Assembly (NCBI RefSeq): GCF_001618005.1
Contig: NZ_LQXA01000028.1
Coordinates: forward strand, 62,001-126,000
DNA: 64,000 nt
Direction of reading: 5' to 3'
Source of the DNA: Clavibacter tessellarius
GTDB taxonomy: Bacteria; Actinomycetota; Actinomycetes; Actinomycetales; Microbacteriaceae
The notes under the pieces are model-generated. The model was not told the DNA's origin. It ran no database searches and saw only the letters and a list, made by a program, of their open reading frames with translations. Positions 1 through 64,000 of this stretch are shown one piece after another. Each line of letters begins with the position of its first letter. Within the stretch, counting starts at the first letter, position 1. A program made the translations under genes and the position numbers.

Positions 1-399
1 GACGATCCGCGGCTCGAGCAGGCGAGCGGCGGTGGCGCGGGCGACGCGCAGGTCGACCCGGACGTCCGCGCGGAGGAGCAGGCCGCCGGGCGTCGTCTCG
101 ACGATCTCCCGCCCGGCGTCACCGAGGCGCGCGACGGCGGAGCGGAGGCTCGAGGCCGCGCGGCCGTCGCGCGCCTCGGGCCACAGCTCGGCCGCGAGCG
201 CGCCGCGGTCGGCGGGCCGGCTGCGGAGCGCCAGGGCGGCGATGAGGCGCTGCGTGCCGTCGGACAGGGCGGTGGCGGGCGGGCCCACCGTCGTCGTCGT
301 CGTCGTCGTCGTCGCGAGCGGGGCGGGTGGGTGCGAGGCGTCGGCGAGCGGGGCCAGGCCGGCGGCGCGGAACCCGCCGAGCAGGTCGACGCGGATCAC
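1..399 (-). CDS. SARP/AfsR-type BTAD regulator, N-terminal part (runs off left edge)
   Basis: The minus strand is open from a GTG at 399 to the window edge, about 133 residues. The translation begins VIRVDLLGGFRAAG. It continues with the SARP pattern: a QRLIAALALRSRP helix, an AAELWPEARDGRAASSLRSAVARL segment, and GGLLLRADVRVDL. This matches the winged-helix DNA-binding domain and the start of the bacterial transcriptional activation domain of AfsR/SARP regulators, which normally activate nearby genes. A run of eight Thr codons sits between the first strand and the first helix. A GTG at 417 is an alternative start. The gene lies downstream of the LPXTG-protein gene on the same strand, separated by a hairpin. 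The C-terminal part is outside the window, so effector or ATPase domains cannot be assessed. Confidence 0.6.
   Translation of the reverse strand, partial: MIRVDLLGGFRAAGLAPLADASHPPAPLATTTTTTTTVGPPATALSDGTQRLIAALALRSRPADRGALAAELWPEARDGRAASSLRSAVARLGDAGREIVETTPGGLLLRADVRVDLRVARATAARLLEPRIV
290..313. repeat. CGT trinucleotide repeat, eight units
   Basis: Eight CGT units lie inside the SARP-like gene and encode Thr8 on the minus strand. Slippage of whole units would change the length of the linker without breaking the frame. Confidence 0.8.
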
Positions 400-588
400 C
401 GGGCGGCCCCGGCGCACGCGGGGGAGGAGGTGGACGGGCTGTCGGGCCCGGTGCCGGTCACGGCATCACGACGCGCGACGAACGTGCTCCCGTCGTGCGC
501 GTGCTGATGCATGGGGCACCTCCGTCGCCGCCAACGTATCCGTTCGGCGACGAAAGCCCATCATCCGGGTGCTTTTGGGGCTAGGTGC

Positions 589-626
589 GCCGCGCCGCCC
601 GGCGACGGATCGACGGGCGGCGCGGC
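589..626 (-). terminator. Hairpin downstream of the LPXTG-protein gene
   Basis: Arms 589-600 and 615-626 are perfectly complementary (12 bp, GC only) around a 14-nt loop. The hairpin lies 18 nt past the stop codon of the surface-protein gene. There is no U-tract, as is usual in high-GC actinobacteria. Confidence 0.5.
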
Positions 627-643
627 ACGGGGTGCGAGGGCGG

Positions 644-1789
644 CTAGGCCTTCGCGGTCTTGCGTCGTGCGTGGATCCCGAGGCCCAGGGCTCCGAGGAC
701 CAGGGCGGCGAGGCCCCAGCCGATCGTGGGCGTGGGGTCGTATCCGGTGACCGGGAGGTTCCCGCCCGGCGTGGTGCCGCCTGGACCGAAGGGCGTCCCC
801 GGGGTGCGCGTGGCGGTCGGGGTGCCGGCCGTCGGCGTCGGGGTGCCCGTCGTGGCGCTGGGCGTGGGAGCGGTCGCGGTCGGGGTCGGCGCGGTCGCGG
901 TGGGCGTCGGCGCCGTGGGGGTGGGGGTCGGTGCCGTCGCGGTGGGCGTCGGCGTGGGAGCGTCGGTCGGCGACGTCGTGGGGGCCACGGTCGGCGACGT
1001 GGTCGGCGCGACGGTGGGCGTCGCCGTCGGGGTGACGACGGCGGTCACGAAGTTGCGGATGCGCGCGGAGCAGGTGACGGTCGCGCCGCCGCCGTTGCCG
1101 GATCCGATGCACTGGTCGACCTGCACCGCGAGCGCGGTGGAGGTCGTGGAGGTCGGCACGGTGCAGGTCACGCGACCGGCCCCGCCGCCGCCGTTGCCGG
1201 ACTGGTTGCACTGAGTGATGTCGGCGTTCGTCGTGCTGCCGACCGGGGAGCAGTTGACGGCGTTCGCGCCGCCGCCCTGTCCGGCGGCGATGCACTGGTT
1301 GACCGTCGCCGGCGTCGTGGTGCTCGTGCCGGTGATGTTGTTCGTGACGTCCACGGTGCATGCGACCTCGCCGCCGCCGCCGTTCCCGGATCCGTTGCAC
1401 TGGTCGACCGAGGTGACGATGGTCTGCGCGCTCTGCACGTCCGTGGTGCAGGTGCCGGCGGTGTTCGCGGCGCCGACGCAGACGACGGTCGTGACGGTCG
1501 ACGAGCCGACGCCGGTGGCCACGTCGAGGTTGTTGACGACGGTGACCGAGCAGGTGACCTGCTCGCCGCCCACGTTGGAGATCCCGTCGCACTGCTGGAT
1601 CGCGGTGGCGGTGGCGGCCGACGCGGAGTCGAGGGAGCTGCCGACGCCGACCCCGATGCCGACCACGGCCACGAGGGCGATGAGCGCGGCACCACCGGCG
1701 GCGACGAGACGCGCGCGGAGCGGGCGTCGAGGGCGGGTGATGCGGGTCGCGGGTGCGGCGGACCCGGGTGATGCGAGGTGATTCGGCAC
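644..1789 (-). CDS. LPXTG-anchored, glycine-rich repeat surface protein
   Basis: A 381-aa protein predicted to be exported and covalently anchored to the cell wall by sortase. After a basic n-region comes a hydrophobic stretch (about residues 28-48, AAGGALIALVAVVGIGVGVG). The ectodomain has about five copies of a roughly 45-aa repeat with the theme QCxGSGNGGGGxVxCTVxVxN, each with two cysteines. A long Pro/Thr-rich stalk follows. The C-terminus is a classical sorting signal: LPVTG at about 345-349, a membrane helix (GLAALVLGALGLGI) and the tail HARRKTAKA. The GTG start at 1789 is chosen because AAGGAG lies just upstream; longer in-frame extensions have no signal-peptide logic. Repeats and stalk are coded by GC-rich tandem DNA (about 820-1030), so copy number could vary between strains. 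Its ligand or role is unknown; adhesion is a guess. Confidence 0.8.
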   Translation of the reverse strand: MPNHLASPGSAAPATRITRPRRPLRARLVAAGGAALIALVAVVGIGVGVGSSLDSASAATATAIQQCDGISNVGGEQVTCSVTVVNNLDVATGVGSSTVTTVVCVGAANTAGTCTTDVQSAQTIVTSVDQCNGSGNGGGGEVACTVDVTNNITGTSTTTPATVNQCIAAGQGGGANAVNCSPVGSTTNADITQCNQSGNGGGGAGRVTCTVPTSTTSTALAVQVDQCIGSGNGGGATVTCSARIRNFVTAVVTPTATPTVAPTTSPTVAPTTSPTDAPTPTPTATAPTPTPTAPTPTATAPTPTATAPTPSATTGTPTPTAGTPTATRTPGTPFGPGGTTPGGNLPVTGYDPTPTIGWGLAALVLGALGLGIHARRKTAKA

Positions 1790-1943
1790 GGTGCTCCTTG
1801 TTCGGGAGCGAGCCTGCTCGCAGGGGCGCGACACGGCCGCGACGGCCGCGTGACCGGCGCGTGACACCCGGCGCGCCACGGCGCCGGATGCGCACGGCCG
1901 CGGTGCGCGGGCCATTCATTACGTGACTCCGGCGGGCATGCGA

Positions 1944-1975
1944 AGAGGGCCGATCCGCATGCGGATCGGCCCTCT
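1944..1975 (-). terminator. Perfect 16-bp inverted repeat after lsr2
   Basis: The 32-nt sequence is a perfect palindrome (two 16-nt arms with no spacer), 38 nt past the lsr2 stop. It probably terminates lsr2 transcription and insulates the downstream surface-protein gene. Confidence 0.75.
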
Positions 1976-2012
1976 CGGGTGCATTCCGCGCCAGGCGCGG
2001 GAAGCGGTGCGA

Positions 2013-2369
2013 CTACTTGTTGGAGCGGTACTCCTCGAGCAGGTCGGCCGAGATGCGGCCGCGCTCGGAGACCTTGTGGCCGTGCGCGCGCAGCCATTCG
2101 CGGGCGGCGCCGAGGTCCTCCTTGGGCGCGCTCGAGGACGAGCGACGCGGGCTGGAGGAGCGGCCGGAGGAGGCGCGGCCGACGCGGCGTGCGCGGTCGA
2201 CGTACGTGTCCAGCGCCTCACGGAGCTTCGCGGCGTTCGCGTCGCTCAGATCGATCTCGTAGTTCACGCCGTCGAGTGCGAAGGGGACGGTCTCGCCCTT
2301 TCCCTCATCGATGACGACGCCGTCGATGTCGTCGACGAGCGTGGTGACAACCTTGCGAGCCACGTCCAT
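2013..2369 (-). CDS. lsr2: Lsr2 nucleoid-associated protein
   Basis: A 118-aa H-NS-like protein of actinobacteria that bridges DNA and silences AT-rich, often horizontally acquired genes. The N-terminal dimerisation half (MDVARKVVTTLVDDIDG, then a YEIDLSDANAAKLREAL helix) is typical. A Ser/Arg-rich linker precedes the C-terminal DNA-binding domain. That domain has the AT-hook-like RGR motif in SERGRISADLLEEY, which inserts into the minor groove. Length is close to the mycobacterial protein. The start has a good Shine-Dalgarno sequence (AAGGAAAGG). A likely -10 element TATCGT lies at 2414-2419 on the minus strand, and the hairpin at 1944-1975 terminates it. Confidence 0.95.
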   Translation of the reverse strand: MDVARKVVTTLVDDIDGVVIDEGKGETVPFALDGVNYEIDLSDANAAKLREALDTYVDRARRVGRASSGRSSSPRRSSSSAPKEDLGAAREWLRAHGHKVSERGRISADLLEEYRSNK

Positions 2370-2732
2370 TCCTTTCCTTGCGGATGATGCATCCTGCGAT
2401 GCCTGCGTTCCACACGATACCGTTCCCGGCGTGATTTCCGAAACGAGACGCGCGATCCGGTCGTCGATTACGCGATATGCGCGTGCCCTGAGCGCGGCAT
2501 TCGCATTTCGGACCCGTCCGGGGATGCGCTCCGGCCCTTTCCGGGAGGGCGAACGGGCCGGCGCGGGCGTCCCCGCCGCCTATTTTCGGAAAGCGGGGAA
2601 TTTGATGCGTCCCGCAACGGATCCGCGGCGCCGGGGTGCGCAGGCGGGTGCGCAGGCGGGCGCCCGGACGCGCGAGGGCCCGCGGAGACGTGCTCCGCGG
2701 GCCCTCGATGCCGATCCTGCTGCGACGCCGGA
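2370..2732. other. 363-bp intergenic region, lsr2 promoter side
   Basis: No convincing gene. It holds the lsr2 promoter (TATCGT at 2414-2419, minus strand) and, near 2673-2707, a terminator. The stretch 2420-2620 is noticeably richer in A/T than the neighbouring genes, which might let Lsr2 bind its own promoter. I see no conserved RNA structure. Confidence 0.5.
2673..2707 (-). terminator. Hairpin downstream of the YrdC-fold gene
   Basis: Arms 2673-2686 and 2694-2707 pair perfectly over 14 bp with a 7-nt loop. The hairpin begins 26 nt past the stop codon of the minus-strand gene. Confidence 0.7.
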
Positions 2733-3515
2733 TCAGTAGTACTCGCCGTGGCGGTAGTCCCACGACGGGAACGACCGGGCGAGCGCCGACATGATGACGT
2801 CGACCGCGAGGCCGCGGCGGATGAGCGTGGGGCTCGGGGTGACGGAGCGCTCGCCGCGCTGCTCGGGGATGAGCGCGCCGGACGCGTCGACCATCGAGAC
2901 CATGACGCCCTGCTCGTGCCGGCTGGTCTCGTCGAGGCCCGGCTGGATGGAGGCGACGTACTCGTCGGCGGCGACGATGACGTCGGCCTGCTGCTCGATG
3001 CGCTCGCCGATGCCCTCGACGCGACCGCGATTGCCCTTGCCGGACGGGTTGGCCGAGCTGGCGAACGCGAGGCGCCCGCTCGCCCAGAGGTGCTCGGCGA
3101 GCTGCTCGGCGGGGCGGCCGAAGCGGATCACGAAGCAGCTCGTGCCGCGGCGGTCCATGGCGAGCTGCGCCGCGGTCTCGTCGGGGAGGAGGTGCTTCGC
3201 GTCCTCGCGCCAGGGGAGGATGCAGCCGAGCAGCACGTCCGCGTCCCAGTGCTCCTGGTAGAAGGCGAGGATCTCGTCGTTCAGCACGGCGAGCTGCTGC
3301 AGCTGCTCGATGCTCGTGCAGAGGACCACGCCCGGCTTGTCGCGGTTGCGCTGCTTGGCATCGAACTTGCGCTCGAGGCCCGCTCCGTCGGTGGTCATGA
3401 GGATGTAGCCGACCTTGGTGGCGGCGACGACGAGCCCGCCGGGGGCTTCGATCGCGGCGGCGGCGCGCTCGTCGAGGCTGCCGTCCCAGGGGATCGTGCG
3501 GGTGGTGTCGGTCAT
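2733..3515 (-). CDS. YrdC/Sua5/YciO-fold protein
   Basis: A 260-aa protein of the YrdC-like fold, whose characterised members (TsaC/Sua5) make threonylcarbamoyl-AMP from Thr, bicarbonate and ATP for tRNA t6A. Visible family features are VGYILMTTDGAGLERKFDAKQRNRDKPG near residues 37-65, with the basic K..R nucleotide-binding pattern, the FVIRFGRP strand, and the conserved SANPSGKGN loop. It is longer than TsaC and its N-terminus is not the canonical PTETVYGLG form. It may therefore be a paralogue of unknown substrate rather than the tRNA enzyme. The ATG at 3515 is the only start that keeps the domain compact. It follows the PucR gene on the same strand after 154 nt, so it is probably a separate unit. 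Confidence 0.7.
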   Translation of the reverse strand: MTDTTRTIPWDGSLDERAAAAIEAPGGLVVAATKVGYILMTTDGAGLERKFDAKQRNRDKPGVVLCTSIEQLQQLAVLNDEILAFYQEHWDADVLLGCILPWREDAKHLLPDETAAQLAMDRRGTSCFVIRFGRPAEQLAEHLWASGRLAFASSANPSGKGNRGRVEGIGERIEQQADVIVAADEYVASIQPGLDETSRHEQGVMVSMVDASGALIPEQRGERSVTPSPTLIRRGLAVDVIMSALARSFPSWDYRHGEYY

Positions 3516-3669
3516 GGGCGCGTGCCTCTCGTACGTGTCGGGAAGGGGAGCATGGGCGCACCTGCGTCGGGCCGGGATGCGCCGTGCCGCGCGTGCGGCG
3601 ATCAGGCGGTGTGGACGACGGTAGGCGCGGCGGCTGGGCGGGACGGGTGAGCGTCCACAGGGGACGACC

Positions 3670-5211
3670 CTATCCCTCCGCCGCCAGCACCGTGCGGCAG
3701 GCGAGGTGCAGCGCGAGGCGCGTCTCGGCGTCCGCGAGGTCGACCTGGAGGATGCGCTGCACGCGCTGGATCCGCTCGGCCACCGTGTTGCGGTGCACGG
3801 CCAGGATCGAGGCGGTCTCGGCGACCGACGACTCGGCGTCGAGGTAGGTCGCGAGGGTGGCGAGGAGGTCGCCCGCGGTCTGCCGGCGCAGCGGCGCGAG
3901 CAGCTCGAGCGCCGCCGGCTGGAAGGTGTCGGTCTGCGTCCAGGCGAGGAGCAGCTGCGCGAGGCCCAGGCGGTCGACGTGGAGGAAGCGGCCGGACTGC
4001 GGCCGGGAGGCGGCGAGACGCGCGGCGTCGGCGGCCTCCGTGAGCGAGCGCGCGATCCCGGCCGGCCCGTGGTGCACGCGTCCGACGCCGACCGCGCTCG
4101 ACAGGTCGTCGTCCCACCGCTGCTGCGCCCGCCGCACCGCACGCGCGGCCGCCTGGGCCGCGGGGACGTCGGGCTCGAGGTCGAACGTGATCCACGCGGC
4201 CCAGCCGTCGCCCTGCTCGACCACGCCCACGTCGAGGCCCTCCGCCGCGAGCGCCTCGATGAGCTCGTAGCGGCGGCCGACGGTGTCCACGTCCTGGCGC
4301 GCCACGACGCGCACCCCCATGTGCCAGCCCTCGACGCGCCAGCCGAGCTCGAGGGCGCGGCGGAGCAGCCCGGCGCCGGGGGCGTCCCCCGCCTCCAGGA
4401 GCTCGCCGAGCAGCGCGATGCGCCACCGGGCCTCGCGCTCGTCGACCACGCGCCGCAGCGACAGCCGGTGGCCGACCGCGAGCGCGGCGATGGGGAGGGC
4501 GGCGGCCACGGCGTCGACCTCGGCGGGCACAGACCCGGGGACCTCGACCACCAGCCAGCTCGGCGCGACCAGACCGGAGTCGACCCGCGCGCTCACCAGC
4601 GTGCCGGTCTCGCCGACGGGGCGCGCGTCGACGTGCCCGGGGAGCCCCTCGGCGATCGCGGCGCGCGCCTCGGAGGACGGGAGCGCGCCATCGGGCGCGA
4701 GGACGCGGCCGGAGGAGTCGACGAGGAGCGCCGGCCGGCCGAGGAGCGCGGTCGCCGCGACGAGGGTGTCGGCCGGATCCCGGTCGGCGTCCGCGAGCGC
4801 CGTGACGGCGTCGAGCGCGGCCCGTCCCGCGGCAGCGCGGGCATCGCCGAGACGGTCGTGGAGGGCGAGCGAGGTGGCCCACGCGTCGTCGCACGCGAGG
4901 ACGACGACGCCGAGCCGGGCTGCGAGGAGGGACGTGGCCGGATCCACCGCGACGGCCGCATCGAGCACGACCACGGTCACCCCCCGGTCGGCGAGGCGGC
5001 GCAGGCGGGCGTCGAACCGCCAGGTGGTGCGCTCGGTCCGGTCGAGGACCACGAGCACGTCCGTCCCCGGGGGCAGCGGCTCGTCCGACGGGGCGTCCAT
5101 CAGCACGCCCTGGACCCGCGTCACGGCCGGGTCCGCGGATCCGGCCAGGCGGCGCACGTCGGCGAGCGACGCGTGGTCGAGCAGCGCGGAGAGGACGACC
5201 GGGCGGATCAC
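3670..5211 (-). CDS. PucR-family transcriptional regulator
   Basis: A 513-aa regulator with the PucR/CdaR layout: an N-terminal sensory region (about 1-170), a divergent GGDEF-like middle domain, and a C-terminal helix-turn-helix. The HTH is ETASILAVHRNTVAERIQRVQRIL, followed by ETRLALHLACRTVL. PucR proteins control purine, allantoin and related nitrogen catabolism. The GTG start at 5211 overlaps the stop of the upstream DUF917 gene by four bases (GTGA), so the two are translationally coupled. Its place at the end of the permease-HyuA-DUF917 cluster suggests it senses the substrate or a product of that pathway. Confidence 0.85.
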   Translation of the reverse strand: MIRPVVLSALLDHASLADVRRLAGSADPAVTRVQGVLMDAPSDEPLPPGTDVLVVLDRTERTTWRFDARLRRLADRGVTVVVLDAAVAVDPATSLLAARLGVVVLACDDAWATSLALHDRLGDARAAAGRAALDAVTALADADRDPADTLVAATALLGRPALLVDSSGRVLAPDGALPSSEARAAIAEGLPGHVDARPVGETGTLVSARVDSGLVAPSWLVVEVPGSVPAEVDAVAAALPIAALAVGHRLSLRRVVDEREARWRIALLGELLEAGDAPGAGLLRRALELGWRVEGWHMGVRVVARQDVDTVGRRYELIEALAAEGLDVGVVEQGDGWAAWITFDLEPDVPAAQAAARAVRRAQQRWDDDLSSAVGVGRVHHGPAGIARSLTEAADAARLAASRPQSGRFLHVDRLGLAQLLLAWTQTDTFQPAALELLAPLRRQTAGDLLATLATYLDAESSVAETASILAVHRNTVAERIQRVQRILQVDLADAETRLALHLACRTVLAAEG

Positions 5212-6281
5212 GCGGGCACCTCGACGGCGCCGAAGCCGAACGCCGCGGGGGAGACCGCGGCCCGGCGCTCGGCCGTGGCCGTCCACCAGGCGGGGGCCTC
5301 CAGCGCGACGACGGCGACCTTCGCGCCCGGCCGCACGGCGTCGACGAGGAGCGCTCCGGCGCCCGCCACGGAGAGGCCCGGCACCGCGATGACGGTGATG
5401 ATGTCGGGTGCCGCGGCCACGGGCAGGCCGTCCGCGAGCGCGACGACGAACTCGTTCTCGGCCTCGAGCCGGATGACCGCGCCGCTCCGCTCGTCCACGA
5501 CGCTGACGGTGGTCACGTCGAAGCGGCCGCGGCGCGGCGAGGTGACGACGTCGACCACGCGACCGTGCCCGAGGAGCACGCCGCCGAGCGCCTTCGCGAG
5601 GTCGGCCGGAGCGTCCGTGCCGTCGGCCGCGCGCAGGGCCCGCCCGAGCCGGCGCGCACGCTCGGCGGTGCCCGGGATCGCCGTCGCGCGGAGGTCGGCG
5701 GCGCGCTGCGGCGACAGGGCGAGCGCGGCCCAGCCGGAGGAGTGCGCGATGGCGAGCCGCAGCAGGCCCTCCACCTCCGAGGGGCTGACGCCGTCGAGCA
5801 GCATGGTGCGTCCGCCCGGCTCGGCGACGACGCACGGCGAGATGGCGCGGCCGGAGACGACGAGGCTCGACTGGTCGATGCGGGGGAACGCGCGTCCCAT
5901 GAGGTCGGCGTCGAGCAGCGGCAGGCCGGTCATCGACGCCGCCGCGAAGGGCGCGAGCCCGTTGACGCCCGCCATCTCGAGCGGCATGAGCGCCGCGGGA
6001 GGCGTGCCCGTCCACCGCGTGAGCGCCTGCACCGCCTCGGGCAGCTCCGTGCCGGAGGGGAGCTTCTCGCGGAGCACCGACGTGGATCCGATGTAGCCCA
6101 CCGGCACCACGAGGTCGTCCGGGTCGAGGTCGTCGAGCCCGATGCCGCGCACCGGGGCCGTGGCGAGCTGCCGGGCGGTGGCGGCCGCGAGGATCCGCGG
6201 GTCGCCGCCGCCGCCCGAGCCCAGCAGCATCAGCCCGGCGACGAGGTCGGGGAGGTCGTCGACTCCCAGGTCCCGGCTCAC
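5208..6281 (-). CDS. DUF917-family protein (first copy)
   Basis: About 357 aa from the chosen start. The glycine-rich N-terminal motif (AGLMLLGSGGGGDP) is the hallmark of the DUF917 family. These proteins usually sit beside hydantoinase/oxoprolinase subunits; as far as I recall, Pfam later named the family after an S-methyl-thiohydantoin desulfurase activity. Metal-ligand-like acidic residues follow (DADLMGRAFP). A GTG at 6290 gives a slightly longer form. I prefer GTG 6281 because TACCGT at 6289-6294 lies exactly 7 nt upstream, the spacing of the leaderless starts found elsewhere in this window. It would then have its own promoter while still being co-directional with the second DUF917 gene. 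Substrate unknown. Confidence 0.8.
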   Translation of the reverse strand: MSRDLGVDDLPDLVAGLMLLGSGGGGDPRILAAATARQLATAPVRGIGLDDLDPDDLVVPVGYIGSTSVLREKLPSGTELPEAVQALTRWTGTPPAALMPLEMAGVNGLAPFAAASMTGLPLLDADLMGRAFPRIDQSSLVVSGRAISPCVVAEPGGRTMLLDGVSPSEVEGLLRLAIAHSSGWAALALSPQRAADLRATAIPGTAERARRLGRALRAADGTDAPADLAKALGGVLLGHGRVVDVVTSPRRGRFDVTTVSVVDERSGAVIRLEAENEFVVALADGLPVAAAPDIITVIAVPGLSVAGAGALLVDAVRPGAKVAVVALEAPAWWTATAERRAAVSPAAFGFGAVEVPA

Positions 6282-6288
6282 CGGCGTC

Positions 6289-6294
6289 ACGGTA
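6289..6294 (-). promoter_or_regulatory. Leaderless -10 element (TACCGT) for DUF917-PucR pair
   Basis: TACCGT on the minus strand is followed after 7 nt by GTG 6281. The same hexamer precedes the MazG-like gene. Confidence 0.4.
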
Positions 6295-6357
6295 GCACCC
6301 GGCCGTCCGCCCTCCCCGGGCCTCGGCCGGGCCCGTCCGTCCTCGCCCGGCGCCCGG

Positions 6358-7473
6358 CTACCGCGGGAAGGCGTCGACGGGGGAGCGGACGGGATCGATG
6401 TCGTAGCCGAAGTAGCGCGGCCCCGTGAGCTCGATGCCGCGCGGGCTGTGCCAGCGCTCGTCGGCCGGCGCGCTGACCACGCGCACGCGCTGCCCGAAGC
6501 GCAGCGTCTCCGTGGTGATCGGCTCGCCCGTCTCGCTGTCGAGCACCATGATCAGGTCGGGCGTCGAGGCCACGGGGACCCCGTCGATCGACGCCAGCAG
6601 CATCTCGTTCTGGAAGCCGAGCACGATCTCGCGGCCCTCGTCGGCGCCCGTGCCCTGGATCCTGGCCTCGCCCTTCGCGAAGCCTGCGACCGTGCGCCGG
6701 GCCACGTCCACGACCTTGCCGCCGAGGAGCACCGCGCCGCCGAGCCGCCCGGCCACCGCCTCCACCGGGTCGACGAGCGCGTCGCGCGCCTCCTCCACCA
6801 GCGTGCCGAGCTCGTGGCACAGCGAGAGCGTGCGCGGCACGAAGGACGTCTTGATCTGCGCGCCCGTCATCGCGTAGTTCGACATGATCATCGAGCTGCC
6901 CATCTGCACGGCCACCGGTCGGGTGAGCCGCTCGGCCCAGGCGTTGTCGATGGTGTCGACGACGCCCGTGTTGCCCTTCTCGTCGGCGAAGGACATGGGC
7001 GTCGCGCGGATGCCGTCGATCGTGGGGATCACCATCTGGATCTCGGGGAACGCGCGTCCCATCCCGTCGCCGTCCACGAGCGGCAGGCCCATGCGCGCGG
7101 CGGCGACCATGGGGATGGTGGAGTTCGCGCCGCCCACCTCGATGCACGCGACGTGCGTGGGCGTCACGCCGAGGTAGCGGGCGAGCGACAGGATCGCGCC
7201 CTGCAGCTGCTCGACCGTGGGGAGCTTCTCGACCATCACGGTGGGCGCGCCCATCATCGCGACGGGGATCACGACCGCGTCGTCCGGCAGGTCGAACGGG
7301 TCGGCGAGCGGGATGGGGCCGAGCTCCTTGATCGCCTCGGCCGCGAGCAGGCGCCCGATGTAGGGGTCGCCGCCGCCGCCCGTGCCGAGGATGGCGGCGC
7401 CGCGCGCGATGGCGGGCAGGTGCTCCAGCCGGATCTCGGTGAGGCGGGTGCGGGGCACGGTCGTGTCAGACAT
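6358..7473 (-). CDS. DUF917-family protein (second copy)
   Basis: A 371-aa homologue of the adjacent DUF917 protein. The shared motifs are GAAILGTGGGGDPYIG near residues 26-41, GLPLVDGDGMGRAFPE, and a C-terminal half with APDLI/TPDLIMVLD strands. The ATG at 7473 overlaps the end of the hydantoinase-like gene by 8 nt, so it belongs to that transcript. Two divergent copies side by side suggest either a hetero-oligomer or two successive steps in the same pathway. The known chemistry of the family concerns cyclic ureido/thioureido rings, consistent with the HyuA and NCS1 neighbours. Confidence 0.85.
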   Translation of the reverse strand: MSDTTVPRTRLTEIRLEHLPAIARGAAILGTGGGGDPYIGRLLAAEAIKELGPIPLADPFDLPDDAVVIPVAMMGAPTVMVEKLPTVEQLQGAILSLARYLGVTPTHVACIEVGGANSTIPMVAAARMGLPLVDGDGMGRAFPEIQMVIPTIDGIRATPMSFADEKGNTGVVDTIDNAWAERLTRPVAVQMGSSMIMSNYAMTGAQIKTSFVPRTLSLCHELGTLVEEARDALVDPVEAVAGRLGGAVLLGGKVVDVARRTVAGFAKGEARIQGTGADEGREIVLGFQNEMLLASIDGVPVASTPDLIMVLDSETGEPITTETLRFGQRVRVVSAPADERWHSPRGIELTGPRYFGYDIDPVRSPVDAFPR

Positions 7474-9025
7474 GCGCGGCCTTCCTGATCTCGAGGTCGC
7501 CGACGGCCTTGGCGCGGATGCGGATCGCGTTGCCGGGCAGGTAGGGGATGACGAGCTCGTCGAAGTCCACGATCTCGACGCTCGCCGGGGACGCGCCCGC
7601 GGCGACCGCGCGCTCCACGGCCTCCTGCCGGGCGTCGTCGAGGGCCTGCTGGCGGGATCCGTCGTTGACGCTGTAGACGCGGTCGAGCTCGCCGGAGACC
7701 TGCGCGATGGCGGCGCCGACGGCGTTGGCGACCGCGTGGTCGTTCGGCCGGACGATCCGCCCGAGTCCCTCGAGCTCGTCGGGCAGGAGGATCGAGCCGC
7801 CGCCCACGGCCACCACCGGCAGCGGCGCGGACGAGGTGCGCATGCGCTCCACGACGTCGGCGACGCGCACCGCGATGGTGTCGAGCGTCCGGCGCACGAG
7901 CTGGGGGGAGAGGTGCGCGACGAGCGCGGGGTCGCCCACCTCGGCCATGCCGGCGGCGACCGCGACGTCCGTGGTTGTGAGGGTGTCCCCGCCGAACACG
8001 AGGGCGCGCCGGCCGAGCGCGTAGCCGACCGAGTCGGGGCCGACCAGGTCGCCGTCGCCGCGCACCAGGGATCCGCCGCCGATGCCGATGGAGAGCACGT
8101 CCGGCATGCGGAAGTTGGTGCGGATGCCGGCCACGCTGATCTCGGTCGTCGCCTCCCGCGGGAAACCGCTCGCCAGCACGCCGACGTCGCTCGTGGTGCC
8201 GCCGATGTCGACGACCGCGCACGTGTCGAGGCCGGAGAGGAGGGCCGCGCCGCGCATCGAGTTGGTGGGGCCGGACGCGAAGGTCGCCACCGGGTACCGG
8301 CGCGCGAAGTCGGCGCCCATGAGCGTGCCGTCGTTCTGCGAGAGGTAGAGGGGAGCGGTGATCCCGTGGCCGCGCACGGCCTTCTCGAGCCCGCCCACGA
8401 TCCCGTCCGCCAGCTCCCGGAGCGACGCGTTGATGATGGTCGCGTTCTCGCGCTCCAGCAGCCCGATGCGGCCGATCTCGTGGGACAGCGAGATGGCGAC
8501 ATCGGGTCCCAGCTCGGCCGCGAGGACGGCCGCGGCCTCCACCTCGAACTCGCTGTTCACGGGCGCGAACACCGACGAGATCGCGACGGAGCGGAGGCCC
8601 CGCCGGGCGATGTCGGCCGCGTGCCGCTTCAGCTCGTCGTGGTCGAGCGGCGCGATGACCCGGCCGTCGAACTCGTGGCCGCCGTGGGCGAGGTACCCGG
8701 TGCCGCGCACGGCGTCGACCAGCGCCTCGGGCCAGTCGACGAAGGGCGGCAGCGACGCGGTCGCCGGCAGCGCGAGCCGCACGGCCGCGGTGGGCGCGAG
8801 TCGCCGGGCCTCGACGAGGGCGTTGATGAAGTGGGTGGTGCCGATCATGACCGCGTCGATCGCGGCCGGGTCGAAGGGGTGCTGCCGGTCGAGCTCCGCG
8901 AGCGCGCCGACGATGCCGGAGGTGACGTCCTCGGTGGTGGAGGACTTGATGCCGACGACCACGCGGTCGCCGTCCATGAGCACGGCGTCCGTGTTGGTGC
9001 CGCCGACGTCGATGCCGATCCTCAT
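7466..9025 (-). CDS. Hydantoinase/oxoprolinase family protein (HyuA-like)
   Basis: A 519-aa protein with the HyuA architecture. It begins with the actin/ASKHA-type phosphate-binding loop GIDVGGTNTDAVLM, followed by GTTHFINALVEARRL. The second nucleotide-binding motif VVDIGGTTSDVGVL is near residue 268 and GGGSLVRG near 318. HyuA-type subunits hydrolyse hydantoins, 5-oxoproline or N-methylhydantoin with ATP and usually pair with a HyuB subunit. None is present here; instead DUF917 proteins take the adjacent position. The gene starts within the stop of the permease gene (ATGA overlap) and its end overlaps the next ATG by 8 nt. The exact substrate cannot be read from sequence. Confidence 0.9.
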   Translation of the reverse strand: MRIGIDVGGTNTDAVLMDGDRVVVGIKSSTTEDVTSGIVGALAELDRQHPFDPAAIDAVMIGTTHFINALVEARRLAPTAAVRLALPATASLPPFVDWPEALVDAVRGTGYLAHGGHEFDGRVIAPLDHDELKRHAADIARRGLRSVAISSVFAPVNSEFEVEAAAVLAAELGPDVAISLSHEIGRIGLLERENATIINASLRELADGIVGGLEKAVRGHGITAPLYLSQNDGTLMGADFARRYPVATFASGPTNSMRGAALLSGLDTCAVVDIGGTTSDVGVLASGFPREATTEISVAGIRTNFRMPDVLSIGIGGGSLVRGDGDLVGPDSVGYALGRRALVFGGDTLTTTDVAVAAGMAEVGDPALVAHLSPQLVRRTLDTIAVRVADVVERMRTSSAPLPVVAVGGGSILLPDELEGLGRIVRPNDHAVANAVGAAIAQVSGELDRVYSVNDGSRQQALDDARQEAVERAVAAGASPASVEIVDFDELVIPYLPGNAIRIRAKAVGDLEIRKAAHV

Positions 9026-10389
9026 CGCCTCGCCCCCGTCCCGGCCGTGGCCGCGACCGGCGTCGCGGCTCCCGGCGCCGGATGCGCGGCGCCCTCGGTG
9101 GCGACCTCGCCGACGCCGCGGATCAAGCCCGCCTTACCGAGCACCGCGTAGAGCACGAAGGCCGTGATGACCGCGTTCAGGCTGCCGAGCCCGAAGGTCG
9201 CGTAGTAGCCGACGAGCGCGGAGACCAGCCAGATCCCGAGGCTCACCGGCACCCAGCGCGGCGCGCTTGCCGGGAGCGCGCCGGTCGCGCGGGAGGCGTC
9301 GAGCGCCGGCCGCCAGTTCCTCACCACGAAGTACTCGGCGATCATGATCCCCACGATGGGCGGGAACGCCACGCCCAGCAGGGTGAGGAACGCGGTGAAC
9401 TGACCGAGGATCCCGGCCGCCGCGAGCACCGACCCGACCAGGCCGACCACGACCGTCACGAGCGCCCGGTTCACGCGCCGCCCGAACACGGTGTCGATGA
9501 AGTTCACGATGCCGAGGCCCGACGAGTACAGGTTCCAGTCGTTGATCTTGATGGTGCCGAGCAGGATCACGAGCACGCCCACCCAGCCCACCGACGACAG
9601 GATGATCGCGGAGACGTCGGCCGTGCGCACCGCGTGCGCGAGCAGCACACCGGACAGCCCCGTGAGGTACTCGCCGACCGTGATGCTCACGACCGTCTGC
9701 TTCACCACGTCGATCGCCGAGCGGTTGTAGCGGGTCTGATCGGGCGAGATGAGCGCGCCGACGATGAAGCCGCCGGCCACGATCGAGGCGCCCGCCAGGA
9801 TCGACATGGGTGGGCCCGGCGCCGCCTGCGTCACGAGCTCCGAGATGTCGTGCTCCTTCAGCTCGAGGACGACGGCCCAGCCGACGAGCAGCAGGAAGAG
9901 CGGCACCGCGATGTTCGCGACCCACTGCATGCCGTGGAAGCCGAGCATCACGACGGCGGTGATGATCAGGCCGAACGCGAGCGACCAGGCCCACACCGGC
10001 AGCCACGGCATGATCGAGTGCAGCCCGGAGGCGGAGACGCCCGACTGGATGCCGAACCAGCCGATGAGGCTGACGCCGATGGCCAGGCCGATGACGGCGG
10101 AGCCCGCGTGCCCGAATCCCGTCCACCGCGACAGGATCGAGGTGTTCAGCCCCTCGCGCTGCCCGATGAGCCCGGTGAAGACGCAGACGACCTCGAGGAT
10201 CACGGCGCCGATGGTGATCGCCCAGAAGGCATCCCAGAACGACATGCTGAAGCCGAGCGTGGCGGCGACGACGAAGGCGCTCAGCGCGGACAGCTGGCCG
10301 ACGCGCTGGGTCGCGATGGGGAACCAGTGGTAGCGCGCCTCCTGCGGGACCCGCGCGAGCGCGTAGTCGTCGGGTGCGGTGGATGCCAT
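9022..10389 (-). CDS. NCS1-family permease (CodB-like)
   Basis: A 455-aa integral membrane protein with about 12 hydrophobic helices. It belongs to the nucleobase-cation-symport-1 family, which imports cytosine, uracil, allantoin, hydantoins and related rings. N-terminal features are RYHWFPIATQRVGQLSALSAFVVAATLGF and WTGFGHAGSAVIG; helix 6-7 carries SPDQTRYNRS, a conserved NCS1 loop. The ATG at 10389 follows GAGGAG at a good distance; an upstream ATG would add 11 unlikely residues. It is the first gene of the cluster, so the pathway begins with uptake of a cyclic nitrogen compound. A -10-like TACGCT lies upstream on the minus strand. Confidence 0.85.
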   Translation of the reverse strand: MASTAPDDYALARVPQEARYHWFPIATQRVGQLSALSAFVVAATLGFSMSFWDAFWAITIGAVILEVVCVFTGLIGQREGLNTSILSRWTGFGHAGSAVIGLAIGVSLIGWFGIQSGVSASGLHSIMPWLPVWAWSLAFGLIITAVVMLGFHGMQWVANIAVPLFLLLVGWAVVLELKEHDISELVTQAAPGPPMSILAGASIVAGGFIVGALISPDQTRYNRSAIDVVKQTVVSITVGEYLTGLSGVLLAHAVRTADVSAIILSSVGWVGVLVILLGTIKINDWNLYSSGLGIVNFIDTVFGRRVNRALVTVVVGLVGSVLAAAGILGQFTAFLTLLGVAFPPIVGIMIAEYFVVRNWRPALDASRATGALPASAPRWVPVSLGIWLVSALVGYYATFGLGSLNAVITAFVLYAVLGKAGLIRGVGEVATEGAAHPAPGAATPVAATAGTGARR

Positions 10390-10547
10390 GGGGACTCCTC
10401 GGGTGTCACGACGGGTTGCCACAGCGTAGGGATCCGCCCGCGGAGGGCGCCATGTGCAGAGTGCCCCGTCGGGAGCGGGGAGCGGGGCGGAGTGCTGGGG
10501 GAGAGTCCGGGCGGGTCGGCTCCGAGCCTGCGAGCATCGGGAGTCTC

Positions 10548-11144
10548 ATGGACGACGCGCGACCTCGGAACCCCGACTCCTGGGAGCCGCCGGGCCTGGG
10601 GGCGGCCCTCGTGGGACACCTCGTCCTCGGGGTCGTGAAGGCGCCGGTGGTGCTCGTGCTCCTCGGGCTCGCGACCCTCCTGCCCGCCGTCCCGTCGCCG
10701 GGAGCCGGTGGACTGGTGGCGCTCGTCGCCGTGGCCATCGGCGTCGGCGCGCTGATCGAGGTCCTGGTCGAGGACCCCTTCGCCCGGCGGCGGAGGCTCT
10801 CGTCGCCGGGCGGCTGGGACTTCGCGCTCGTGCCCCCGCTCGTCGCGCTGGTGGGGGTGGTGGCCCTCGGCTGGCTCATGAGCCGCTCGCTCGCCGTGGG
10901 CGTGGCGGTGGGAGCCGCCTGGGGGCTGGCCTCCGCGGTCGGGATCGCCATCGGCCGCCCGTGGGAGCCCGGCATGACGCAGGACGAGCACGACGCCAAG
11001 TGGATCGAGCTGAAGGACATGACCCGCGAGACCTTCGCCCCCGACGTGGAGGAGATCCGCCGTCGTGCCGGGGAGCGGAGCATGCAGCGCTACCGCGACG
11101 CGATCGAGAGGAAGCGGCGGGAGCAGGACAGCGAGGGCGGGTGA
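10548..11144 (+). CDS. Small membrane protein, function unknown
   Basis: A 198-aa protein with about four hydrophobic segments between residues 18 and 125 (GHLVLGVVKAPVVLVLLGLATLL, GLVALVAVAIGVGALIEVLV, FALVPPLVALVGVVALGWL, VGVAVGAAWGLASAVGIAI). A charged cytoplasmic C-terminal tail follows (EEIRRRAGERSMQRYRDAIERKRREQ). I do not recognise a family. The ATG at 10548 is preceded by GGGAG, and the gene diverges from the permease cluster. The tail is predicted helical and might bind a partner. Confidence 0.65.
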   Translation: MDDARPRNPDSWEPPGLGAALVGHLVLGVVKAPVVLVLLGLATLLPAVPSPGAGGLVALVAVAIGVGALIEVLVEDPFARRRRLSSPGGWDFALVPPLVALVGVVALGWLMSRSLAVGVAVGAAWGLASAVGIAIGRPWEPGMTQDEHDAKWIELKDMTRETFAPDVEEIRRRAGERSMQRYRDAIERKRREQDSEGG

Positions 11145-11160
11145 GCCCGGACGATCCGTC

Positions 11161-12939
11161 CTACGTCGTCGTGGGGATGTAGCGACGCAGATGCTGGCGC
11201 AGCGCGGGATCGACCACGTGGACGAAGGTCCCGCGGATGCCGCGCGTCATGAGCACCGCGTAGATGTTGCTGATGAGCAGCCGCAGGTCATCGTCGGAGA
11301 AGGTGATGCCGAGCGTCGGGTTGTTCTCCTGGCCCTTCTTGTCGAAGTAGGACTCGCGGTGCATGAACAGGCTGCCGCCCTCGGAGTCGTATCGGAGATC
11401 CGGCCCGATGATGACGCCGGCGTAGTTCAGGTCGTATCCCTGCACCGTGTGGATCGAGCCCACCTCCTCCAGCGCGTTCGTCGACGCGATCCAGTCGCGT
11501 TGAGTGCTGTTCCACTTCGCCCGGTAGTCGCCGATCCGGATGTCGAACGCCTGAGGGTCCTTCTTCGAGACCCACTCCCATGCGTACCCCGGCACCATGC
11601 GCGCGAGCCCGTGCTCCCGGTCACGGTCGCGGATGGCCGCATGCATGGCGCCGACATCGTCGAACATCCGCAACTCGTAGTCGCCGAGGGCGTCCGCGGT
11701 CAGCGGCTCCTCCGGACGCGAGCTCGGCGTCGCGCCGAGGACGCGGCGGATGTACCCGATGTAATCCGTCCCCGCTCGCACGCGCATCTGCGACATGAGC
11801 GGCTGCCAGCGGCGACCGCGTCGTGCCTCGGCGATGACGCCGTCGATGATGTCCGCGCCGAGATCGGCGGGCCGAACGCTCTGCGCGGGGTCGATCATGA
11901 GGATCTGATGCGTGCTCTTCCCGCGGATCCAGTCCAGCTGCGTCTTGTGCTTGTCGTCCTCCCCGAAGAGGGCGACGGTGATGTCCTCGAACTTGCGATT
12001 CAGCGGCCCCGAGGCCTGGTTCGCCCGGCGGTTCAGGCGATGCGCCTCATCGACGATGAGGAGGTCGAAGCGGCCTGCGCTCTCGCCGACCTGGAAGGGC
12101 GTCAGGACCTCGACGCCTCGTAGCCCGGGCGTGCGCGTGAACACCTTCTTCACGCTCTCTCGCAGCGACTGCTGGGGAATGACGAAACCCGTGCGCATCC
12201 CCTGGAGCGCCTCGCGGTTCTCGCCGAGGAAGAAGTCGGTGAACACGGAGTCGCTGTCGAGGACGTCGTCGACCGGGAGCCGCCCGATGTCGGCGATCAG
12301 CTTCAGCAGGTAGATCGCCACGACGGTCTTCCCGGTGCCGGGCTCGCCCTGGATCACCATCGTGCTCTCGATCCCCGTCTGCCGGTCCGCTACCAGACCT
12401 TCGAGCACCTGCTCCAGCGCGACCTCCTGGTCAGGCGAGAGCGCCTTGAACGGGGAAAGCTTGAAGAGGTCGCCGTTCTCGATCTCGGCGATGGAGCGCT
12501 GGAACAGCCCCTCGCGTCGAAGCGTCTCGAAGACCCTCTCGAACTCCGCGGTGTAGGTGACTCGGTCGTAGTAGTCCGCGTTCGTGATCCCGATGTTGCG
12601 GTTCAGGACGGTGTAGACGCCGTCGCCGGAGAAGAGGTTGATGAGACGCGACTCGAAGTCCAGGCACACGGACTTGTTGAAGGTCTCACCGACGATCACG
12701 CGCGCGGTCGCCAGATGTCCGCGTGCGTCGGACTTGAGGTGCTGTGCGAGACGCGCGGCTGCCCGGAGCGATTCCCCGACGTAGAGGTCGTCGGGTGCGC
12801 GGCGGCTCGGCCGCTTTCCGGCGGGCGGACCGTCGAGGACGTAGACCACCGGCCAGTTGGAGTTGCGCGGATGCTCTGCTCCCCATCGGGCGACGGCGTC
12901 ACCGGAGAGTGCGACGCGACGGACCTCAAAGTGCGTCAT
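11161..12939 (-). CDS. GIY-YIG nuclease fused to DUF2075 helicase-like ATPase
   Basis: A 592-aa two-domain protein. Residues about 30-110 form a GIY-YIG-like nuclease: VVYVLDG, then DDLYVGES, an Arg/His helix AARLAQHL, and the catalytic-Glu segment DFESRLINLF. The DUF2075 (Schlafen-group-3-like) SF1 ATPase follows. It has Walker A GEPGTGKT at 198-205, Walker B LLIVDEAHRL near 295, a QILMIDPAQSVRP sensor, and SIHTVQGYDLNYAGVIIGPDL plus VLMTRGIRGTFVHV as late helicase motifs. All key ATPase residues are present. Such fusions occur in accessory regions and are suspected of acting against foreign nucleic acid. The start overlaps the MazG-like gene by 14 nt, so the two form one unit. Confidence 0.85.
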   Translation of the reverse strand: MTHFEVRRVALSGDAVARWGAEHPRNSNWPVVYVLDGPPAGKRPSRRAPDDLYVGESLRAAARLAQHLKSDARGHLATARVIVGETFNKSVCLDFESRLINLFSGDGVYTVLNRNIGITNADYYDRVTYTAEFERVFETLRREGLFQRSIAEIENGDLFKLSPFKALSPDQEVALEQVLEGLVADRQTGIESTMVIQGEPGTGKTVVAIYLLKLIADIGRLPVDDVLDSDSVFTDFFLGENREALQGMRTGFVIPQQSLRESVKKVFTRTPGLRGVEVLTPFQVGESAGRFDLLIVDEAHRLNRRANQASGPLNRKFEDITVALFGEDDKHKTQLDWIRGKSTHQILMIDPAQSVRPADLGADIIDGVIAEARRGRRWQPLMSQMRVRAGTDYIGYIRRVLGATPSSRPEEPLTADALGDYELRMFDDVGAMHAAIRDRDREHGLARMVPGYAWEWVSKKDPQAFDIRIGDYRAKWNSTQRDWIASTNALEEVGSIHTVQGYDLNYAGVIIGPDLRYDSEGGSLFMHRESYFDKKGQENNPTLGITFSDDDLRLLISNIYAVLMTRGIRGTFVHVVDPALRQHLRRYIPTTT

Positions 12940-13246
12940 ACCGGGCGCTGCGTCCGCGAGCCTTCTCCACCGGGTACTTGGCTCGCGTGACGGCCAGCTT
13001 CTCGCGCACGATCTCCTCCGGGTCGAGGTCCATCCGCTCGGCCAGGAGCAGGCAGTACGTCAAGACGTCGGCCAACTCGCCCCTCACCTGCGCAGGGTCG
13101 CCCTCGGCATCCCACTGGTAGCACTCGAGCAGCTCGCCCGCCTCGATCACGATGCTCTTCGCGAGGTTCTCCGGCGTGTGGAACTGCGCCCAGTCCCGTT
13201 CCGCGACGAACGCGGCGAGCTCGTCGCGCACGTCTCGGCTGACCAT
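12926..13246 (-). CDS. MazG-like nucleotide pyrophosphohydrolase
   Basis: A 106-aa all-alpha NTP pyrophosphatase-like protein. The metal-binding pattern is intact: EAGELLECYQW supplies the first ExxE and GELADVLTYCLLL the ExxD. The family hydrolyses (d)NTPs to NMPs and PPi. Its position immediately before a nuclease-helicase, with a 14-nt overlap, suggests a joint role, for example nucleotide depletion or clearance of modified nucleotides during infection; this is inference. TACCGT at 13253-13258 lies 6 nt before the ATG, indicating a leaderless transcript. Confidence 0.85.
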   Translation of the reverse strand: MVSRDVRDELAAFVAERDWAQFHTPENLAKSIVIEAGELLECYQWDAEGDPAQVRGELADVLTYCLLLAERMDLDPEEIVREKLAVTRAKYPVEKARGRSARYDAL

Positions 13247-13252
13247 GCGGTC

Positions 13253-13258
13253 ACGGTA
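13253..13258 (-). promoter_or_regulatory. Leaderless -10 element (TACCGT), MazG-like gene
   Basis: TACCGT, then 6 nt, then ATG 13246. No Shine-Dalgarno sequence is possible in the space available. Confidence 0.5.
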
Positions 13259-13353
13259 GCAGGCGGTCCCCGATCCCGAAGTGGGGGCACCGCGCTTCCA
13301 TGAGCGCGCATGGACATCCGTATCGTCAGGATCACCGAGACGAGGGAGTCCCC

Positions 13354-14466
13354 ATGGAATTCGCCGAACGACTGGCCGCCCTGGCCCTGAAGGTCCGCAA
13401 CCAGCGCGAGGCCATCCAGACGGAGGAGGCGACGAAGAACGCGTTCATCATGCCGTTCATCTCCACGATCCTCGGATACGACGTCTTCAACCCGCTCGAG
13501 GTGGTCCCCGAGTTCACGGCGGACCTCGGCCTCAAGAAGGGCGAGAAGATCGACTACGCGATCATGCGCGACGGCGAGGTGCAGATCCTCATCGAGTGCA
13601 AGAAGTCGACGGAGCCGCTGAAGATCGAGCACGCGTCGCAGCTCTTCCGCTACTTCGCCGTCACCAACGCGCGGATCGCGGTGCTCACGAACGGCGAGAC
13701 GTACCACTTCTACACGGACCTCGACGCGCCGAACCGCATGGACGAGAAGCCGTTCCTCGTGCTCGATCTCGCGGACATCGACGAGACCCTGCTGCCCGAG
13801 CTGATGAAGCTCACGAAGGATGTCTTCGACCTCGACTCGATCATCAGCGCCGCGGGCGAGCTCAAGTACGTCGGGGCGCTGAAGCGGGCGATCGCGGCCG
13901 AGTTCCGCGAGCCGACCACGGAGTGGGTGAAGCTCCTCACCCGTCGCGTGTACGACGGATCGTTCACGGAGAAGGTGCGGGAGCAGTTCACGACGCTCGT
14001 CGGCAAGGCGTCGAAGCAGTACCTGAACGAGCAGGTGAACGACCGCCTGAAGACGGCCCTGGGCGCTCCCGCGTTCCCGTCGGCGCCGACCGCGGTGTCG
14101 GCCGACGCGATCACCAGCGAGGAGGCCGTGGAGGCCGACCTCGATCGCGACACCGAGATCGAGACGACCCTCGAGGAGCTCGAGGGCTACCAGATCGTCA
14201 AGGCCATCGCCTGCAGCGAGGTGAAGCCGCAGCGCGTGGTGCACCGTGACGCGAAGTCGTACCTCGCGATCCTCCTCGACGACAACAACCGCAAGCCCAT
14301 CGCGCGCCTCCACTTCAACGGCAAGAAGCAGAAGTACCTGGGGCTCTTCGACGCGCACAAGGTCGAGACGCGGCACCCGATCGGATCGCTCGACGAGATC
14401 TACGCGCACGCGGACGCGATCCGGGAGGCGATCCGCGGGCACGCGGGGGAGCCGGTCGGCGCGTAG
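13354..14466 (+). CDS. HsdR_N-type restriction endonuclease-like protein
   Basis: A 370-aa protein resembling the N-terminal nuclease domain of type I restriction subunits but without the helicase part. The PD-(D/E)xK core is visible: EVVPEFTADLG, KIDYAIMRDGEVQILIECKKS (Asp, then Glu-x-Lys), then a QLFRYFAVTNARIAVLTNG strand. The C-terminal third (about 285-370) is a separate small domain ending in GSLDEIYAHADAIREAI. No methylase or specificity subunit is nearby, so it is an orphan nuclease. ATG 13354 has a GGGAG Shine-Dalgarno sequence; a TATCGT -10 lies about 30 nt upstream. It diverges from the MazG/DUF2075 pair. Confidence 0.8.
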   Translation: MEFAERLAALALKVRNQREAIQTEEATKNAFIMPFISTILGYDVFNPLEVVPEFTADLGLKKGEKIDYAIMRDGEVQILIECKKSTEPLKIEHASQLFRYFAVTNARIAVLTNGETYHFYTDLDAPNRMDEKPFLVLDLADIDETLLPELMKLTKDVFDLDSIISAAGELKYVGALKRAIAAEFREPTTEWVKLLTRRVYDGSFTEKVREQFTTLVGKASKQYLNEQVNDRLKTALGAPAFPSAPTAVSADAITSEEAVEADLDRDTEIETTLEELEGYQIVKAIACSEVKPQRVVHRDAKSYLAILLDDNNRKPIARLHFNGKKQKYLGLFDAHKVETRHPIGSLDEIYAHADAIREAIRGHAGEPVGA

Positions 14467-14473
14467 TTCCGGG

Positions 14474-14806
14474 TCACTCCGCCAGCGCCTCCGCGATCCG
14501 CGGGAACTCCACCGCCACCACGCGCCACAGCACCTCCACGTCCGTGCCGTCGTAGTCGTGGGCGACGAAGCTCCGTACCGCGCGGATCCCGCTCCAGTCG
14601 ACGTCGGGACGGGCTTCCCGGAAGGAGGTGGGGAGGCGGTCGGCGGCGCTCGAGAGGTCCACGACGAGCGAGCGCGCGATGCGGCGCTGCTCGTCGTCCG
14701 CGGGGTCGACGAAGCGCGCGTGGCCGCGCGCCGCCACCCGTCGAGCGGAGACCGCGAACCGCGCGATGTCCGCCAGCAGCGCCGGGATGCGTTCGCCGTC
14801 GATCAT
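14474..14806 (-). CDS. hepT: HepT-like HEPN toxin
   Basis: A 110-aa all-helical HEPN (DUF86) protein. The RNase/active motif RX4HXY is present as RSFVAHDY near residue 77. In known HepT/MntA pairs the HEPN protein is an RNase toxin that the nucleotidyltransferase silences by AMPylating the Tyr in this motif. Its ATG overlaps the stop codon of the upstream antitoxin gene by one base (TGATG), the usual coupled order. It ends 8 nt from the convergent HsdR_N-type gene. Confidence 0.85.
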   Translation of the reverse strand: MIDGERIPALLADIARFAVSARRVAARGHARFVDPADDEQRRIARSLVVDLSSAADRLPTSFREARPDVDWSGIRAVRSFVAHDYDGTDVEVLWRVVAVEFPRIAEALAE

Positions 14807-15267
14807 CAGAGGGCCACGGCCTCGGTTCGGATGCGGTCCATGACCGGCCCCGTCCCACGATCGGAGACCACGTCGACGTGCAGGCCCAGCAGTTCCGTGA
14901 CCTCGGCCATGAAGCCCGCCAGGTCGAAGAGGGACGCGTCCGGCGCGGGATGCACGAGGAGATCCACGTCGGATCCCGCCGTGGCGTCCCCGCGCGCCAC
15001 GGATCCGAAGACGCGGACGTCGCTGAGGCGTCGGCGGGCCGCGACCTCGAGGATCCGCTCCCGCGACGCCCGCACGCGCTCGAGCGACGGGACCCGCAGC
15101 ACCGACCCCAGCCGCTCGAGCGTCTCGGGGGACGGCTGCCGGCGACCGCTCTCGTACGCGGCGATGTTCGGCTGCGGGACCCCCGTGCGAGCGGCGAGCT
15201 CGCGTTGCGACAGCGCCATCTCGCGGCGCAGCCGACGCAGCTCCTCACCGATGGACGCCTCGCTCAT
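14806..15267 (-). CDS. mntA: HTH-fused MNT nucleotidyltransferase antitoxin
   Basis: A 153-aa fusion. Residues about 5-60 are an XRE-type helix-turn-helix (MALSQRELAARTGVPQPNIAAYESG). Residues about 70-150 are a minimal nucleotidyltransferase with the canonical catalytic pattern GSVARGDATAGSDVDLLV. The MNT domain is expected to AMPylate HepT, and the HTH to repress the pair. There is no Shine-Dalgarno sequence: TATCAT at 15275-15280 lies 7 nt before the ATG, so the mRNA is probably leaderless. A 17-bp palindrome overlaps that promoter element and is the likely operator. Confidence 0.85.
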   Translation of the reverse strand: MSEASIGEELRRLRREMALSQRELAARTGVPQPNIAAYESGRRQPSPETLERLGSVLRVPSLERVRASRERILEVAARRRLSDVRVFGSVARGDATAGSDVDLLVHPAPDASLFDLAGFMAEVTELLGLHVDVVSDRGTGPVMDRIRTEAVAL

Positions 15268-15274
15268 GACCGCG

Positions 15275-15293
15275 ATGATATCGGGCCGATATC
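15275..15293 (-). promoter_or_regulatory. Operator palindrome overlapping -10 of the antitoxin-toxin unit
   Basis: Positions 15277-15293 read GATATCGG-G-CCGATATC, a perfect inverted repeat with a 1-nt centre. It overlaps the -10 hexamer TATCAT (15275-15280, minus strand). This is well placed for autorepression by the fused HTH. Confidence 0.65.
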
Positions 15294-15306
15294 GCGAGGC
15301 GAAGGG

Positions 15307-15378
15307 TGCCCCTGGAGGGACTCGAACCCCCAACCCTTTCCTTAGGACGGAACTGCTCTTCCATTGAGCTACAGAGGC
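15307..15378 (-). tRNA. tRNA-Arg (anticodon CCT)
   Basis: A complete cloverleaf on the minus strand. Acceptor arms GCCTCTG and CAGGGGC pair, the D arm is GCTC...GAGC, the anticodon loop GTCCTAA gives CCT, and the T arm contains GGTTCGAGTCC. CCA is not encoded. It decodes AGG, a rare codon in this genome, and it borders the accessory patch to its left. Confidence 0.93.
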
Positions 15379-15520
15379 TGACGGGCCCATGGTAGCGGAG
15401 GGCCGCGGGCTCGGCTGAGGTGGGCGGGCGCCGGGGACGGACACGGGCGGCTGTCCGCCGAGCCCCCCCGGATCGCCCCCCGCGCGGCCCCGCCTGCCCG
15501 TTTCCCCACCCGGCGCGTCG

Positions 15521-15526
15521 TACTGT
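15521..15526 (+). promoter_or_regulatory. Leaderless -10 element (TACTGT)
   Basis: TACTGT, then 6 nt, then GTG 15533 of the large helicase-fold gene. Confidence 0.5.
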
Positions 15527-15532
15527 TGCCGG

Positions 15533-18500
15533 GTGTGGCGTGCCAATGAACGATCCGACGACGACGACGACCTGCTCTCCGGGTTCGCCGCCGAGCATCT
15601 TGAGGACCCCCACGTGAACGCTTCCCACAACAGCACCAGCCCCCACGACCTCCGCGTCGGCGACGTGCAGCTGGGCAGCGGCAACGTGGCCGAGCCCCGC
15701 TGGCGCGAGTGGCGCGAGCAGCTGGCCGGCATCGGCGGGCCCTCGCCCCTCCTCCACTTCGTCGACGTGCCCGGCGCGCGCATCGAGCTGAGCACCACGC
15801 ATCCCGGCGGCCTCGCGCAGTTCATCACGGGCAAGACGACCCTGCTGTCGTCCCTCATCCGCGACGAGCTCGCGCTCCGCAGCGCCCGCAAGGCCGCGAA
15901 CAGGATCACCCAGAAGGGCATCGAGCTGGTCTCGGCCCGGGGCATCGAGTCGATCCACCTCGCCATCGGCCTCGCCGAGTGGCGCTTCGCCGACGAGCAG
16001 TTCCGCGCGCCGGTGCTCCTGCGCCCGCTCGCCATCCGCCGCCACGGCAGCGACTACGAGGTGCGCCTCAAGGGGCAGCCGTTCCTCAACCCGGCGCTCG
16101 CTCGGGCGCTCGAGGAGCAGTTCCAGATCACGCTCGACGCCGAGTCGTTCGTCGCGCTCGCCGTGCAGAACGGCGCGTTCAAGCCGCAGCCGGTCATCGA
16201 CCGCCTGCGCGGCCTCACCTCGCACCTGCCCGCCTTCGCGGTGCAGCCGCGCCTCGTCGTCTCCTCGTTCGCCGAGGTCGGCCGCGCGCTCGCCGAGGAC
16301 GCTGAGCACCTCGACCACCTCGTGATCGACGCCATCGCCGGCAACCCCACCGCCAAGTGGGGCGTCGGCGAGGCCTACGCGCCGGTGGATCCGATCCCGC
16401 AGGACCAGCGCCCGCCCGTCACCGACACCCTGCTGCTCGACGCGGATCCGGAGCAGGAGTACGTCATCGCGCAGATCAACGCGGGCAACTCGCTCGTGGT
16501 GACGACGCTTCCCGGCACGGGCGGCACGCAGACGATCGTCAACTCCATCGGCTGCCTCGTCGCGCAGAACAAGCGCGTGCTCGTGGTGAGCCCCCGCGCC
16601 TCCTCGCTGAAGGGCATCGGCCAGCGCCTGGCCGACGTGGGGCTGCCGGGCCTCGCCGTCGCACCGAAGTCGCTGAAGCGCGACGTGGTGCAGTCCATCG
16701 TCCGCAACGAGAAGGCCGCGCCCGCGCAGACCGCCGAGGTCGACGACGCGCTCGTGCGTCTGCGCCACGTGCTGCTCGACTACCGCTTCGCGCTCGGCCG
16801 CCCCGACGCCGAGCTCGGCGTCTCCGTGCTCGACGCGCTCGGCGAGCTCTCTCGCCTCGCGCTGCTCCCCAGCCCGCCGGCCACCACCGCGCGCCTCACC
16901 CGCGCCGCCGTGACGGCCATCGCGCACGACCGCGCGAGCGCCGCCGCCTCCCTCGTGAAGGCCGCGAGCCTCGGCGAGTTCCGCTACGGCCCGGGCGACT
17001 CGCCCTGGTACGGCGCCACCTTCCCCACGAGCGCCGCCGCGAGCCACGCGCACGACCTCGCGAAGTCGCTGTCCGCCGACGGCCTCCCGCGCCTCCTCGA
17101 GCGGGCCGACGAGCTCATCGGCCAGACGCGCATGCGCGCCTACCGCTCCATCGACGAGCTCGGCGTGTACCTCCGCCTCCTGCTCGACGTGCGCGAGACC
17201 CTCGACAAGTTCCAGCCCGTCGTCTTCGACCGGTCGCTCAGCGAGATCATCGCGGCCACCGGGTCCCGCCGCGACGCCCCCGAGATGACGAGCATCACCC
17301 GCCGTCGCCTCCGCAAGCTGGCGCGCGAGTACGTGCGCCCGGGCGTCCACATCTCCGACATGCACGAGAGTCTCCAGGCGATCCAGAAGCAGCGGATCCT
17401 GTGGCAGCGCTACGTCGCGGTCGGCTCGACCCCGGAGGTCCCGCGCGGCATCTCCGACGTGCACGTCCGCTTCCAGGAGGTCGCCGCCGACCTCCGCGTG
17501 CTCGACGAGCCGCTGAGCATGCTCACCCGGCCCACCCCGCTCGCCGAGCTGCCCGTCGACGAGCTGCGCGAGAAGGTCGCCCAGCTCGCCGAGGACAGCG
17601 AGGTGCTGCAGAACCTGCAGGAGCGCACCTCCCTGCTGGCCGAGCTCCGCCGCCTCGACCTCGACCCGCTGCTCCGCGACCTCTCCGACCGGCACGTGCC
17701 GCAGGAGGCCGTCGCCGCCGAGCTCGAGCTCGCCTGGTGGCAGTCCGTGCTCGAGCAGATGCTCGCGGGCGACAAGGCGCTCCTCAACGCGAACACGAGC
17801 GTGCTCGACCGGCTCGAGTCCGACTTCCGCCTCGTCGACGAGGCGCACGCGACCGCGAGCGCGGGCCTCCTGGCCTGGCAGCTCGCGGAGACGTGGAAGA
17901 TCGGCGTGGTCGACTGGCCCGAGGAGGCGCACCACCTGCGCCAGCTGCTCGGCGGATCCGCCCCCGTCGACGCCGCGGCCCTCCACCACTCAGCGCCCCA
18001 CCTCTCGCGCACGATCGCGCCGGTCTGGCTCGCGTCGCCCTACGAGGTGCCGGCGATCACCGACGAGATGCCCTTCGACGCCGTGTTCCTCGTGGACGCC
18101 GGCGCTATGACGCTCGCGGAGGCCCTCGGCGGCATCCGGCGCGGCAAGCAGACCGTGGTCTTCGGGGATCCCGTCACGCAGACGCCGTCGCCGTTCACGA
18201 TCGCGGTCGTGCCGCAGCCGGAGCGCTCGACGCCGCAGCTCGCGGACGACGACTCGACGCTCGAGGAGCGCCACGCCGACTCCGCCCTCGCGCGCCTCGG
18301 CGAGCTCCTGCCCTCCCTCGCGCTCACCCGCAGCTACCGCGCGGGCGGCGAGGACCTGGCCGAGCTCGTCAACCGCCGGTTCTACGGCGGCCGCATCCAG
18401 TCGCTCCCGTGGGCCGGCACGTTCCTCGGCCACGGCAGCCTGTCGCTCGACTTCGTCGCCGACGGCCACGGCATGCCCGACGAGGACACCGGCGCCGTCG

Positions 18501-19339
18501 AGAGCGTCGACGCCGAGGTGATCCGCGTGGTGGAGCTCGTGCTCGACCATGCGAGCCACCGTCCGCGCGAGTCCCTCATGGTCATCACCGCGAGCGCCCG
18601 GCACGCCGTGCGCGTGCAGCAGGCCGTGCTCCATGCGGCGGCCAAGCGCAGCGACGTCACCGAGTTCTTCATCGGCGACCGCGCGGAGCCGTTCATGGTC
18701 GCGACCCTCGAGCAGTGCGTCGCGCAGAGCCGCGACCGCGTCATCTTCTCCGTCGGCTACGGCCGCACCCCGCACGGCCGCGTGCTGTCGAACTTCGGCT
18801 CGCTCGCGGCTCCCGGCGGGGAGCGCCTGCTCGCGGTCGCCATGACGCGCGCCCGCCGCTCGATGGTCGTGGTCTCCTGCTTCCAGCCGTCGGACATCGA
18901 CCAGGACCGGATGAAGCACGGCATCGTCGCGCTCGCCCAGATCCTGTCCGAGGCGGAGGCGCGCTTCCGCGAGGACCCGATCCCGGACGACGGCGACGCC
19001 ATGCTCGTCGACCTCGCCCGCCGCCTCGAGGGCCTCGGCCTCGCGCCCGCCCTCGGCCACCGCGACAAGCTCGGCCTCGTGGCGTCCTACGGCGGCCGGG
19101 CCATCGCGATCGAGACCGACCCGGTCGTCAACCAGACGAGCCTCCGCGAGTCGCTGCGCCTGCGGCCCGAGATGCTCAAGCGGCTCGGCTGGCACTACCT
19201 CCGCGTGCACTCCTTCGAGCTGTTCGCGGATCCGGATGCCGTCGCCCGCCGCATCGCCACCGCCCTCGGCGCCATCTCCGACGCGCACCCGGTCACCGCG
19301 CCCGTGCAGGTGCAGGCCGGCGCGCACCGGGCGGATTGA
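15533..19339 (+). CDS. Large helicase-fold protein with degenerate ATPase and nuclease motifs
   Basis: A 1268-aa protein laid out like DUF4011/UvrD-type SF1 helicases with a C-terminal MTES_1575-type nuclease domain, but the catalytic residues look lost. The P-loop (residues 326-334) reads LPGTGGTQT, with Gly where Walker A Lys is expected. The Walker B region around Asp855 reads FLVDAGAM instead of a DEA pattern. Other motifs keep their order: GDPVTQTPSPF, LTRSYRAGGEDLAELVNRRFYGG, and AVAMTRARRSMVVVSCF. The C-terminal REase-like segment (GGRAIAIETDP ... LKRLGWHYLRVHSFELFADP) lacks an obvious ExK. The start is GTG 15533, 6 nt behind a TACTGT -10. An acidic N-terminus precedes the fold. The open frame is intact over 3.8 kb, so it is under selection, perhaps as a structural DNA-binding protein. 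Confidence 0.7.
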   Translation: MWRANERSDDDDDLLSGFAAEHLEDPHVNASHNSTSPHDLRVGDVQLGSGNVAEPRWREWREQLAGIGGPSPLLHFVDVPGARIELSTTHPGGLAQFITGKTTLLSSLIRDELALRSARKAANRITQKGIELVSARGIESIHLAIGLAEWRFADEQFRAPVLLRPLAIRRHGSDYEVRLKGQPFLNPALARALEEQFQITLDAESFVALAVQNGAFKPQPVIDRLRGLTSHLPAFAVQPRLVVSSFAEVGRALAEDAEHLDHLVIDAIAGNPTAKWGVGEAYAPVDPIPQDQRPPVTDTLLLDADPEQEYVIAQINAGNSLVVTTLPGTGGTQTIVNSIGCLVAQNKRVLVVSPRASSLKGIGQRLADVGLPGLAVAPKSLKRDVVQSIVRNEKAAPAQTAEVDDALVRLRHVLLDYRFALGRPDAELGVSVLDALGELSRLALLPSPPATTARLTRAAVTAIAHDRASAAASLVKAASLGEFRYGPGDSPWYGATFPTSAAASHAHDLAKSLSADGLPRLLERADELIGQTRMRAYRSIDELGVYLRLLLDVRETLDKFQPVVFDRSLSEIIAATGSRRDAPEMTSITRRRLRKLAREYVRPGVHISDMHESLQAIQKQRILWQRYVAVGSTPEVPRGISDVHVRFQEVAADLRVLDEPLSMLTRPTPLAELPVDELREKVAQLAEDSEVLQNLQERTSLLAELRRLDLDPLLRDLSDRHVPQEAVAAELELAWWQSVLEQMLAGDKALLNANTSVLDRLESDFRLVDEAHATASAGLLAWQLAETWKIGVVDWPEEAHHLRQLLGGSAPVDAAALHHSAPHLSRTIAPVWLASPYEVPAITDEMPFDAVFLVDAGAMTLAEALGGIRRGKQTVVFGDPVTQTPSPFTIAVVPQPERSTPQLADDDSTLEERHADSALARLGELLPSLALTRSYRAGGEDLAELVNRRFYGGRIQSLPWAGTFLGHGSLSLDFVADGHGMPDEDTGAVESVDAEVIRVVELVLDHASHRPRESLMVITASARHAVRVQQAVLHAAAKRSDVTEFFIGDRAEPFMVATLEQCVAQSRDRVIFSVGYGRTPHGRVLSNFGSLAAPGGERLLAVAMTRARRSMVVVSCFQPSDIDQDRMKHGIVALAQILSEAEARFREDPIPDDGDAMLVDLARRLEGLGLAPALGHRDKLGLVASYGGRAIAIETDPVVNQTSLRESLRLRPEMLKRLGWHYLRVHSFELFADPDAVARRIATALGAISDAHPVTAPVQVQAGAHRAD

Positions 19340-19587
19340 TGCCGGAGCGCGATCCGTCGGACGCCGACGGCCACCCGCACGCCGCGGGGGAGCCCCGGCC
19401 GGCGCGCCGGCCGCGGCGCGCGTCGACTCCGCCCGTGCCGGGATCCGACCCCACGCCCCAGGCCGACGCGCGCGTCCCCGCGGTGCGCGCCGCCGAGGAC
19501 GCGCCGCAGGGCTGGGGCGACGCGCCCGCGTCGGCCGACACCAACGACGACCGCCTCCGGCTCGACCGCCCGCCCCACTGGGGCTGA
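19339..19587 (+). CDS. Small proline-rich protein coupled to the helicase-fold gene
   Basis: 82 aa, disordered, rich in Pro, Ala, Arg and Asp. It ends in an acidic and aromatic tail NDDRLRLDRPPHWG. The ATG overlaps the preceding stop by one base (TGATG), so translation is coupled. I recognise no family. The distinct C-terminus after a low-complexity body suggests a short linear motif that binds the upstream protein. Confidence 0.6.
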   Translation: MPERDPSDADGHPHAAGEPRPARRPRRASTPPVPGSDPTPQADARVPAVRAAEDAPQGWGDAPASADTNDDRLRLDRPPHWG

Positions 19588-19632
19588 GCGGACGGACCGG
19601 AGGCGGTCGGTCGTGCGGGAGCGCGGATCCCG

Positions 19633-20115
19633 CTAGGCGGGCTTCCCGGTCTCGGCCGCGTGCTGGCCGGTCGGCGACGGCACCGTGTGCGAGCCCTCGG
19701 GCGAGGGCCGCCCGGCGAGCAGGTCGCGGATCTCGATGAGCAGCTCGGTCTCGGTCGGCGGCACGTCCTTCGGCGTGGCCTCCTCCTCGGCCTTCTGCTT
19801 GGCGAACGCCACCTTCTTGAGGTGGTTCACGGGCAGCACGAGCGCGAAGTAGACGACGGCCGCGACGATGAGGAAGTTGAGGACCGCGGCGATCACGGCG
19901 CCGAAGTAGATGGTGGCCTCGCCGCCCGACGCCTTCGGGATCCCGACAGGCAGAGCCTCCGCGAGGTCCTTCGCGTCGAAGAGCGCCCCTATGACCGGGT
20001 TGAAGACCGACGTGACGATGGCCGTCACGATCGCGGTGAACGCGGCGCCGATGACGACCGCGACCGCGAGGTCGATGACGTTGCCGCGGAGGATGAACTC
20101 CTTGAAGCCCTTCAC
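19633..20115 (-). CDS. mscL: Large-conductance mechanosensitive channel MscL
   Basis: A 160-aa membrane protein that opens under turgor to release solutes. It begins with the family signature MKGFKEFILRGNVIDLAVAVVIGAAFTAIVTAIV (amphipathic S1 helix plus TM1). TM2 (VIAAVLNFLIVAAVVYFALV) and a cytoplasmic helix (TETELLIEIRDLL) follow. The 25-residue tail beyond that helix is Pro/Ser-rich. The start is GTG 20115 with AGGAG upstream. It is last in a minus-strand run after the cyclo-ligase and zinc-ribbon genes. Confidence 0.95.
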   Translation of the reverse strand: MKGFKEFILRGNVIDLAVAVVIGAAFTAIVTAIVTSVFNPVIGALFDAKDLAEALPVGIPKASGGEATIYFGAVIAAVLNFLIVAAVVYFALVLPVNHLKKVAFAKQKAEEEATPKDVPPTETELLIEIRDLLAGRPSPEGSHTVPSPTGQHAAETGKPA

Positions 20116-20143
20116 GGGTGCTCCTGTCGTGCGGGCCGCCCGA

Positions 20144-20578
20144 TCAGGTGGACGGCGAGGACGGACCGGAGCCCGAGGACGCGGGACCGGAGGGGGTGCT
20201 GGGGGCCACGGTACCGGAGCCCTGGCCCGTGGTGCCCGACCCCGAGGAGTCGGACGACGAGGACGACGAGGACGACGAGGACGACGAGGACGACGAGTCA
20301 GACGAGGATGACGACGAGTCGGACGACGAGGACGACGACGCGTCGCCCGACTTCGCCGACGACGACCCCGACGACGACCGCGACCGCTTCGCCGCGTCCT
20401 CGGTGCGCGAGTCGTTGCGGTAGAAGCCGCTGCCGGTGAAGCTCACGCCCACCGCCGCGAAGAGCTTGCGGAGCTTGCCGCCGCACACGGGGCACTCGGT
20501 GAGGGAGTCGTCGGTGAACGCCTGCACGATGTCGAAGGCGTTGCCGCACAGCGTGCAGCGGTAGGAGTACGTGGGCAT
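20144..20578 (-). CDS. FmdB-type zinc-ribbon protein with poly-Ser tail
   Basis: A 144-aa protein. The first 40 residues are a zinc ribbon with C8-x2-C11 and C29-x2-C32 (YRCTLCG, ECPVCGG), as in the FmdB/putative regulatory family. SFTGSGFYRND follows, also conserved. From about residue 66 the protein is almost pure Ser with Asp/Gly, including a run of 15 Ser, then a Thr/Pro/Ser end. Family members often stop soon after the ribbon, so this tail is an expansion. It starts 6 nt after the cyclo-ligase stop, in one operon. Confidence 0.85.
   Translation of the reverse strand: MPTYSYRCTLCGNAFDIVQAFTDDSLTECPVCGGKLRKLFAAVGVSFTGSGFYRNDSRTEDAAKRSRSSSGSSSAKSGDASSSSSSDSSSSSSDSSSSSSSSSSSSSSSDSSGSGTTGQGSGTVAPSTPSGPASSGSGPSSPST
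20251..20295. repeat. Nine-base tandem repeat (GACGACGAG-type)
   Basis: About five units of GACGACGAG run through the Ser-coding tail of the zinc-ribbon gene, followed by degenerate copies to about 20340. Unit gain or loss keeps the frame. Confidence 0.7.
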
Positions 20579-20584
20579 GGGTCC

Positions 20585-21160
20585 CTAGAAGGAGTGGATG
20601 AGGGTCGGGGTCACGATGCCGTCGACCGGCATGTCGTGCTTCTCCCGCGGGAGCTCGTCGACGAACTCGGCGTCGAACACCACAGCGTAGACCGGGGGAC
20701 AGGCCTCCATGGATCCGAGGGTCTTGTCGAAGTAGCCGCGGCCCCAGCCCATGCGCATGCCGCCCTGGTCCACCGCGGCGGCGGGCACGATGATCAGGTC
20801 GACGTCGTTGATCGCGATCGGACCGAGCAGCTCGCCCACCGGCTCCGGCAGGCCGAACAGGCCCTCGGTCTCGGTGCCGTCGCTGACGACCCAGTCGAGC
20901 AGGCCGTCGTCTCGGGACACCGGCAGGAGCACCCGGAGGCCGTCCGCGTGCAGCCGCTGGAGGAAAGGCCGGGTGGTCGGCTCGTCGACGGTGGAGAGGT
21001 AGCAGGCGACGCGACGCGCGTCATGGTTCGCCACCAGCTCGGTCAGCCGGCTGGTCAGCCCGTGGGCCGCCTCGTCGCGCTCGGTCGAGGTCATCTGGCG
21101 ACGACGCTCCCGCAGCTGGGCCCGCAGGGCCCTCTTCTCGTTGGGGACATCGCTCGGCAT
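20585..21160 (-). CDS. 5-formyltetrahydrofolate cyclo-ligase
   Basis: 191 aa. It converts 5-formyl-THF to 5,10-methenyl-THF with ATP. Family features are the N-terminal KRALRAQLRERRR basic helix, IIVPAAAVDQGGMRMGWGRGYFDKTL (the substrate and phosphate loop GxGxGYFD), and DFEFVDELPREKHDMPVDGIVT-like C-terminal motif (here DAEFVDELPREKHDMPVD). TAGACT at 21167-21172 lies 6 nt before the ATG, so the transcript is probably leaderless. It is divergent from galU with only 22 bp between start codons. Confidence 0.93.
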   Translation of the reverse strand: MPSDVPNEKRALRAQLRERRRQMTSTERDEAAHGLTSRLTELVANHDARRVACYLSTVDEPTTRPFLQRLHADGLRVLLPVSRDDGLLDWVVSDGTETEGLFGLPEPVGELLGPIAINDVDLIIVPAAAVDQGGMRMGWGRGYFDKTLGSMEACPPVYAVVFDAEFVDELPREKHDMPVDGIVTPTLIHSF

Positions 21161-21166
21161 GGGTCG

Positions 21167-21176
21167 AGTCTAGGTA
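21167..21176. promoter_or_regulatory. Overlapping divergent -10 elements (cyclo-ligase / galU)
   Basis: TAGACT on the minus strand (21167-21172) and TAGGTA on the plus strand (21171-21176) overlap by two bases. Each lies 6 nt before its start codon. The plus-strand hexamer lacks the final consensus T. Confidence 0.5.
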
Positions 21177-21182
21177 GCTTTT

Positions 21183-22097
21183 GTGGATACGCTCGATCGC
21201 ATGGTCACCCACATCACGAAGGCTGTCATCCCCGCGGCGGGGCTCGGGACGCGGTTCCTGCCCGCCACGAAAGCGATGCCGAAGGAGATGCTGCCGGTCG
21301 TGGACCGCCCGGCCATCCAGTACGTGGTGGAGGAGGCGGTTGGCGCGGGCCTCCACGACGTCCTCATGATCACGGGCCGCAACAAGACCGCCCTCGAGAA
21401 CCACTTCGACCGCAACGCCGAGCTCGAGGCCACCCTCCAGCTCAAGGGCGACGACGCCAAGCTCCGCAAGGTCAACGAGTCCACCGACCTCGCCGACATG
21501 CACTACGTCCGCCAGGGCGACCCGAAGGGCCTCGGCCACGCGGTGCTCCGCGCCGAGATGCACGTGGGCCGCGAGCCCTTCGCCGTGCTCCTCGGCGACG
21601 ACATCATCGACAAGCGCGACGTGCTCCTCTCCCGCATGATCGAGGTCCAGCTCGAGCGCGGCTGCTCCGTCGTCGCGCTCCTCGAGGTGGATCCCTCGCA
21701 GACGCACCTCTACGGCGTGGCCACGGTCGAGGCGACGGACGACGACGACGTCGTGCGCATCACCGGGATGGTCGAGAAGCCGGCCGCCGGCACCGCGCCG
21801 TCCAACCTCGCGATCATCGGCCGCTACGTGCTGCGCCCCGAGGTCTTCGACGTGCTGCACAAGACGGAGCCCGGCAAGGGCGGCGAGATCCAGCTCACCG
21901 ACGCGCTCGAGAAGATGGCGGCCGCTCCCGAGTGGACCGGCGGCGTCTACGGCGTCGTCTTCCGCGGCCGCCGCTACGACACGGGCGACCGGCTCGACTA
22001 CCTGAAGGCCATCGTGCAGCTCGGCGTCGACCACGAGGACCTCGGCGAGGGCCTGCGCGAATGGCTGCCCGAGTTCGTCAAGACGCTCGAGCGCTGA
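21183..22097 (+). CDS. galU: UTP-glucose-1-phosphate uridylyltransferase
   Basis: 304 aa. It makes UDP-glucose for cell-envelope glycans and exopolysaccharide. The nucleotide-binding signature is KAVIPAAGLGTRFLPATKAMPKEMLPVVDRPAIQYVVEEA near residues 13-48. AVLLGDDIID is the metal/sugar loop and GMVEKP the later motif. The GTG at 21183 fits the leaderless spacing; an ATG at 21201 would remove six residues and cannot be excluded. It is followed by rimJ-like and sepX-like genes, the order seen around galU in many actinobacteria. Confidence 0.95.
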   Translation: MDTLDRMVTHITKAVIPAAGLGTRFLPATKAMPKEMLPVVDRPAIQYVVEEAVGAGLHDVLMITGRNKTALENHFDRNAELEATLQLKGDDAKLRKVNESTDLADMHYVRQGDPKGLGHAVLRAEMHVGREPFAVLLGDDIIDKRDVLLSRMIEVQLERGCSVVALLEVDPSQTHLYGVATVEATDDDDVVRITGMVEKPAAGTAPSNLAIIGRYVLRPEVFDVLHKTEPGKGGEIQLTDALEKMAAAPEWTGGVYGVVFRGRRYDTGDRLDYLKAIVQLGVDHEDLGEGLREWLPEFVKTLER

Positions 22098-22183
22098 TCC
22101 GCGCGCACGGCGGTCGGCCCGCCTCCGGGGATCCGCTCCGCGCGGCATACCCGGCGCGCGGCGCCACCCGACCCGGTCGGGCC

Positions 22184-22189
22184 TAGGCT
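22184..22189 (+). promoter_or_regulatory. Leaderless -10 element (TAGGCT)
   Basis: TAGGCT, 7 nt, GTG 22197. The ATG at 22191 would be only 1 nt from the hexamer, which argues for the GTG. Confidence 0.5.
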
Positions 22190-22196
22190 CATGGAC

Positions 22197-22859
22197 GTGC
22201 CGCAGACCGTACCCACCATGCGGGACGGGCGCATCTCCGTCCGCCCCATCCGGCTCCGCGACTCGCGGGCCCTCGAGCGCTCGCTGCTCGACAACCGCTC
22301 GTGGCTCCGCAAGTGGGAGGCGACCAGCCCCTACGCGCCCATGGCGTTCGACACCCGCGCGAGCATCCGGTCGCTCCAGGCCAACGCGCGGGCGGGCCTC
22401 GGCGTGCCGCTCGTCATCGAGTACGACGACGAGTTCGCCGGCCAGCTCAACGTCTCGTCCATCGCCTACGGCTCGCTCTCGAGCGCGACCATCGGCTACT
22501 GGGTCGGCCAGGACTTCGCCGGCCGGAACGTGACGCCTACGGCCGTCGCGCTCGCCACCGACCACTGCTTCACCACGCTCGGGCTCCACCGGATGGAGAT
22601 CTGCATCCGCCCGGAGAACGCCCCCAGCCTCCGCGTCGTGCAGAAGCTCGGCTTCCGGTACGAGGGCCTGCGACGCCGCTACATCCACATCAACGGCGAC
22701 TGGCGCGACCACTTCTGCTTCGGCCTCGTGGTGGAGGAGCTGTCCACCAGCGTGCTCGACCGCTGGAAGCAGGGCGGCGTGGACCCGGAGTGGTCGCGCG
22801 TGCCCGACGCCGATGTCGAGGCGGCCGCAGCCCCGCTCGCCGTGCAGCGCCGCATCTGA
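22197..22859 (+). CDS. rimJ: GNAT acetyltransferase, RimJ/RimL type
   Basis: 220 aa from the chosen GTG (222 from ATG 22191). The GNAT fold is visible: ISVRPIRLRDSRALERSLL at the start, TIGYWVGQDFAGRNVTPTAVALATDHCFTTLGLHRMEICIRPENAPSLRVVQKLGFRYEG as the acetyl-CoA and beta-bulge region, and YIHINGDWRDHFCFGLV at the end. Relatives acetylate N-terminal residues of ribosomal or other proteins. In mycobacteria and streptomycetes a rimJ-like gene sits between galU-moeA/glp and the sepX/glpR gene. Here no moeA-like gene intervenes. Confidence 0.85.
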   Translation: MPQTVPTMRDGRISVRPIRLRDSRALERSLLDNRSWLRKWEATSPYAPMAFDTRASIRSLQANARAGLGVPLVIEYDDEFAGQLNVSSIAYGSLSSATIGYWVGQDFAGRNVTPTAVALATDHCFTTLGLHRMEICIRPENAPSLRVVQKLGFRYEGLRRRYIHINGDWRDHFCFGLVVEELSTSVLDRWKQGGVDPEWSRVPDADVEAAAAPLAVQRRI

Positions 22860-22972
22860 CCCGGGATCCGGCGCCGGTCCGGCTGCCGGCCGGGTCCGGC
22901 CCGCGCCTGCGGATGCGCCGGTCCAGCGGTGGACACGCGGCGCGCTTCCCGCGCCGTGCGCCCCCGACCTCC

Positions 22973-22978
22973 TAGCCT
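22973..22978 (+). promoter_or_regulatory. Leaderless -10 element (TAGCCT)
   Basis: TAGCCT, 6 nt, ATG 22985. Confidence 0.55.
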
Positions 22979-22984
22979 CGGGAC

Positions 22985-23950
22985 ATGCAATCCGGCGGCA
23001 TCATCATCGCGCTCTCCGCGGTGCTCTGGCTCGCCTACCTCCTGCCCACGTGGCTGCACCGGCGCCAGTACATGGCGACCGAGCGCAACGCCGTGCGGCT
23101 GCAGCAGACCCTGCGGATCCTGGCCGAGACGGCCGAGGTCCCCGACGCGGTGCGGGCCGAGACCAGCGCCCGCAGCGTCGTCGAGCAGCAGCGCGCGCTC
23201 CGCCGCGCCGCCGAAGAAGCCGAAGCCGCCGCGCGCGCGCGAGACGCCGCCGCCCAGCGCGCCCTACCGAAAGTGGCCCCCGTGTCCGCAACGTCGCCCT
23301 CCGCCGCCACGCGCCTCCGCCGCACCCGGCTCGTCGCCACCGCGATCCTCGCGCTCGCCCTCGTGGGCGTCGTCGCCGGCATCGCCCAGGTCGCCGGCGG
23401 TGCCGCGTGGACGCTGCTCGTGATCTCGTCCCTCGCCACCATGGGATCGCTCGCGATCCTGCAGCGCATGTCCCAGGTCGCCGCCGCCCGCCGCCTCCAG
23501 GCGCCCGAGGCCCGGCCGCGACCCCAGACCGGCTTCACCGACTTCCACGAGTCCGCCGAGCAGCCCGCCGCGCCCGTCGCCGAGCGGGAGGAGGGCGAGT
23601 CGTGGACCCCCGTCCCCGTCCCGAAGCCGCTCTACCTCTCGCGCTCGCAGGCGCCCGGCCCGCGACCCGGCGCCGGCAACGCGCCGCGCACGCCGCTGTC
23701 GCCCGTCGAGGAGATGCGCCGCGCCGCCGCCGCGTCGGAGGAGACGCTCCGCCGCGCGCACCTCGAGCCCGAGGTCGCGCGCCTGTCCGCCGAGGAGGAG
23801 GCCGCGCCCGCCGCATCCGCCGCTCCGCTCGCGCCCGCCGCGCGCACCGCTCCGGACAGCCGCTTCTCGCGCATGGGCATCGTGGATGACGCCGAGCCCG
23901 GCATGGGCGACCTCGACGAGGTGCTGCGGCGCCGCAGGGCCGTCGGCTGA
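22985..23950 (+). CDS. sepX: SepX/GlpR-like divisome membrane protein
   Basis: 321 aa. The N-terminus is a membrane helix (GGIIIALSAVLWLAYLLPTWLHRRQYM) followed by a long charged helix (about 35-95, RAETSARSVVEQQRALRRAAEEAEAA). Two close membrane helices lie at about 114-160. A disordered Pro/Ala-rich region ends in the short motif MGDLDEVLRRRRAVG. Topology and the galU-rimJ neighbourhood match actinobacterial SepX (Streptomyces) and GlpR (Mycobacterium/Corynebacterium), membrane partners of the cell-division ring. Assignment rests on context and layout, not on a catalytic motif. Confidence 0.65.
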   Translation: MQSGGIIIALSAVLWLAYLLPTWLHRRQYMATERNAVRLQQTLRILAETAEVPDAVRAETSARSVVEQQRALRRAAEEAEAAARARDAAAQRALPKVAPVSATSPSAATRLRRTRLVATAILALALVGVVAGIAQVAGGAAWTLLVISSLATMGSLAILQRMSQVAAARRLQAPEARPRPQTGFTDFHESAEQPAAPVAEREEGESWTPVPVPKPLYLSRSQAPGPRPGAGNAPRTPLSPVEEMRRAAAASEETLRRAHLEPEVARLSAEEEAAPAASAAPLAPAARTAPDSRFSRMGIVDDAEPGMGDLDEVLRRRRAVG

Positions 23951-24016
23951 CCCCTCGTCTCCGGGCCGCGCGGTTCGGAGGGCTCCCCGTGACGTGGTAG
24001 TCTCGTGGAGTTGTCA

Positions 24017-24089
24017 GGGCCTATGGCGCAGTTGGTAGCGCGCCTCGTTCGCATCGAGGAGGTCAGGAGTTCGAATCTCCTTAGGTCCA
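24017..24089 (+). tRNA. tRNA-Ala (anticodon CGC)
   Basis: Acceptor arms GGGCCTA and TAGGTCC pair. The D arm is GGCGC...GCGCC-like, the anticodon stem is CCTCG/CGAGG with loop TTCGCAT, and the T arm contains GTTCGAATC. CCA is not encoded. A strong terminator follows directly. Confidence 0.94.
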
Positions 24090-24093
24090 CAAG

Positions 24094-24116
24094 AACCCCG
24101 CTCCGGCGGGGTTTTT
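24094..24116 (+). terminator. Rho-independent terminator after tRNA-Ala
   Basis: The stem AACCCCGC/GCGGGGTT with a TCCG loop (24094-24113) is followed by a T-run, five nt from the tRNA end. Confidence 0.9.
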
Positions 24117-24212
24117 GCTTTCTCCCGACCCGTCCGCGGGCTGCCACGGGAGGTGCGCCCGACCGGTGACCGCGGGGGATCCCGGCCGAGCCGACGGGCA
24201 GCGCGCACGCGG

Positions 24213-24240
24213 TGATGACGGGGATGACGGGGATGACGAC
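24213..24240. repeat. Nine-base direct repeat, three copies
   Basis: GATGACGGG is repeated twice and followed by a third, diverged copy. It lies 90-120 bp upstream of the cellulase gene. Function unknown. Confidence 0.7.
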
Positions 24241-24275
24241 GCTGCACGCCCCGCCGATCCGCAGTGCGACGTTCA

Positions 24276-24294
24276 CCCTCACGTCCTGTGAGGG
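24276..24294. promoter_or_regulatory. Inverted repeat upstream of the cellulase promoter
   Basis: CCCTCAC-GTCCT-GTGAGGG is a perfect 7-bp inverted repeat with a 5-nt spacer. Its right edge is 27 nt before the -10 hexamer, i.e. at or just above the -35 position. A plausible activator or repressor site. Confidence 0.45.
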
Positions 24295-24321
24295 ATGTTC
24301 CCGAGCGCCCTCCGAGCCTCT

Positions 24322-24327
24322 TAGCCT
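24322..24327 (+). promoter_or_regulatory. Leaderless -10 element (TAGCCT), cellulase gene
   Basis: TAGCCT, 6 nt, ATG 24334. Confidence 0.55.
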
Positions 24328-24333
24328 TCCCCC

Positions 24334-25935
24334 ATGAAGACACGAAGAGGCCTCACCACTGCACTGCTCGGACTCCTCCTCCCGGTCGCGCTCGCGGCGG
24401 CAGGAGCATCGGCTGCCTCGGCCTCCGCAGCCGACCCGGGCGCCGTCGCGCGCACCTCCGCCGCCTCGACCGCCGCGACGGCCGCCTCCGGGTGGCTGCA
24501 CACCGACGGCGGGAGGATCGTCGACGCATCCGGATCCACGTACACCATCCGCGGCGCCGCCTGGTTCGGGCTCGAGTCGTCGGGCTGCGTCCTCCACGGG
24601 CTCGACAAGATCACGCTCGACAGCGGCATGAAGCACCTCCACGACATGGGCTTCACCACGGTGCGCCTCCCGTACGCCAACGAGTGCCTCCACGCCTCCA
24701 GCACGGCCGACTGGCTGAACGCGAACCCAGACCTGCGGGGCCTGTCCCCGCTGCAGCTCATGGACCGCGTCATCGCCTCCGCCAAGGCCAACGGCCTCAA
24801 CGTGTTCCTCGACCAGCACCGTCCCACCACGAGCGGGCAGTCCGAGGTCTGGTACACGTCGGACCTCCCGGAGTCGCAGTGGATCTCCGACTGGAAGATG
24901 CTCGCGGACCGCTACAAGGACGACCCGACGGTCATCGGCGTCGACCTGCACAACGAGCCGCACGGCCAGGCATCCTGGGGCACGGGCGACACGGCCACCG
25001 ACTGGCGGCTCGCCGCCGAGCGCGGCGGGAACGCGGTGCTGTCGGTCAACCCGAAGCTGCTCGTCATCGTCGAGGGCACCGACAAGCAGCCCGACGGCTC
25101 GGGCACCTGGTGGGGCGGCGCCCTCGGCGCCGCGGGCGACAAGCCGGTCCGGCTGAGCGTGCCGAACCGCGTCGTCTACTCCCCGCACGACTACCCGTCG
25201 AGCATTTCCGGCCAGTCGTGGTTCAGCTCGCCCGAGTACCCGAAGAACCTCACGAGCGTGTGGGACACCCACTGGGGCTACCTCGCGAAGACCGGCGTCG
25301 CCCCCGTGCTGCTCGGCGAGTTCGGCACCCGGCTGGAGACCACGAGCGACAAGCAGTGGCTGTCCACCCTGGTGTCCTACCTGCAGACCACCGGCATCAG
25401 CTCGTCGTTCTGGTCGTTCAACCCCGACAGCAATGACACGGGCGGGCTCGTGAAGAGCGACTGGGTGACCCCGGAGCAGGCGAAGCTCGACGCGATGGCG
25501 CCGATCCTGCACCCGGCGGCATCGTCGGGTTCGGGTTCGGGTTCCGGATCCGGCGCCAGTTCCGGCTCGGGATCCGGTTCCGGTGCCCAGCCCGCTCCGC
25601 AGCCGCAGCCGCAGCCGCAGCCGGCACCCGCCACGTCGGGCGCCGTGGCGGCGACGTGGCAGCCGGGCGGTTCCTGGTCGTCCGGCTACGTGGCCGATCT
25701 CGACATCACCGCGAAGTCCGCCGTCTCCGGGTGGACCGTGTCGTGGGCGAGCTCCGGCACGACCTCCGTCGGGAACAGCTGGGGGATGCGCTGCGGTGTC
25801 GCCTCCGGCACGGTGACCTGCACGGGCGCGGACTGGGCAGGTGCGCTGTCCGCCGGCCAGACCGTGCACGTCGGCCTGCAGGCGGCCGGTGGTCCCGCTC
25901 CGAGCGCGCCGCAGCTCACCGTCACGAGCCGCTGA
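24334..25935 (+). CDS. celB: Secreted GH5 endoglucanase with CBM2 (CelB-like)
   Basis: 533 aa. A signal peptide (RRGLTTALLGLLLPVALAAAGASAASASA) leads into a GH5 catalytic domain, about residues 50-390. Conserved features are IRGAAWFGLES, TTVRLPYANECL, the acid/base Glu in GVDLHNEPHG, VYSPHDYPS, and the nucleophile Glu in VLLGEFGTRL. A linker of Gly/Ser repeats and PQPQPQPQP joins it to a family-2 cellulose-binding module (about 435-533, AATWQPGGSWSSGYVADLDI ... WTVSW) with two Cys. It should cut internal beta-1,4-glucan bonds in plant cell walls. The Clavibacter plasmid enzyme CelA has an extra expansin domain that is absent here, which suggests the chromosomal CelB type. Leaderless start. 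Confidence 0.9.
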   Translation: MKTRRGLTTALLGLLLPVALAAAGASAASASAADPGAVARTSAASTAATAASGWLHTDGGRIVDASGSTYTIRGAAWFGLESSGCVLHGLDKITLDSGMKHLHDMGFTTVRLPYANECLHASSTADWLNANPDLRGLSPLQLMDRVIASAKANGLNVFLDQHRPTTSGQSEVWYTSDLPESQWISDWKMLADRYKDDPTVIGVDLHNEPHGQASWGTGDTATDWRLAAERGGNAVLSVNPKLLVIVEGTDKQPDGSGTWWGGALGAAGDKPVRLSVPNRVVYSPHDYPSSISGQSWFSSPEYPKNLTSVWDTHWGYLAKTGVAPVLLGEFGTRLETTSDKQWLSTLVSYLQTTGISSSFWSFNPDSNDTGGLVKSDWVTPEQAKLDAMAPILHPAASSGSGSGSGSGASSGSGSGSGAQPAPQPQPQPQPAPATSGAVAATWQPGGSWSSGYVADLDITAKSAVSGWTVSWASSGTTSVGNSWGMRCGVASGTVTCTGADWAGALSAGQTVHVGLQAAGGPAPSAPQLTVTSR

Positions 25936-25997
25936 CCTCCACCTCACCACGGCGCCGGTCGTCGGGCTCCCACCCGGCGGCCGGCGCCGCCGCTCGT

Positions 25998-26003
25998 TAA
26001 GAT
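25998..26003 (+). promoter_or_regulatory. Leaderless -10 element (TAAGAT)
   Basis: TAAGAT, 6 nt, GTG 26010. Confidence 0.55.
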
Positions 26004-26009
26004 CGGTCA

Positions 26010-27638
26010 GTGCCCCGCCCCGCGATCCCGTCCGTGACCATCGCGACCCCGGAGGTGCGGGCGCTCCGCGCCGACCTCGAGGCGGCGCCCTTCACCCTGG
26101 CCTCGGCGCTCGGCGTCTGGGGCGACGCGGCCGGGCAGGCCCTGCACCGCGGCAACCGGATCCCCGCCCGCCGCGCCGTCGCCGCTGCGCGCACCGCGGA
26201 CGGCCTCCCCGCCCCCGCCGCGCTCGCAGCCCTCTTCGTCCTCGGCGACGCCGTGGACGCCGCCGACCTGCGACGCGCACTCCCGGCGCTCGGCCTCGAC
26301 GGTGCCGCGCGCCTCGGGCTGGTCGAGGTCGACGGCGACCGCGTGCGCCCGGCCGTCGACCTCCGGCCCTACGGCTTCATCGACGCTCACGGCGTCGGCG
26401 AGTGGTGGATCGCGTCCGACCTCGGGGAGCTCGCCACGGGCGGCGCCCTCGACGAGGACCACGTGCTCGGCGTCGGCGGCGCGTCGGCGACCCTCAGCGG
26501 CCTGATGATCTCCACCCCGGTCGCGAACGCGCTCGACCTCGGCACCGGCTGCGGCATCCAGGCGCTGCACGCCTCCCGCCACGCCGACCGCGTGGTCGCC
26601 ACGGACATCTCCGCGCGCGCGCTCGCCTTCGCCGCTCTGAACGCGGCGCTCAATGGCGTCACGACCATCGAGCTCCGCCTCGGCAGCCTGTTCGAGCCGG
26701 TCGCGGGGGAGCGCTTCGACCACATCGTGTCGAACCCGCCGTTCGTGATCACCCCGCGCGCCGACGGCGTTCCCGCGTACGAGTACCGCGACGCCGGGCT
26801 CGTGGGCGACGCGCTCGTGGAGGGGGTGATCGCCGACCTCGCCGACCACCTGACGCCCGGCGGCGTCGCGCAGCTCCTCGGCAACTGGGAGCACCGGGCG
26901 GGGGAGCCGGGCCTCGAGCGGGTGGCGGGCTGGCTCGACCGCGCCGCGGCGCGCACGGGAGCCGGCCTCGACGCGTGGGTGGTGGAGCGCGAGGTGCAGG
27001 ACGCCGCGCTCTACGCCGAGACGTGGATCCGCGACGGCGGCACCCGCGCCGGCACACCGGAGTCCGAGTCGCTCATGGGCGCGTGGCTCGACGACTTCGC
27101 CGCCCGCGGGGTGGACGCCGTCAGCTTCGGCTACCTGACCCTGCGTCGTCCCGCCGCGGGCGCGCCGACGCTCCGCCGCCTCGAGCGCCTGCCCGGCGGA
27201 CTCGGGCACAACCCCACCGGTCTGGGTGAGCACCTCGCCGCGTCGCTCGCCGCGCACGACGGCCTCGCGCTCCTCGACGACGACGCGCTGGCGGCGACCG
27301 CGCTCGTGGTCGCGGGCGACGTCACCGAGGAGCGGCACCACTGGCCCGGCGCCGAGGACCCCACCGTGATGATCCTCCGCCAGGGCGCCGGCTTCGGCCG
27401 CGAGCTGCCGCTCGACACCGGGTTGGCGGCGCTCGTGGGGGCATGCGACGGCGAGCTCACCGTCGGAGCCATCGCGGACGCCGTGGCGCAGCTCACGTCC
27501 GTGGATGCCGCCGCCCTGCGCGCGGAGCTGCTGCCGCGGATCCGCGCGCTCGTGGCCGACGGGTTCCTGCTGCTGCCGGACGCGGCGGCGGACGCGGATG
27601 CGGGACAGGCCGCCGGCCGCCCAGGCGACGACGCCTAG
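26010..27638 (+). CDS. Class I SAM-dependent methyltransferase (N6-adenine/glutamine type)
   Basis: 542 aa. The middle domain holds the SAM-binding motif NALDLGTGCGIQALHASRHA near residues 172-191 and the catalytic SNPPFV motif (NPPY/F class, acting on planar amino groups as in PrmC or RsmC/RlmG). An N-terminal helical domain of about 160 residues ends in RPYGFIDAHGVGEWWIASDLGE. A C-terminal domain of about 200 residues ends in a winged-helix-like segment (GELTVGAIADAVAQLTSVDAAAL). This three-part layout is typical of an actinobacterial family whose target is not known to me. The GTG start is leaderless. Confidence 0.8.
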   Translation: MPRPAIPSVTIATPEVRALRADLEAAPFTLASALGVWGDAAGQALHRGNRIPARRAVAAARTADGLPAPAALAALFVLGDAVDAADLRRALPALGLDGAARLGLVEVDGDRVRPAVDLRPYGFIDAHGVGEWWIASDLGELATGGALDEDHVLGVGGASATLSGLMISTPVANALDLGTGCGIQALHASRHADRVVATDISARALAFAALNAALNGVTTIELRLGSLFEPVAGERFDHIVSNPPFVITPRADGVPAYEYRDAGLVGDALVEGVIADLADHLTPGGVAQLLGNWEHRAGEPGLERVAGWLDRAAARTGAGLDAWVVEREVQDAALYAETWIRDGGTRAGTPESESLMGAWLDDFAARGVDAVSFGYLTLRRPAAGAPTLRRLERLPGGLGHNPTGLGEHLAASLAAHDGLALLDDDALAATALVVAGDVTEERHHWPGAEDPTVMILRQGAGFGRELPLDTGLAALVGACDGELTVGAIADAVAQLTSVDAAALRAELLPRIRALVADGFLLLPDAAADADAGQAAGRPGDDA

Positions 27639-27641
27639 GAT
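27636..27641 (+). promoter_or_regulatory. Leaderless -10 element (TAGGAT) using the previous stop codon
   Basis: TAGGAT begins with the TAG stop of the methyltransferase gene and lies 6 nt before GTG 27648. Confidence 0.5.
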
Positions 27642-27647
27642 CTCCGG

Positions 27648-28043
27648 GTGACCCGCCGAACCGCCCGCCCCGCCGCCCGTCCCGAGATCCTCCGCGCCGC
27701 CGTGCTCGACGCCGCGCTCGTCGTCGTCTTCGTCCTCATCGGGCGCGCCAGCCACGGCGAGGACCTCGCGCCGTCCGGCGTGCTCGGCACCGCGTGGCCG
27801 TTCCTGGCGGCGAGCGTCGTGGGCTGGATCGTGGCGCGCGCCTGGCGCGCGCCGTCCCGCATCGTGCCCACGGGCCTCGTGGTGTGGGGCGTCACGGTCG
27901 TCGTCGGCATGGTGCTGCGCGCGCTCACCGGGGAGGGCGTGGTGGTACCGTTCGTGATCACGACCGCGATCATCCTGGGGATCCTGCTCCTCGGCTGGCG
28001 CGGCATCGCCGCCGTCGCCGTCCGCCGCCGGGCGCGCGCCTGA
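27648..28043 (+). CDS. DUF3054-family membrane protein
   Basis: 131 aa with about four membrane helices (AALVVVFVLIGRASHGE, WPFLAASVVGWIVARAW, IVPTGLVVWGVTVVVGMVLR, PFVITTAIILGILLLGWRGI). The FVLIGRxSH and TAWPFL motifs are typical of DUF3054, a small actinobacterial and archaeal family of unknown role. It follows the methyltransferase gene after 9 nt but seems to have its own promoter. Confidence 0.8.
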   Translation: MTRRTARPAARPEILRAAVLDAALVVVFVLIGRASHGEDLAPSGVLGTAWPFLAASVVGWIVARAWRAPSRIVPTGLVVWGVTVVVGMVLRALTGEGVVVPFVITTAIILGILLLGWRGIAAVAVRRRARA

Positions 28044-28076
28044 TCCGAGTCGTCGCGGCTCCGGCGCCGGTCGCGA

Positions 28077-28496
28077 CTAGGCCGCCGCCTCCATCACGGC
28101 GATGAGCGCCTTCGCGTAGGCCTCCTCCGCCTCGAGGTCGCGGTGCTCGACCTCCTCGCCGGCGATGACGACGAGCACCACGTGAGCGCCGTCCTCGGCC
28201 CCGCCGATCTCGCGTCGCAGCGAACGGAAGGCGCCGCCGAGGAGCGCCCGTAGCTGGTCCTCGCGCGGGAGCCACAGGCTGTCCTCGAGGGCGACCGAGT
28301 CGAGCGCCCACTCGGTCGTGCCGTTGAAGCCGAGCACCGTCCCGGTCGCGTGCTCGTGCGCCTCGATGGTGAGCTCGCTGATGGTGAAGACGTCCGACTC
28401 GAAGCCCTGCCCGCGGATCCGGAACCGGTCGCCGGGCTCGGGGCTCCACTCGAGGCCGAGCTCCAGGAGGGTCGTCGCGTGCGCGGTGGAGATCAT
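28077..28496 (-). CDS. Conserved actinobacterial protein, function unknown
   Basis: A 139-aa soluble acidic protein. Segments such as LEWSPEPGDRFRIRG, FTISELTIEAHEHATGTVLGFNGTTEWALDSV and LWLPREDQLRALLG resemble a Microbacteriaceae/Micrococcales family. I recall it often carries a doubtful "CpaE" label; nothing here supports a pilus role, and there is no P-loop. The ATG at 28496 has no clear Shine-Dalgarno sequence. It is convergent with the DUF3054 gene. Confidence 0.7.
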   Translation of the reverse strand: MISTAHATTLLELGLEWSPEPGDRFRIRGQGFESDVFTISELTIEAHEHATGTVLGFNGTTEWALDSVALEDSLWLPREDQLRALLGGAFRSLRREIGGAEDGAHVVLVVIAGEEVEHRDLEAEEAYAKALIAVMEAAA

Positions 28497-28614
28497 CCGT
28501 GCAGTATGCCCGGCCCTCCCGGGCGTCGCCTCCGCGGGTGGGGGAATGCCGGTGCATTAGATTCGGGGCACCGACCGCGGCCGCCGACCGCCGCCGTCCG
28601 GGACCGGGAGGACC

Positions 28615-29622
28615 ATGCGCGCGACAGTCAAGGACGTGGCCGCGCGCGCCGGCGTCTCCCCGAAGACCGTCTCCAACGTGATCACCGGCCGTGTCGCCGT
28701 GAGCCCCGCCACCCGCGAGCGCGTCGAGCAGGCGGTGGCCGCGCTCGACTACGTGCCCAACCTGTCGGCCCGCGGACTCCGCAACGGGCGCACGGGCGTC
28801 ATCGCGGTGGCGCTGCCGGACCTCGGCACGGCGTACTCCGCGGAGCTCGCGCACCACCTGGTGGAGGTGGCGCACGAGGCCGGGTACAGCATCCAGATGG
28901 AGGAGACCGGGTCGCGGCCGGACCGGGAGCGCGACCTCATGTCCCGCGCGCGCGAGCACCTGGTCGATGGCCTGATCCTCAACCCGGTGCTGCTTTCGCA
29001 GAGCGCCATCGTGCGCGCGGAGTCGCTGCCGCCCGTCGTGGTCATCGGCGAGGTGGAGCAGGAGATCGCCGACCGGGTGGGGGTCGACAGCGTCCAGGCC
29101 TCCTACGACATGGCGCGGTTCCTCCTCGGCACCGGTGCCCGGCGCATCGCCGCCGTGGGCACGGCCACGCGCGAGGAGTCGGCGGCGGGCGACCTCCGCC
29201 GCATCGGCTACCTCCGGGCGATGGAGGAGGCGGGCGAAGCGCCGATCGAGATCGACCGGACCGGGTGGAACAGCGCGTCCGGCGCCGAGGCCGTCGACAC
29301 GTGGCTCTCCAGCGGGAACCCGCTGCCCGACGCGCTGTTCTGCTTCACCGACGGCCTGGCCTTCGGCGCTCTGCGGGCGCTCGCCGACCACGGGATCCGC
29401 GTGCCCGAGCAGATCCAGGTCGCCGGCTTCGACGACGTCGACCAGTCGCGCTTCTCGATCCCGACCCTCACGACCGTGCACTTCGACATCCGCGCCTACG
29501 CGGAGGCGGCGGTCGCCCAGCTCGTGCGGCGCATCGAGGAGCGCGAGGGACCGCCCGTGCACGTCGTGATCCCGCACCGCGTCGTCGTGCGCGGCAGCAC
29601 GCGCTCGACGCTCGTGGGCTGA
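28615..29622 (+). CDS. LacI-family transcriptional regulator
   Basis: 335 aa. The DNA-binding head is TVKDVAARAGVSPKTVSNVITGRVAVSPATRERV, with the hinge YVPNLSARGLRNGRTG, followed by a periplasmic-binding-protein-like sensor domain (TGVIAVALPDLG ... QVAGFDDVDQSRFSIPTLTTV). It has a GGGAGG Shine-Dalgarno sequence and a TAGATT -10 at 28558-28563. It lies 102 nt upstream of a co-directional sugar ABC operon whose promoter region carries a palindrome, so it is the likely local repressor with a sugar effector. Confidence 0.93.
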   Translation: MRATVKDVAARAGVSPKTVSNVITGRVAVSPATRERVEQAVAALDYVPNLSARGLRNGRTGVIAVALPDLGTAYSAELAHHLVEVAHEAGYSIQMEETGSRPDRERDLMSRAREHLVDGLILNPVLLSQSAIVRAESLPPVVVIGEVEQEIADRVGVDSVQASYDMARFLLGTGARRIAAVGTATREESAAGDLRRIGYLRAMEEAGEAPIEIDRTGWNSASGAEAVDTWLSSGNPLPDALFCFTDGLAFGALRALADHGIRVPEQIQVAGFDDVDQSRFSIPTLTTVHFDIRAYAEAAVAQLVRRIEEREGPPVHVVIPHRVVVRGSTRSTLVG

Positions 29623-29680
29623 TCGCTCCGCCCCGGTCCGCGCCGACCCCCGAGATCGACCCCGGAAACGTTGCGCTCGC

Positions 29681-29698
29681 CATTACAACGATGTAATG
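29681..29698. promoter_or_regulatory. Probable operator of the sugar ABC operon
   Basis: CATTACA-ACGA-TGTAATG is a perfect inverted repeat 26 nt before ATG 29725. A second site centred on AACGTT (about 29665-29674) lies next to it. LacI-family operators typically have a central CG step; both sites do. Confidence 0.6.
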
Positions 29699-29724
29699 AT
29701 CGTCGCATCACGAAGGAGTGGTCA

Positions 29725-31074
29725 ATGGATCCTGTTGAGGGAAAGGCCGGGGCGCGACCCACGGCGTGGTCGAGGCGTCAGCTGATCATGGGCGGCGCGG
29801 CCGCCCTGGGCGGCGCGTTCCTGGTCGGGGGTCTCTCGGGCTGCGCGCCCCAGGTGGCGGCGGCCGGCGGCATCGTCGACCTGAAGTACTGGCACCTGCT
29901 TTCCGGCGGCGACGGCATCCGCATGACGGAGATGGTGCGGCAGGCGGAGGCGACCGGCGGCGACTTCGACGTCACCGCCACGGTCCTCGCCTGGGGTCAG
30001 CCGTACTACACGAAGCTCGCCATGGCCTCGGTCGGCGGCCGCGCGCCCGACGTCGCCGTGATGCACGCGGCCCGCGTCCCCGGCTTCGCGCCCGGCGGCC
30101 TCCTCGACCCCTGGGACCTCGACGTGCTCGCCGAGCTGGGCGTCACCCAGGCCGACTTCGAGCCGCGCGTCTGGGACAAGGGCGTGGTGGACGGGAAGCT
30201 GTACTCCATCGCCCTCGACAGCCACCCGTTCGTGATGATGTACAACACCGACATCGCGGGCCAGGCCGGCCTCCTCGGCGACGACGGCCAGCTCGCCCCC
30301 CTCGACTCGCCCGAGGCCTTCGCCGACGCGATGCGCGCGATGCAGGGGATCACGGGCGTGCACGGCCTCAGCTACGGCTACCTCGGCGACGGCACCCAGA
30401 TGTGGCGCCTCTTCTACACGCTCTACAAGCAGATGGGCGGCGAGATGGAGCTGCCCACGGGCGGCCAGGTCGTCTACGACCGCGACAAGGCCCTCACCGC
30501 GATCGAGTTCATCCGCACGCTCCTCGACGGCACCATCGCGACCGCGAGCGGCGACGCCGGCACCGCCATCGCCGAGTTCGCCGGCGGCAAGAGCGGCGCG
30601 ATCTTCACGGGCGTGTGGGAGCTGCCCACTTTCCAGACCGCGAAGCTGCCCTTCGACGCGATGCCGATCCCGACCCTCTACGGGACGCCCGCGTCCTTCG
30701 CCGACTCGCACGCGTTCGTGCTCCCGCATCAGAGCGCACCCGATCCGGACAAGCGCCGCAAGAGCTACGAGTTCGTGACCGACCTCCTGAAGAACTCGCT
30801 CCAGTGGGCGGGCGCCGGGCACATCCCCGCGTACAAGCCCATCATCGACAGCCCGGAGTACGCGGAGCTGCTGCCGCAGGCGCACTACGCGTACGCGGCC
30901 GAGCAGATCGAGTACGACCCGGTGGCGTACTTCACCGGATCCGGCTCGGACTTCCAGACCTTCTTCGCCGAGAACATGCAGAACGTGTTCCTCGGCCGGC
31001 AGGATCCCGCGGCCGGCCTCGACGCGTTCATCGGGCAGATCGACGCGCTGCTCGCCAAGCCCAACCCCCTTTAG
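29725..31074 (+). CDS. Sugar ABC transporter substrate-binding lipoprotein
   Basis: 449 aa. The N-terminus has a twin-arginine-like stretch (SRRQLIMGGAAALGGAFLVGG) and a lipobox LSGC, so it is probably a Tat-exported lipoprotein. The mature part is a family-1 solute-binding protein (VDLKYWHLLSGGDG, RAPDVAVMHAARVPGF, FAGGKSGAIFTGVWELP). It begins with ATG 29725 behind AAGGAG; an upstream in-frame ATG would overlap the operator. It is first of three genes with two permeases. No ATPase gene is present, so a shared MsiK-type ATPase elsewhere is likely. Confidence 0.92.
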   Translation: MDPVEGKAGARPTAWSRRQLIMGGAAALGGAFLVGGLSGCAPQVAAAGGIVDLKYWHLLSGGDGIRMTEMVRQAEATGGDFDVTATVLAWGQPYYTKLAMASVGGRAPDVAVMHAARVPGFAPGGLLDPWDLDVLAELGVTQADFEPRVWDKGVVDGKLYSIALDSHPFVMMYNTDIAGQAGLLGDDGQLAPLDSPEAFADAMRAMQGITGVHGLSYGYLGDGTQMWRLFYTLYKQMGGEMELPTGGQVVYDRDKALTAIEFIRTLLDGTIATASGDAGTAIAEFAGGKSGAIFTGVWELPTFQTAKLPFDAMPIPTLYGTPASFADSHAFVLPHQSAPDPDKRRKSYEFVTDLLKNSLQWAGAGHIPAYKPIIDSPEYAELLPQAHYAYAAEQIEYDPVAYFTGSGSDFQTFFAENMQNVFLGRQDPAAGLDAFIGQIDALLAKPNPL

Positions 31075-31137
31075 CGGGCCGCGGCCGCTCCCCGCGGCCC
31101 GGCGCCCCATCCTGCGAAACGACGAAGGAGTCCACTC

Positions 31138-32088
31138 GTGACGACAGCTGCACCACCCGCCCCGGTCTCGCCCGCGACCGGACCCGCCTCCCCGCCTCCC
31201 GTCGCGGGCCGCCCGAGCCCGAGGCCGCGCGCGAAGGAGCAGATGCAGGGGATGCTCTTCATCGCCCCCTTCGTCGTCACCTTCCTGCTCTTCCTCGTGT
31301 GGCCGGTGCTCTACGGCTTCTACCAGAGCCTCACCGGCCAGAGCCTGACGGGCGCGAACGGCGGCTTCATCGGCTTCGCCAACTACGCCGAGGCGTTCGG
31401 CGACTCCCAGATGTGGCGCTCGCTCGGCAATACCGCCGTGTTCACGGTCGCGAGCACCGTGCCCCTCCTCCTCGTCGGGCTGGTCCTCGCGCTGCTCGTG
31501 AACCTCGGGCTGCCCGGCCAGTGGCTGTGGCGCCTGTCGTTCTTCCTGCCGTTCCTGCTCGCGTCCACCGTTGTGTCGCTCTTCTGGCTGTGGATGTACA
31601 ACCCGCAGCTCGGGGTGGTGAACGCGATCGCCGGATCCCTGGGCCTCCCGCAGCCGGCCTGGCTGCAGGACCCGTCCCTCGCCATGGCGAGCGTCGTGAT
31701 CACCACCGTGTGGTGGACCGTCGGGTTCAACTTCCTCATCTACCTGGCGGCGCTGCAGAACATCCCCGACCAGCAGTACGAGGCCGCGGCCCTCGACGGC
31801 GCCGGGAAGTGGCGGCAGCTGTTCTCCATCACGATCCCGCAGCTCGCCCCGACGACGGCGCTCCTCGCGATCCTGCAGGTGCTCGCGTCGCTCAAGGTCT
31901 TCGACCAGATCTACCAGATGACCGCGGGCGGCCCCGGCGGCGCGACCCGGCCCATCGTGCAGTACGTCTTCGAGACCGGGTTCACCGGCTTCCGCTTCGG
32001 CTACTCGGCCGCCATCTCCTACATCTTCTTCGCCCTGATCGTGGTCATCTCGATCGTGCAGCTCACCGCCACCCGGAGGAAGCCATGA
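31138..32088 (+). CDS. Sugar ABC permease, MalF type
   Basis: 316 aa, six membrane helices after a Pro-rich cytoplasmic N-terminus of about 35 residues. The EAA-loop that contacts the ATPase reads YEAAALDGAGKWRQLFSITIPQL. The GTG start at 31138 has GAAGGAG upstream. Its stop overlaps the next ATG by four bases. Confidence 0.93.
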   Translation: MTTAAPPAPVSPATGPASPPPVAGRPSPRPRAKEQMQGMLFIAPFVVTFLLFLVWPVLYGFYQSLTGQSLTGANGGFIGFANYAEAFGDSQMWRSLGNTAVFTVASTVPLLLVGLVLALLVNLGLPGQWLWRLSFFLPFLLASTVVSLFWLWMYNPQLGVVNAIAGSLGLPQPAWLQDPSLAMASVVITTVWWTVGFNFLIYLAALQNIPDQQYEAAALDGAGKWRQLFSITIPQLAPTTALLAILQVLASLKVFDQIYQMTAGGPGGATRPIVQYVFETGFTGFRFGYSAAISYIFFALIVVISIVQLTATRRKP

Positions 32089-33005
32089 CCACCGCCACCC
32101 GCCCCGCCTTCTCCGCCGGCACGCTGGCCCGCAAGCCGGCCACGACCTCGGCCGCCCGCGCGGGGCGCACGGGGACCCCGCGGTTCGCGCCCTCGCGCAT
32201 CGCGGCGCTGCTGATCCTCCTCGTGCTCGCGGCCGCGTGGCTGCTGCCGTTCCTGTGGGCGGTGCTCACGTCCTTCAAGTCCGAGACGGACGCGGCGGCG
32301 TTCCCCGTGACGCTCTTCCCCGCCGGCGGCTTCACGCTCGACGCCTACGCCTCGGTGCTCAAGGGCGGCACCATCCCCCTGTGGACGTGGAACAGCCTGC
32401 TCACGAGCAGCGTGATCACGGTGGTGGCGGTCGTGTTCTCCGCGCTCGCCGGCTACGCGCTCAGCCGCATCGACTTCCGCGGACGCAAGGTGCTGATGGG
32501 CGCGATCGTGGCGTCGATCATCGTGCCCCCGCAGATCCTGATCGTCCCGCTCTTCTACCAGATGCTGTCGTTCGACCTCATCGACACCCTCTGGGCGGTG
32601 ATCCTGCCCCAGCTCGTGCACCCGGCCATGGTCTTCATCCTGAAGGCGTTCTTCGACCAGATCCCGATCGAGCTGGAGGACGCGGCGCGCGTCGACGGCG
32701 CCGGCCGGGTGCGCGTGTTCCTGCAGATCGTGATGCCGCTGTCGCGCCCCATCCTCTCGGCGGTGGCGATCTTCATCTTCATCGGCGCGTGGAACAACTT
32801 CCTCTGGCCGTTCATCGCGACCAACGACTCGAGCCTCATGACGCTCCCGGTCGGGCTGCAGACGGTGAAGAGCGCCTACGGCATCCAGTACGCGCAGAAC
32901 ATGGCGTCTGCCGTGCTCGCGGCGCTGCCGCTGATCGTGGTGTTCCTCTTCTTCCAGCGCCAGATCATCAAGGGCATCTCGACGACCGGGTTCGGCGGGC
33001 AGTGA
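32085..33005 (+). CDS. Sugar ABC permease, MalG type
   Basis: 306 aa, six membrane helices. It has the MalG-type EAA loop (LEDAARVDGAGRVRVFLQIVMPLSRP) and a C-terminal FFQRQIIKGISTTGFGGQ, close to the family consensus. Coupled to the MalF-type gene by an ATGA overlap. The substrate is probably an oligosaccharide or monosaccharide derivative, not determined. Confidence 0.93.
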   Translation: MTTATRPAFSAGTLARKPATTSAARAGRTGTPRFAPSRIAALLILLVLAAAWLLPFLWAVLTSFKSETDAAAFPVTLFPAGGFTLDAYASVLKGGTIPLWTWNSLLTSSVITVVAVVFSALAGYALSRIDFRGRKVLMGAIVASIIVPPQILIVPLFYQMLSFDLIDTLWAVILPQLVHPAMVFILKAFFDQIPIELEDAARVDGAGRVRVFLQIVMPLSRPILSAVAIFIFIGAWNNFLWPFIATNDSSLMTLPVGLQTVKSAYGIQYAQNMASAVLAALPLIVVFLFFQRQIIKGISTTGFGGQ

Positions 33006-33011
33006 CCCGCA

Positions 33012-33054
33012 CGACGACGGCCCGCCCCGCGCGATGCGGGACGGGCCGTCGTCG
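33012..33054. terminator. Bidirectional hairpin terminator
   Basis: Arms 33012-33024 and 33042-33054 are a perfect 13-bp stem with further internal pairing (CCCGC/GCGGG). It lies 7 nt past the permease stop and 18 nt past the stop of the convergent protease gene. Confidence 0.8.
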
Positions 33055-33071
33055 TCGTGGCGGAGCGACGG

Positions 33072-34613
33072 TCAGCTGACGGGGCCCTCCGTGAGGGTGA
33101 CCTCGGTCGTCTTCTGCGCGCCGGCCGCGGTGGTCCAGCCGAGCTTGATGCGGTCGCCCGGCTTGTGGCCGGAGACCGCGGTGCTGAGCTCGGACGCGGA
33201 GGCGACGGGCTTCCCGTCGACCGAGGTGACGACATCGCCCTGCGCGAGCCCGGCCTTCGCGGCACCGGATCCGTCGACGACGCCGGAGAGCGGCGCGCCC
33301 GCGACGGTGCCCGGCTGGTTCGCGAGCAGCACGCCGAGGAACGCCGGGTAGCCGATCTTCACGGTGCCGGACTCGACGCCGCTCTCGATCTGCTTCGCGA
33401 TGGACATCGCGCGGTCGATGGGGATGGCGAAGCCCGTGATGTCGGCGGATCCGCTCGAGGCGGCCGTGTCGATCCCGACGACCTCGCCGTCGGCGTCCTT
33501 CAGCGGTCCGCCGGAGTCGCCGGAGACGATGGGCGCGTCCGTCTGGATCATGTCGGTGAGCGTCTCGCCGGCCGCCGTGCCCTCGGACTGCGTCGTCACC
33601 GACTGGCCGAGAGCGGTGACCGCGCCGGACGCCGCCGTGAGCGTTCCCGTGCCGCCCGCGTTGCCGACGCCCGTGACGGCCTCGCCGACCTGGACGCCGT
33701 CGGAGTCGATCTTCGCCGGGGTGAGGCCGGATGCGCCCTCGAGCTTCAGCACGGCCACGTCGTTCGTGGCGTCGGTGCCGACGACCTTCCCCACGTACGC
33801 CTTGCCGGTGGACTCGACGGTGACGCGGATGCTCGTGGCGCCGCTGACGACGTGGTTGTTGGTGAGGATGGTGCCGTCGGACGACAGGATGATGCCGGTG
33901 CCCGCGCCCGCCGCGTTCTCGTAGGTGAGGGCGGAGTCGACGGTGACGACGCCGGAGATCTGGTCGGCCGACGCCTCGGGGGAGGTCTCCGAGGCGCCGG
34001 TGCCGGATCCGGATCCGCGCTGATTGCCGGAGCCGCCGTCGGATCCCTGCCCGGTGCCGCCCGTGCCGCGTCCGTGGCCGTGGCCCTGCCCGGGGACGAA
34101 GGAGCCGGGGTCCTGGACGCGGGAGTCGCCGGCCGCCGTGGAGTGGCGCCCGAGGTCGGCCATGAAGCCGACCGCGGTGCCGCTGCCGAAGGCGAGGAGG
34201 AGGGCGAGGGCGGAGGCACCGGCGATGAGCCCGGTGCGGAGGCCGCGGCCCATCCGCTTCGGCGGGACGGGGTGGCCCGCGGCGTCCACCTGCAGGGGGC
34301 GGCCGAACGCGTCGGTCGCGGGCGCGGGCCAGGGCGATCCGGCTGGGGCGCCGTGCCCGACGGACGGCGACGCGGTGGCGTACGCGGCGGTCGGGGCGGC
34401 GGGGCCGGCCGCGGCGGGTCCGGTCGGGGCGGCCCAGGCAGCGGTGCCGGTGCCGGTGCCGGTGCCGGTGGTGGAGGTGGGAGTCGCGTCGGTGGGAGGC
34501 GTGGTGGCGGAGGTGGGAGTCGCGTCGGTGGAGGGCGCGGGGGTGGTCGTGCCGGCGTCGCCGGCCGGGGCCTCGTCCGGACGTCCGGTCGGCTCCTGCG
34601 GTGTCTCGTTCAT
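33072..34613 (-). CDS. HtrA-like membrane-anchored serine protease with PDZ domain
   Basis: 513 aa. A Thr/Pro/Ala-rich cytoplasmic region of about 120 residues precedes one membrane helix (LIAGASALALLLAFGSGTAVGF). A Gly-rich spacer follows, then a trypsin-like domain with the triad His in TNNHVVSG, Asp in TNDVAVLKL and Ser in GDSGGPL, then a C-terminal PDZ domain (FLGVLL ... AAKAGLAQGDVVTSVDGKPV). It is expected to degrade or refold damaged extracytoplasmic proteins. The N-terminal region contains duplicated DATPTS segments coded by a 36-nt-period DNA repeat. ATG 34613 with AAGGA. Confidence 0.92.
   Translation of the reverse strand: MNETPQEPTGRPDEAPAGDAGTTTPAPSTDATPTSATTPPTDATPTSTTGTGTGTGTAAWAAPTGPAAAGPAAPTAAYATASPSVGHGAPAGSPWPAPATDAFGRPLQVDAAGHPVPPKRMGRGLRTGLIAGASALALLLAFGSGTAVGFMADLGRHSTAAGDSRVQDPGSFVPGQGHGHGRGTGGTGQGSDGGSGNQRGSGSGTGASETSPEASADQISGVVTVDSALTYENAAGAGTGIILSSDGTILTNNHVVSGATSIRVTVESTGKAYVGKVVGTDATNDVAVLKLEGASGLTPAKIDSDGVQVGEAVTGVGNAGGTGTLTAASGAVTALGQSVTTQSEGTAAGETLTDMIQTDAPIVSGDSGGPLKDADGEVVGIDTAASSGSADITGFAIPIDRAMSIAKQIESGVESGTVKIGYPAFLGVLLANQPGTVAGAPLSGVVDGSGAAKAGLAQGDVVTSVDGKPVASASELSTAVSGHKPGDRIKLGWTTAAGAQKTTEVTLTEGPVS
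34473..34531. repeat. 23-nt direct repeat in the protease N-terminus
   Basis: Identical 23-nt copies at 34473-34495 and 34509-34531 (36-nt period) encode the repeated TDATPTS segment. Next to them (34443-34470) are four to five GGTGCC units. Confidence 0.8.
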
Positions 34614-34756
34614 GACGGTCCTTCGTGTCTCGGGTGGCCCGGTGGGGGCGATGAGGAGATCACACCGCCCGTCCCTATGAGCAGCCCATGACGAGCACGA
34701 GCGTCGGCCATGGATCGCGGCACCCCCGGCGCCCGGCCCGGCGCCCGCCCCGCGCG

Positions 34757-34762
34757 TAGGCT
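34757..34762 (+). promoter_or_regulatory. Leaderless -10 element (TAGGCT)
   Basis: TAGGCT, 6 nt, ATG 34769. Confidence 0.55.
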
Positions 34763-34768
34763 CGACGC

Positions 34769-35761
34769 ATGGAGCAGAGAAGCCTCGGCAGGACCCATCG
34801 GAACGTCTCGGTCATCGGACTCGGGACCTGGCAGCTCGGCGGGGACTGGGGTGACGTCGCCGAGGACGACGCGCTCGCCGTGCTCGATGCCGCGGCCGAC
34901 GCGGGCATCACCTTCTTCGACACCGCCGACGTCTACGGCGACGGCCGCAGCGAGACGATCATCGGATCCTGGCTCCGTGCGCACCCGGGCTCCGGCGTCA
35001 CGGTCGCCACGAAGATGGGCCGCCGCGACGCGCAGGACCCCGGGAACTTCACCCTCGACCGCTTCCGCGAGTGGACCGACCGCTCGCGCCGCAACCTCGG
35101 GGTCGACACGCTCGACCTCGTGCAGCTGCACTGCCCGCCCACGCCCGTCTTCTCGAGCGACCGCGTCTACGACGCCCTCGACGAGCTCGTCGCCGACGGC
35201 GCCATCGCGTCCTACGGCGTGAGCGTCGAGACGACCGACGAGGCCCTCCTCGCGATCGCGCGGCCGGGCGTCGCGAGCGTGCAGATCATCCTCAACGCGT
35301 TCCGCCTCAAGCCGCTCGACCGGGTGCTGCCCGCTGCGGCGGAGGCCGGGGTCGGCGTCATCGCGCGCGTCCCGCTCGCCTCGGGCCTCCTCAGCGGCCG
35401 CTACTCGGCGGACACGACCTTCGCCGAGACCGACCACCGGAACTTCAACCGGAAGGGCGAGGCGTTCGACGTCGGCGAGACCTTCTCCGGCGTCGACTAC
35501 GAGCAGGGCGTCACCGCGGCGCGCGAGTTCGCCGCGGCCGCGCACGAGGCCGCGCCCGACCTCACGCCCGCGCAGGTCGCGCTCGCCTGGATCGTGCAGC
35601 GCGAGGGCGTCTCCACGGTGATCCCCGGCGCGCGCAACGCGGAGCAGGCACGCGCCAACGCGCAGGCCGGCGACGCCCCCGCGCTCGGCGAGGTCTTCGA
35701 GCGGCAGGTGGCCGACATCTACGACCGGTGCTTCCGCGAGGCCATGCACCCGCGCTGGTAG
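34769..35761 (+). CDS. Aldo/keto reductase, YghZ/oxidoreductase type
   Basis: 330 aa, NADPH-dependent (beta/alpha)8 barrel. Features are VIGLGTWQLGG, the catalytic Asp/Tyr in FFDTADVYGDGRSE, Lys in TVATKMGR, LDLVQLHCPP, and the C-terminal nucleotide site STVIPGARNAEQARANA. The substrate is not predictable. It has a leaderless start and is followed by a perfect 17-bp hairpin. Confidence 0.9.
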   Translation: MEQRSLGRTHRNVSVIGLGTWQLGGDWGDVAEDDALAVLDAAADAGITFFDTADVYGDGRSETIIGSWLRAHPGSGVTVATKMGRRDAQDPGNFTLDRFREWTDRSRRNLGVDTLDLVQLHCPPTPVFSSDRVYDALDELVADGAIASYGVSVETTDEALLAIARPGVASVQIILNAFRLKPLDRVLPAAAEAGVGVIARVPLASGLLSGRYSADTTFAETDHRNFNRKGEAFDVGETFSGVDYEQGVTAAREFAAAAHEAAPDLTPAQVALAWIVQREGVSTVIPGARNAEQARANAQAGDAPALGEVFERQVADIYDRCFREAMHPRW

Positions 35762-35774
35762 CCGCCCGCACGTG

Positions 35775-35813
35775 CGACGGCCCCGACCCGCTCTGCGCGG
35801 GTCGGGGCCGTCG
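35775..35813. terminator. Perfect 17-bp hairpin terminator
   Basis: Arms 35775-35791 and 35797-35813 pair perfectly around a 5-nt loop, between the convergent reductase and lipoprotein genes. Confidence 0.85.
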
Positions 35814-35827
35814 ATCGTGGGAGACCG

Positions 35828-36301
35828 CTACTGCAGCTTGTCGCAGGCGGACGACATCTGCGTCTTCAGGTCGGCGCTGAGGGGCTGGCCGACCCCGGGG
35901 GCGATCTGGTCGGCGAGGGCCGTGATCTGCTGGCCGGCCGCCGCGGCGCCGTTCTCGGGCGAGGCGGAGATCTCGGTGCCGAGGTCGCGGAACGCCTGGA
36001 CGTCCGACTCCTCGAGCGTCGACTTGTCCTTGAGGCCGCAGGCGATCTCGCGGGTCTTCGCGGCGATGGCCTCTTTGGATCCGGTCGCGGCGGCGTCGCC
36101 GGAGCCGGCGCTCGCGCTCGCGTCGGGCGTGGGGGCGGCGGCCTCGGCGGGGGCGCTCGCGGAGGCGGAGGGCGCGGGGGTGACGGCGTCGTCGGCGGCG
36201 GGCGAGCTGCAGCCGGCGAGCGTCAGGCCGAGGACGAGCCCGAGCCCGGCGATCCCGGCCCGCAGGCGTCGCGTGGTCAGAGGGGTCTGCTGAGAGGTCA
36301 T
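35828..36301 (-). CDS. Small secreted lipoprotein, function unknown
   Basis: 157 aa. A signal peptide with lipobox LAGC (RRLRAGIAGLGLVLGLTLAGC) is followed by an Ala/Ser/Pro-rich spacer and a helical domain of about 90 residues with two Cys (IACGLKDKS ... MSSACDKLQ) that could form a disulfide. No family is recognised. Leaderless start. Confidence 0.8.
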   Translation of the reverse strand: MTSQQTPLTTRRLRAGIAGLGLVLGLTLAGCSSPAADDAVTPAPSASASAPAEAAAPTPDASASAGSGDAAATGSKEAIAAKTREIACGLKDKSTLEESDVQAFRDLGTEISASPENGAAAAGQQITALADQIAPGVGQPLSADLKTQMSSACDKLQ

Positions 36302-36307
36302 GCCCTC

Positions 36308-36313
36308 ACACTA
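36308..36313 (-). promoter_or_regulatory. Leaderless -10 element (TAGTGT)
   Basis: TAGTGT on the minus strand, 6 nt, ATG 36301. Confidence 0.55.
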
Positions 36314-36390
36314 TCCAGCCGGGCGGCTCCGTTTTCCGCGGGGGCGGGAACTCTGGGGCGCGGAGCGGACCCGCGCTGGCAGCCCGCGTG

Positions 36391-37602
36391 TCAGGTGACG
36401 ATGGCGACGGGCTCCGTGTCCGGGATCGGCCCGGCGTCGCGTCCGCGGAGGTCCGGACTGTGGCGGTGGAACACGGCGGCGATCGCGGTGCCCGCGGCGA
36501 GCAGCGCGGCCGCCACGACGAAGGCGCCCTGTGCGCCCTGTGCGTCGATGACGAAGCCGGCGGCCGCGGACCCGAGGGCCGCGCCGATGAGCTGGCCGGT
36601 GCCGACCCAGCCGTACGCCTCGGCGGTGTCGCTGAACCGCACCGACGAGGACACGACCGCGAAGAGCACCGCGAGGGCGGGCGCGATGCCCACGCCCGCC
36701 AGGAAGAGGAACACGGAGAGCCAGGCGAACTGCATCCAGACGGCGGCGAGGGCCGTGCCGACCAGGATGATCGTGAGGCGTCGGGCCATGGCCCACGGGC
36801 TGATGGGGACGTGCCCGAGGGAGAGGCCGCCGATGAGCGAGCCGACCGCGAAGATCGCGAGCACGAAGCCGGCCTCCGGGCCGCCGTGCCCGTAGACCGC
36901 GACGACGCCCGCCTCGATGGCGGAGCACGCGGCGATGAGGAGGAAGCCGACCACGGTGCTGAGGAGCACGGGCGGGCGCCCGAGCACGACGCCGAAGCGG
37001 CGCTTGCTGCGCGGGATGCGCACCCGGCCGAGCTCGGGGGAGGAGATGAACCACGCGCCGCCGCCGACCAGGAACGCCGCCGCGACGAGGATCCCGGCGC
37101 TCGTGTCGACCTGGATCGCGAGGAAGGTCGCGATGACGGGCCCGAGGACCCAGATGATCTCCTGCGCCGAGGCGTCGAGCGAGAACAGGGGCGTGAGCTG
37201 CTTGGAGTTGACCATCTTCGGGTAGATGGTGCGGACGGCCGGCTGCACGGGCGGGTTGGCGAGGCCGGCGACGAGGCCGAGCACCATGAAGACCGGGACC
37301 GACGTGCCCGCGTCGCCGAGCGCCACGGCGACGACGGCGACGGTGCAGACGATGGACGTGAGGACGAGGACGGGCCGCATGCCCCAGACGCCCATCCACC
37401 GGCTGGTGAGGGGCCCGGCCACGGCCTGGCCGATGCTCGTCGCGGCCAGCACGAGGCCGGCTGCGCCGTACGAGTCGTGGATCCGCTCGACGTGCATGAG
37501 GAACGCGAGCGAGAGCATGCCGCCGGGGAAGCGCGCCACGAGCTGGGCGGCGATGATCCGGCCCACGCCGCGGGTCTTGAGGAGGCTTCCGTACGTGCTC
37601 AC
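36391..37602 (-). CDS. MFS transporter
   Basis: 403 aa with about 12 membrane helices and a central cytoplasmic loop (GRVRIPRSKRRFG). It resembles actinobacterial MFS exporters with no recognisable substrate motif. The GTG at 37602 lies 9 nt behind TAGGAT (37612-37617), so the leader would be 0-3 nt. It diverges from nrdA, and the DnaA boxes lie between the two. Confidence 0.85.
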   Translation of the reverse strand: MSTYGSLLKTRGVGRIIAAQLVARFPGGMLSLAFLMHVERIHDSYGAAGLVLAATSIGQAVAGPLTSRWMGVWGMRPVLVLTSIVCTVAVVAVALGDAGTSVPVFMVLGLVAGLANPPVQPAVRTIYPKMVNSKQLTPLFSLDASAQEIIWVLGPVIATFLAIQVDTSAGILVAAAFLVGGGAWFISSPELGRVRIPRSKRRFGVVLGRPPVLLSTVVGFLLIAACSAIEAGVVAVYGHGGPEAGFVLAIFAVGSLIGGLSLGHVPISPWAMARRLTIILVGTALAAVWMQFAWLSVFLFLAGVGIAPALAVLFAVVSSSVRFSDTAEAYGWVGTGQLIGAALGSAAAGFVIDAQGAQGAFVVAAALLAAGTAIAAVFHRHSPDLRGRDAGPIPDTEPVAIVT

Positions 37603-37686
37603 GAGGGTCAGATCCTACCGTCCGTGAGGCATCCGCCCGCAGCCCCGGGCGCCACCGGACAGGGATGTCGGGGGACCTCCGTAGCC

Positions 37687-37734
37687 TGTGGAACCTGTGG
37701 ACAAGTCCGCGGAGTTGTCCACACCTGTGGACGA
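37687..37734. promoter_or_regulatory. DnaA-box cluster upstream of nrdA
   Basis: Two perfect actinobacterial DnaA boxes face each other: TGTGGACAA at 37696-37704 and TTGTCCACA at 37715-37723. A third, TGTGGACGA at 37726-37734, has one mismatch, and a weaker TGTGGAACC is at 37687-37695. Confidence 0.65.
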
Positions 37735-37739
37735 CACGC

Positions 37740-37787
37740 CCACTACATATGGGGTTGGGCTCGGCCGGGGGCCCGCATATATAGTGA
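37740..37787 (+). promoter_or_regulatory. Tandem NrdR boxes and nrdA promoter
   Basis: Box 1 (37740-37755, CCACTACATATGGGGT) and box 2 (37772-37787, CCCGCATATATAGTGA) match the NrdR consensus ACACTATATATAGTGT. They are 32 bp apart, three helical turns. Box 2 contains the -10-like TATAGT (37780-37785), so NrdR-(d)ATP binding would block RNA polymerase. Confidence 0.8.
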
Positions 37788-37980
37788 TGGGACCGCGGGA
37801 CACCCCGCCGCCTTTGCTCCCCGGAGCCGGGCGGATGAGGGCCCGCCGAGCATTTCCCCTGGTGAGGACCAGGGCTGGTGAGGCACATGGCGCGGCGGGC
37901 ACGACCCGCACCGCGTCGCCGCCGACAGCAGGACGGTCCGCAGCCGATCAGGGCGGACGACGAAGACGACGAGGAGCAGA

Positions 37981-40485
37981 GTGTCCATCACCGTAGTGAA
38001 GCGCGACGGCACGCGGGAGCCGTACGACGCGAACCGCATCAACCTGGCCATCGAGGACGCCACGCAGGGCCTCGATGAGAACATCGGCTGGGTCACGCAG
38101 ATCGCGTCCGAGCTGGAGATCACCCTCTTCGACGGGATCACCACGCAGCAGCTGGATGAGGCGGTCATCCAGGTCGCGCTCCAGAACGTGAAGGACGACC
38201 CGGCGTTCGACACCGTCGCGGCGCGCCTCCTCCTCAAGACCATCTACAAGCGCGTCCTCGGCGACTACTCGTCGCCCGAGGAGCTCAAGCGCCTCCACGC
38301 GGAGCACTTCGCCCGCAACATCCAGCGCGGCGTCGACGAGATGCTCCTCGACTCCCGCCTCGTGCAGCTGTTCGACCTGGAGCGCCTCGCCCAGGCCCTG
38401 GAGCCCGCGCACGACGAGCTGCTCAAGTACATCGGCGTCGTCACGCTGAACAACCGCTACGGCATCAAGGGCCGCAACGGCGACGCCCTCGAGGTGCCCC
38501 AGTACTTCTGGATGCGCATCGCGATGGGCCTCACGCTCAACGAGCAGGACCCGACCGCGACCGCCATCGCCTTCTACGAGAAGATGTCGAAGCTCGAGTA
38601 CCTCGCGGCCGGCTCCACCCTCGTCAACGCGGGCACCATCTACCCGCAGCTCGCGAACTGCTTCGTCATGGAGATGCAGGACGACATCGAGCACATCGCG
38701 AAGACCACGCGCGACGTCATGTGGCTCACCAAGGGCACGGGCGGCATCGGCCTCTCCGTCTCCAAGCTGCGCGCGCAGGGCTCGCCCATCCGCTCGAACA
38801 ACACCACCTCCACGGGCCCCATCCCGTTCATGCACACCATCGACTCGGTGCTCCGCGCCGTCAGCCGCGGCGGCAAGAAGTTCGGCGCCCTCTGCTTCTA
38901 CATGGAGAACTGGCACCTCGACTTCCCCGAGTTCCTCGACCTGCGCCAGAACTCGGGCGACCCGTACCGCCGCACCCGCACCGCCAACACGGCCGTGTGG
39001 ATCAGCGACGAGTTCATGAAGCGCGTCCAGAACGACGACGACTGGTACCTCTTCGACCCGCTGGAGGTCTCCGACCTCAACGAGCTGTACGGCAAGGCGT
39101 TCTCGGAGCGCTACGCGTTCTACGTCGGCGAGGCCGAGGCCGGGCGCATCCGGATGTTCAAGCGCATCAAGGCGCGCGAGCAGTTCAAGTCGATCCTCAT
39201 CTCGCTCCAGACCACCAGCCACCCGTGGCTGACCTGGAAGGACACGATCAACAACCGCGCCCTGAACAACAACACGGGCACGATCCACCTCTCGAACCTC
39301 TGCACCGAGATCACGCTGCCGCAGGACGAGGACAACGTCTCCGTCTGCAACCTGGCGTCCATCAACCTGTCGCAGCACTTCGCCGACGGCAAGATCGACT
39401 TCGCGAAGATCGAGCAGAGCGCGCGCCTCGCGGTGCGCCAGCTCGACAACCTCATCGACATCACGCGCTCCAGCGTGAAGGAGGCGGACTTCTCCAACCA
39501 GCAGAACCGCGCGGTGGGCCTCGGCGTCATGGGCTTCACCGACGTCGTGGAGAAGCTCGGCTTCTCGTACGAGTCGGAGGAGTCGTACGACCTCATCGAC
39601 GAGATCATGGAGCACGTCTCCTACGCGGCCATCGACGAGTCGGCCGATCTCGCCAAGGAGCGCGGCGCGTACCCGAACTTCGAGGGCTCGCGTTGGTCGG
39701 AGGGCCTCGTGCCGCTCGACTCCATCGCGCTCATGGAGGCCGACCGCGGCGTGCCCGTCAAGGTCAACCGCACCACGCGCCTCGACTGGGACGCGCTCCG
39801 CGCCAAGGTCAAGGGCGGCATGCGCAACGCGACGCTCATGGCGATCGCGCCCACCGCGTCCATCGGCCTCGTCGCCGGCACCACGCCCGGCCTCGACCCG
39901 CAGTTCTCGCAGATCTTCAGCCGCTCCACCTCCTCGGGCAAGTTCCTCGAGGTCAACCGGAACCTGGTGAAGGACCTGCAGGAGCTCGGCCTCTGGGAGA
40001 CCGTGCGCGAGAGCATCCTGCGCAGCCAGGGCGACATCCAGAACATCGCCGCCATCCCGGACTCGGTCAAGGCCACGTACCGCACGAGCTTCCAGCTCTC
40101 GCCGTACGCGTTCCTCGAGGTCGCGGCGCGCGCGCAGAAGTGGATCGACCAGGCCATCAGCCGCAACATGTACCTGGAGACGCGCGACCTCGGCGACATG
40201 ATGGACATCTACTTCGCCGGCTGGGAGCGCGGGGTCAAGACCACGTACTACCTGCACATGAAGCCGCGTCACACGGCCGAGCAGTCGACCGTGAAGGTCG
40301 ACAAGTCGCAGGACGCCGACGGCACCAAGCGCAAGGGCTTCGGCGGATTCGGCGGCGGCGCTCCCGCGGCCGTGCCCGCGTCTGCCGCTCCCGCATCCAC
40401 CGCGACCGCGGACGCCCCGGCGCCGCAGTCCGCTCCGGCGCCCCGCAAGGGCTTCGGCTTCGGCGGAGTGGGAGGTGCACGCTGA
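37981..40485 (+). CDS. nrdA: Ribonucleoside-diphosphate reductase alpha subunit, lacking the C-terminal Cys pair
   Basis: 834 aa. It reduces ribonucleotides to deoxyribonucleotides. An ATP-cone (about 1-95, SITVVKRDGTREPYDANRINLAIEDA) is the allosteric activity site. The active-site Cys residues are in LANCFVMEM, in SNLCTEI (with the catalytic Asn and Glu) and in NVSVCNLASINLS; the radical-transfer Tyr pair is near the end of the barrel (TTYYLHM). The C-terminus after residue 780 is a Pro/Ala/Ser linker with two KGFG motifs. It stops at GGVGGAR without the swinging CxxC or CxxxxC that normally takes electrons from thioredoxin or glutaredoxin. The missing motif is encoded by the next, overlapping mini-ORF. 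Expression is controlled by the NrdR and DnaA sites upstream. Confidence 0.93.
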   Translation: MSITVVKRDGTREPYDANRINLAIEDATQGLDENIGWVTQIASELEITLFDGITTQQLDEAVIQVALQNVKDDPAFDTVAARLLLKTIYKRVLGDYSSPEELKRLHAEHFARNIQRGVDEMLLDSRLVQLFDLERLAQALEPAHDELLKYIGVVTLNNRYGIKGRNGDALEVPQYFWMRIAMGLTLNEQDPTATAIAFYEKMSKLEYLAAGSTLVNAGTIYPQLANCFVMEMQDDIEHIAKTTRDVMWLTKGTGGIGLSVSKLRAQGSPIRSNNTTSTGPIPFMHTIDSVLRAVSRGGKKFGALCFYMENWHLDFPEFLDLRQNSGDPYRRTRTANTAVWISDEFMKRVQNDDDWYLFDPLEVSDLNELYGKAFSERYAFYVGEAEAGRIRMFKRIKAREQFKSILISLQTTSHPWLTWKDTINNRALNNNTGTIHLSNLCTEITLPQDEDNVSVCNLASINLSQHFADGKIDFAKIEQSARLAVRQLDNLIDITRSSVKEADFSNQQNRAVGLGVMGFTDVVEKLGFSYESEESYDLIDEIMEHVSYAAIDESADLAKERGAYPNFEGSRWSEGLVPLDSIALMEADRGVPVKVNRTTRLDWDALRAKVKGGMRNATLMAIAPTASIGLVAGTTPGLDPQFSQIFSRSTSSGKFLEVNRNLVKDLQELGLWETVRESILRSQGDIQNIAAIPDSVKATYRTSFQLSPYAFLEVAARAQKWIDQAISRNMYLETRDLGDMMDIYFAGWERGVKTTYYLHMKPRHTAEQSTVKVDKSQDADGTKRKGFGGFGGGAPAAVPASAAPASTATADAPAPQSAPAPRKGFGFGGVGGAR

Positions 40486-40562
40486 TGAACGACGACACGT
40501 TCGGCGACTACGTCGTCCCCATGGACCCCATGGACGAGCTCCAGTGCGACTCCTGCCAGTAG
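40485..40562 (+). CDS. 25-aa peptide with the RNR-type C-terminal CxxC tail
   Basis: The ATG at 40485 overlaps the nrdA stop by one base (TGATG). It encodes MNDDTFGDYVVPMDP followed by MDELQCDSCQ and a TAG stop. A strong Shine-Dalgarno sequence GGAGGTG lies at 40470-40476, at ideal distance. The ending with two cysteines looks like the redox tail of an RNR alpha subunit. Either the tail works in trans as a separate peptide, or it is joined to NrdA by frameshifting, or the split is a recent frameshift mutation or sequence error. The reading frame relative to nrdA is -1, and there is no obvious slippery heptamer. Confidence 0.65.
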   Translation: MNDDTFGDYVVPMDPMDELQCDSCQ

Positions 40563-40576
40563 GCAGGACCGCCGCA

Positions 40577-40608
40577 GCGGGTCGCGCAGCCCGCGCGGCG
40601 CGACCCGC
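40577..40608 (+). other. Stable hairpin between nrdA and nrdB
   Basis: Arms 40577-40587 and 40598-40608 form a perfect 11-bp GC stem with a 10-nt loop, 14 nt after the mini-ORF. It could be a processing or attenuation element that sets the alpha/beta ratio. No U-tract. Confidence 0.55.
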
Positions 40609-40653
40609 CCCCATACGAACGACGAGCTAGAAGCAACAGGGAAGAAGAAGCAG

Positions 40654-41649
40654 ATGTCGAAGATCCTCGGCACGGGAATCCAGGAGGGCCTCCTCCTCAA
40701 GCCCGTCAACTACCAGTGGGCCATGGACCTGTACGACCAGGCCGTCGCCAACACGTGGTTCCCCAACGAGATCCAGCTCGGCGAGGACATCGCGGACTTC
40801 AAGAAGATGACGGACGAGGAGCGCCACGCGATCACGTTCCTCATGAGCTACTTCAACCCGAACGAGCTCCTCGTGAACAAGGCGCTCGCGTTCGGCGTCT
40901 ACCCCTACATCAACGCGCCGGAGTGCCACCTCTACCTGGCGAAGCAGATGTGGGAGGAGGCGAACCACTGCATGTCGTTCGAGTACGTCCTGGAGACGTT
41001 CCCGATCGACCGCGAGGCCGCGTACAACTCCCACGTCGACATCCCGTCGATGGCGCGCAAGGAGGAGTTCGAGGTCAAGTTCATCAAGCGCATGACCGAG
41101 CAGACCCTCGACATCACCACCACCGAGGGCAAGAAGGACTTCGTCCGGAACCTCGTCGCGTACAACGTGATCCTCGAGGGCATCTGGTTCTACTCGGGCT
41201 TCATGGTGTCGCTGTCGTTCCGCCAGCGGAACCTGCTGCGCAACTTCGGTTCGCTCATGGACTGGATCGTGCGCGACGAGTCGCTGCACCTGAAGTTCGG
41301 CATCAACCTCATCCTCACGGTGCTCGAGGAGAACCCCGACCTGCAGACGGAGGAGTTCGCCGCCGAGATCAAGCAGATGATCCTCGACGCCGTCGAGATG
41401 GAGGAGCAGTACAACCGCGACCTCCTGCCGAACGGCATCCTCGGCCTCAACGCGAACTACATCAACCAGTACGTGAAGTACCTGGCCGACCGCCGCCTGG
41501 AGGAGCTCGGCTTCGAGGCCGAGTACAAGGTCTCCAACCCGGCGAAGTGGATGGCCACGGCGAACGACACGCTGCAGCTCGTCAACTTCTTCGAGTCGAC
41601 CAACACGTCGTACGAGTCGAACGCGTCCGCCACGGTCGGCGCCAAGTAG
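40654..41649 (+). CDS. nrdB: Ribonucleotide reductase beta subunit, class Ic-like
   Basis: 331 aa, ferritin-like metallo-subunit that makes the radical or oxidant for NrdA. Metal ligands are readable: Glu71 (NPNELLVNKAL), Glu102 and His105 (WEEANHCMSF), Glu175 (ILEGIWFY), and Glu209/His212 (DESLHLKF). The residue at the classical tyrosyl-radical position is Phe109, and the first ligand is Glu rather than Asp. This is the pattern of class Ic subunits such as that of Chlamydia trachomatis, which use a Mn(IV)/Fe(III) cofactor instead of a Tyr radical. The C-terminus (NTSYESNASATVGAK) should dock on NrdA. It begins 91 nt after the mini-ORF with an AAGAAG-type ribosome site. Confidence 0.93.
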   Translation: MSKILGTGIQEGLLLKPVNYQWAMDLYDQAVANTWFPNEIQLGEDIADFKKMTDEERHAITFLMSYFNPNELLVNKALAFGVYPYINAPECHLYLAKQMWEEANHCMSFEYVLETFPIDREAAYNSHVDIPSMARKEEFEVKFIKRMTEQTLDITTTEGKKDFVRNLVAYNVILEGIWFYSGFMVSLSFRQRNLLRNFGSLMDWIVRDESLHLKFGINLILTVLEENPDLQTEEFAAEIKQMILDAVEMEEQYNRDLLPNGILGLNANYINQYVKYLADRRLEELGFEAEYKVSNPAKWMATANDTLQLVNFFESTNTSYESNASATVGAK

Positions 41650-41661
41650 GACCGCGCCACC

Positions 41662-41681
41662 CGCCGCGGGAGACCGCGGCG
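41662..41681 (+). terminator. Short hairpin after nrdB
   Basis: Arms 41662-41669 and 41674-41681 (8 bp, GAGA loop) lie 13 nt past the nrdB stop. Weak, no U-tract. Confidence 0.4.
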
Positions 41682-41797
41682 CCGCACCATCGCACCACCG
41701 CACCACCCGACGCCGCCCGCGCCGCGCATCCGTCGATGCCGGGGCGGGCGGCGTCGTGCCGCCGCCCGCATCACCATCGCCGCCATCGAGAGGGCCC

Positions 41798-42334
41798 ATG
41801 GACCAGCAGCACGACTCCGCCCCGCGTCACGTCGCCCGCGACGGGCGGGCCTACCGCACCGAGGTCGTGGGGTGGGACGACCCGCGCGGCGCCCGGATGC
41901 GCCGCGCCATGGAGGACGAGATGGACGTCCGCTACGAGGGTCGGCACGCCGACGACCCGGACTGGCCGGCGAAGGCCGCCGTCGCGTTCGCGATCGACCC
42001 CGCCGACGTCGAGGCGGTCGTGCTGCTCGTGCCGGAGGGCGACGATCGCGAGGCGGCCGCGCACGGCGTCATCCGTCGGCTGCGCGGCGAGCTGGAGCTG
42101 AAGAAGGTCGTCGTGGATCCGGCGCACCGCGGCACGGGGCTCGCCCGCGTGCTCATGGCCGAGCTCGAGCGGGTCGGACGGGAGCGCGGCGCGCACCGGA
42201 TGATCCTGCAGACCGGCGACCGGCAGCCCGACGCCGTGCGGCTCTACGCGACGGCCGGCTGGCTGCCGATCGACGTGTACCCGCCGTACATCCCGGTCAC
42301 GAACTCGATCTGCTTCGAGAAGCCGCTGCGCTGA
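41798..42334 (+). CDS. GNAT-family N-acetyltransferase
   Basis: 178 aa. The acetyl-CoA loop is ELKKVVVDPAHRGTGLARVLMAELE and the C-terminal beta-bulge is AVRLYATAGWLPIDVYPPY. The C-terminal VTNSICFEKPL is typical of PhnO/YjgM-like GNATs. Substrate unknown. ATG 41798 is preferred over an upstream ATG that would add a Pro-rich 14-residue leader. Its 3' end overlaps the convergent ddl gene by 38 bp. Confidence 0.85.
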   Translation: MDQQHDSAPRHVARDGRAYRTEVVGWDDPRGARMRRAMEDEMDVRYEGRHADDPDWPAKAAVAFAIDPADVEAVVLLVPEGDDREAAAHGVIRRLRGELELKKVVVDPAHRGTGLARVLMAELERVGRERGAHRMILQTGDRQPDAVRLYATAGWLPIDVYPPYIPVTNSICFEKPLR

Positions 42335-43307
42335 GGGCGTCGTCGACGAGGAGGGCGAGCAGGTCGGCGAAGGCGAGGCCGTCGGCGGCGAAGCTGCGCG
42401 GGACCTGCGACGCGGCGGTGCAGCCCGGCGTCGTGTTCACCTCGTTGAGGACGGGGCCGTCCGCGGTGAGGAAGAAGTCGACGCGGACGACGCCGCGGCA
42501 GTCGAGCGCCTCCGCCATGCGGGTGGCCGCGTCGTGCAGGGCGGCCAGCTCCTCGGGCGCGAGCGGGGCGGGGATGGCGAAGCGGGCCTCGCCGCCGTAC
42601 TTCGTCTCGGCGTCGAACACGCCGTCGGCGAGGATCTCCACCGCGGGGCCGATGCGCACCGCGCCGTCCGCGGCGCGGATGACGGGCAGGTCGATCTCGC
42701 GGCCCGACATCAGGTCCTCGACCAGCACGCGGTCGTCGACGGCGAAGGCGTCCGCGAGCGCGGCGGGCAGGTCTCCGGCGGACTCCGCGAGGCCGACGCC
42801 GTGGCTGGATCCGCCCACGGCCGGCTTCACGATGACCGGGTGGTCCCATGCGTACGCGGCCGCCGAGCCGCGCGTGAGCTGCACGCCGGGCGCGACCGCG
42901 ATGCCGATCGAGGTCGCCAGGAGCTTGGTCTGCAGCTTGTCCATGCCGATGGCGCCCGCGCGCACGCCGGACCCGACGTAGGGGACACCCGCGAGCTCGA
43001 GGAGCGCGGCGATCGTGCCGTCCTCCCCGTCCTGCCCGTGCAGCATCGGGATGGCGACGTCGCAGCCGGCGAGGACGTCGATCGCACCGGCCAGCGTGAG
43101 CGCCCGGCCGGACGCGTCGAGCCAGCCGTGGTCGCGCAGCAGGGTGAGCGGGACGGCGTCGAAGCGCGCCGGGTCGAGCGCGGCGGCGACGCCCGCGGCG
43201 GAGGCCAGCGACACGTCGTGCTCGGTGCTCCTCCCGCCGCCGATGACGGCGACGCGCGTGCGTGCGGCGTCCCGGGCGGTGCGGGGGGCGTGGGGGGTTG
43301 CGGTCAT
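42297..43307 (-). CDS. ddl: D-alanine--D-alanine ligase
   Basis: 336 aa, ATP-grasp enzyme that makes the D-Ala-D-Ala end of peptidoglycan precursors. Motifs are VAVIGGGRSTEHDVSLASA (substrate 1), PMLHGQDGEDGTIAALLELAGVPYVGSGV, MDKLQTKLLA, PVIVKPAVGGSSHGV (ATP), the omega-loop DAETKYGGEA with the Lys-Tyr pair seen in D-Ala-D-Ala rather than D-Ala-D-Lac ligases, and VLNEVNTTPG. It is translationally coupled to alr by a 4-base ATGA overlap. Confidence 0.92.
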   Translation of the reverse strand: MTATPHAPRTARDAARTRVAVIGGGRSTEHDVSLASAAGVAAALDPARFDAVPLTLLRDHGWLDASGRALTLAGAIDVLAGCDVAIPMLHGQDGEDGTIAALLELAGVPYVGSGVRAGAIGMDKLQTKLLATSIGIAVAPGVQLTRGSAAAYAWDHPVIVKPAVGGSSHGVGLAESAGDLPAALADAFAVDDRVLVEDLMSGREIDLPVIRAADGAVRIGPAVEILADGVFDAETKYGGEARFAIPAPLAPEELAALHDAATRMAEALDCRGVVRVDFFLTADGPVLNEVNTTPGCTAASQVPRSFAADGLAFADLLALLVDDALSAAASRSRSSS

Positions 43308-44494
43308 GCGCGGATCTCCGTCCGGTCGCGGGGCGGGGCGGGGGTGCCGGATGCGTCGGCCGGGGTCGGGGCCGGGTCGACGGACGCGGACCCCACGTCG
43401 CCGTGCGTCGCGAGGGCGCTCCCGACGGCGGTGAGGACCTCGTGCGGGATGGTGCCGGCCCAGCGGGCCCAGTCGCCCGCGGTGGGCGCGCCATCGGATC
43501 CGTCGCCGAGCACGACGGCCTCGTCGCCGACCGAGTCCGCGGAGCCGGGGCCGAGGTCGACGACGGTCTGGTTCATGGACAGCACGCCGGCGACCGGCAC
43601 CCGGCGGCCGGCGACCTGCACGGAGGCGAGCGGGGAGGCGGCCCGGGGGAGGCCGTCCGCGTAGCCGACGGGGAGCAGGCCGAGCATCGTGTCGCGCTCG
43701 GCGGTCCAGGTGCCGCCGTACCCGACGGACGTGCCCGCATCGACGCGGCGCACGTCCATCAGCGGGGCGCGGAGGGTCAGCGCCCAGCGGAGGCCGGCGG
43801 ATCCGCTCGCGTCGATCCCGGCGAGGCCGGCGCCGATCCGCACCAGCGTGCCGCGCGAGGCGGGATCGAGGAGGGCGGCGGCGGATCCGGCAGCGTGGCG
43901 CTCCTCGGGATCCAGCCCCGCAGCGCGGAGGACCTCCCAGGCGCGCTCGAAGGCCCGGCGCTGGGCCTCGTTCGCGGGAGCCGCCGGGCGGTCCGCCGAG
44001 GCCATGTGCGTCATGGCGCCGACGACGCGGATCCGGCTGCGTCGCTCGGCCTCGGCGGCGCGAGCGGCGAGGAGCTCCCAGTCCGCCTCGGGGAAGCCCT
44101 CGCGCGTGAGCCCGGTGTCGATCTGCAGGTGCACGCGGGGCGCGCCGTCCGCGTCGATCGCGCGTCCGAGCTCCGCGAAGGTGCCCACCGCCACGTCCAC
44201 GCGGTGCTCGGCCGCGACCGCGAAGTCGACGACGTCCGTGTTCAGCCAGCTGAGCGCGGGCACGCGGATGCCGGCCAGGCGGAGGCGCACGGCGTGCTGC
44301 ACGGCGGTCACGCCGATCCAGGTCGCGCCGCCCTCGATGCCCGCTCGCGCCGCGGTGAGCGCTCCGAGCCCGTAGCCGTCGGCCTTGACGACGGCCATGA
44401 CGGGCGTCCCCGTCCACGCGGCGAACACCGCCGTGTTGTGCCGGATCGCGTCCGGGTGGACCTGGGCGCGCACCTCGCCTCGGGGGTCGTTCAC
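43304..44494 (-). CDS. alr: Alanine racemase
   Basis: 396 aa, PLP enzyme that converts L-Ala to D-Ala for the ligase encoded next to it. The PLP Lys is in VMAVVKADGYGLG near residue 38, the catalytic Tyr is in TSVGYGGTW, and MNQTVVDLG is a family motif. A C-terminal Pro-rich tail of about 30 residues extends beyond the usual end. The GTG start at 44494 overlaps by four bases (GTGA) with the stop of a 19-codon leader ORF. Confidence 0.92.
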   Translation of the reverse strand: MNDPRGEVRAQVHPDAIRHNTAVFAAWTGTPVMAVVKADGYGLGALTAARAGIEGGATWIGVTAVQHAVRLRLAGIRVPALSWLNTDVVDFAVAAEHRVDVAVGTFAELGRAIDADGAPRVHLQIDTGLTREGFPEADWELLAARAAEAERRSRIRVVGAMTHMASADRPAAPANEAQRRAFERAWEVLRAAGLDPEERHAAGSAAALLDPASRGTLVRIGAGLAGIDASGSAGLRWALTLRAPLMDVRRVDAGTSVGYGGTWTAERDTMLGLLPVGYADGLPRAASPLASVQVAGRRVPVAGVLSMNQTVVDLGPGSADSVGDEAVVLGDGSDGAPTAGDWARWAGTIPHEVLTAVGSALATHGDVGSASVDPAPTPADASGTPAPPRDRTEIRA

Positions 44495-44550
44495 GCGCCG
44501 TCACCGCCCTGCCCGGACGGGAGACCGTCCTCGAGCACGGGACTGCGCAT
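44491..44550 (-). CDS. 19-aa leaderless leader ORF before alr
   Basis: ATG 44550 reads MRSPVLEDGLPSGQGGDGA and stops at TGA 44491-44493, which overlaps the alr GTG. The -10 hexamer TAGGGT (44557-44562) lies exactly 6 nt before this ATG. Ribosomes should load on the leaderless 5' end here and reach alr by re-initiation, since alr has no good Shine-Dalgarno sequence of its own. No amino acid is enriched as in attenuation peptides. Confidence 0.5.
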   Translation of the reverse strand: MRSPVLEDGLPSGQGGDGA

Positions 44551-44556
44551 CCCGCA

Positions 44557-44562
44557 ACCCTA
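44557..44562 (-). promoter_or_regulatory. Leaderless -10 element (TAGGGT), alr operon
   Basis: TAGGGT on the minus strand, 6 nt, ATG 44550 of the leader ORF. Confidence 0.5.
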
Positions 44563-44593
44563 GGGGGTCGAGGCGTCGATCCCGCCTGCGAGC

Positions 44594-45448
44594 ATGGGGG
44601 ACATGTGGATCACCCTCACGCCGACCGAGCTGGATCACGCCCTCCGCACCCGCGACGACGTCCGGGTCCTCGACGTGCGCTGGTCGCTCGGCGGCCCTCC
44701 CGGCCGGCCGCTGCACGAGGCCGGGCACATCCCGGGAGCCGTGTACGTCGACCTCGACGAGGAGCTGTCGCGGCACGGTGCGCCGGAGGAGGGGCGGCAT
44801 CCGCTGCCGGATCGGGAGGCGCTGCAGGAGGCGGCCCGGCGCTGGGGGATCCGGACGGGCGACGTCGTCGTGGCGTACGACGGCGGGGGCGGCCTCGCGG
44901 CGGCCCGGGCCTGGTGGGTGCTGCGTGACGCCGGGATCGCCGACGTGCGGATCCTCGACGGCGCGCTGCCCGCCTGGACCGCGGCCGGGCTGCCGCTCGA
45001 GACCGGCCCGGTGGTGCCGGCGCCCGGCGACGTGACGCTCACCTCCGGGCTCCTCGCCGTGGTCGACGAGGCCGGCGCCGCCCGCGTCGCGCACGACGGC
45101 GTCCTGCTCGACGCGCGCGCGGGGGAGCGGTACCGCGGGGAGGTCGAACCGTGGGATCCGCGCGCCGGCCACATCCCCGGCGCCCGCAGCGCGCCCTCCT
45201 CGGACGCGCTCGACGCCGACGGCGCGTTCCGCTCGGCCGCGGAGCTGCGCGCGCGGTACGCCGGGCTCGGCGTGCCGGAGGCGGGGGAGGTCGCGGTGTA
45301 CTGCGGGTCCGGCGTCAGCGCGGCGCTCGAGGTCGCGGCGCTCCGCATCGCCGGGATCGACGCGGCCCTGTACCCCGGATCCTGGTCGGCGTGGGCGAAC
45401 CGGCCCGAGCTGCCGGCCGCGACCGGTGCGGAACCGGGCGGGCACTGA
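44594..45448 (+). CDS. Rhodanese-type sulfurtransferase
   Basis: 284 aa with two rhodanese domains. The inactive N-terminal domain has VRVLDVRWSLGG and HIPGAVYVDLDEELS; the C-terminal domain carries the active Cys in VYCGSGVSAA and the flanking LLDARAGERYRGEVEPWDPRAGHIPGA. It transfers sulfane sulfur from thiosulfate or 3-mercaptopyruvate to cyanide or thiols. ATG 44603 is an alternative start three codons in. It diverges from alr. Confidence 0.9.
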   Translation: MGDMWITLTPTELDHALRTRDDVRVLDVRWSLGGPPGRPLHEAGHIPGAVYVDLDEELSRHGAPEEGRHPLPDREALQEAARRWGIRTGDVVVAYDGGGGLAAARAWWVLRDAGIADVRILDGALPAWTAAGLPLETGPVVPAPGDVTLTSGLLAVVDEAGAARVAHDGVLLDARAGERYRGEVEPWDPRAGHIPGARSAPSSDALDADGAFRSAAELRARYAGLGVPEAGEVAVYCGSGVSAALEVAALRIAGIDAALYPGSWSAWANRPELPAATGAEPGGH

Positions 45449-45538
45449 CGCCGTCGCGGGCGGCACGTCGGGCGGGGACCGACGCCGTCGCGTGCGGCGC
45501 GCCGGGCGGGGCGAGGTCGCCGGGCGCGACGGCCGGCG

Positions 45539-47056
45539 TCAGACGAGACGGCCGGCGTCCAGCGTGAGCACCCGATGCGCGCGGAGGGCCGCCGCGTCGC
45601 TGTGCGTGATGAGCAGGACCGCGAGGCCGGTGCGCGTGCACGCGTCGTCGAGGGCGTCGAGCACCTGGCGCTCCGCCGGGGGATCCAGGGACGCCGTGAC
45701 CTCGTCGCACACCAGCAGGGTCGGTGCCGCGGCCATCGCCCGGGCGATCGCGACGCGCTGGCGTTGACCGCCGCTCAGCTCGTGCGGCCGGCGGTCGAGC
45801 AGGCGCGGATCCAGCCCGAGGCGCTCCAGCAGCTCGGCCGGAGCGGCGGGGACGGCGCCCTGGCGGACCGCGGCACGGCCGGCACGCGCGATGGCCGTGC
45901 GCACCGTCTCCTCCGGGTGCAGCGCCGTGCGGGAGTCCTGGAGGACCAGCCCCACGAGCATCCTCTCGGCACGACGGCGGTCGTCGCCCGACCAGGGGAC
46001 CCGGCGGCCGTCCACGCGCAGCTCGCCCGCCTCCGGCGCGAGCAGGCCGGCGAGCGCGCGGCCGACGCTCGTCTTCCCGGACCCGGACCGGCCGCGCAGG
46101 GCCAGGATCCCGCCGGGCGGGATGCGGAAGGAGCCTCCGTCGACGACCGCAGCGCCACCGAGGCGGATGCGGAGGTCGACCACATCGACGCCGGCGGGGG
46201 CCGCGCCGCCGGCGGGGGCCGCGCCGCCGGCGGGGGTCGCGCCGTCCGGGGCGTGACCGGGCGCATCGGGTGGGAGGCGCGCGGCCGGCTCCGTCGCCCG
46301 GGATCGCGGGGTCGCCCTTCCACCGGCGCGTGCGGGCCCCGCGTCCGCCGGGACGGCCGGCTCGCCGAGCACCCCGTCGCGCAGGGTGAGGATGCGGGCG
46401 CGGGAGCGCGCGAGGACGTCGGGGGCGTGGCTCGCGAGGACGACGGCCGGGAGCCAGGGGAGGTCGGCGAGGCGGCGCGCGACCAGGTCGGCGGTCTCGG
46501 CGTCCAGGTCGCTCGTGGGCTCGTCGAGGAGGACCACCGCGGGACGGCCGACGAGCAGCGCGGCCAGGATCACGCGCTGGGCCTGACCGCCCGAGAGCTC
46601 GCATCCGCGTCGGCGCAGCAGCGCGGGGTCGAGGTGGGCGTCGTGGGCGGCCGCGAGCACGAGCCGGTCGAGCTCCGCGCGCCCGGAGCGGCCCGTGGAC
46701 CGCCGGGCTCGCGAGCGCAGGTGGTGCATCGCCGTCCGCGCGGGATCGAGGGCGCTCGCGGGATCCTGCGGCAGGTGGCCGACGACGCGTCCGCGCAGGA
46801 GGCGTCGGCCGGCCGGGGCGAGGGGATCCGCGCCATGGACGCGGACGGTGCCGGCCGCGACCCGCATGCCGGGAGAGACGTGGCCGACGAGCGCGTGCAG
46901 GATGGTCGACTTGCCGCTGCCAGACGGCCCGGACAGCCCGACGACCTCGCCGGGCGCGACGCGCAGGTCGATCGCGCGGAGGAGCGGCGGTCCGGCGGTG
47001 CCGGGTGCGGACGTCCCGTGGATAGTGAGGCCCCGGACGTCGATGGCGTGGATCAT
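45539..47056 (-). CDS. Opp/Nik-type ABC transporter, fused double ATPase
   Basis: 505 aa with two complete ABC cassettes, i.e. a DppD-DppF fusion. Cassette 1 has GPSGSGKST, LSGGQAQR and VVLLDEPTSDLD; cassette 2 has GRSGSGKTS, LSGGQRQRVAIARAM and LLVCDEVTASLD. The linker (about 245-290) contains repeats of PAGGAA. It energises the importer formed by the three preceding genes. The ATG overlaps the permease stop by four bases. Confidence 0.92.
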   Translation of the reverse strand: MIHAIDVRGLTIHGTSAPGTAGPPLLRAIDLRVAPGEVVGLSGPSGSGKSTILHALVGHVSPGMRVAAGTVRVHGADPLAPAGRRLLRGRVVGHLPQDPASALDPARTAMHHLRSRARRSTGRSGRAELDRLVLAAAHDAHLDPALLRRRGCELSGGQAQRVILAALLVGRPAVVLLDEPTSDLDAETADLVARRLADLPWLPAVVLASHAPDVLARSRARILTLRDGVLGEPAVPADAGPARAGGRATPRSRATEPAARLPPDAPGHAPDGATPAGGAAPAGGAAPAGVDVVDLRIRLGGAAVVDGGSFRIPPGGILALRGRSGSGKTSVGRALAGLLAPEAGELRVDGRRVPWSGDDRRRAERMLVGLVLQDSRTALHPEETVRTAIARAGRAAVRQGAVPAAPAELLERLGLDPRLLDRRPHELSGGQRQRVAIARAMAAAPTLLVCDEVTASLDPPAERQVLDALDDACTRTGLAVLLITHSDAAALRAHRVLTLDAGRLV

Positions 47057-47883
47057 CGGTCGACCCCGCGACGCCGGCCGGACGCGTCCACGGCCAGCGT
47101 GACGCCCAGCGAGACGGCCACGAGGAGCCCGGCGGGGACGAGGGTCGCGAGCGGGTTCGCGCGGAGGCCGACCACGTCCTCACGGACCATGCGCCCCCAA
47201 TCCGCGGCGGGCGCGCTGGCGCCGACGCCGAGGAAGCCGGCGGTCGCGGCGATCTGGAGCGCGGCGATGAAGCGGAGGCCCGCGTCCGCCAGGGCGACCC
47301 GGCGGATCCCGGGGAGGATGTCGTGTCGCAGCCGGCTGCCGATCCCGTCGCCGCGCGAGCGGGCGACCATCACGTGGTCGGCCGCCGCGACGGCGCGCGT
47401 CCGCTGCCGGATGACGCGCACCGAGAAGGGCGCGCTCACGAGGGCGATGGCGGCGACGATCGCGGCCGGCTGCCCGGGAGCGCCCGCCGCGATGACGAGC
47501 AGGACCAGCAGCGCCGGCAGGGCGGTCACCGCGTCGAGGATGCGCACCGCCGCGTCGGCCCGGCGGGAGGGGCGGAGTCCCGACCAGATCCCGATCGCGA
47601 GTCCGGCGGCGCTCGCCGCGAGGGTCGCGCCCAGGGCCTCGAGCACGAGCCCCTGCCCGCCGGCCGCCACGCGCGCGAGCAGATCGCGCCCCAGCAGCTC
47701 CGTGCCGAGCGGATGCGCGGCGTCGGGCCCCGCGAACGGCCGGCCGACGACCTGGTCCGGCGAGCCGAGCGGCAGCAGCGGCCCGAGGAGGGCGGCGCCG
47801 ACGACGGCCGCGGCGAGCACCAGGGCGGCGACGCGGGCGCGCTCCCGGGCCCGGGCGCGCGATCCGCCGGGCGCGTCGGTCAT
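47053..47883 (-). CDS. Opp/Nik-type ABC permease (DppC type)
   Basis: 276 aa, about six membrane helices. DppC features include HPLGTELLGRDLLARV near residue 60 and the ATPase-contact loop (MVARSRGDGIGSRLRHDILPGI). ATG 47883 overlaps the upstream stop by four bases. Confidence 0.9.
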   Translation of the reverse strand: MTDAPGGSRARARERARVAALVLAAAVVGAALLGPLLPLGSPDQVVGRPFAGPDAAHPLGTELLGRDLLARVAAGGQGLVLEALGATLAASAAGLAIGIWSGLRPSRRADAAVRILDAVTALPALLVLLVIAAGAPGQPAAIVAAIALVSAPFSVRVIRQRTRAVAAADHVMVARSRGDGIGSRLRHDILPGIRRVALADAGLRFIAALQIAATAGFLGVGASAPAADWGRMVREDVVGLRANPLATLVPAGLLVAVSLGVTLAVDASGRRRGVDR

Positions 47884-48854
47884 CCGCCCACCCGCTCGGC
47901 GCCCCGGCGGCGTCGGAGGAGGGCCGCGCCGACGTCGCCCGCGAGCACGATCGCGAGGGCCGTGGCGCCGAGCGTCAGCGCGACGGCCTCCACCGTGGGC
48001 ACGTCCCGCGCGGACACCGCGCGCGTGAGCTCCAGGCCGATGCCCGGGAGGCCGAACAGCGTCTCGACGACGATCCCGCCGCCGAGCAGGCCGGCGGCCA
48101 CCAGCGTCAGCGACTGCAGCGCGGGAGCCGCGGCGTTCGGCAGCACGTGCACGAGCGCGAGGCGGACGCCGCGGGCCCCGTTCAGCCGTGCGTGCTCGAT
48201 GAACGGCGCGCGCATCACGTCGACGACGGCGGCCCGCATCATGCGGGCGGCCGGCCCGGCTCCGCCGAGCGCGAGCGTCGCGACGGGCAGCACGAGCACC
48301 TCCGGATGCTGCCACGCGCTGTCGCCGAGCGGCAGGAGGGCCACCGCCGGGAGCACCGGGATGAGGGAGGTGAGGAGCGCGAGCAGCGCGGTGGCGGTGA
48401 GGAAGTCCGGGGTCGACATCGTGAGCACCGTCAGGGCGGTGAGCGTCCGGTCGGCCGCGCTGCCCTCCCGCATGCCGGACGCGAGGCCGACCCCGGTCGC
48501 GGTCGCCGCGATGACCGCCACCGCGATCGCGGTGACCGTCAGCGTGTCGGTCAGGCGCTCGGCGACCAGCGGCGTGATCTCGCGGCCGGAGACCAGCGAC
48601 CGGCCGAGGTCGCCGTGCAGGGCGGCGAGGACCCAGGAGAGGTACCTCTCCGCCACGGGCCGGTCGAGGCCGAGATCCGTCCGCAGGGCGTCGCGTTCCG
48701 ACGGGGTCGCGCCGCTGCCCGCGAGCGCGCCCGAGGCGTCGCCCGGGAGCGCGGACGCGCTCCCGAAGACGACGACCGAGAGCGCCACGAGGGTCACGAT
48801 CGCGGCGCCGAACCGCCCGGCGATCCACCGGCCGAGCGGCGCCGCGGCGCTCAC
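47880..48854 (-). CDS. Opp/Nik-type ABC permease (DppB type)
   Basis: 324 aa. It has the DppB-type start (APLGRWIAGRFGAAIVTLVALSVVVFGSASALPGD), LSWVLAALHGDLGRSLVSGR, and the EAA loop (IEHARLNGARGVRLALVHVLPNA). The GTG at 48854 overlaps the substrate-binding gene stop by four bases; longer reading frames upstream run inside that gene. Confidence 0.9.
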   Translation of the reverse strand: MSAAAPLGRWIAGRFGAAIVTLVALSVVVFGSASALPGDASGALAGSGATPSERDALRTDLGLDRPVAERYLSWVLAALHGDLGRSLVSGREITPLVAERLTDTLTVTAIAVAVIAATATGVGLASGMREGSAADRTLTALTVLTMSTPDFLTATALLALLTSLIPVLPAVALLPLGDSAWQHPEVLVLPVATLALGGAGPAARMMRAAVVDVMRAPFIEHARLNGARGVRLALVHVLPNAAAPALQSLTLVAAGLLGGGIVVETLFGLPGIGLELTRAVSARDVPTVEAVALTLGATALAIVLAGDVGAALLRRRRGAERVGG

Positions 48855-50380
48855 CGCGCCGCGACCGTCGCCCGGGACAGGTCGGGGAACTGCAGCTCGC
48901 GGACGCCGCCGACGCCGTCGGCTCGCGCGCTGACGGAGGGCACGAACACCGGCGCGATCGTGTACCCCTTCTCCCACAGGATCCGCTGCGCCCGGTGCGA
49001 CGCGGCGAGCCGTGCGTCCGGGGTGGCGGCGCTGCGGGCCTCGGCGACGAGCGCATCCGCCTCGGGCAGGGCGCCGGGCACGTGGTTCGGCTCGAAGAGC
49101 GCCGGCGGCGTGTACCCGGCCGCGAACGGCAGCTTCTGGTACGCGGCGTAGTCGGCGTAGAGCTGGCCCGCCGGCAGCTCGGAGAGGGTCGCGTCCACGC
49201 CGATCGCGCGGAGGTCCTGCACGATGAGGGTGGCCGTCTCGACCATGCCGGGCAGCTCGGGGCCCGCCGTGAGCGTCACGGACATGCCGCTCTGGCCGGC
49301 GTCGGCGAGCAGCGCCCGCGCCCGGTCCGGGTCGTGCTCGCGCACCGGCAGGGTCGTGTCGTAGCTCGGGAAGCCGAGCCCCGGCACGTCGTCGCCCGCG
49401 AACGCGTGGCCGAAGTACACGGTGTCGACGATCTGCTGCCGGTCGATCGCGAGCTTGAACGCCTCCCGCACGCGCTCGTCGGCGAACGGGGCGAACGCCG
49501 GGTTCATGGCGAACTGGAGGGACGAGGCGTACGGCAGCTCGCTCGTGGAGACGGTGATCCCGGACGCTCCCTGCAGCTCCTGGGCCTGCGCCGGGGCGAG
49601 TCCGCTCACGTAGTCGACCTGGCCCTGGCGCAGGGCGTCCTCGCGGGCGGTCGCGTCGGACACGGACAGCAGCTCGATGGAGTCGAGCGTCGGCCCGGTG
49701 CCGAGCGCGGTGCCGTAGAAGCTCGGGTTCCGGGTGAGGACCGTGCTGCGCCCGGGCTCGAACCCGCTGATGGTGAAGGGCCCGGAGGACGGCGTCGTCG
49801 GGGTGAACTCCGTGGTGCCGTCCTTGATGGCGAGCATGCTCTGGCAGATGAGCTGGCGCCCGTCGGCGACCGGGTGGCGCGTCGGCAGCGTGACGGTGAG
49901 GTCGTCCACGGCGGCGGCGGCATCCACGTCGAGGTCGCGGGCGACGACCTGCGTGAAGGGCAGGCCGTGCAGCAGCCCGGGGGCGCGGAGCGAGTAGATG
50001 ACGTCCGCGGCGGTGAGCGTCGATCCGTCGGTGAAGGGGACGTCGGGCCGCACGTGCAGCGTGTACGAGGACAGGTCGGGACTCACGTCGATGGAGGAGA
50101 GGGCGCCGTAGGAGACGCCGTCCGGGGCCGACGCGTCGATCTCGCAGAACGGCGCGTGCACCAGCCGCGCGCGCACGTAGTCGAGCGCGGTCGGGCCGAC
50201 GAGGTAGTCGAGCGTCTCGGCCGCGCCGCCGCCGGGGAAGGCCGCGCGGAGCGTGCCGCCGGATGCGGCGGCGTGCGCGGAGCTGGCGGGGGACGACGCG
50301 CAGCCGGACAGCGCGGCCGTCATCGCGATGGCGAGCAGCGCCGCGGTGATCGCGGGATGCCTCCTGGGGAGCGTGGTCAT
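48851..50380 (-). CDS. Family-5 substrate-binding lipoprotein, probably metal/metallophore uptake
   Basis: 509 aa. The signal peptide has lipobox LSGC (ITAALLAIAMTAALSGC) and the protein is a SBP_bac_5 (YTLHVRPDVPFTDGSTLTAADVIYSL is the family signature; FKLAIDRQQIVDTVYFG also fits). Members bind peptides, nickel, or opine-type metallophore complexes. A Fur/Zur-like palindrome at the -35 position argues for a metal-related substrate. It has a strong GGAGGATCCC ribosome site before ATG 50380 and is first of a four-gene operon in which every junction is a 4-base overlap. Confidence 0.88.
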   Translation of the reverse strand: MTTLPRRHPAITAALLAIAMTAALSGCASSPASSAHAAASGGTLRAAFPGGGAAETLDYLVGPTALDYVRARLVHAPFCEIDASAPDGVSYGALSSIDVSPDLSSYTLHVRPDVPFTDGSTLTAADVIYSLRAPGLLHGLPFTQVVARDLDVDAAAAVDDLTVTLPTRHPVADGRQLICQSMLAIKDGTTEFTPTTPSSGPFTISGFEPGRSTVLTRNPSFYGTALGTGPTLDSIELLSVSDATAREDALRQGQVDYVSGLAPAQAQELQGASGITVSTSELPYASSLQFAMNPAFAPFADERVREAFKLAIDRQQIVDTVYFGHAFAGDDVPGLGFPSYDTTLPVREHDPDRARALLADAGQSGMSVTLTAGPELPGMVETATLIVQDLRAIGVDATLSELPAGQLYADYAAYQKLPFAAGYTPPALFEPNHVPGALPEADALVAEARSAATPDARLAASHRAQRILWEKGYTIAPVFVPSVSARADGVGGVRELQFPDLSRATVAAR

Positions 50381-50433
50381 GGGATCCTCCGTGCGGCTGC
50401 GTGAGTCCCGCGCGAGGGCGCGGGACGAGGCGC

Positions 50434-50462
50434 AGGCTAGCCGCTTATCGAGAATCATTCTC
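50434..50462 (-). promoter_or_regulatory. Promoter with Fur/Zur-like box
   Basis: GAGAATCATTCTC (50450-50462) is a perfect 13-nt palindrome, extended on the minus strand as TGAGAATGATTCTCG. It covers the -35 position of the -10 TAGCCT at 50434-50439. The form resembles Zur (TGAAAATNATTTTCA) and Fur boxes. Confidence 0.6.
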
Positions 50463-50530
50463 AGTGGATTCCGCACCCCGACCGCGCGTCCGGTCGACGA
50501 GCCGCGCGGGATCCGGGCGGGAGGTGCGGC

Positions 50531-51697
50531 TCAGGCCGCCGCGCGCCGCACGGCGATGATCGTGCAGTCGTCCGCCTGGCCAGCCGGCGTGAGGGCCACG
50601 AGGGCGTCGATGAAGCGCCGCGCGGATCCGTGCTGGGTCAGGAGGTCGGCGAGGTAGCCGTACGCGGCGTCCTCGTCGGGGAAGAAGTCGAGCAGCCCGT
50701 CGCTGAACACCACGAGGCCGTCGCCCGGATCCAGCCGCACGGACTGCTCCTGCCAGGCGTCCTCCGCCTCGAGCCCCAGCGGCAGGTGGCGGCCGCGGAG
50801 GCGCTGCGTCACGCCGTCGGCGCGGACGACGAGCGCGAGCCCGTGCCCGGCGTCCACGTAGGTGAGGATGCCCGTGGCGAGCTGGAGGCGCGCGTGGAAC
50901 AGGGTGGAGAAGGATCCCGCGGTCGAGAGGTCGTCGACGAGCGCGGCGGCCGTGCGCACCATCGTCTCGCGCACGCCGTGGGAGCGGGACGCGAGGCGGA
51001 CGGTGGCGCGGACGCCCGCGGCGAGGATGGCGGCGCCGACGCCCTTGCCCATCACGTCGGCGAGGGTGAGGCGCAGGTCGCCGCCCTCGAGGAACCAGTC
51101 GTGCACGTCGCCGCCGACGACCTGCGCGGGGACGCTCGTGCCCGCGACCTCGTAGCCGTCCAGGTGCGGCGCGGCCTGCGGGCTGAGCGCGCGGGCGACC
51201 TCCGCGGCGCGCTGGGTGTCGGTCTCGCGGGCGAGCTCCTCGGAGAAGAAGTCGCCGATGAGGGAGAGGCGGGCGCGGTCGGCCTCGTCGAAGGAGCGCG
51301 GCACGGTGTCGGCGACGAAGAAGACGCCGATGACGTTCCCGTCGGGTGCGCGCAGCTGCTGGGCGGCGTAGAAGCGGACGCTGAGCGTGCCCGTGGTGCT
51401 GGGGGAGGAGGCGAGCTCTCGATCCTCCCACGCGTCCTCGACGATGAGCATGCCGTCCGCGTCGAGGGCCGCCTCGGTGAACGTGCCGTCGCGCGCCCAG
51501 CGCGGGCTGGGCAGGCCGATGCGCGACTTCATCCAGATGGCGTCGGCGCCGATGATGCCGACCGCGGCGATGGGCACGCGGTAGAACTCGGCGATCATCA
51601 CCGTGATCCGGTCGAACCGCGTCTCCGGGGCCGTGCCGTACACGTGCAGCGCCTCGAGCGACTCGAGCCGCTGGCGCTCCCGGAGCTCCGTGTCCAT
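50531..51697 (-). CDS. GAF-domain PP2C/SpoIIE-type phosphatase
   Basis: 388 aa. An N-terminal GAF sensor (about 20-160, FDRITVMIAEFYRVPIAAVGII ... NVIGVFFVADTVPRSF) precedes a PPM/SpoIIE phosphatase domain. Its metal-binding motifs are VGGDVHDWF, LADVMGKGVGAAI, FSDGLLDFF and ADDCTIIAV. Such proteins usually dephosphorylate anti-anti-sigma factors and so switch sigma-factor activity. A GGGGGAG ribosome site precedes ATG 51697. Confidence 0.9.
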   Translation of the reverse strand: MDTELRERQRLESLEALHVYGTAPETRFDRITVMIAEFYRVPIAAVGIIGADAIWMKSRIGLPSPRWARDGTFTEAALDADGMLIVEDAWEDRELASSPSTTGTLSVRFYAAQQLRAPDGNVIGVFFVADTVPRSFDEADRARLSLIGDFFSEELARETDTQRAAEVARALSPQAAPHLDGYEVAGTSVPAQVVGGDVHDWFLEGGDLRLTLADVMGKGVGAAILAAGVRATVRLASRSHGVRETMVRTAAALVDDLSTAGSFSTLFHARLQLATGILTYVDAGHGLALVVRADGVTQRLRGRHLPLGLEAEDAWQEQSVRLDPGDGLVVFSDGLLDFFPDEDAAYGYLADLLTQHGSARRFIDALVALTPAGQADDCTIIAVRRAAA

Positions 51698-51887
51698 CCC
51701 GTGCTCCCCCTGCGCTCCTCCGGCGGATCCCCCGATCCGCGCATCGCGCAGGACACCGGACCGGTCGTGCGCGATGCATCGAGCCTACGCGCGTGCGGGC
51801 TTCCGTCCGGGCGTGGACGGGGAGGCGCTCGGGACCTAGGATCCGGCGCGTCCCGGCCGCTTCCCGCAGCCGTTCCCGGTGCGCGCC

Positions 51888-54800
51888 TCAGCCCGCGAGC
51901 ACCTTGCGGATCCGCTGCAGCGACACCGGCTCGGCCGTCGGCAGGTGCTGGGCGAAGAGGCTGAGGCGCAGCTCCTCGAGCATCCAGCGGGCGTGCACGA
52001 GCGACTCGGGCGCGTGCGGCGCCGACGGGATGACGCCGCCGGCCTCGCGGTAGAGGTCGGTCGCCTTCTGCACCTCGGTCATCCACGCGCGGTCGCGGGC
52101 CGGCTGGTCGGGCAGGCGCTGGACGCGGTGGGTGAGGCCGGAGAGGTAGGCGGGCAGGCGCTGGAGCCGCGCGAGCCCGGTGGCCGAGACGAAGCCCGGG
52201 TGCACGAGGCCGGCGAGCTGCTCGCGCGCGTCGGTGAGCGCGCCGATGAGCTGCATGCTCGTGGCCTGCTTGATGGCGCGCTCGGCGTCGCGGTACCCCG
52301 TGAGGATCCGGTTGACGAGCGCGACCGTGTCGAACATCGAGTCCATGACGACGCCGGAGACGCGGTCGCGCGCCGTCTCGAACAGCTCCTTGGAGTAGAT
52401 CGCGCCGCCCGGGGCCACGCGCTCGAGCACCTGGTCGATGCAGGCGAGCAGGCAGTCGTCGAAGAGCGCCTGCACGTTCGGGTACGGGCTCGTCGCGAGC
52501 ATCAGCTTCTCCTGGCTCGTGAGGTGCTGCTTCACGTAGGCCGACGGGTTCGCGATGGCGAGAACCAGGAGGCGCCGCACGCCGCCGGGCATCGCGCGCG
52601 CCTGGTCCTCGGCGGTGGCCATGAGGCGGATCGCGACGGTGGATCCCTCGTCGACGAGCGCGGGGTAGGCGCGGATGACGTGGCGGCTGTCGCCCGTGCC
52701 GCCCTGCGCGGTGTCGACGAAGCGCGGCAGCTCGTCGAGGTCCCACGTGGTGAGGCCCGTGCGCTCCATGCCGCGCGTCGCGGGTCCGGATGCGCCGGCG
52801 ACGCGCTCGACGGGACGCGCGGTGGCGCGGGCGACGCTGTCGCGGGCGCGGCTGGAGAGCCGCGCCTGCAGCTCGGTGAGGTCGCGACCGGCGGCGACCT
52901 CGCGGCCGCGCTCGTCGACGACCCGGAACGCCATGCGGAGGTGCGCGGGGATCCGGTCGAGGTCGAAGTCGTCGTCGGCGACGCGCACGTGCGCCTTCCG
53001 CATGATGAGGCCCGCGATGGTGGTGGTGAAGGCCACCGGGTGCTGCGGATCCGGGTCGGGCAGCCCCTCGATGAGGCGCGCGGCCCAGTCGGCGGCCGGC
53101 ACGACGTTCTTCCGCAGCGCCTTCGGGAGGGCCTTGATCATCGCGGTGACGAGGTGGTGCCGCATGCCCGGCACCTGCCAGTCGAAGCCGGCCGGGCTGA
53201 GGCGCGCGAGGAGCGCGAGCGGCACCTGCACCGTGACGCCGTCGTCGGGCGCGCCCGGCTCGAAGCGGTAGGTGAGGGAGAGGCGCTGGTCGCCCTGCTG
53301 CCAGGTGGGCGGGAACGCGGCCTCGTCGACGTCGACCGCGTCCTCGGCGAGGAGCTCCTCGGCGGTCATGGTGAGGAGCTCGGGCGTCTCCTGGCGCTGC
53401 TTCTTCCACCAGCCCTCGAAGGCGCGCGTGGAGGCGACGTCGCGCGGGATCCGCTTGTCGTAGAACTCGAAGACGGCCTCGTCGTCGTTGAGGATGTCGC
53501 GGCGGCGCGTGCGCTCCTCGACCTCGGCGAGCTCCTCGCGGAGCTTCCGGTTGGCGCGGTCGAACGCCTGCTGCGACTCCCAGTCGCCCTCGACGAGCGC
53601 GTGCCGGATGAAGAGCTCGCGCGCGTACGCCGGATCGATCCGGGAGAACTGCACGCGGCGCTTGAGCACGATGGGGACGCCGTACAGCGTCACGCGCTCC
53701 CACGCCACGGTCGCGCCCTGCTTCTTCTCCCAGTGCGGCTCGCTGTGGGTGCGCTTCACGAGAGAGCCCGCGATGGGCTCGGCCCATGCCGGGTCGATGG
53801 CCGCGTTGGTGCGCGCGAACAGGCGGCTGGTCTCCACGAGCTCGGCGCTCATGATCGCGTCGGGCTGCTTCTTCGCGAGCGCGGATCCGGGGAACACGAC
53901 GAACCGCGACTGCCGGGCACCGACGTAGTCCTTCTTCTGCGCGTCCTTCAACCCGATGTGGGAGAGGAGCCCGGCCAGGAGCGACTTGTGGATGCCGTCC
54001 GGGTCGGCCTTCGGCTCGTTCATCGTGAGGTCGAGCGGGCGGGCGAGCTGGCGCAGCTGCCGGAAGACGTCCTTCCACTCGCGCACGCGCACGTAGTTGA
54101 GGAACTCGGTCTTGCACACGCGGCGGAACGCGCTCGAGGAGAGCTCGGCCTCCTTCTCCTCCAGGTGGTTCCAGAGGTTGAGGAGGGTGATGAAGTCGCT
54201 CGCCGGATCCACGAACCGCGCGTGCTGCTGGTCGGCCTGCGGGCGCTTCTCGAGCGGGCGCTCGCGCACGTCCTGGATGGTGAGGCCGGCCACGATGATC
54301 ATGACCTCGCGGCTCACGCCGTGCTTGCGCGACTCGACGACCATGCGCGCGAACCGCGGGTCGATCGGGAGGCGCGACAGATCGCGGCCCACCTTCGTGA
54401 GCGCCGGCGTCCCGTCGGGGGAGCGGACGACCGCGCCCAGCTCGGTGAGGAGGTCGACGCCGTCCTTGATGCCGCGCGAGTCCGGCGGCTGGAGGAACGG
54501 GAACGCGGCGATGTCGCCGAGGCCGAGCGACACCATCTGCAGGATCACGGCCGCGAGGTTCGTACGGAGGATCTCGGGCTCGGTGAACTCGGGTCGGCGG
54601 AGGAAGTCCTCCTCCGAGTAGAGGCGGATCGCGATGCCGTCGCTCGTGCGGCCGGAGCGTCCCGAGCGCTGGTTGGCGGACGCCTGCGAGATCGCCTCGA
54701 TGGGGAGGCGCTGCACCTTGGACCGGACGGAGTAGCGGGAGATGCGCGCGGTGCCGGCGTCGATCACGTACTTGATGCCGGGCACCGTGAGGCTCGTCTC

Positions 54801-55706
54801 GGCGACGTTGGTGGCGAGCACGATGCGGCGGCGCACGCCCGCCTGCGTCGACGGCTGGAAGACGCGGTGCTGGTCGGCGGAGGAGAGCCGGCCGTAGAGC
54901 GGGAGCACCTCGGTGTGCGGGAGGTTCCGGCTGCGGATCGCGTCCTCGGCGTCGCGGATCTCGTTCTCGCCGCTGAGGAACACGAGCACGTCGCCCGACG
55001 ACTCGGCCGCCAGCTCGTCGAGGGCCGCGTTGATGCCCTCGAGGAAGTCGCGATCGTCGGCCGGGCGCTCGAGCGGTGCGTCGGCGAGGTCGTCGTCCTC
55101 ACCCGCGACGGCCGCCTCCGCGACGAGCGGCCGGTAGCGGATCTCCACCGGGTACGTGCGCCCGGAGACCTCCACGATGGGCGCGTCGCCGAAGTGCTTC
55201 GAGAAGCTCTGCGGGTCGATGGTGGCCGACGTGATGATGAGCTTGAGGTCGGGCCGGCGCGGGAGCAGCTGCTTGAGGTAGCCGAGCAGGAAGTCGATGT
55301 TGAGGCTGCGCTCGTGGGCCTCGTCGATGATGATCGTGTCGTACTTCCGGAGCAGCCGGTCGCGCTGCAGCTCGTTGAGGAGGATGCCGTCCGTCATCAG
55401 CTTGATGCGGGTGTCGGCCGAGACCTTGTCGGTGAAGCGCACCTGGTAGCCCACGAGCTGGCCGACCTCGCCGCCGAGCTCCTCCGCGATGCGCTCCGAG
55501 ATGGTGCGCGCGGCGAGCCTGCGGGGCTGCGTGTGGCCGATGCTCTCGCGGCCGAGCTCGAGGCAGATCTTCGGCAGCTGCGTGGTCTTGCCGGAGCCCG
55601 TGGCACCCGCCACGATGACCACCTGGTTGTCGCGGATGGCGTCGGCGATCTCGTCGCGCATCCGGCTGACGGGGAGCTCCGGCGGGTACGCGATGCTGAA
55701 TTCCAT
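51888..55706 (-). CDS. hrpA: ATP-dependent RNA helicase HrpA
   Basis: 1272 aa, DEAH-box helicase. Helicase core: GATGSGKTTQLPK (about residues 34-46), TQPRRLAARTISERIAEELG, IIIDEAHERSLN, LIITSATID, VFLSGENEI, and QRSGRSGRTSDG. An OB-fold region and the long C-terminal DUF3418 domain (about 700-1272) are as in E. coli HrpA, which resolves stalled ribosomes. The length is that of the full family. TAGACT (55716-55721) lies 9 nt before the ATG, so the 5' leader is very short. Confidence 0.95.
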   Translation of the reverse strand: MEFSIAYPPELPVSRMRDEIADAIRDNQVVIVAGATGSGKTTQLPKICLELGRESIGHTQPRRLAARTISERIAEELGGEVGQLVGYQVRFTDKVSADTRIKLMTDGILLNELQRDRLLRKYDTIIIDEAHERSLNIDFLLGYLKQLLPRRPDLKLIITSATIDPQSFSKHFGDAPIVEVSGRTYPVEIRYRPLVAEAAVAGEDDDLADAPLERPADDRDFLEGINAALDELAAESSGDVLVFLSGENEIRDAEDAIRSRNLPHTEVLPLYGRLSSADQHRVFQPSTQAGVRRRIVLATNVAETSLTVPGIKYVIDAGTARISRYSVRSKVQRLPIEAISQASANQRSGRSGRTSDGIAIRLYSEEDFLRRPEFTEPEILRTNLAAVILQMVSLGLGDIAAFPFLQPPDSRGIKDGVDLLTELGAVVRSPDGTPALTKVGRDLSRLPIDPRFARMVVESRKHGVSREVMIIVAGLTIQDVRERPLEKRPQADQQHARFVDPASDFITLLNLWNHLEEKEAELSSSAFRRVCKTEFLNYVRVREWKDVFRQLRQLARPLDLTMNEPKADPDGIHKSLLAGLLSHIGLKDAQKKDYVGARQSRFVVFPGSALAKKQPDAIMSAELVETSRLFARTNAAIDPAWAEPIAGSLVKRTHSEPHWEKKQGATVAWERVTLYGVPIVLKRRVQFSRIDPAYARELFIRHALVEGDWESQQAFDRANRKLREELAEVEERTRRRDILNDDEAVFEFYDKRIPRDVASTRAFEGWWKKQRQETPELLTMTAEELLAEDAVDVDEAAFPPTWQQGDQRLSLTYRFEPGAPDDGVTVQVPLALLARLSPAGFDWQVPGMRHHLVTAMIKALPKALRKNVVPAADWAARLIEGLPDPDPQHPVAFTTTIAGLIMRKAHVRVADDDFDLDRIPAHLRMAFRVVDERGREVAAGRDLTELQARLSSRARDSVARATARPVERVAGASGPATRGMERTGLTTWDLDELPRFVDTAQGGTGDSRHVIRAYPALVDEGSTVAIRLMATAEDQARAMPGGVRRLLVLAIANPSAYVKQHLTSQEKLMLATSPYPNVQALFDDCLLACIDQVLERVAPGGAIYSKELFETARDRVSGVVMDSMFDTVALVNRILTGYRDAERAIKQATSMQLIGALTDAREQLAGLVHPGFVSATGLARLQRLPAYLSGLTHRVQRLPDQPARDRAWMTEVQKATDLYREAGGVIPSAPHAPESLVHARWMLEELRLSLFAQHLPTAEPVSLQRIRKVLAG

Positions 55707-55844
55707 GCTGGGGTCAGTCTATCCGCGGGCCGTCGGCCCTCCCCGGCGGGGGTCGCGGTGGATATGTTCGAGACAAGGCGCCGGCCACGTCGGCGCGCGG
55801 GCGGCACCGCCTCCCGAGTCGACGACGACCGACGGGATCCGCCC

Positions 55845-57437
55845 ATGACCTCCGACACGCCCCTCCTCCCCGAGCACGACCGCGAGCAGGCGGGCACCGG
55901 GTTCGCCTCGGTCTCGGTCGCCGCGATCCTCGCCGAGTCCGCCGTCCGCCACGCCGACCGGGTGGCCGTGGTCGTCGGTGACGTCTCCACCACCTACCGC
56001 CAGCTGTGGGACGAGACCCGCGCGTACGCCGGCGCCCTCCGCCACCGCGGCGTGGGCGAGGGCACGCGCGTCGCGATGCTGATCCCGAACGTGGCCGACT
56101 TCCCGCGCGTGTACTACGCGGTGCTCGCGCTCGGCGGCGTGGTCGTGCCCGTGCACGCGCTGCTGAAGAGCGAGGAGATCGCGTACGTGCTGCGCGACTC
56201 CGGATCCGCGCTGCTGGTCTGCGCCGGCCCGCTGCTCGAGCAGGGCGCGAAGGGCGCGGCGCTCGCCGAGGTGCCCGTGATCAGCGTGCTCGTGCCGGCC
56301 GCGACCGACGGTGGACCCGACCGGCTGGAGGAGCTCGCGCAGGCCGCGGCGCCGATCCGCACCTACGTGCCGCGTCGGCCGTCCGACACCGCGACGATCC
56401 TCTACACGTCCGGCACCACCGGCCAGCCGAAGGGCGCCGAGGGCTGCCACCTCGCGCTCGTGATGCAGGTCGACGTGCTGCTGCTCGACACCTTCGACCT
56501 GCGCGCGGGCGACCGGATCCTCGGCTGCCTCCCGCTGTTCCACACCTTCGGCCAGACCTGCACGATGAACGCGTCGTTCCGCGCGGGCGCGACCATCGTG
56601 ATGGTGCCGCGCTTCGACGGCGACGCGGCGCTCGCGCTCATGGTCGAGCACGACACGCAGGTCTTCATGGGCGTGCCGACCATGTACTACGCGCTGCTCG
56701 CGGCCGCCGGGCGGAACCCGGCCCGGCCGCACCTGCGCTACGCCATCTCGGGCGGGGCCGCGATCCCGGTGGCCGTCATCGACGCGTTCCGCGCCGCGTT
56801 CGACGCCGAGATCCACGAGGGCTACGGCCTCACGGAGACCTCGCCCGTCGCGTCGTTCAACCACGTGGGGGTCGCGGCCCGGCCCGGCACGGTCGGCACG
56901 CCCATCTGGGGCGTGCAGATCGAGATCGCCGACCCCGAGCACGAGGACCGGGTGGAGCTCGTCGAGCGCGGCGTGCTGGGCGAGATCGTGATCCGCGGCC
57001 ACAACCTCATGAACGGCTACCTGCACCGCCCCGAGGACACGGCCCGCGCGGTCGTCGACGGCTGGTTCCGCTCGGGCGACCTCGGCACGATCGACGAGGA
57101 CGGCTACATCCGCGTGGTCGACCGGACGAAGGACATGATCCTGCGCAACGGCTACAACGTGTACCCGCGCGAGGTCGAGGAGGTGCTCGCCCGGCACGAG
57201 GCCGTCGCGCAGTGCGCCGTGTTCGGTGTCGCCCACGACCTGCACGGCCAGGAGGTCGTCGCCGCGATCGTGGCGAAGGCGGAGGCGACGGTGGATCCGG
57301 AGGAGGTCGTCGCGTTCATGCGGGAGCGCATCGCCTCCTACAAGTACCCGCGGCGGGTCGAGGTGGTGGAGGCGCTGCCGCTCGGGCCGAGCGGCAAGGT
57401 GCTCAAGCGGGAGCTCGTCGAGCGGTTCGGCGCGTGA
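55845..57437 (+). CDS. Acyl-CoA ligase (AMP-forming)
   Basis: 530 aa. Adenylate-forming enzyme signatures: TILYTSGTTGQPKGAEG (P-loop), HEGYGLTETSP, GWFRSGDLGTIDEDGYI, VDRTKDMILRNGYNVYPREVEEVL (hinge), and the catalytic Lys in GPSGKVLKRELV. It is likely to activate long- or medium-chain fatty acids or aromatic acids. The frame stays open for 4 kb upstream, but that part is only the antisense of hrpA. ATG 55845 matches the family N-terminus. Coupled to the next gene by GTGA. Confidence 0.9.
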   Translation: MTSDTPLLPEHDREQAGTGFASVSVAAILAESAVRHADRVAVVVGDVSTTYRQLWDETRAYAGALRHRGVGEGTRVAMLIPNVADFPRVYYAVLALGGVVVPVHALLKSEEIAYVLRDSGSALLVCAGPLLEQGAKGAALAEVPVISVLVPAATDGGPDRLEELAQAAAPIRTYVPRRPSDTATILYTSGTTGQPKGAEGCHLALVMQVDVLLLDTFDLRAGDRILGCLPLFHTFGQTCTMNASFRAGATIVMVPRFDGDAALALMVEHDTQVFMGVPTMYYALLAAAGRNPARPHLRYAISGGAAIPVAVIDAFRAAFDAEIHEGYGLTETSPVASFNHVGVAARPGTVGTPIWGVQIEIADPEHEDRVELVERGVLGEIVIRGHNLMNGYLHRPEDTARAVVDGWFRSGDLGTIDEDGYIRVVDRTKDMILRNGYNVYPREVEEVLARHEAVAQCAVFGVAHDLHGQEVVAAIVAKAEATVDPEEVVAFMRERIASYKYPRRVEVVEALPLGPSGKVLKRELVERFGA

Positions 57438-58276
57438 GCGCGGCCGTCCTCCGCACGCCCATCCCGTCGGTGCCGATGGGCGACGGGATCCCGATCCCGC
57501 AGTTCGGCGTGGGCACCTACAAGGTGTCCGACGACGAGGCCGAGCGGATCGTGGCGGAGGCGCTCGAGGTCGGCTACCGGCACATCGACACGGCCGCCAT
57601 GTACGGCAACGAGGAGGGGGTCGGGCGGGCGATCCGCGCATCCGGCATCCCGCGCGACGAGCTGTTCGTCACCACGAAGGTCTGGAACGACGACCACGGC
57701 CGCGACCGCGCGCGCGACGCGATCCGCCGGAGCCTCGACCGGCTCGACGTGCCCGCGGTCGACCTGCACCTCATCCACTGGCCGGCCGCCGAGCGCGGCC
57801 TCTACGTGGAGACGTGGGAGGTGCTCGCCGAGGCGCGCGAGGAGGGCCTGACCCGCTCGATCGGCGTCTCCAACTTCCTCGTGCCGCACCTCGAGGCGCT
57901 GGATGCCGCCGGGCTGCCGGCGCCCGCGGTCGACCAGATCGAGCTGCACCCGCGGCACCAGCAGCGCGCGACCACCGCGTACCTCGTTGAGCACGGGATC
58001 GCGGTGCAGGCGTGGAGCCCGCTCGCCCGCGGCGCGGTCGCGGACGCCGAGGTCGTGCGCGACGCCGCCCGTGCGCACGACCGCACCGACGCGCAGGTCG
58101 TGCTCCGCTGGCACGTGCAGCGCGGCACGATCGTCTTCCCCAAGACCACGCGGCGCGCGCGCCTCATCGAGAACGCCGACGTGTTCGACTTCGCGCTGAC
58201 CGACGAGGAGATGGCCGGGATCACCGCGCTCGAGGCCGCAGGACGCGTCGGCAGCCACCCGGATCAGGTGGTCTGA
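57434..58276 (+). CDS. Aldo/keto reductase, 2,5-diketogluconate reductase type
   Basis: 280 aa. AKR motifs: IPQFGVGTYKV, GYRHIDTAAMYGNEEGVGRA with the catalytic Asp and Tyr, ELFVTTKVWNDDHG with Lys, VDLHLIHWPA with His, IGVSNFLVPHLE, and VFPKTTRRARLIEN for NADPH. The GTG start overlaps the ligase stop. The pairing with an acyl-CoA ligase suggests aldehyde or hydroxy-acid metabolism; this is inference. Confidence 0.9.
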   Translation: MSAAVLRTPIPSVPMGDGIPIPQFGVGTYKVSDDEAERIVAEALEVGYRHIDTAAMYGNEEGVGRAIRASGIPRDELFVTTKVWNDDHGRDRARDAIRRSLDRLDVPAVDLHLIHWPAAERGLYVETWEVLAEAREEGLTRSIGVSNFLVPHLEALDAAGLPAPAVDQIELHPRHQQRATTAYLVEHGIAVQAWSPLARGAVADAEVVRDAARAHDRTDAQVVLRWHVQRGTIVFPKTTRRARLIENADVFDFALTDEEMAGITALEAAGRVGSHPDQVV

Positions 58277-58300
58277 CCGGGTGGCGGGGATCCCGTCAGG

Positions 58301-58786
58301 TCAGTTGTGCCACCAGTTGATCGTCGGGTACCGCACGGGGTGCCAGAAGTCGAACTTGGACGTGTACTTGTAGATCTTGTTCGTCTCGAGGCCGTTGCAC
58401 GGGTCCCACGACGTGCCGGTGATGCCCGTCCCGAAGGCCTCGCAGGTGACCATGTGGAACGTGAACTCCGCGGACGAACCGGGGTAGGCGAGACCGTAGT
58501 ACGTCTGCATGAAGCCGACCTTGCTCTCGCAGGTCTCGCCGCCCCGGATCCAGATCTTGGCGACCAGACCCGTGCCGATGGTCGGCGCGACCGGCTGGTG
58601 GTACCGGATGCCGTGCTGCATGGACTCCGATGTGGAGGAGTTGAAGGCGCCGCACACCCGGTAGCCCGACTGGGCCTCGGCGGCGTCCCCGGGCGCGGAC
58701 ACGACGACGGCCGTCGCGAGCGCCGCCGTGACGAGGGATGCGGACAGGATGCGGGAGAGGCGGCTGCGGAGGCGCGTGCGGGTCAG
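58301..58786 (-). CDS. Secreted cysteine-containing protein, apparent CTG start
   Basis: 161 aa if read from CTG 58786. The translation (LTRTRLRSRLSRILSASLVT then AALATAVVVSA, cleavage near AEA-QS) is a perfect signal peptide. AGGAAG lies 6 nt before the CTG. No ATG, GTG or TTG occurs in frame until ATG 59026, 80 codons upstream, where the sequence is not protein-like. The mature part shares with the proteins at 62371 and 62944 the pattern of an early Cys, IGTGLVAKIW, TCESKVGFMQTYYGLAYPGSS, a Cys, GTSWDPC, NKIYKYTS, and an aromatic end (INWWHN). Function unknown. Confidence 0.65.
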   Translation of the reverse strand: MTRTRLRSRLSRILSASLVTAALATAVVVSAPGDAAEAQSGYRVCGAFNSSTSESMQHGIRYHQPVAPTIGTGLVAKIWIRGGETCESKVGFMQTYYGLAYPGSSAEFTFHMVTCEAFGTGITGTSWDPCNGLETNKIYKYTSKFDFWHPVRYPTINWWHN

Positions 58787-59124
58787 GGGGGTCTTCCTGG
58801 TCGGGATGCGGATGTGCTGAACCGCGCGTGCGCGAGGGACGTCGCACGTGAGGGGCGGCCCGCGCTGTCCTGCGGAGCGGAGGGGGGAGAGAGAGGTGGA
58901 GGAAGCGACCGCGTCCCGGTCGGCGTGGACGCGGACGGGGATCGGGCGCTGGCTGAAAGGTAGCGGGCTCCGCGGCGGCGCGTCGGCGGCCTGTGAGTGT
59001 CCACCCGCCGTCCACCCGCCGTCCACCGGGCGGTCGCCGGCGGATCGGGCCGCGCCGTCGCGGGTCGGCGCCGCCTCAGGGGAGCCGCGGGGGATGGCCG
59101 TGCGCGCCGGGTACGGTGTCCGTC
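58787..59124. other. 338-bp divergent intergenic region
   Basis: It contains the upstream region of the secreted-protein gene (minus strand; TACCTT near 58955 is a possible -10) and the corA promoter. A tandem repeat of TCCACCCGCCG, nearly three copies, occupies about 59000-59030. No gene is supported. Confidence 0.5.
59112..59117 (+). promoter_or_regulatory. Leaderless -10 element (TACGGT), corA
   Basis: TACGGT, 7 nt, ATG 59125. Confidence 0.5.
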
Positions 59125-60285
59125 ATGTCCCAGCACCGCATCCGCACGCGCCTCAAGTCCGTGGTCTCCCGGGGCGTCGCGCCCCTCGGCGGCGGGCATG
59201 CGGGCGGTGCGGCGCGGGCGCGGTCGGAACGGGAGGATCAGACGGAGCAGGCGGGCGTGCGCCGCCCCAGCCTCGTCGACAACGGCGTGTACGTGGACGG
59301 CTGCCGCGTGGCCTCGCCCGCCACGCTCGCCGACACGTTCCGCGAGCTCGACGCGCGGCCCGACGCCATGGCCTGGATCGGCCTCTACCGCCCCACCGTG
59401 GAGGAGCTCCAGGCGCTCGCCGAGGAGTTCGACCTGCACGAGCTGGCGGTCGAGGACGCGGTGCAGGCCCACCAGCGCCCCAAGACCGAGCGCTACAGCT
59501 CCACCCTCTTCACCGTGCTCCGCGCGGCCCGCTACGTGGACGACCGCGAGGAGGTGGAGTTCGGCGAGCTGCACGTGTTCCTCGGCCGCAACTTCGTCAT
59601 CACCGTCCGGCACGCCGAGTCGCCCGACCTCTCGGCCATCCGCACGCGCATGCAGGAGCGGCCCGAGCTCCTCACCCACGGGCCCCAGTCGGTGCTCTAC
59701 GCGATCCTCGACGCGGTCGTCGACGGCTACGCGCCCGTCGTCACGGGCCTCGCCAACGACATCGACGAGATCGAGGACCAGGTGTTCGACGGGGATCCGG
59801 CCGTGTCCCGCCGCATCTACGAGCTCAGCCGCGAGGTCATCGACTTCCAGCGCGCGGTGCGCCCGCTCGGCGGCATGCTGCAGCAGCTGCAGGCGGGATC
59901 CGGCAAGTACGAGGTCAGCGAGGACCTCCAGCAGGCGCTCCGCGACGTGGCCGACCACGTCATCGTCGTGAACGAGCGCGTGGAGGAGTTCCGGGTGCTG
60001 CTGCGCGACATCCTCACGGTGAACTCGACGCTCGTCGGCCAGCGCCAGAACGAGGAGATGCGGGAGCTCAGCGAGTCGAGCAACCGGCAGAGCGTGGAGA
60101 CCCGCAAGATCTCCGGCTGGGCGGCCATCCTCTTCGCGCCCACGCTCGTCTCGAGCGTCTACGGCATGAACTTCGACATCATGCCGGAGCTGCACTGGGA
60201 CTGGGGCTACCCCTTCTCGATCGTGCTCATGCTCGGCGTGAGCGGCGTGCTCTACGGCATCTTCCGCAAGCGCGACTGGATCTGA
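59125..60285 (+). CDS. corA: Magnesium/cobalt transporter CorA
   Basis: 386 aa. A large cytoplasmic domain ends in two C-terminal membrane helices with the selectivity motif YGMNFDIMPEL between them. The ISGWAAILFAPTLVSSVYGMNF segment and the basic C-terminal FRKRDWI are typical. It forms a pentameric Mg2+ (Co2+, Ni2+) channel. ATG 59125 is chosen on the leaderless spacing and the family N-terminus; an upstream ATG would add 44 non-conserved residues. Confidence 0.93.
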   Translation: MSQHRIRTRLKSVVSRGVAPLGGGHAGGAARARSEREDQTEQAGVRRPSLVDNGVYVDGCRVASPATLADTFRELDARPDAMAWIGLYRPTVEELQALAEEFDLHELAVEDAVQAHQRPKTERYSSTLFTVLRAARYVDDREEVEFGELHVFLGRNFVITVRHAESPDLSAIRTRMQERPELLTHGPQSVLYAILDAVVDGYAPVVTGLANDIDEIEDQVFDGDPAVSRRIYELSREVIDFQRAVRPLGGMLQQLQAGSGKYEVSEDLQQALRDVADHVIVVNERVEEFRVLLRDILTVNSTLVGQRQNEEMRELSESSNRQSVETRKISGWAAILFAPTLVSSVYGMNFDIMPELHWDWGYPFSIVLMLGVSGVLYGIFRKRDWI

Positions 60286-60311
60286 CGCTCGGCCCCTCCC
60301 TGACCCGCCCG

Positions 60312-60317
60312 TAGCGT
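60312..60317 (+). promoter_or_regulatory. Leaderless -10 element (TAGCGT)
   Basis: TAGCGT, 7 nt, ATG 60325. Confidence 0.5.
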
Positions 60318-60324
60318 GGGCGGC

Positions 60325-62226
60325 ATGCCCAACCGCCTCGCCGACGCCGTCAGCCCCTACCTCCAGAGCCACGCGGACAACCCGGTCGACTGGCGGCCGT
60401 GGGGCGAGGAGGCGTTCGCGGAGGCCCGCCGCCGCGACGTGCCGGTGCTCGTCTCGGTCGGCTACTCCACCTGCCACTGGTGCCACGTCATGGCGCGCGA
60501 GACCTTCCAGGATCCGGCGCTCGCGTCGCGGCTGAACGACGGGTTCGTCGCGATCAAGGTCGACCGCGAGGAGCACCCCGAGGTCGACGCGGCCCTGATC
60601 ACCGCGGCCGGCGCCTTCACGGACCAGCTCGGCTGGCCGCTCAACGTGTTCACGACGCCCGAGGGCCGCACCTTCCACGCGGGCACGTACTCGCCGCCCG
60701 AGCCGCGCGCCGGGCACCCGTCGTTCCGGCAGGTGCTCGACGCCGTCGCCGACGCGTGGACCACGCGGCGCGACCAGGTCGAGCAGGGCGCGGGGCAGCT
60801 GAGCTCGGCCATCCGGGAGGCCTCGGCGCGCGGATCCGTCGCCTCGCCGCTGCCCGACGACGCCGCCCTCGACCGGGTCGCCGCCGAGCTCGCCGGCTTC
60901 GAAGACGGGGAGCACGGCGGGTTCGGATCCGCGCCCAAGTTCCCCGTGGCGCCCGTCGTGCTGCTGCTCGACACGCTCGCCGAGTCCGGCGTGCTCGCCG
61001 CACCGCGCGCGGAGGCGACCCGCGCGCTCGTGCGCCGCACCCTCGACGCGATGGCCGGATCCGACCTGCGCGACCCGGTCGAGGGCGGCTTCTTCCGCTA
61101 CTCCACGCGCCGCGACTGGTCCGAGCCGCACTACGAGCGGATGCTCTACGACAACGCGCTGCTCCTCGACGCGTACGCGCGGGCGGGCGACGAGGACGTC
61201 GCCGCGGGCATCGTCGCCTTCCTCACGGGGACGCTGCGGCGGGCGTCGGGCGGGTTCGCGTCCGCGCAGGACTCGGAGAGCACCGTCGGCGGGCGCCGCG
61301 TCGAGGGCGGGTACTACGCGCTGGACGCCGCGGGCCGCGCGGCCGAGGAGCCGCCCGCGGTCGACGGGAAGGTGCTCACGGGATGGAACGGGCTCGCGAT
61401 CGGCGCGCTCGCCCGGGCGGGGCGCGCGTTCGACCGGCCCGCGTGGATCGACGCCGCGTGCGCCGCCGCCGACATGCTGCTCGCGGAGCACGTGCGCATG
61501 GACGGGTCGCTCGTCCGCGCCTCCATCGAAGGACGCGTCTCGCCCGCGGTCGCGACGCTGGAGGACCACGGGATGCTCGCCGACGGGCTGCTCGCGCTCG
61601 CGCTCGCCACGGGCGAGGTCGCGTACGCGGTGCGGGCGCGGGCGCTCGTCGACGCGCTGATCGCGGCCGCCGAGGCCGATCCGCGACCGGGCGCCGCGGG
61701 CTTCCGGGTGCCGACGGGCGTGGATCCGGTGCTCGCCGGCTTCGGCCTCGACCTCGCCGCCGACCCGTCCGAGGGCGCGTACCCGTCGGGCCTCACGGCG
61801 GCGTCCTCGGCCGCGCGCGTGCTCGGGCAGCTGACGGCGGATCCGCGCTACGACCGGGCCGCGCGCGCCGCGCTCGCGACGGTGGCGGCTGCCGGTGCCA
61901 CCCGGCCGATCGCCTTCGGCGGCGCGCTCGAGCAGGCGGCGGCGATCGACGCGGCGGCGCGGCAGCTCGTGGTGGTCGTGCCGGACGCGGATCCCGGCGC
62001 CACCGACCCGCTCGCCCTGGTCGCGCGGGGCCGCGTCCGCCCGCCCGACGTGGCGATCGTGGTCGCGGAGTCGGCCGCGCGCGCCTGGGCCGACGCGGGC
62101 TTCGAGCTGCTCGCCGACCGCGACGCGGGATCCACCGGGACGGCCTACGTGTGCCGCGCGTTCTCGTGCCGCCTCCCCGTGACGACGGCGGACGCGCTCC
62201 GCGAGCAGCTGGTCGCGCTCCCCTGA
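60325..62226 (+). CDS. DUF255 thioredoxin-fold protein (YyaL/SSP411 type)
   Basis: 633 aa. An N-terminal thioredoxin-like domain has [21 protein letters not shown] and the CxxC in STCHWCHVM near residue 54. An (alpha/alpha)6 barrel follows, related to N-acylglucosamine epimerases/glycosyl hydrolases ([57 protein letters not shown]). The family is universal but its reaction is not established. ATG 60325 is the leaderless start; a GTG three codons upstream would overlap the promoter hexamer. The C-terminal segment [20 protein letters not shown] recurs as a broken fragment at the right edge of the window. Confidence 0.9.
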
Positions 62227-62370
62227 GGGCGGGGGCATCGCGCGGAGGCTCGGTCCCGCGTCGCGCCCGCGAGTACCCGGGGAGGAACCGCGAGCGCGGG
62301 GGAGCGGAATCGCTAGCCTCCGTCCGCCACGGCATCCCGTGCGCGATCCCCCGCCCGAAGGAGCATCCCC

Positions 62371-62802
62371 ATGCGCCCCACCCGTCAGCTCGCGCGCCTC
62401 GCGTTCGGCGCGTCCGCCACCGCCGGTCTCGTCCTCTCCGTCCTCGCCGCAGGTCCCGCTCCCGCCGCCGAAGCGCAGTCGAACGTGCGCATCTGCGCCG
62501 CGTGGAACTCGGCGGTGTCCGGCGGGCTCGGCACGGGCCTCGTCGTCAAGGTCTACAAGAACGGCTCGTTCACGTGCGACCAGAAGCTCGAGTACATGTA
62601 CGACCACTACGGCGAGGCCTACCAGGGATCCTCCGTCCAGCACGCGACGCGCCTCATGACGTGCGAGGACTTCGCGGGGCGCATCGGGTACCTCGGCGAC
62701 CCGTGCTACCAGCTCACGCAGAACGCCATCTACGAGTACAGCTCGAGGTACGACTACGTCCACCCGGTCACGAACCCCGGATTCTCGTACTGGAGGTCCT
62801 GA
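62371..62802 (+). CDS. Secreted cysteine-containing protein, paralogue 1
   Basis: 143 aa. A signal peptide (RQLARLAFGASATAGLVLSVLAAGPAPAAEA) is followed by about 113 mature residues with four Cys (RICAAWNS, FTCDQKLEYM, LMTCEDF, GDPCYQL). It ends in an aromatic-rich tail (GFSYWRS). It shares about half its residues with the next gene. Both have the same upstream layout: a -10-like hexamer (TAGCCT at 62314-62319) about 57 nt before the ATG and GGAG before the start. No known domain is recognised; the size, secretion and two probable disulfides would fit an effector or wall-binding protein. Confidence 0.8.
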   Translation: MRPTRQLARLAFGASATAGLVLSVLAAGPAPAAEAQSNVRICAAWNSAVSGGLGTGLVVKVYKNGSFTCDQKLEYMYDHYGEAYQGSSVQHATRLMTCEDFAGRIGYLGDPCYQLTQNAIYEYSSRYDYVHPVTNPGFSYWRS

Positions 62803-62943
62803 CTCTGTCGCGCGCCCGGACGCGGACCCGCGCGGTCCGCGTCCGGGGCCCGGGAGGAGCGCCGACCCGCGCCGCGGGGACTCGCTACCCTTCCCCCGCC
62901 ACGGGATCCCGTGCGCGTCCCCCGTCTCGAGGAGCAGCCCCGC

Positions 62944-63378
62944 ATGCCCATCCCGTCCCGGCTCTTCCGCCTCTGCCTCGGCGCCCTCGCCGCCGCCGGC
63001 CTCTGCCTCGCCACGTTCGTCGCGGGGCCCGCGCCCGCGGCCCACGCGCAGGCCAACTTCCGGGTCTGCGTCGCCTGGAACTCGTCGAGCTTCGCCAACG
63101 GCATCGGCACGGGCCTCGTCGTCAAGGTCTACAAGAACGGCGACTCCACGTGCGCCCAGAAGCTGCAGTACATGAAGGACCACTACCCCGAGGCGTACAG
63201 CGGATCCTCCGTCCAGCACACGGCGGTCATGATCCGCTGCGAGAGCCTGGCCGAGCGCATCGGGGTCGACGGCGACCCGTGCTACCAGCTCGTGCAGAAC
63301 GCCATCTACAAGTTCACGTCGTCGGGGGACGCGCGTTACCCCGCCGACAATCCGGCGTTCTCCTACTGGCGCCCCTGA
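62944..63378 (+). CDS. Secreted cysteine-containing protein, paralogue 2
   Basis: 144 aa. A signal peptide (RLFRLCLGALAAAGLCLATFVAGPAPAAHA) precedes the same module: RVCVAWNSSS, IGTGLVVKVYKNGDSTCAQKLQYMKDHYPEAYSGSSVQH, MIRCESL, GDPCYQLVQNAIYKF, FSYWRP. It is a tandem duplicate of the preceding gene including its promoter region (TACCCT at 62886-62891). ATG 62944 has GGAG upstream; an ATG 11 codons earlier is less likely. Confidence 0.8.
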   Translation: MPIPSRLFRLCLGALAAAGLCLATFVAGPAPAAHAQANFRVCVAWNSSSFANGIGTGLVVKVYKNGDSTCAQKLQYMKDHYPEAYSGSSVQHTAVMIRCESLAERIGVDGDPCYQLVQNAIYKFTSSGDARYPADNPAFSYWRP

Positions 63379-63454
63379 GACCGGCGCCGACCCCGTCCGA
63401 CCGGTCGGCCCCGTCCGAGCGGGCGAGGCCGTCCGGTGCGTGGCGAGTCGGCGC

Positions 63455-63815
63455 TCAGCCGAGCACGTCCTCCCCGTGCGCGAGGATCCGCTCGAGCTCG
63501 GCGAGCTGCCGGGGCGACGGATCCACGAGGGGTGCCCGCACGGGTCCCACGGCCACGCCGCGCAGCCGCAGCCCCGCCTTGATGAGGGAGACCGCGAACC
63601 CGGGCGTCTGGTCGCGGAGCCGCACGAGCGGTGTGTAGAACTCGTCGAGCAGGAGGCGCTGCCGCTCGACGTCGTCGTCGCGGTACGCCGTGTAGAAGTC
63701 GAGCGCGATGCGCGGGGCCATCGCGAAGACGGCCGACGAGTAGAGCGGCACGCCGATCGCGCGGTACGCGGCCTGGCTGGCCTCGGCCGTCAGCAGCCCG
63801 TTGAAGTGCCGGACC
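63455..63815 (-). pseudogene. kdgD: 5-dehydro-4-deoxyglucarate dehydratase, C-terminal remnant
   Basis: About 120 residues match the C-terminal third of KdgD, a DHDPS-fold enzyme of sugar-acid catabolism: FNGLLTAEASQAAYRAIGVPLYSSAVFAMAPRIALDFY, then GFAVSLIKAGLRLRGVAVGPVRAPLVDP. The catalytic Lys and the N-terminal two thirds (normally about 300 residues in total) are missing. Upstream of about 63815 the DNA belongs to a fragment of another gene on the opposite strand. A frame-open start at 63847 exists but its first residues come from that other gene. The remnant is therefore almost certainly non-functional. Confidence 0.75.
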
Positions 63816-63818
63816 ACG

Positions 63819-63935
63819 GCCGACCGCACGGCGGCACCCGGGCCCACCGCCTACCTCTGCTCCGGCTTCGTCTGCCGCCTGCCGGTCACGGACGCCCAGG
63901 CGCTCGCCGACCAGCTCGCAGCGACCGTGCGCTGA
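63819..63935 (+). pseudogene. DUF255 protein, C-terminal remnant
   Basis: The plus-strand frame reads ADRTAAPGPTAYLCSGFVCR followed by LPVTDAQALADQLAATVR and a stop. It matches the last 38 residues of the DUF255 protein at 60325-62226 ([20 protein letters not shown]...). Everything upstream is replaced by the antisense of the kdgD remnant. It is a second copy or allele of the gene, cut at the same junction. Confidence 0.7.
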
Positions 63936-64000
63936 TGTCCGGCTGACGTCGGTTCGGCGTCCGGCCGGGGTGCGGAAGGTGACTCGTCAGACATCCGACT

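What the first reader, a model, noticed from the sequence alone, without database searches (positions are those of the whole stretch)
40470..40562. Redox tail of ribonucleotide reductase encoded as a separate, overlapping mini-ORF
NrdA ends at GGVGGAR without the C-terminal cysteine pair needed to accept electrons from thioredoxin. One base later a 25-codon ORF begins (TGATG overlap, GGAGGTG Shine-Dalgarno at ideal distance) and ends in MDELQCDSCQ, a typical RNR redox tail. If real, the tail acts in trans as a free peptide or is attached by recoding. That would be an unusual split of an essential enzyme. The overlap and strong ribosome site argue against a random frameshift, but a mutation or sequencing error in this GC-rich linker is the main alternative.
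Basis: partly seen in the sequence, partly recalled or inferred. Interest (0 to 1): 0.8.

Follow-up and report, generated by a model that had tools for sequence, protein, structure and literature searches.

The report
Ribonucleotide reductase with detached redox tail
In this bacterial family the enzyme that makes DNA building blocks lacks the short sulphur-bearing tail that recharges it, and a separate gene of about 25 codons, sometimes elsewhere in the genome and also carried by phages and plasmids, appears to supply that tail as a free peptide.

Summary
nrdA (37981-40485) stops before the redox cysteine pair; an overlapping ORF (40485-40562) encodes MNDDTFGDYVVPMDPMDELQCDSCQ. All 18 genomes of the genus examined share it, as do 150 of 158 family loci classified; fused tails were seen only outside the family. 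The tail ORF lies in all three frames relative to nrdA and behind all three stops, which argues strongly against recoding. A second, free-standing tail gene lies elsewhere in this genome, and 152 of 170 family genomes with nrdA have two or more motif matches; five genomes have only free-standing copies. NrdR-box-like pairs precede nrdA (43 of 43) and the conserved free-standing gene (62 of 65). The motif is present in 170 of 170 family genomes with nrdA and 8 of 228 without. Plasmids, isolated phages and viral contigs carry the peptide gene; 38 of 39 viral records tested lack a reductase gene. Best reading: a class I reductase whose redox tail works in trans as a free peptide. Closest precedent: split class II NrdJa/NrdJb, where the detached piece is a folded domain. 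Biochemistry is untested; no description was found in the open papers searched.

The parts
37743..37784 (+). NrdR-box-like pair upstream of nrdA: cores 37743-37752 CTACATATGG and 37775-37784 GCATATATAG, spacer 22
   Evidence: Published pair expression (PMC12051234) with one mismatch, spacer 20-23; such a pair precedes 43 of 43 nrdA loci examined (18 of them from one genus), 1.6 expected from shuffles. The strict expression misses this pair. The loose one also hits 18 other places on the + strand of the window, so the site rests on conservation.
37981..40485 (+). nrdA, class I ribonucleotide reductase large subunit without C-terminal cysteine pair; ends in the RKGFGFGG motif
   Evidence: Pfam PF02867/PF00317/PF03477, NCBIfam NF005101 1738 bits; only large subunit found in the genome
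40471..40477 (+). Shine-Dalgarno GGAGGTG of the tail ORF, inside the last codons of nrdA
   Evidence: among family loci a match of 4 nt or more at 132 of 150 tail starts by a rule not using it, 21% background
40485..40562 (+). tail peptide gene, 25 aa MNDDTFGDYVVPMDPMDELQCDSCQ, start overlapping the nrdA stop
40654..41649 (+). nrdB, ribonucleotide reductase small subunit
   Evidence: Pfam PF00268, NCBIfam NF007186

Best explanation
This is a class I ribonucleotide reductase split into three chains: NrdA without its redox tail, NrdB, and a free peptide (median 26 residues for linked copies) ending in (V)PxDPMDxLQC(D/E)SCQ. Shown by sequence: the split, its conservation, independent translation signals, NrdR-like boxes before nrdA and before the conserved free-standing tail gene, and close co-occurrence with nrdA. 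Inferred: the reduced CxxC of the free peptide enters the active site of NrdA, reduces the disulfide formed at each turnover, and is re-reduced by a thioredoxin or glutaredoxin. Also inferred: docking uses the conserved VPxDPM part of the peptide and perhaps the (R/K)GFGFGG end of NrdA. The linked copy would be made by termination-reinitiation at ATGA/TGATG overlaps or from its own Shine-Dalgarno site; the free-standing copy from its own NrdR-controlled promoter. Phages and plasmids bring further copies, perhaps to support the host reductase during their replication.
For: Split in 150 of 158 family loci classified plus one unclear (L022), three relative frames, three stop codons. Codon-level purifying selection on the core. 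Shine-Dalgarno enrichment 132 of 150 against 21%. Five nrdA loci with no linked tail, each genome with a free-standing tail gene elsewhere; three of those five (G161, G342, G032) have no other large subunit. Motif and nrdA: both 170, nrdA only 0, motif only 8, neither 220 of 398 genomes. NrdR-like pairs on 62 of 65 conserved free-standing genes and 43 of 43 nrdA loci; NrdR present. Fused homologous tails such as ...CPVDPMEALQCESCQ in 29 of 30 held loci of other families. One viral contig with tail gene, then tail-less nrdA, then nrdB. A detached redox domain working in trans is established for NrdJb (PMC4520616, passages).
Against: No protein-level or enzymatic evidence. It is unknown whether a 25-residue peptide is stable and abundant enough. 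The AlphaFold run on a fused relative was too poor to show docking (mean pLDDT 54). Of free-standing copies outside the conserved class 16 of 18 lack an NrdR-like pair. Eight genomes have the motif without a detected nrdA; seven are in genera that have nrdA, one (G179) is not.
Confidence: 0.88

Rival explanations
1. Sequencing error or recent frameshift: the true gene is one fused NrdA.
For: A single indel in the GC-rich linker would produce such a picture in one genome; one locus of an 86%-complete genome (L022) and one fused-family locus (L294) look like this.
Against: All 18 genus genomes examined and 36 of 39 family genera sampled are split, several in single-contig genomes, with different offsets and frames.
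Confidence: 0.01
2. Programmed recoding (-1 frameshift or stop readthrough) attaches the tail to part of the NrdA chains.
For: 130 of 150 clear splits have the tail in the same relative frame.
Against: That frame follows from ATGA/TGATG overlaps; 13 loci are in frame behind TAG (7), TAA (4) or TGA (2) and 7 in the third frame; start codons with Shine-Dalgarno sites are the rule; five nrdA loci have no tail downstream at all.
Confidence: 0.02
3. The peptide is a dedicated small redox carrier or regulator of NrdAB that evolved from the tail but no longer visits the active site, for example a thiol sensor or an inhibitor.
For: NrdR-like control, several copies per genome and mobile copies would suit a regulator too.
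Against: NrdA keeps its active-site cysteines and needs a reductant; the core is like that of fused tails; none of the 158 family loci classified has a fused tail.
Confidence: 0.07
4. Tail-less NrdA is reduced directly by another reductant and the peptide ORFs are relics.
For: The small thiol DTT can reduce such active sites in vitro, less efficiently (PMC4520616, passages).
Against: Strong purifying selection, NrdR-like boxes on free-standing copies, and no nrdA genome without the motif among 170.
Confidence: 0.02

Closest known systems
Split class II ribonucleotide reductase NrdJa/NrdJb (Pseudomonas aeruginosa)
   Same: Catalytic chain and redox-cysteine chain are separate genes; the small chain mediates disulfide exchange and is needed in vivo (PMC4520616 passages).
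   Different: Class II, cobalamin enzyme; NrdJb corresponds to a cysteine-rich domain with a zinc finger (PMC5704485 and PMC9669993 passages), not a free tail peptide; no mobile tail-only copies described in the passages I saw.
Class I NrdA with fused C-terminal CxxC tail, including the related families of the same order
   Same: Same barrel and ATP-cone, active-site residues, GFG linker motif and tail core.
   Different: Tail is part of the chain there; here it is a separate gene.
Split phage RNR genes (introns, inteins, Aeh1 nrdA-a/nrdA-b)
   Same: RNR coded in pieces (PMC3653736 passages).
   Different: Those described are mostly due to introns, inteins or homing endonucleases in the gene; at the window's split there is no room for one, the two ORFs overlapping by a base.
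NrdR regulon
   Same: Paired boxes with a spacer of the published size upstream of nrdA and of the free-standing tail gene.
   Different: A roughly 27-residue peptide gene as a member was not found in the papers searched.

Membership tests
Class I RNR large subunit (NrdA) | Barrel, all-alpha and ATP-cone domains | tested here: met
   PF02867, PF00317, PF03477 over cut-off; NF005101 1738 bits
Class I RNR large subunit (NrdA) | Active-site cysteines, Asn, Glu and the tyrosine pair of radical transfer | tested here: met
   C226, N438, C440, E442, C455, Y755, Y756 (numbering from residue 2) invariant in 9 sequences; their roles are recalled from E. coli NrdA; alignment to 5im3
Class I RNR large subunit (NrdA) | C-terminal cysteine pair in the same chain | tested here: not met
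   Absent in the window and in the family loci classified; supplied by a separate ORF
Class I RNR | Partner NrdB beside it | tested here: met
   PF00268 at 40654-41649
Split class II NrdJa/NrdJb | Class II catalytic chain | tested here: not met
   NF005101 and a neighbouring nrdB; class II model TIGR02504 379 bits, below its cut-off of 399.95
Split class II NrdJa/NrdJb | Detached folded cysteine-rich zinc domain | tested here: not met
   Detached piece is 25 aa with two cysteines; no Pfam or NCBIfam match
NrdR-controlled genes | Pair of NrdR boxes with 14-17 bp distance | tested here: met
   One mismatch allowed: 43 of 43 nrdA loci and 62 of 65 conserved free-standing tail genes, 2 of 18 others. 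Strict expression: 32 of 83 free-standing and 14 of 45 nrdA loci (two of the 45 are fused relatives), not the window's own pair
NrdR-controlled genes | Binding of NrdR to the site | not testable with these tools
   -
Programmed recoding of one gene | One fixed frame relation with a conserved slip or stop context | tested here: not met
   Frames 0, 1 and 2 and stops TGA, TAA and TAG; no search for slip sites was run
Trans-acting redox subunit | Peptide needed for turnover in trans | not testable with these tools
   -

The most novel reading that the evidence does not exclude
The redox tail of ribonucleotide reductase has become a free, exchangeable, mobile peptide cofactor in Microbacteriaceae: one tail-less enzyme draws on several peptide genes, and phages and plasmids carry a bare gene of about 25 codons that raises the output of the host's DNA-precursor enzyme. 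That would be a remarkably small auxiliary metabolic gene.
Probability: 0.6. Interest if true: 0.93.

Novelty: new variant of a known kind. Interest (0 to 1): 0.87.

Why it matters
The cysteine tail of class I reductases is normally part of the chain. Here it appears to be a separate small peptide, which makes tail function directly testable by titration, labelling and swapping without altering the enzyme. It adds a widespread small protein to an essential enzyme (one record is annotated as 'subunit beta'; the others listed have no feature, 'hypothetical protein' or, once, a helix-turn-helix name), shows a peptide gene of about 27 codons with NrdR-like boxes, and suggests that phages supply reductase function with a bare peptide.

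Tried and rejected
Recoding: judged from frames and stops; I ran no search for slip sites. Strict NrdR expression: found 32 of 83 free-standing and 14 of 45 nrdA loci, but missed the window's own pair; with one mismatch 62 of 65 and 43 of 43; that looser expression is not specific alone (19 hits on the window + strand, 11 on -). Structure of a fused relative: mean pLDDT 54, not interpreted. Class-wide motif scan: only the window's genome of 394, but none of the other 20 family genomes in that sample is on the nrdA list, so it says little. PHROGs: best match phrog_9555 at E 0.15, not used. The first regular expression was faulty and printed nothing; corrected. Tree with L027 and the viral NrdA included needed two changes; without them one. 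Beside the window genome's free-standing copy (L177) are ORFs that look to me like dehydratase (MaoC-type) genes: read, not scanned.

Full report
WHAT IS THERE. nrdA (37981-40485, + strand) encodes a class I ribonucleotide reductase large subunit that ends ...APAPRKGFGFGGVGGAR with no cysteine pair. Its stop TGA shares a base with the ATG of a 25-codon ORF, MNDDTFGDYVVPMDPMDELQCDSCQ, 40485-40562, with GGAGGTG at 40471-40477. nrdB follows at 40654. It is the only large subunit found in this genome. The window's genus is Clavibacter: loci of its genus code coincide in contig coordinates with named Clavibacter records.

IS IT CONSERVED? Of 60 genomes searched, the window's own included, 59 had a match; the 18 of the window's genus show the same TGATG arrangement and the same 25 residues. 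In the family, 170 of 398 genomes have this NrdA at E 1e-150 or better. One search lists only part of its matches by place; I read those (by my count 151 of the 170 genomes), so about 19 were not read. Of 166 loci held at that point, 162 had the C-terminal anchor: 151 separate tails (one, L022, without an nrdA stop or a called start), 3 fused (all outside the family), 7 without a tail found downstream and 1 ending at the contig end. The four without the anchor are L026 (fused) and L028-L030 (weaker matches, other reductases). Of 158 family loci classified, 150 are clear splits, in 36 of 39 genera. Two of the seven without a tail (L145, L158) run off the contig; five (L025, L083, L094, L111, L165) have none before nrdB.

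IS THE ORF TRANSLATED? Among the 150 clear splits, relative frames are 130 in +2, 13 in 0 and 7 in +1; nrdA stops are TGA 100, TAA 36, TAG 14. The +2 excess is what ATGA and TGATG overlaps give. Called starts are ATG 121 and GTG 29, peptide length 20 to 57, median 26; that calling favoured Shine-Dalgarno sites. Taking simply the first ATG or GTG, 132 of 150 have a match of 4 nt or more, against 855 of 3999 ATG/GTG inside nrdA. In 123 distinct core DNAs the residues P, D, P, M, C, C and Q never change although the codons of all but M do, and the serine of SCQ is kept in 122 of 123 through both AGC/AGT and TCC/TCG codons. No single recoding event can explain this.

THE SECOND GENE. A degenerate pattern for DPM(D/E)...C(D/E)xxCQ-stop found a match in 10 of 10 genomes chosen, including all five with no linked tail. 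There it lies in a free-standing ORF of 27-28 codons, such as MDYESNDTVGGYAVPVDPMDLLQCDSCQ; G161 has a further one on a 30-kb contig. The window's genome also has one (contig C30, L177, MDYDNNDTVGGYAIPVDPMELLQCDSCQ). Three of those five genomes have no other large subunit (G161, G342, G032; G176 and G345 have a second); of 49 genomes tested 45 have one and 4 have two.

CO-OCCURRENCE. Allowing one mismatch, 178 of 398 family genomes carry the motif: 170 of 170 with nrdA and 8 of 228 without (relatedness not corrected). Counting the table by hand, 152 of the 170 have two or more matches and 18 have one. Seven of the eight motif-only genomes belong to genera that have nrdA; the eighth is G179, a one-mismatch hit. 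Within genera g73 and g89 some members have both and some neither.

REGULATION. The published NrdR pair expression with spacer 20-23 (PMC12051234, passages) matches strictly in 32 of 83 distinct free-standing upstream regions, with 0.3% expected from shuffles and 0 of 84 downstream, and in 14 of 45 nrdA upstream regions. With one mismatch it matches 62 of 65 genes of the conserved class (I defined that class by a sequence expression after seeing the peptides; shuffles 3.2; downstream 0 of 65), 2 of 18 others (shuffles 0.7), and 43 of 43 nrdA loci (shuffles 1.6; 18 of the 43 are one genus). The window's pair is at 37743. NrdR is encoded in the genome.

ORIGIN. In the order sample 33 of 396 genomes carry an LQCxxCQ-stop match, one of them the window's own; of 30 loci held from the other 32, 29 have it fused in frame to NrdA, e.g. 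ACPVDPMEALQCESCQ, and L294 has a broken frame. On a quick tree of a subsample of 94 NrdA rows (77 split, 17 fused; L027 and the viral NrdA left out as long branches) split and fused are divided by one branch, SH-aLRT 96; loss of the linked copy needs 4 changes. With L027 and the viral NrdA the label needs 2 changes. All 157 split or tail-less family NrdA ends checked retain (R/K)GF(G/A/S) in the last 30 residues, and a GFG motif also occurs in fused chains; I take it as a candidate docking site.

MOBILE COPIES. tblastn finds the peptide in 19 plasmid records, 15 of them from the window's genus, and in phages: Pontimonas phage phiPsal1, Clavibacter phage CMP1, more weakly Clavibacter phage CN1A, and Pseudanabaena phage Pan2 as labelled. 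E-values are modest because the query is short, and the CN1A ORF was not examined beyond its place. 79 of 80 have the P before xDPM that the pattern did not ask for. Of 39 viral records tested (36 of the longer viral contigs and 3 phages) one carries a reductase large-subunit gene: there a 28-aa tail ORF is followed after 88 nt by a tail-less nrdA, 72% identical to the window's and interrupted by an intein-like insert, and then an nrdB-like frame. Many viral records are fragments, so absence of a reductase is not proof.

MECHANISM. Established knowledge: class I reductases are re-reduced by a C-terminal cysteine pair. In split class II NrdJa/NrdJb a separate chain does this and is needed in vivo (PMC4520616, passages). 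Here the same task is most simply done by the free peptide. Direct evidence is lacking.

LITERATURE. Searches over an open-licence PMC library listed no paper that I recognised as describing a class I reductase with a detached tail peptide; most hits I saw only as listings. Papers seen by passages only: PMC4520616, PMC5704485, PMC12051234, PMC9669993, PMC3653736. Subscription journals are largely not covered. One public record annotates a 33-aa plasmid copy as 'ribonucleotide-diphosphate reductase subunit beta', so such ORFs are in databases, at least once under a misleading name.

Noticed in passing
L504 (viral contig IMGVR_UViG_3300010885_033832), 633-4170: Viral operon tail peptide, nrdA, nrdB; the nrdA carries an intein-like insert directly at the active-site cysteine of the NLCTE motif (read by eye).
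   Followed up: partly
L379, L381, L505: In three isolated phages the unannotated tail match lies in or near the holin/endolysin region (in CN1A one gene further on).
   Followed up: no
L380, 5998-6078: A phage labelled as infecting the cyanobacterium Pseudanabaena has a 26-aa tail-like ORF (annotated hypothetical), with the extra cysteine seen in fused tails; the host label or the host range of the system may need a check.
   Followed up: no
L382, 4977-5078: A 33-aa plasmid copy is annotated 'ribonucleotide-diphosphate reductase subunit beta' (WP_223361114.1).
   Followed up: partly
L294: In a family with fused tails, one genome has the tail out of the nrdA frame; error or a start of splitting not resolved.
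   Followed up: no
L022: nrdA frame runs past the tail ORF without a stop in a genome of 86% completeness; probably an indel. The genome has two further motif matches.
   Followed up: no
L238-L241, L258-L261: Two genomes (G091, G164) have five motif matches each, some on small contigs and several without NrdR-like boxes.
   Followed up: partly
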